NCBI GenBank assembly: GCA_019057735.1
Contig: JAHLWV010000031.1
Coordinates: forward strand, 1 to 15,268
Reading direction: 5' to 3'
Source: Promethearchaeota archaeon
GTDB taxonomy: Archaea; Asgardarchaeota; Lokiarchaeia; Sigynarchaeales; SOKP01
Length of the DNA stretch: 15,268 nt
In this document: positions 1 through 15,268 of the stretch, one piece after another
Layout: every line of letters starts with the position of its first letter
Position numbering within the stretch: position 1 is the first letter of the stretch
The notes under the pieces: model-generated
Databases searched by the model: none
What the model was told of the DNA's origin: nothing
The model's input: the letters and a program-made list of their open reading frames with translations, nothing else
Translations under genes and position numbers: made by a program

Positions 1-693
1 ATTTATTGTAAATTAAGTACCGGTAAACAAATTGTTATAGAAATACAACATTCAATGATTCTTGTTAAAGATTTAATACAACGTACAAAAGAATACAACG
101 AGAACAATTGTTTTGTGTTATGGGTATTCAACGGGAGTTCGTTTGAACGCTACCCTAAAATTGATGATAATGTAAGGATATTAGGTTTTGAAAAATGGTG
201 TCACTTACTATATCGTGGCCGGGTATATTACATTAATATGACTAAATCGGGTATCCATAGCCCAGTTTATCCGGCTCACTTTGCTAATTGTTACGAACTA
301 AAATATTCTAAATCGGGATTCCAGTTCTATCACAGGGCTTTATCTAAAAAAAGTTTTATACCCTCTTTTATCCCCTCACTAAAAATTAAAACATTTAAAA
401 ATATGGGATTTAACTTAGCTAGTTTTTATGACGATAACATGAGAAATTCATGTTTGGCCGAAATTACCCAATTTTTGAAAAACTATGGTGTCATTGAATC
501 AGAAGTAAAAAGAATAAAAAAAATGAGTCGAAATCAAAAACTACTTTACCTAATTATTGGAATCTATGGCGATAAGTATGGGTTAAATTTATTATTTAAT
601 ATATTAACTTATCTTAAAGTTTTGTCTAAAAAAGACTACCGCTATATGAGCGTTATTAATCGATACCTAATGAAAAAAGATAGCCAAAGATAA
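1..693 (+). CDS. CoiA-like nuclease, 3' part (5' end outside window)
   Basis: The reading frame is open from base 1 and continues upstream of the first ATG (base 55), so that ATG is probably internal and the gene starts outside the window. The first in-frame residues contain IEIQHS followed by LIQRT..Y and a VLW strand. This matches the conserved core of the competence protein CoiA nuclease domain (PD-(D/E)XK-like fold), where the E-x-Q pair supplies part of the metal site; the upstream catalytic acidic residue would lie off the edge. The remaining ~190 residues are basic, with aromatic-rich and helical stretches that I do not recognise. In bacteria CoiA acts during recombination of transformed DNA; its role in an archaeon is unknown. 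It converges on the methyltransferase gene with a 20-base gap. Family call fairly firm from the motif, function inferred. Confidence 0.7.
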   Translation: MYCKLSTGKQIVIEIQHSMILVKDLIQRTKEYNENNCFVLWVFNGSSFERYPKIDDNVRILGFEKWCHLLYRGRVYYINMTKSGIHSPVYPAHFANCYELKYSKSGFQFYHRALSKKSFIPSFIPSLKIKTFKNMGFNLASFYDDNMRNSCLAEITQFLKNYGVIESEVKRIKKMSRNQKLLYLIIGIYGDKYGLNLLFNILTYLKVLSKKDYRYMSVINRYLMKKDSQR

Positions 694-713
694 GTTTTTA
701 TCTTGGATTTATT

Positions 714-1283
714 CTACTTTTGAAATATGTAGGCATCGTAAAAAGAAGTTTTCTTAATTTCTAAAGATAACTTATGAATAGTGTTAAAATCTCTGGGATC
801 AACAGCATCTGGATGATCTGCAAATTTTTTTTCCCTTATTGTTCCAACTGCACGAAGATTTGGTTCGAAAATACAAATTTTACCATTGGGTTTTAACACT
901 CGTACGCTTTCATTGTAAGCTGCTTGACCGTCGTCAATGTGATGAAGTGCTCCAGCAATAAAAATGAAATCAAACGATTCATCTTCAAATGGCATTTTCT
1001 CAGCATCAAAAGGAGTATAAGTAATTAAATGATCCACTTCTGCTTTTTTAGCCGATACTAACCAATTTCTTTTAGCGTATTTGGACTCATCGCTCTCCAA
1101 TTCTCCTGTTATCACATGATAGTTACTTAATGCGAGAGTTATTGCCATTCTACCCTCCCCCGTTCCGACGTCTAAGATTTTCGAGTCCTTTTCCAATTCT
1201 AATTCTTGAAGAACAGGCTCAATATTATCAAAAACAAAGCTAAACTCTCCACCTAAAAGCCTTTTAGCATCACTTTTATCCAT
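714..1283 (-). CDS. Class I SAM-dependent methyltransferase
   Basis: Predicted soluble methyltransferase of 189 residues with a Rossmann-type SAM fold. Motif I ILDVGTGEG lies at residues 36-44, an acidic residue at the end of strand 2 (E61), FDAEKMPF at 92-99, then FDFIFIAGALHHI at 104-116 and RVLKPNGKICIFEP at 128-141. The order and spacing are those of the Methyltransf_11/25 (UbiE-like) type. The HH and EP pairs are typical of small-molecule methyltransferases, but the acceptor cannot be deduced. The C-terminal cap after residue 142 is short, so the substrate-binding part is minimal. The ATG at 1281-1283 has a GGAG about 10 bases upstream and a TATA-like element beyond it. Monocistronic and convergent with the CoiA-like gene. 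Fold certain, substrate unknown. Confidence 0.85.
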   Translation of the reverse strand: MDKSDAKRLLGGEFSFVFDNIEPVLQELELEKDSKILDVGTGEGRMAITLALSNYHVITGELESDESKYAKRNWLVSAKKAEVDHLITYTPFDAEKMPFEDESFDFIFIAGALHHIDDGQAAYNESVRVLKPNGKICIFEPNLRAVGTIREKKFADHPDAVDPRDFNTIHKLSLEIKKTSFYDAYIFQK

Positions 1284-1301
1284 TTTAATATAACTCCGTA
1301 G

Positions 1302-1331
1302 TTTTACATTACGAATATAATTTTTACATTA
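1302..1331 (-). promoter_or_regulatory. Methyltransferase promoter flanked by a 10-bp direct repeat
   Basis: On the minus strand a TATA-like AATTATAT (1315-1322) lies 32-39 bases ahead of the methyltransferase ATG. The 10-mer TAATGTAAAA occurs twice, at 1322-1331 and 1302-1311, exactly 20 bases apart and on either side of the TATA core. A repeat at two helical turns is the geometry of a regulator bound on one face of DNA, so this may be an operator. That role is inferred; in AT-rich DNA the repeat could be chance. Confidence 0.4.
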
Positions 1332-1490
1332 GATAATAAAAGAAGGTAATAAAAATTTCTGTCTATAATTTAGAGATATGATACCTCTCATTGTTAGGTA
1401 AGATTAGTCGAAACATTTTTTGGATTCTTTAAAAATCGTTAATTTTTGGTAGTCCTATCTTTTATCTTAAAAGAGCTTATATTCTTATTT

Positions 1491-1625
1491 ATGGAAAAAG
1501 CAACGACAAAATTTAAATGGGAACAAGATATTGATACAAGAGTTTTAAACTCAATTAAAATTCCCGATTTAATGTTTAGAGATCACCTTAGATTCTTAAA
1601 ATCTAAGCATGTGAATATTGATTAA
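1491..1625 (+). CDS. Possible small protein (44 aa), unrecognised
   Basis: An ATG-initiated ORF of 44 codons ending in TAA. The product is mildly basic, begins MEKATTKFKWEQD and has a helical, leucine/isoleucine-containing middle (VLNSIKIPDLMFRDHLRFL). A TATA-like TTTTATCTTA at about 1460-1469 lies 22-31 bases upstream, the right distance for a leaderless transcript, and no Shine-Dalgarno is seen. I recognise no family. It could be a real small protein, the remnant of a larger gene, or chance; the next gene is in a different frame. Confidence 0.3.
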   Translation: MEKATTKFKWEQDIDTRVLNSIKIPDLMFRDHLRFLKSKHVNID

Positions 1626-1680
1626 AAAAAGATATCGGACATATATTAGCGTTATATTCTCGCATTCTATCGATATTACA

Positions 1681-1694
1681 TTATTTATTATAGA
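1681..1694 (+). promoter_or_regulatory. TATA-like element for the longin-like gene
   Basis: The AT-only run TTATTTATTATA lies about 25-35 bases ahead of the ATG at 1718, the spacing expected for an archaeal TATA box driving a leaderless transcript. No Shine-Dalgarno precedes that ATG, which supports leaderless initiation. Confidence 0.4.
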
Positions 1695-1717
1695 CAAAAA
1701 ATCCGGTAGCATTTGTC

Positions 1718-2116
1718 ATGACCGAATTTTTGTTTGATTTTTTTGTTCTCGCTCAAGGAGGGAAGGTAATTTTCAGCCATTTTAATCTCTTAAAATGCGA
1801 TGATCAGCTTATTGGAGCATATTTTCACGCCATAAATTCGCTGTATAATGTTTGTTTCGATAGGGATATGCAAAAAGTTTCGATGAACGACTATCGACTC
1901 CATTTTACTAAAATCGAACCCTTCTTCTTTATAGGTATCTCGCCTATAAGCCTTAAAAATAAAGCTGCGAACGAACATTTTGAATCGTTATCCCAATCTT
2001 TTTACGATAAATACTGCAATAAATTACCTCAACACTGGGAGAGTAATGTAGCTATGTTCAATGGTTTTGACTCCGGCATAGACAAGCACGAAAAAGGAAT
2101 TACTTTACCAGGTTAA
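1718..2116 (+). CDS. Longin-like domain small protein
   Basis: A 132-residue protein that is a single small alpha/beta domain. Residues 5-22 form a hydrophobic strand pair with an intervening turn (FFVLAQGGKVIFSHF). Next come CDDQLIGAYFHAINSL (27-42), strands near 59-75 (YRLHFTKIEPFFFIGIS), and a helix with FESLSQSFYDKYCNKLPQHW (88-107) running into F..FDSGID. This succession (strand, G..IFS turn, D-x-LIG-A helix, long strands, helix ending F..Y...L..W) is that of stand-alone longin/SNARE-like domains. Such proteins are abundant in Asgard archaea, where they are linked with small GTPases, though here no GTPase gene is adjacent. No transmembrane segment or lipidation signal is seen. Call made by pattern, not by alignment; the partner is unknown. 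Confidence 0.6.
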   Translation: MTEFLFDFFVLAQGGKVIFSHFNLLKCDDQLIGAYFHAINSLYNVCFDRDMQKVSMNDYRLHFTKIEPFFFIGISPISLKNKAANEHFESLSQSFYDKYCNKLPQHWESNVAMFNGFDSGIDKHEKGITLPG

Positions 2117-2129
2117 CACTGGCAACCCA

Positions 2130-2157
2130 TTAATTATTCGAATTGTTAAATAATTAA
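2130..2157. terminator. AT-rich hairpin between convergent genes
   Basis: A perfect 9-bp inverted repeat, TTAATTATT and AATAATTAA, surrounds a 10-base loop in the 45-base gap between the stops of the longin-like gene and the thiolase-like gene. Its position suits a shared transcription end or RNA 3'-end structure. The stem has no G:C pair, so it is thermodynamically weak. Confidence 0.35.
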
Positions 2158-2161
2158 GAAT

Positions 2162-3664
2162 TTATTCCATAGAAATAGCTATATTGCGATCAATATTTTT
2201 ATCGTACTCAACCACGAAATTCTTCCCCACTAATTCTTGATTTTCTAAGGTTAAGAGCATTTCTGATTCAGTTGTGATAATGGCCAGGGCACGAGCCCCA
2301 TTTTCAAGAGAACCAACTAGAACTCCTCTTTTGGGTAGCCCCGCTCGATCGTAAATAATAGAATATCCCTCAACAGTCAGCTTACCTTTCACTTTTTCGG
2401 TTATATCGGGCAACCTCTTTTTTAATATTGATTCTTGAATTTCAGAGACATCTTGAATGCCCCATTCTATCGTAGGTGGATCAGTTCCGTAAATTCCGAT
2501 TGATTGTTTAGTGTTATACCCTCCATTAGCTATAACCATTACTTTTAACGAATGATCAGTGCGAATTAACTCGACAGTGTTGATAATTGCATGTAACGAA
2601 TAATTACTTAAGGGCGTACCAAAATAAGGGAGCCCTCCTGTAACTGTCAAATCGCGCGAATCGTCTTCTTTAATACCAAGTTCCTTAATAAAAATCTCTA
2701 CAATTGAAGGAAAACAACTATATAAGTCAAACTTGTCAATATCACTTAACTTTAAACCCGCTTGTTCCAAAACAATTCGAGAACCTTCTCTGATCGCAGG
2801 AGAACTATCAAGTCTCGGACGGCGATAAATTTCACTAATATTTTTTAAATCTACCCCTCCCATTATATATATCCAATGTTCTCTCTCAATGTTAAGCGAT
2901 TCAGCAATTTCTTCACTTGCAATTATAATTGTTCCAGATTGATCAACGAAATTGTTAGCACACATGCGTTTAGTATAGGGGTGAACAACGCGACGATTCT
3001 TAGGGGAGGGAGTTGTAATTTCATCAGCACTATAAAGTTTTTGAGTCCAGCTTAAAGGATTTTTTGAAGCTACCTTAGAAAATCGTTCCAGAAGTTTTCC
3101 CATATATTTTCTATGTTCCTCAATAGTTCGTCCTGATGATGCTCTTAGGGCAGTTTCGAAGATTGCGTAAGTAAGTGACGGAAAATGGAGCCCATATTTC
3201 CTATCAATATCGGGGATGTCCCAATTCCCCCCATTTAAATATTTTGAAGGTTTTTTTTTAGGCCAATGGTTAGGACGCTTCCCTTTGAATAATTTATTAA
3301 TAGAATAAGCTGCCTCTCCACCCGTAATAAGAACACAACGGTGCTTTCCAGAAGCAATAGCTTTTGCAGCTCGATTAACTAACATCTGAGGACTATGGCC
3401 CCCATCAGGTAAATATATTTCTTCCTTAGGTGTGATATTGAGTTTTTTACTAAGCTCACCCGGAGCGTCTTCATATGACCAGGAACTGATGTTTACCATG
3501 TAAATAGCATCAATAAAATCGATAACCTTTTTGTTATTTGTATTTTTTATTGCATCTTGGCCAGTTTTGACCATTAAACCGAGAGAATCAAGAGGTTGAG
3601 TCGTACCTTTATGTTGAGTAAACTGTGCAGTTCCAACTATAATTGGAATATGTTTTTTCCCCAT
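2162..3664 (-). CDS. Thiolase-like protein (TLP1 type) with C-terminal extra domain
   Basis: A 500-residue member of the thiolase superfamily, usually annotated acetyl-CoA acetyltransferase. The thiolase fold spans about 1-410, with IIVGTAQFTQ at 8-17, the first-half core SPQMLVNRAAKAIASGKH followed by VLITGGEA (111-118), and the second-half motif DLYSCFPSIVE at 313-323. TGGLPYFGTPLSNYSLHAI at 342-360 contains the likely catalytic His358. Residues about 420-500 form a separate small beta-rich domain like the TLP1 additional C-terminal domain. The cysteine nucleophile expected near residues 88-93 is replaced by GGHSPQ, and the C-terminal CxG is NGG (380-382). Normal Claisen thiolase chemistry is therefore unlikely, as expected for thiolase-like proteins. 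It may bind or transfer acyl-CoA groups. The ATG at 3662-3664 looks right, with a TATA-like TTTACTAT about 27 bases upstream. Confidence 0.8.
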   Translation of the reverse strand: MGKKHIPIIVGTAQFTQHKGTTQPLDSLGLMVKTGQDAIKNTNNKKVIDFIDAIYMVNISSWSYEDAPGELSKKLNITPKEEIYLPDGGHSPQMLVNRAAKAIASGKHRCVLITGGEAAYSINKLFKGKRPNHWPKKKPSKYLNGGNWDIPDIDRKYGLHFPSLTYAIFETALRASSGRTIEEHRKYMGKLLERFSKVASKNPLSWTQKLYSADEITTPSPKNRRVVHPYTKRMCANNFVDQSGTIIIASEEIAESLNIEREHWIYIMGGVDLKNISEIYRRPRLDSSPAIREGSRIVLEQAGLKLSDIDKFDLYSCFPSIVEIFIKELGIKEDDSRDLTVTGGLPYFGTPLSNYSLHAIINTVELIRTDHSLKVMVIANGGYNTKQSIGIYGTDPPTIEWGIQDVSEIQESILKKRLPDITEKVKGKLTVEGYSIIYDRAGLPKRGVLVGSLENGARALAIITTESEMLLTLENQELVGKNFVVEYDKNIDRNIAISME

Positions 3665-3764
3665 GATAAGTAATAATCGTCCTAATGATATAGTAAATCT
3701 CTTAGTTCTATTAAAAATTCGTTAATTTCAATTGTATATCAAGACAAAACGAAATCTCATTTTT

Positions 3765-3808
3765 TTTTTATATATCTTCTTGGATTGAATGCTATAACAT
3801 AATTAAAT
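3765..3808 (+). promoter_or_regulatory. Promoter candidates for the ThiF-like gene
   Basis: Two TATA-like elements precede the ATG at 3834. TTTTTATATATC at about 3765-3776 is the better match to the archaeal consensus but lies ~60 bases upstream, implying a leader of about 30 bases. TAATTAAA at about 3801-3808 is weaker but correctly placed for a leaderless transcript. I cannot decide between them from sequence. Confidence 0.4.
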
Positions 3809-3833
3809 CTCAATAAAAAACAGATGATTATTA

Positions 3834-4703
3834 ATGTTTGTAAACAAAAAGATGGATATTTGGTCTCAACCATATTGGGAACACGTAATTAGGAACATCG
3901 GACCTATTACTTTTCTAGAACAAGAGCTAATCAGAACTTCACGCGTCGCAGTACTCGGAGTTGGCGGTTTAGGCGGTCCTTTAGCAGAGAACCTCGTGAG
4001 GGCAGGTTGTCAAAACTTAGTCATTTGCGACTTTGATGTATTCGACGAATCAAACTTAAACCGACAAATTTGCACTACTGACGATCTCGGTAAGAGAAAA
4101 ATCGATGTGGTAGAGGACTTTTTACAGAGGATCGATCCTGAAATAGAAGTCAGAAAATTTTTTAAAATAACCCAACAAAACATAGATGAAGTCTTTGAAG
4201 ATGTAAAAGTGATCGCTCTTACTTTGGACGATCCTGCTACTTCTATTTTTATAGCTAGGGAGGCTCGGAAACGAGGAATCCCCATGATTGAATCTTGGGG
4301 TGTGCCTTTCTTATTTACTTGGTGGTTTACTTCCGATAGCGTAGATTACGAGAGATGCTACAGTCTTGAAACGGAAAAGTTTGATTACTTTGAATTGTCT
4401 AACCTTAAAAAGGAGATCAACCTCGCAACCTACCAAGCATTATTGCCTAAAGTGTTTTCCATGCCAGGAGTCAGAGAAAAATACGACCGAGAGCCAGGAG
4501 CATTCGAAGAAATGATGGCGGGCAACATCGGAGCTCGATCGTTTGCACCGTTCGTAAGAATTACCGCTGATTTTCTTTCGGTAGACGTAATTTTCTCTGG
4601 AATACTGGACATAAAGCCAAAGAACTTAGCCCCTCACCTGAAAGGGTTCGATTACATCAACATGGAAGTTCAAGAAGCAAAGTTGATATCTAATAATTTT
4701 TAA
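3834..4703 (+). CDS. E1/ThiF/MoeB-like adenylyltransferase
   Basis: A 289-residue ThiF-family protein that would activate a C-terminal carboxylate, normally a ubiquitin-like or sulfur-carrier protein, by adenylation. The nucleotide-binding motif VLGVGGLGG is at residues 40-48. The ATP-site acidic strand CDFDVFDESNLNRQ is at 65-78, LGKRK with the conserved lysine at 85-89, and the second acidic motif LTLDDPATS at 129-137. Two features differ from MoeB/ThiF. The zinc-binding CxxC pairs are absent, and no cysteine occupies a clear transfer site; Cys175 in YERCYS is the nearest candidate. The second half (about 155-289) is unlike the standard family tail. No ubiquitin-like, E2, JAB or ThiS/MoaD gene is in the window. 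The start could also be Met7 (3852). It may adenylate a small protein or a non-protein substrate. Confidence 0.8.
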   Translation: MFVNKKMDIWSQPYWEHVIRNIGPITFLEQELIRTSRVAVLGVGGLGGPLAENLVRAGCQNLVICDFDVFDESNLNRQICTTDDLGKRKIDVVEDFLQRIDPEIEVRKFFKITQQNIDEVFEDVKVIALTLDDPATSIFIAREARKRGIPMIESWGVPFLFTWWFTSDSVDYERCYSLETEKFDYFELSNLKKEINLATYQALLPKVFSMPGVREKYDREPGAFEEMMAGNIGARSFAPFVRITADFLSVDVIFSGILDIKPKNLAPHLKGFDYINMEVQEAKLISNNF

Positions 4704-4715
4704 CTAAACTCTAAC

Positions 4716-4733
4716 TTTTTTTTTCCTTTTTTT
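4716..4733 (+). terminator. Oligo-T terminator after the ThiF-like gene
   Basis: Nine T, CC, then seven T begin 12 bases after the stop codon of the ThiF-like gene, and a further seven-T run follows at 4755-4761. Oligo-T tracts on the non-template strand without a hairpin are the usual intrinsic terminator in archaea. Confidence 0.6.
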
Positions 4734-4806
4734 AGATTTTTATCATGCTAAATATTTTTTTCCGCATTTACTAAGAATTGTGGCTCATTTGCCGGTAAAA
4801 AGGTTG

Positions 4807-4820
4807 AAAGTCTTTATATA
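4807..4820 (+). promoter_or_regulatory. Consensus-like BRE/TATA between two convergent genes
   Basis: AAAG followed by TTTATATA is a good archaeal BRE plus TATA box. On the plus strand it would start a transcript near 4845 that runs antisense into the 123-aa gene. No sense-strand ORF follows. Since TTTATATA reads TATATAAA on the other strand, leftward initiation is also possible. In an AT-rich gap the match could be chance. Confidence 0.25.
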
Positions 4821-4860
4821 CTAATTTGATTATTAATCGAGAGTGACCTTTGATTTTTTT

Positions 4861-5232
4861 TTAAGCTTCGTTGTTAAGCTTAGATACTAGTTGATTTACT
4901 CGTTCTGCCACCGTCTCCAAAAGCTCGTTCTTTTCTTCTATTTCTTCTTTTAGTTGAGATTCCACTTTGGTTGGCGAAAAAGTTTGTTGTGTGTTTCTTA
5001 GGGTTTGCATTAATTGTTTAGTCTTCTTTTCCGCAAAGAAAAAGCCAAAATCCGTTATTTCTTCAACCATGCGACTTCGACATTGAAGTAACAAGTGCTT
5101 TAAGCCTTTTCCACTAATTTTTCCTTCAGTAAAATTTCTTATCGCAATCTTAAGCTCTTCTAATTCGTCATCATTGAAGATTATTTTTTCTACTACCTGC
5201 TCAAAGTTAGCTAATTCTTGACTCTTTTCCAT
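4861..5232 (-). CDS. Small helical/coiled-coil protein, last gene of the operon
   Basis: An unrecognised 123-residue charged protein, predicted almost entirely helical. Residues 1-80 form a helical domain with DDELEELKIAIRNF and a GKISGKGLKHLLLQC turn-helix. Residues about 88-121 form a heptad-patterned coiled coil (KVESQLKEEIEEKNELLE, then VAERVNQLVSKL). There is no membrane segment or signal peptide. Its ATG overlaps the stop of the 1257-aa gene by one base (TAATG), and a GGGGGAGG Shine-Dalgarno (5237-5244) sits 4 bases upstream. The two are therefore almost surely translationally coupled and likely partners at fixed ratio. A role as cytosolic adaptor or assembly factor for the HerA/VirB4-like protein is inferred from position only. 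Confidence 0.75.
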   Translation of the reverse strand: MEKSQELANFEQVVEKIIFNDDELEELKIAIRNFTEGKISGKGLKHLLLQCRSRMVEEITDFGFFFAEKKTKQLMQTLRNTQQTFSPTKVESQLKEEIEEKNELLETVAERVNQLVSKLNNEA

Positions 5233-8200
5233 TAAACCTCCCCCAAGTCACCCTCAATGTATTGTCTGAAACCATCGAATATCGTAGAGTACATTTCGAA
5301 TATATTTTCACAGGTTTCGGCTACATTGACCTGGTCGCTTACTTCTATCTTCTCACAAGAAGTTAAAAATTGCTTTAGATCATCTGCTGTAAACGGAAAC
5401 CCTTCGATTTTACCGAAATTTCCTATAAATTTGTTAATATCTTCTGAGGTTATTGCGTAATTCACGCTGTAATATCCTTTGTAAACGCTGTGTAAAAATT
5501 TAGGGAATAAATCCCTGCCAGTTTTTATCACTTTCTCGTATTTTTTTTGGTTTAAGTTTTTGTGCATGGAAAAATATTCGTAATATAGAATTGGAGCAAA
5601 ATTTTTAGAGAGGGCACTTCTTAGATTAATGGGATTGAGGGCCTCTGCTACAGGAGGTTGGGCAGATTCCAGTTCTATTGGTACGTATGTTATTATCGAA
5701 CTATCTCGGGAATCGTAATAGTCTTTTAAAACTCTTTGGTAGTGAGGTCCGACCGCAAAGGATGTTTGCATGGACTCCGAACCGCTTGCTCTTCGAGGGT
5801 GAGTTTCTATTAAGTATTGTTTGCTTACTAGAATACCAAAAACTTTGTCAATAATATCTTTCTCTCTCTTCTTTTCTTTGGTAATTTTTGCGATGTAAGG
5901 CTTTAACACTTCTTGAAGTTCTTCTCTCACTTTTTTTTTATAGAGATTGCCTATTTTATCAACCGCTTGGAGGTTGTTTAAAAATTTAATGATACCTTCT
6001 ATCAAGTCGCTATAACCGGCAAAGTCGCTTTCGAACAGAGTAGTTTGAGCTCTTTTCATGATTTTTTTCTCGGTTTTTTCTATATCGTAACCTTGATCTC
6101 CCATGTAGCTAATGATTTCCTGCCACGATAGAGTTTTAATTTGCTGTAATTCTTCGAAGTCAAGTTGCACAGGGAAAGATTGGTATATGTCCTCTCGTTT
6201 CACCACCGCTACATTTTTCTTCATCGCTCCGATGTATCTTGTCTGATAGCCTTCGTTCCTCCTACTACTATAGTAGCCTACTCCATGTAGATTCTCTAAA
6301 TTCATTTGTCCGTTGAGCACGGCCACATCTCTTTTATCGGATGTTCGAAAAGTTATGATATTATTGAAGTAATTAAACACATTAGGGTGTAAATACCTTA
6401 TTTGCGATGCAGAAATTAAAGTTCCAAAGCCTTTATCGAAAAATGGGGAAAGGAACTTATCAATCTTGCCGTATTGAATTTTCTTATCTAAGAAAAAACC
6501 GTCAAAAACTACATCAATATGAGGTATTACAATAAATTTTGGAGTATATGCTTCTCCAATTTTCAAGTAGTGAATCATTTTAGACAATACAACAAAAGCA
6601 AAATAGCACTGTTTGTCGTAGTCTTTTATATCTGAGAGATCGATAATCACCGTTTTGTCGTTAGTTATGAACTCGTGCGCTTGCGAAGAGTTTAGTGTTT
6701 GAGGTTGTTGACGCTGGATAAACGAAGATTCTTGGGGAGTAAACTCCTTAAAAAAAGCTAATAATGTTTCCGTGACCGAAGATTTCTCCCAGTCTCGTTG
6801 AGAAGTTAAGTCTAACACTAAAGTCGATACATCAATATCAGGATTTCGAAGTATAGTGTTTTTGAACATCTCGATGGTCCTTTCGTCTTTCTTAAAGCAC
6901 ATCGCGTAAGCGTCAAACATGTAGTCTAAATAAGCGGAATTATTTTTGTCGTAGGGTATCTCAGAGCGAAGGGGGTTAATCACGAATGTTTTTCCTAGTT
7001 TGTGATAGATAAACTGATTTTCGTAAATGGAGCCTTGAAATATTTTTATAATCTTCGACCAATTACCCGTAAAATCGAATACCACAGAAGAATGACCCGC
7101 TTTAACCAGCTCTACCACGATTTTCTGCGTAAGAAGTTCTCGGCTAGAGTTCGTCCCGTTCGTGATGAGTAAATTACGCACTTGGTTGAATAAAAAGCCT
7201 GCAGGGACCTCATTCTCTAAATATTCTGTATTAATTGTGGAGCCAACAGTAATCTCGTTTTTAAGTTGCAGGGGAGTGTTGAACTCTGCAGCTAACTGCG
7301 TTTCTACTCCTTTTTTAAATTGATTGGAAATCGTGGTTAAAAATTTTAAAGTTTTCCCTTGAAACAGCAAATAATTAAGATGCGTACCGTTCCTTCTGAA
7401 AAATTTGTTCTTAAGGGTTTCAAATATTAATCCTGATTCCAGTAAATTGTTTCTCAACGGTTTTATCATATAATTCATAAAATTATTCCCGAAAGCAGCT
7501 TTTAAAACAATGAATTGCCTTACTAACTGTCTTTCAATTGCATCTATATTTTCGTATGTGAGTAGGGGAGCGTTAGATACTACCGAAGTAGAGTAAGTAG
7601 CAATCGCGCTCCAGATACCCCCCTTTTGTCTGAGCCAACTGTCACGTTGTACAGGAATTTTTCTGCGTTTTAATAAGTAAAATCTCTCTCTTTCAGTTAA
7701 ATATTCAAATCCTTCCTCGTCGAATTTTTCGAAGTTTAAGGGCCCTAACTGGAAGGTAACAGTAAACGGCATCCCTTCTTTAATTAGAGATTCGTAAAAC
7801 TTATCGGGATTACAATACGGTGGCGGACTACAAAAATAGAGGTTTGCCATTTTAATCCCTCCGGTGGTTTTTCCTTCTATCTGGTAAAAAATGATTTCAG
7901 GAGTTTTTCTCGACTTGAAAAACTCAATATTATTAAAAGGATCAATTACCTTAATCTCCTTAGATCTGAAAAGTTTGCCTTTTGACAACTGAAAGAACAA
8001 TTCCTGCCACCACACTATTAATAAGAAAACGCTAATTCCGATATTGAGTAAAAACCTATAAATTAGAGGTAAATTGAAAAACAATAGCGATAAATCTAAT
8101 AATACTACTAACGCTACGATATAGCTAGCTTTTGCGATGGAAGCGCTTAACTTAGGACGCACAGTTTTACAAGTTATTCTTTCCGAATCGGACTCTATTG

Positions 8201-9005
8201 GAACATCTCGTTTTAAAACTGTACTCCGAAACGTCTCAATTAACTGATCCTCAGTCAGGGAGGATATTTTAAAATGGTGAAAGTTTGAAGTAATTCCCGT
8301 TTTTAGAGCAGTTGTGCTTAGCCGAAGCTCTTTTACTAACTTAGTTAACTTTGATTTATTGATCTTCCCGTTGATTTTATAATAGGTGGAAAATAAAATC
8401 ACAGTCTCAAAAGTCGAGTTTTTGTCGTAAGCTTTATTATTGGTTATCTGAAGCGGTTTGTGAATAACTTGAAAGGTATATGGAGTGTGATTTTTGTGTA
8501 ATCCTTTGATAAATGTAAGTAGATTTGCTGACACATTTTCGGCCATCACTCCAATTTTTAAAATACTAACGCCTGTAGTTATCATATCTCTGCGATTTGT
8601 ATAATATAACACAGACTTATCGTAGTCGGTCTGCCAGAATGTGAAATTTTGAAAGGGGTTAAACGCTCCAAACTCCAAAAAGTGAAGCAAAGTAAAGAAA
8701 TTTTTACGAAACACGAACACAAAACTTACTCCAACTATTACGGTTGTGCTAATTGATACCAAAAAATCCAGGGTTGTTAGCAATAGTGAAGCGAACAAGA
8801 CAAATTCAATTACCACTAACGAGATAGATTTTTTGAGCGTATCGATCCTATCTATATCCTTATAAGAAGGAATCGAGTTCCAGACGCTATCAAACGGGTC
8901 TTCGTCCGTTTTCTTATCGTTTTCTTTCCCACTTTCGTTTTTTTCTTTCCAATTCCTATTCTGAATATTGTCTCCATTTAAGAATTCTCCATATGATTTT
9001 ACCAA
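5232..9005 (-). CDS. Membrane HerA/VirB4-like protein with degenerate ATPase motifs
   Basis: A 1257-residue protein. A charged N-terminal tail precedes a TM hairpin at about 60-99; a soluble domain (about 125-285) is followed by a second TM hairpin (about 292-335). Another domain spans 345-480, and the ATPase fold covers about 590-910. The last is recognised by the HerA/VirB4 order. A strand and P-loop position at 612-624 lead into VVFDFTGNWS (641-650), the family's DxxGxW signature. The Walker B strand KFIVIPHIDVVF (823-834) is followed by GTLISASQ (861-868) and NNIITFRTSD (881-890). The P-loop reads TNGTNSSREL, lacking glycines and the GK[ST] lysine, and Walker B ends in PHID, not DE. ATP hydrolysis is therefore doubtful. 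Residues 1048-1096 resemble a winged helix; the tail is helical. The start is TTG, 8 bases after an AGGTGA that overlaps the upstream stop. Likely a DNA-transport or segregation scaffold. Confidence 0.7.
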   Translation of the reverse strand: MVKSYGEFLNGDNIQNRNWKEKNESGKENDKKTDEDPFDSVWNSIPSYKDIDRIDTLKKSISLVVIEFVLFASLLLTTLDFLVSISTTVIVGVSFVFVFRKNFFTLLHFLEFGAFNPFQNFTFWQTDYDKSVLYYTNRRDMITTGVSILKIGVMAENVSANLLTFIKGLHKNHTPYTFQVIHKPLQITNNKAYDKNSTFETVILFSTYYKINGKINKSKLTKLVKELRLSTTALKTGITSNFHHFKISSLTEDQLIETFRSTVLKRDVPIESDSERITCKTVRPKLSASIAKASYIVALVVLLDLSLLFFNLPLIYRFLLNIGISVFLLIVWWQELFFQLSKGKLFRSKEIKVIDPFNNIEFFKSRKTPEIIFYQIEGKTTGGIKMANLYFCSPPPYCNPDKFYESLIKEGMPFTVTFQLGPLNFEKFDEEGFEYLTERERFYLLKRRKIPVQRDSWLRQKGGIWSAIATYSTSVVSNAPLLTYENIDAIERQLVRQFIVLKAAFGNNFMNYMIKPLRNNLLESGLIFETLKNKFFRRNGTHLNYLLFQGKTLKFLTTISNQFKKGVETQLAAEFNTPLQLKNEITVGSTINTEYLENEVPAGFLFNQVRNLLITNGTNSSRELLTQKIVVELVKAGHSSVVFDFTGNWSKIIKIFQGSIYENQFIYHKLGKTFVINPLRSEIPYDKNNSAYLDYMFDAYAMCFKKDERTIEMFKNTILRNPDIDVSTLVLDLTSQRDWEKSSVTETLLAFFKEFTPQESSFIQRQQPQTLNSSQAHEFITNDKTVIIDLSDIKDYDKQCYFAFVVLSKMIHYLKIGEAYTPKFIVIPHIDVVFDGFFLDKKIQYGKIDKFLSPFFDKGFGTLISASQIRYLHPNVFNYFNNIITFRTSDKRDVAVLNGQMNLENLHGVGYYSSRRNEGYQTRYIGAMKKNVAVVKREDIYQSFPVQLDFEELQQIKTLSWQEIISYMGDQGYDIEKTEKKIMKRAQTTLFESDFAGYSDLIEGIIKFLNNLQAVDKIGNLYKKKVREELQEVLKPYIAKITKEKKREKDIIDKVFGILVSKQYLIETHPRRASGSESMQTSFAVGPHYQRVLKDYYDSRDSSIITYVPIELESAQPPVAEALNPINLRSALSKNFAPILYYEYFSMHKNLNQKKYEKVIKTGRDLFPKFLHSVYKGYYSVNYAITSEDINKFIGNFGKIEGFPFTADDLKQFLTSCEKIEVSDQVNVAETCENIFEMYSTIFDGFRQYIEGDLGEV

Positions 9006-9013
9006 TTTTTATT

Positions 9014-9868
9014 TCACCTTTTTCCGTAATACAACTTATTAATAAAAATTAAGACTATGATAACACCAAAACAAATAAGGGTCGTATTGCTAATAGACAT
9101 CGATAGAACACCATACATAAAAGATTCTACTAAAAGTATCGCCCCTATCATAGCAAATAAAATAATCAAGCTGAAGATCATTAGTTGACCAATATTATCC
9201 TTTGATTGGCGATACGAGATATTATCCTTTAAAGCTCCGGAGATTACAATCTTTCCTCTCGATTTTTGCTCTAAATTCTTCCTTACGGTTTTTAAGTGCA
9301 AAATCTTTTCGAAAGCGTTTTTATCGAATTGCTGATCGAGTTGTATTTGAAGGGCTTTTTCCTCGTCTTTAATCCTTTGCATTAATATCGGATTAAGCGC
9401 ATTTTCGCTTTTTCGCCTTTTAGATTGGCCACCTGAAAGAAATGAAAACATAGATACTGTACGGTTTCGGTTCAACATTTCGGAGTTAATATTTTCGTGT
9501 AAGTTTGGAACTTCTAGTTTTCGAAGCTCGTAATACGCTTCAATTACGCCCTTCACCTGTTCAAGATTTATCTCCCCTTGTCGTTTCAAAAATAAAAGCT
9601 CTATTTGAGACAAGTTTTGTATCATTTCGGGCTTGAACACCGCTACATTGAAATTAAGGGCAAAAATTTTATTTACGAGTTTCATATATTCAAAAATATT
9701 CTCGCCGGAACCTTTCTCCCTTGTTCGCATGCCTAATTTAATCCCAATTTCGTCAACTATGTTACTTACGAGTACAAAACTCACCACAGCAAGCTTTTTA
9801 TAGTTGCCTGTTTCCTTGCAGAGCTGGATCAGTCGTTTTAATTTTAAATCTAACAGTTGCTCGCTCAC
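9014..9868 (-). CDS. Helical protein with two C-terminal TM segments
   Basis: A 284-residue protein of unknown family. Residues 1-125 are a helical bundle (LKRLIQLCKETGNYKKLAVV, IFEYMKLVNKIFALNF, VIEAYYELRKLEV), faintly like a HEPN bundle but without an R-x4-6-H motif. Residues 126-225 are polar and charged, with a basic KRRKS patch near 150-154 and a helix around 160-200. Two TM helices, about 227-248 and 258-278, end the protein before a short basic tail (YYGKR), so the bulk is probably cytosolic. The start is GTG; its GTGA overlaps the stop of the preceding gene by 4 bases, with an AGGGGG Shine-Dalgarno 5 bases away. This coupling and the 8-base gap to the HerA/VirB4-like gene point to one membrane complex. 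Function not recognised. Confidence 0.75.
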   Translation of the reverse strand: MSEQLLDLKLKRLIQLCKETGNYKKLAVVSFVLVSNIVDEIGIKLGMRTREKGSGENIFEYMKLVNKIFALNFNVAVFKPEMIQNLSQIELLFLKRQGEINLEQVKGVIEAYYELRKLEVPNLHENINSEMLNRNRTVSMFSFLSGGQSKRRKSENALNPILMQRIKDEEKALQIQLDQQFDKNAFEKILHLKTVRKNLEQKSRGKIVISGALKDNISYRQSKDNIGQLMIFSLIILFAMIGAILLVESFMYGVLSMSISNTTLICFGVIIVLIFINKLYYGKR

Positions 9869-10617
9869 TTTCGCCCCCTCGTAGATAAAAAATCCTCGTA
9901 AATTTGCTCTACTTCATTCTTGGGATCGTTTTTCCGCTTCATTTGAGACGATTCAATTTCCAATTCTTCTTGAGCGATTAATTTATCTAAATCGAACGGT
10001 TCTTTCACATTTTCAATGTATGATTTTACAACTTCTGCTGGAGCATATCGTGCTTTTTCGAATGTATTTATTACCGATAAATTGAACAAAGCGTAAGGAA
10101 ATGTGCATCCAAAGGAAGCTACTTGAAACCAATATCCTGGACCAACCGAATAGGAAAGCGTGAGACTTAATTCGCTATCGTAATAAACCATAAAGGGATA
10201 ATAGAGATCATTCGGTAATAAAAAAAACAACGGAAATATCAACACGAAAAATCCGATTAAAACAATTAACGAAAGCGTGATAAAACTAAACCTCTTTACT
10301 TTAAGCATGTTGTCACCCTTTTCCAAATCGTGAAAAAGCGCAGAATATGCTGAAAGGAAGACTGCCACGATAAGAACGATCACAATGATAATGGGCATAG
10401 TAGCATTTTGGGGCTTATAAGATTCGTTAAACTGATTCGCTTCTGTAAATGGAGTGCTCCACCCGAACAAAGTGTTGTAAATCCACAAGATAATGGTCTC
10501 TTCGTTGCTGTTAAGCACTCCTTCGAGGTAATACCAATCTAAAAACACCGACGCGAAGCTAAATATGAGGCCAATTAAAAAAATTATTTTATATCCTGAT
10601 TTTATATTTATCGACAT
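9865..10617 (-). CDS. Four-TM membrane protein, first gene of the operon
   Basis: A 250-residue integral membrane protein with four predicted TM helices at about 9-27, 74-95, 110-134 and 161-181. The loop between TM1 and TM2 (28-73) is long, aromatic and asparagine-rich, likely extracellular; TM1 ends in the polar VFLDWYYLEG. After TM4 comes a hydrophilic cytosolic tail of ~65 residues (KARYAPAEVVKSY onward, acidic then basic), which could dock partners. No enzyme motif is seen and the family is not recognised. It could form the membrane channel or platform of the complex. The ATG at 10615-10617 is followed downstream by the 4-base overlapping GTG gene. A TATA box 53-61 bases upstream makes this the likely first cistron. 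No clear Shine-Dalgarno. Confidence 0.75.
   Translation of the reverse strand: MSINIKSGYKIIFLIGLIFSFASVFLDWYYLEGVLNSNEETIILWIYNTLFGWSTPFTEANQFNESYKPQNATMPIIIVIVLIVAVFLSAYSALFHDLEKGDNMLKVKRFSFITLSLIVLIGFFVLIFPLFFLLPNDLYYPFMVYYDSELSLTLSYSVGPGYWFQVASFGCTFPYALFNLSVINTFEKARYAPAEVVKSYIENVKEPFDLDKLIAQEELEIESSQMKRKNDPKNEVEQIYEDFLSTRGRK
9869..9879 (-). promoter_or_regulatory. Shine-Dalgarno deciding the GTG start
   Basis: AGGGGG on the minus strand lies 5 bases before the GTG at 9866-9868. It supports GTG as the true start of the 284-aa protein, with its GTGA overlapping the upstream TGA. Equivalent sites are AGGTGA at 9014-9019 (TTG start of the 1257-aa gene) and GGGGGAGG at 5237-5244 (ATG of the 123-aa gene). 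Confidence 0.6.
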
Positions 10618-10669
10618 GTTACATTAAACTCTATTCATTTTCACTTGTAGAGCCTTAAGTCGACGTGAG

Positions 10670-10686
10670 TTTATAAAGAAAAAAAA
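10670..10686 (-). promoter_or_regulatory. Terminator of the HhH gene abutting the operon promoter
   Basis: Directly after the TAA of the HhH gene the minus strand reads eight T, C, three T, an oligo-T terminator, merging into TTTATAAA (10670-10677 region), a good archaeal TATA box 53-61 bases ahead of the four-TM gene. The HhH gene thus seems to end here and the four-gene operon to start from its own promoter, with a leader of about 25-30 bases. Read-through remains possible. Confidence 0.5.
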
Positions 10687-12531
10687 TTAGGTGTCATCTA
10701 AAAACGATGAATATTTGCTGTTGTATTTTGTTGTCAAATCACTAACGGATTCAACTTTAACTTGCTCAAGTTCAAATAAATTTTTGAATTCTGGCTCACT
10801 CCGTTTTTCTTCTACGCTGTGTTTTAATGTGTTTGTTTCACTTTGCTCTATTACTCCAAATTTAACATCTTTACCTAAACACTCGTACCCGAATTGAGTC
10901 AACAGTTCATCTGTGAGTTCTTCCTTAAAATCTAAAAAATCTATCTCGCTAAATTCCAATTTTTGTAAGTAGTAAGGAGTTTTGAATTGAGTAGCTAATC
11001 GTTTTTTATTCCGATAAAAATTGAAATAGAAAAACATTAATAAAGAGATGTAAATCCCTATGACAGCAAGTCCTATGGTATTAAATAATCGCAATAGGAA
11101 ATAAAGTTCTGCGAAATAAATAATTAAAAGCACCACTGAGTATCCGAAGATTGGAATCGAGGCATATTTTACGCTTGCGCTAAGTGTCTCCTCCGCCATT
11201 CTATGCTCTTTAATTAAGTTTGTCTTTTTCGTTCTCTTTTCGATCATCCGATATTTTTTTTCTAAGAACTTGACCAAAGGCGCTAAGTCGGCTCTGGAAA
11301 CGGCGTGAAGATTGGTGCTTCTTTGGTATGGGAAGGCGAGCGATTTTTCCATGCTCCTGGGAGGGTTGTAACATAACAAGATAGGTTCAATATATACCTT
11401 GTATTGAGTAGTTCCCGAAAGAAATACCACACTTCTGTTTCCGAACCCTTTTTCAAAAGAAAGGCTAATTTGCAAGTATTTTTGGAAAAATGTGAGAATA
11501 TTTTGGTTGGTTGCTATATCTTTGTACATCGAATCTCTGACTTGCAATAAACTTTTAGTAATTTGCGCTATATCGTAGTAAGCTCCAAGATCAGTTTTGC
11601 TCAAATAAGATTTTAATTCTATCTTACTCTCGTCAACTAACACCGTTCCTTCCATATCGAACCGTTTCACAGGAAACAGGAACAAAATTCTAAGGTCATC
11701 TGAAGCTTTCACTAACTTACACCCGAGATAATCGAGGTCAGAAGTAAATTGTTTTAACGATTCTAACGAGCGAGGGATTTCGTAGCACCCAGCATCCTTA
11801 AAAGTGTCGGCAATTTGTTGGTGTACGATACTTTCGAAAGTACTATCGCTAGAATATTCGAAATTGATATCTTTTGGTTCGGCTGGAGTAGATTCGACTT
11901 TTTCTTCTTCGTATTCACTTACATGCTCTATCCCCGGTTGTGTACCCAATTCAATATTTTCAGGAATCTGAATCGTTTCTGGTTCAATAGCAATAATTTT
12001 TTCATCTTCTTCTTCTTCTTTTTCCTCGACAGTATTGCTAGCCTTTTTTACCCTTTCTGATATTGGGGGATAAGACGCTGTCAATTTCGAATAACTATAT
12101 TTATCAGAGAACCATTTTGGATCAGTTTGCAACTGGTCGAACTCTTCTTCCCCTTCCGTTTTGGGTTCCTCTCTGGTTTCCTGGGCCTCGTCTACGATTA
12201 CTTGTTCCACTTCGTATTGTTCGATTGGGTTTTGCGTAAATTCAACCTTATTTTCCCCTTGAATTTGAATAGATTTGCTTACAAAATCTTCTTTTTGAGA
12301 ACTTTCCAAATGATTTATAGCTGCGATAATAATTTTCGTAGCAGAAGCTAACCCAATTCCTGGAGTTTCTGAAAGTTTTTCGGGCGTCATGTCAGCGATC
12401 TGTCTTATCGATACAATTTTTACGTTGTATAATTTTTCTGCGGTGGTTGGGCCAACTCCTTTAATTTCAGTTAGATTATCCTGGGAAAGCTCGCTATTTT
12501 TTTGTTCTTGGGTTCCATACACATCTGTCAT
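10687..12531 (-). CDS. Membrane-anchored helix-hairpin-helix protein
   Basis: A 614-residue protein. Residues 20-76 hold two helix-hairpin-helix motifs (LTEIKGVGPTTAEKL and LSETPGIGLASATKI) matching the N-terminal DNA-binding module of RadA/Rad51 recombinases. Residues 100-225 form a glutamate-rich, disordered linker. Residues 230-450 are a folded domain I do not recognise, with LRILFLFPVKRF and VVFLSGTTQYKVYIEPILL strands. Two TM helices at about 456-478 and 483-505 form a hairpin followed by a basic RNKKR, and the C-terminal ~105 residues are soluble and charged. Both ends should lie in the cytosol, so the HhH module can tether DNA to the membrane. It lies just upstream of the HerA/VirB4-like operon on the same strand but has its own terminator. 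The ATG at 12529-12531 is supported by a TATA box ~34 bases upstream. No RadA ATPase domain follows. Confidence 0.75.
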   Translation of the reverse strand: MTDVYGTQEQKNSELSQDNLTEIKGVGPTTAEKLYNVKIVSIRQIADMTPEKLSETPGIGLASATKIIIAAINHLESSQKEDFVSKSIQIQGENKVEFTQNPIEQYEVEQVIVDEAQETREEPKTEGEEEFDQLQTDPKWFSDKYSYSKLTASYPPISERVKKASNTVEEKEEEEDEKIIAIEPETIQIPENIELGTQPGIEHVSEYEEEKVESTPAEPKDINFEYSSDSTFESIVHQQIADTFKDAGCYEIPRSLESLKQFTSDLDYLGCKLVKASDDLRILFLFPVKRFDMEGTVLVDESKIELKSYLSKTDLGAYYDIAQITKSLLQVRDSMYKDIATNQNILTFFQKYLQISLSFEKGFGNRSVVFLSGTTQYKVYIEPILLCYNPPRSMEKSLAFPYQRSTNLHAVSRADLAPLVKFLEKKYRMIEKRTKKTNLIKEHRMAEETLSASVKYASIPIFGYSVVLLIIYFAELYFLLRLFNTIGLAVIGIYISLLMFFYFNFYRNKKRLATQFKTPYYLQKLEFSEIDFLDFKEELTDELLTQFGYECLGKDVKFGVIEQSETNTLKHSVEEKRSEPEFKNLFELEQVKVESVSDLTTKYNSKYSSFLDDT

Positions 12532-12559
12532 AAGAATCTATACTTATGAAAAGTCGTCA

Positions 12560-12598
12560 GTATTTAAAGAAAAAATCACTTCTCACTTCATAAATACT
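12560..12598 (-). promoter_or_regulatory. HhH gene promoter with an 8-bp inverted repeat
   Basis: On the minus strand TCTTTAAATA (12561-12570) is a TATA-like element about 30-39 bases ahead of the HhH ATG. The 8-mer AGTATTTA (12560-12567, plus strand), which overlaps it, recurs as its exact reverse complement TAAATACT at 12591-12598, with 23 bases between. A dimeric repressor could bind such arms and block TBP; this is inferred and the arms are AT-rich. Confidence 0.4.
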
Positions 12599-12754
12599 TT
12601 CAAATAAGCCAGTCAAATGTGAAATTATCTTAATTTCTATTGATGAGGATAGTGAATCATTAAATTATTTCGTCTTTGTTGTAGATTTATTTTCTTTTTG
12701 TTTTTTTCTTTATATTTCCTCTATTTCAAATGCTATTACAACATTCTGATTACA

Positions 12755-12767
12755 ATATTTATTATTT
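12755..12767 (+). promoter_or_regulatory. TATA-like element of the helicase gene
   Basis: ATATTTATTATTT is centred about 26 bases ahead of the ATG at 12786, the distance for a leaderless archaeal transcript. No Shine-Dalgarno lies between. The preceding T-rich stretch (12680-12720) also contains TTTATATTT, a weaker alternative. Confidence 0.45.
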
Positions 12768-12785
12768 TAAAACCAATCGCAAACT

Positions 12786-15268
12786 ATGTCCCTTACTAAC
12801 TACACCAACTCAAAGAAATCGCTAGTCGAAGAAGAAACGGAGGAAGAAATATTTGAGTACGTCCAAGACGAGCGCATCCTTCGAGTATTATTCGAGCAAA
12901 AGATATTCAAGCTTCGACAAATTCAGAAAGAGGCGATCCAAAAGGGATTATTTTTTCGAAAGTCGTTCCTAGTATGCGCGCCTTCGGGAAGTGGTAAAAC
13001 TCTTATAGGAGAAATTAGCGCCGTAAACAATGTGTTTCAAAAGTTTGGCAAATCCATTTATTTAGTCCCCTATAAAGCTCTCGCAACTGAAAAATATGTC
13101 CATTTTAAAAAAGCTTACGAGCGATTCGGTGTTAAAACCGAGCTATCAATAGGTGATTACGATGTGGACGATTCGCGGCTAGCTAAGGCGGATATAATTG
13201 TTACAACATACGAGAAAATGGATTCAATCTTGCGAAATTTTAGCGAAAAAGAATGGATTTTTGATATTTCGACTATTATCATTGACGAAATTCACATTTT
13301 AGGAGAATCGAGCGGTTCTCGAGGTCCACGGTTGGAGTCTCTGATAGTACGATTAAACGAGTTTTTATCTCAACCACAATTAATTGGGCTTTCCGCCACT
13401 ATAAAAAATCCTGAATTTTTCAACGAGTGGCTTTCTTCTCTTGGAAACGATACTACGCTAATATTTTCGGAAGCTCGACCTGTACCTTTACATTATAGAA
13501 TAGAAATAACTCAAAATAAAAATTCCACTATAAAAAAAATAATAAAGGCCACCTTAAACGACAGAGGACAAATTTTAGTGTTTCTAAATCGAAGGAAATC
13601 CACTCAACAGACTGCTCAAAACCTTAAAAATTTGGTGAAAACTCAATTAACAGAAACCGAATTAAAAGCGTGTAAAAAGGTAGAAGAGAAACTCAACAAA
13701 ATAAAAGGAAGACACGCTGAGTTAAGGAAAGCGGTTAAATGTGGAATAGGGTTTCATCACGCTGGACTGCTTCCAAAGGAGCGAAAACTTATAGAAGACG
13801 CATACAAAAAGCATATAATTAAAGTAATATGTTGCACCACTACATTAAGTGCCGGTGTTAATGTGCCTGCGCGAGTAGTCATCGTAAAAGATTTCAAACG
13901 ATATGTGACTTCAGGCCACAACATAAAAAACTTTTCGGGTTATTACGAGAACGGAGATGGGTTTAGCTACTTCATGCCATTCTCTGCTAATTCAGTGTTC
14001 CAAATGCTCGGTCGAGCGGGAAGACCGGGATTTGATTCGGAAGGTTTTGGCTATTTATTGGCTAATAACGTCGACGAACGGGATTGGATCGAAGATCATT
14101 ACTTCCAGAACGCTGTTCCATTAGAAACTTATATTCCTAAATACAACGATCTAACTTCGGGACTCAACAAGCTTAACACTTTAAAAGAACAAGTGCTTCT
14201 ACGGATTTACGAGGAGAAAAATATCACCTTAGATAAATTAAAAGAATTCTTCCAAAAAACTTATTTTTGGTACGGTATCAAACAAAACAAATCAAAAAAT
14301 CGACAGATTCCCATCGATCAGCTCTTGATGATTAAAGAAATTACCCCCATTAACATCTTGAAACTGCACTCCGACCCGAAAAAGGTAGAAAGTTTGTCAA
14401 ATAATCACCACCAAATTAAGATCACCAAGTTGACGAAGTCAAATCTATCGGGCTACATAAAAACGGATTTTGGAGTGTTTTTTACGGAATTCGATATTGA
14501 CGTTGGGATACGATGCTCGTGTGGGTTTGAAAATGGGATATCCAACAATTACTCAGACGATCAATTCTCTTTTGAATTCTGCGACCACATCACCGCACTT
14601 TTACTACACCTAATCGGTATCCCCGACCAGAACTTCCAGAAATACGTCCAAGACATTGTTCCTAAGTCGGTAAAAAACCAATATGTTCTCAATTACTTGT
14701 TCGAAAAAGGGTTAATCATTAAACGGGACAATGGCACCATTAAATGTTCGCAATTCGGAAAACTCATTATCAGGTTGTATCTTTACCCCGTTTCAGGTGT
14801 TTTAATACGATACAAACTCGAAAATGTTGCGCTTGAAACCTATCAAGACGTCGTAAAAGAAGCATACGAGGTGCTAAAAGCAGAATCAAAAGTTCGAAAC
14901 TACAAAATGCTCCAACCCCTTATGGAATGGTGTGACGAAGAGACAATTGACGATATTTTGGAGCGACACAAAATAATGGCAGGCGATCTTTATACCATTA
15001 AGGACAACTTAGAACGAATTATCACATTTATTGGGATTATTGCAGTTCATTTAAGCGAGTCCGATCCAGATATCGCTGAAGCTATGGTTAAAGTAGCAGA
15101 AATGTCCGAAACCCTTAAAATTCGAGTGCATTACGGGATTAGCGAAGAATTATTTGATTTAGTTTTAAGATTAGACAATGTGGCAAGAGCGAGAGCGAGG
15201 ATCTTGTATAATGCAGGATACCATACTGCTACTAAGGTAAAAAAAGAAAATCCTTATGTACTTAATCG
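12786..15268 (+). CDS. Hel308/Ski2-like helicase with SWIM zinc motif (3' end cut)
   Basis: An open frame of 827 codons running off the right edge. It is an SF2 DExH helicase of the Ski2/Hel308 group, a 3'-5' ATP-driven unwinding enzyme. The Q-like motif is FKLRQIQKEAI (41-51), Walker A APSGSGKT (65-72), motif II DEIH (167-170), motif III SAT (203-205) and motif IV region ILVFLNRR (263-270). FHHAGLLP (323-330), TTTLSAGVNVPAR (351-363) and motif VI QMLGRAGRPG (406-415) complete the core, all intact. A winged-helix half starts near 463 and resumes near 629. Between them an insertion carries C577-x-C579 and C599-x-H601, the SWIM zinc signature. The C-terminus has a Hel308-like ratchet region and ISEELFDLV.. 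then RARARILYNAG, the domain-5 HhH. It is divergent from the HhH membrane protein. A true Hel308 orthologue elsewhere in the genome would make this a paralogue. Confidence 0.85.
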   Translation, partial: MSLTNYTNSKKSLVEEETEEEIFEYVQDERILRVLFEQKIFKLRQIQKEAIQKGLFFRKSFLVCAPSGSGKTLIGEISAVNNVFQKFGKSIYLVPYKALATEKYVHFKKAYERFGVKTELSIGDYDVDDSRLAKADIIVTTYEKMDSILRNFSEKEWIFDISTIIIDEIHILGESSGSRGPRLESLIVRLNEFLSQPQLIGLSATIKNPEFFNEWLSSLGNDTTLIFSEARPVPLHYRIEITQNKNSTIKKIIKATLNDRGQILVFLNRRKSTQQTAQNLKNLVKTQLTETELKACKKVEEKLNKIKGRHAELRKAVKCGIGFHHAGLLPKERKLIEDAYKKHIIKVICCTTTLSAGVNVPARVVIVKDFKRYVTSGHNIKNFSGYYENGDGFSYFMPFSANSVFQMLGRAGRPGFDSEGFGYLLANNVDERDWIEDHYFQNAVPLETYIPKYNDLTSGLNKLNTLKEQVLLRIYEEKNITLDKLKEFFQKTYFWYGIKQNKSKNRQIPIDQLLMIKEITPINILKLHSDPKKVESLSNNHHQIKITKLTKSNLSGYIKTDFGVFFTEFDIDVGIRCSCGFENGISNNYSDDQFSFEFCDHITALLLHLIGIPDQNFQKYVQDIVPKSVKNQYVLNYLFEKGLIIKRDNGTIKCSQFGKLIIRLYLYPVSGVLIRYKLENVALETYQDVVKEAYEVLKAESKVRNYKMLQPLMEWCDEETIDDILERHKIMAGDLYTIKDNLERIITFIGIIAVHLSESDPDIAEAMVKVAEMSETLKIRVHYGISEELFDLVLRLDNVARARARILYNAGYHTATKVKKENPYVLN

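Follow-up and report, generated by a model that had tools for sequence, protein, structure and literature searches.

The VirB4/HerA fold is known from the type IV secretion ATPase VirB4 (TrwK of R388), from HerA of the HerA-NurA system and from the crenarchaeal Ced system, whose CedB and CedD are two separate, membrane-anchored ATPases of VirB4/HerA type. In Saccharolobus, CedB and CedD each have half of an N-terminal domain, and jointly these halves correspond to a single such domain of VirB4 (PMC11868833); Ted loci are also accompanied by HerA and rad50 (PMC9905601). Here we analyse a window (the whole stretch of DNA under study, 15,268 nucleotides, from a Promethearchaeota archaeon) which holds a protein of this known fold within an undescribed gene set; the openly accessible literature gave no description of the set. 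Asgard archaea are the closest known relatives of eukaryotes, and in the literature searched no route of DNA uptake, exchange or recombination was found for them.

RESULTS

A five-gene block beside a Hel308-type helicase

The block consists of five genes, here called A to E, and their coordinates, minus-strand orientation, lengths and overlaps were verified in the window sequence. An earlier note, made from the sequence alone, gave a minus-strand run in which B and C overlap by 4 nt, C and D are separated by 8 nt and D and E overlap by 1 nt, and this is correct. A divergent Hel308-type helicase gene (12786..15266, plus strand, open at the window end; NCBIfam 3.5e-97) is the linked neighbour on the side of A. 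Compared with the two nearest relatives (loci L001 and L002), A to E are under purifying selection (dN/dS 0.05-0.27), C being the most constrained (0.05-0.06). In Pfam and NCBIfam only the HhH domain of A was recognised, and B, C, D and E had no significant match.

Protein A (10687..12531) is laid out as a RadA-type HhH domain (residues ~19-80; HHH_5 4e-12 in Pfam, RadA models 1e-7 in NCBIfam), an acidic low-confidence linker (81-228), an alpha/beta core (~230-435), a TM hairpin (~440-515) and C-terminal helices beyond. Only HhH families were matched, the RecA core domain being absent, and PDB profile matches were restricted to residues ~16-104 or to the HhH-like range of L32e; the core itself had no PDB match at E <= 0.001. 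For this core a nucleotidyltransferase fold was considered from Foldseek hits to CdnE, poly(A) polymerase, OAS2 and TUT7 (E 0.04-0.2, probability 0.12-0.28), and it is not claimed because these scores are poor and all four are missing from the VIA-align rows shown.

By hydropathy, B (9865..10617) is a small multi-span membrane protein with about four TM segments followed by a charged cytoplasmic C-terminus, and C (9014..9868) is a helical protein with a TM hairpin at its C-terminus. E (4861..5232), which overlaps the stop of D, is small, soluble and coiled-coil-like. From the hairpins, A, C and D are predicted to expose their soluble parts on the same side of the membrane. For B and C, which the earlier note proposed to compare with Ced and type IV secretion parts, no such kinship was recognised: their profiles had no match among solved structures (PDB) at E <= 1, CedA/CedA1 counterparts were not found at the block, and the VirB6/TrbL family PF04610 was found in none of 10 genomes, an insensitive test that is silent also in Sulfolobus acidocaldarius, which has CedA. 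In small neighbours, T4SS_pilin matches in 3 of 10 were at chance level (E 0.28 in L044, 6.9 in L042 and 7.3 in L047); the ORFs with these matches encode small two-TM proteins near D.

Several other features were seen around the block. A 5'-open ORF at window 1-693 (plus strand) has a CoiA_nuc match (9.8e-9), by which it is assigned a competence-type nuclease domain, and is conserved in L001, L002 and L062. A ThiF/E1-like protein (3834-4703, plus strand), convergent with E, is retained at several Loki-type loci. The Hel308 of the window contains an inserted CxC...CxH pattern resembling a SWIM zinc finger. In G001, G002, G125, G157 and G111 the window-type Hel308 is the sole Hel308-like match above 120 bits, and a second such match is present in G079, G085, G181 and G197.

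D has a VirB4-type fold and a duplicated membrane module

In the predicted model, D (5232..9005, 1257 aa) carries a VirB4-type N-terminal domain and a RecA-like domain and is membrane-associated by its own TM segments. It comprises two copies of a TM hairpin plus beta module (residues ~50-290 and ~286-560), a RecA-like domain of ATPase fold (~560-960) and a helical or winged-helix-like C-terminal part; the two hairpins appear by hydropathy, and the model places helices there. The two modules are mutually homologous (hhalign 99.5%, E 4.3e-22), both match the separate N-terminal protein of a split D form (99.7%), and module 2 matches the N-terminus of a ~780-aa D form (96.4%). N199, a separate TM protein adjoining D in the ~780-aa form, showed no detectable relation to the modules by hhalign. 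By sequence profile D matches HerA, and VirB4 matches it across both the N-terminal and the ATPase parts, over more residues than HerA does; D was not among the Pfam DUF87 matches.

The motor motifs are lost across the D family

The degenerate Walker A of D (7140..7163, minus strand; residues 615-622, TNGTNSSR) has Arg622 at the lysine position, and in the model the P-loop position is a short loop (616-618) between strand 611-615 and helix 619-635. In the degenerate Walker B (6513..6536, minus strand; residues 824-831, FIVIPHID), Pro828 replaces Asp. Among 70 distinct rows from 70 loci, GxxxxGK[ST] never occurs: the lysine position is R in 62, V in 4, L in 2, Q in 1 and K in 1, the single K standing in the context GFDGMKE (L041), and at the Walker B Asp P is found in 47, D in 19, E in 3 and N in 1. 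In a larger, redundant set the Walker A site has Gly in 157/159 and Arg in 149/153. Because Walker A is lost, and in 47 of the 70 rows also the Walker B Asp, D is by its sequence not a working translocase; the translocase-like fold named in the earlier note is present. That Gly and Arg are so widely conserved, with low dN/dS, argues for a retained function other than ordinary ATP hydrolysis.

Distribution and gene order in Asgard archaea

Protein searches, which depend on shared words, returned 135 relatives of D and 145 of A, and the named sources among the 120 D matches listed were Loki-, Hermod-, Hod-, Thor- or Promethearchaeota. Whole-genome searches covered Asgard archaea only (227 genomes). 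With D itself as query at least 68 genomes matched, 43 of them at E < 1e-100, and 68 is a lower bound because in most genomes two candidates were scored. With a profile built from the ATPase part of D, 108 genomes matched at E <= 1e-6, of which the weakest matches may be other HerA-type ATPases, and 86 at E <= 1e-30. C was found in 41 and relatives of B in 40 of the 227 genomes. Full-length D (E < 1e-100) is present in 40 of the 41 C genomes, the exception being G148, where C lies 36 bases from a contig end, and in 38 of the 40 B genomes (exceptions G148 and, with a weak match, G089); C is missing from three D genomes (G113, G132 and G149).

Gene order was determined for the 49 D ORFs that reach 900 aa or more in gene-called loci, a subset of the D places found, in which A was recognised by a profile of its core only. 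Directly upstream of D lies C in 34 of the 46 loci with enough flank, with B beyond C in 29 of 41. In loci with this C-B pair, A comes next in all 25 that have enough flank, a divergent hel308 is present in 20 of 24, and E immediately follows D in 26 of 30. Recurring synteny, by which the earlier note proposed to judge the block, is therefore strong. That note also took separation of the genes in relatives as an argument against the grouping. Among 43 C loci D is adjacent in 36, one is unjudgeable, and in six (G119, G105, G100, G097 and two in G106) D stands apart, so strict linkage fails; D is found elsewhere in these genomes, and thus A-B-C and D are separable with D still retained.

At one of these loci (L101, G100) A-B-C is followed by a 67-aa D-like stub, full D being on another contig, and in G143 the hel308-A-B-C-D block occurs in two copies (L034 and L060), with E seen in L034. 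Most of the 12 D loci lacking C have a D paralogue or a D of another type. Paralogues of D standing apart from A, B and C were seen in L044, L066, L035, L036, L039, L042 and L073; in L044 and L066 a HerA-like ATPase whose Walker A is intact comes after the paralogue, and other paralogue loci have TPR or M50-like proteins. Two candidate ATPase partners of D were rejected: the intact HerA-like ATPase has no match at E <= 1e-6 in the nearest relatives G001 and G002, and the protein downstream of E (635-657 aa) lacks Walker A and, in the one tested, matches Pfam DUF998.

Recombination genes recur beside distant D forms

Genes for Hel308, for a RadA paralogue that has diverged, for an XPG/FEN1-like nuclease and for an XPD- or Hef-like helicase are found repeatedly beside relatives of D. 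A DNA-handling context, as first suspected, is thus supported by a wider neighbourhood rich in recombination genes. A Hel308-like gene is found in 18 of 27 distant D loci, and several of the nine without are short contigs. The ~780-aa form occurs in ten loci with the order f250, f155, RadA, zinc protein, f207, XPD-like helicase, N199, f101, D, Hel308 and M550, after which come RecA-fold, membrane and XPG-like genes; short overlaps are frequent. All ten have D next to Hel308 and XPD next to N199, and individual small genes are absent in some. Among loci that reach far enough, 7 of 8 have RadA upstream and 5 of 5 have XPG downstream. Pfam matches in one such locus (L053) were Rad51 (1.5e-55), DEAD_2/Helicase_C_2 and XPG_I (1.6e-19), with none for D, N199 or M550.

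Beyond hel308, as seen from A, Loki-type genomes carry a Hef-like helicase (NF010337, 560 bits against a cut-off of 610; G002), a zinc protein, a TFIIB-like zinc protein, an M50-like membrane protein and RadB-like, RadA (313 bits, cut-off 259) and FEN1-like (281, cut-off 352) genes, the scores being those of G002 proteins. In G001, G002, G143 and G157 the RadA, RadB-like, FEN1-like and Hef-like genes fall inside some 30 kb, XPG and RadB-like genes being seen where the stretch examined extended far enough. The distance between RadA and D is 19-30 kb in these four genomes; in G111 it is 160 kb, and in G125 the vicinity of D lacks a cluster RadA. The same neighbourhood in G002 (L095) encodes a 987-aa protein with a prenyltransferase-toroid match (6429-9392; 1.2e-13), and at split-D loci a similar place is taken by an M28-peptidase membrane protein; a TFIIB-type zinc-ribbon protein (L095 4932-6203; 2.2e-4) is, by eye, kept in G001, G143 and G157.

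A RadA tree was built from 34 rows, 14 cluster copies and 20 others, leaving out the G143 cluster copy, which is split in two ORFs. The 17 housekeeping RadAs form one clade (support 96/94), and the cluster RadAs form three long-branched groups which all fall outside it, with the G111 copy in the Loki group; the long branches meet in the tree, and the three groups may or may not share one origin. By hhalign no signal was obtained for A as a homologue of the membrane proteins M550/M618, which flank Hel308 in other Asgard groups, nor for B or C as homologues of small membrane proteins there. Since no homologues of A, B and C could be detected in the distant clusters, what the groups have in common is D and the recombination genes only.

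DISCUSSION

What the analysis shows of the block is its gene order and co-occurrence, the fold, duplication and motif loss of D, and the neighbouring genes. An ATPase-dead VirB4-type core, a tethered HhH domain and recurrent recombination genes together point to a motorless membrane dock for a dedicated recombination pathway, an explanation we prefer while judging it no better than evenly poised. In such a dock, the D core with its two membrane-hairpin modules and RecA-like domain would perform no usual ATP hydrolysis, and would most likely form a static ring or scaffold at the inner membrane face with A, B, C and E. The RadA-type HhH of A, on its long flexible tether, may catch DNA or a recombinase, and the recombination set, with Hel308 next door and the RadA paralogue, XPG/FEN1-like nuclease and Hef-/XPD-like helicase in the wider neighbourhood, would be docked there. 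We infer that recombination would then take place at the membrane and that the helicases, not D, would supply the motor work.

Motif loss across the D family together with purifying selection, the VirB4 match over both parts of D, its profile match to HerA, the synteny and co-occurrence of the block, the recombination genes beside distant D forms in separate Asgard groups and the position of cluster RadAs outside the housekeeping clade are all consistent with a dock. However, neighbourhood alone can mislead: nine of 27 distant loci have no Hel308 in the stretch, RadA is distant or not near D in G111 and G125, D-paralogue loci without A, B and C have other neighbours including an intact HerA-like ATPase, and A, B and C themselves do not extend to the distant clusters. 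In a broader form, which we put forward only tentatively, the block would be part of an ancient Asgard-wide membrane-bound homologous-recombination machine that has no described counterpart, with the ATPase-dead VirB4 ring as a DNA gate without its own motor; the ring would receive DNA at the membrane and pass it to its own RadA paralogue, while Hel308, the XPG-type nuclease and the second helicase would serve as hands and motors.

Rather unlikely, and somewhat less so than the readings that follow, is a motorless import conduit derived from Ced or type IV secretion, in which D and its partners would form a channel admitting DNA to the cell, and the helicases would pull or strip it and hand it over to the RadA paralogue for recombination. 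The VirB4 fold with TM hairpins in D, the description of CedB and CedD as sharing one VirB4-like N-terminal domain beside the twice-repeated module in the single chain of D, the separate TM protein N199 next to the ~780-aa D, the HerA and rad50 genes reported at Ted loci and the conserved CoiA-like ORF nearby are consistent with import. Against it stand the absence of VirB6/TrbL in the 10 genomes by that insensitive test, the chance-level pilin matches, the lack of a detectable relation between N199 and the D modules, and the fact that CedB/CedD act as ATPases, which D by its sequence cannot. DNA import may also be a sub-case of the dock, with VirB4 ancestry speaking for it and no recognised channel or pilin, by weak tests, against it.

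It is improbable that the membrane complex has another cargo or role, such as protein secretion, chromosome segregation or defence, with the recombination neighbours being historical. HerA-fold proteins serve in defence too, and D paralogues adjoin an intact HerA-like ATPase and an M50-like protein; but the link with recombination genes recurs in separate Asgard groups with different gene orders. A defence system was rejected, as PADLOC gave no match for A to D at E <= 0.01 and only 0.0048 for protein E, and so was a viral or mobile origin, with no relatives in 48 pattern-matched IMG/VR stretches. That D is an active DNA translocase with a still working, unusual Arg-type nucleotide site is highly improbable and was rejected on motif loss, for although the fold, the conserved Gly and Arg and, in six distant forms, D-D at Walker B are retained, GxxxxGK[ST] is found in none of the 70 rows and Pro replaces the Walker B Asp in most, the window included.

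If the membrane dock is real, a conserved and dedicated RadA lineage linked with a membrane protein descended from conjugation machinery would offer something concrete to test as a means of DNA exchange or membrane-coupled repair for Asgard archaea, and a striking case of a VirB4-type pump retained phylum-wide after loss of its motor.

Comparison with described systems

HerA matches D mainly over the ATPase part, and separate DUF87 proteins of about 500-530 aa exist in most of 10 genomes checked. A shares the N-terminal HhH domain of RadA/Rad51 and lacks their RecA core. With VirB4, D shares the fold without Walker A/B, and unlike VirB4 it has the membrane-hairpin module twice; the block is chromosomal and lies with recombination genes, without recognised type IV secretion partners. 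Because intact Walker motifs, one of the traits that define VirB4, are absent from D, we do not class the block as a member of the type IV secretion systems. CedB and CedD divide between two ATPases what D holds in one chain without ATPase motifs. The duplication of the module in D resembles CedB plus CedD, a likeness we draw as a parallel and not as a homology.
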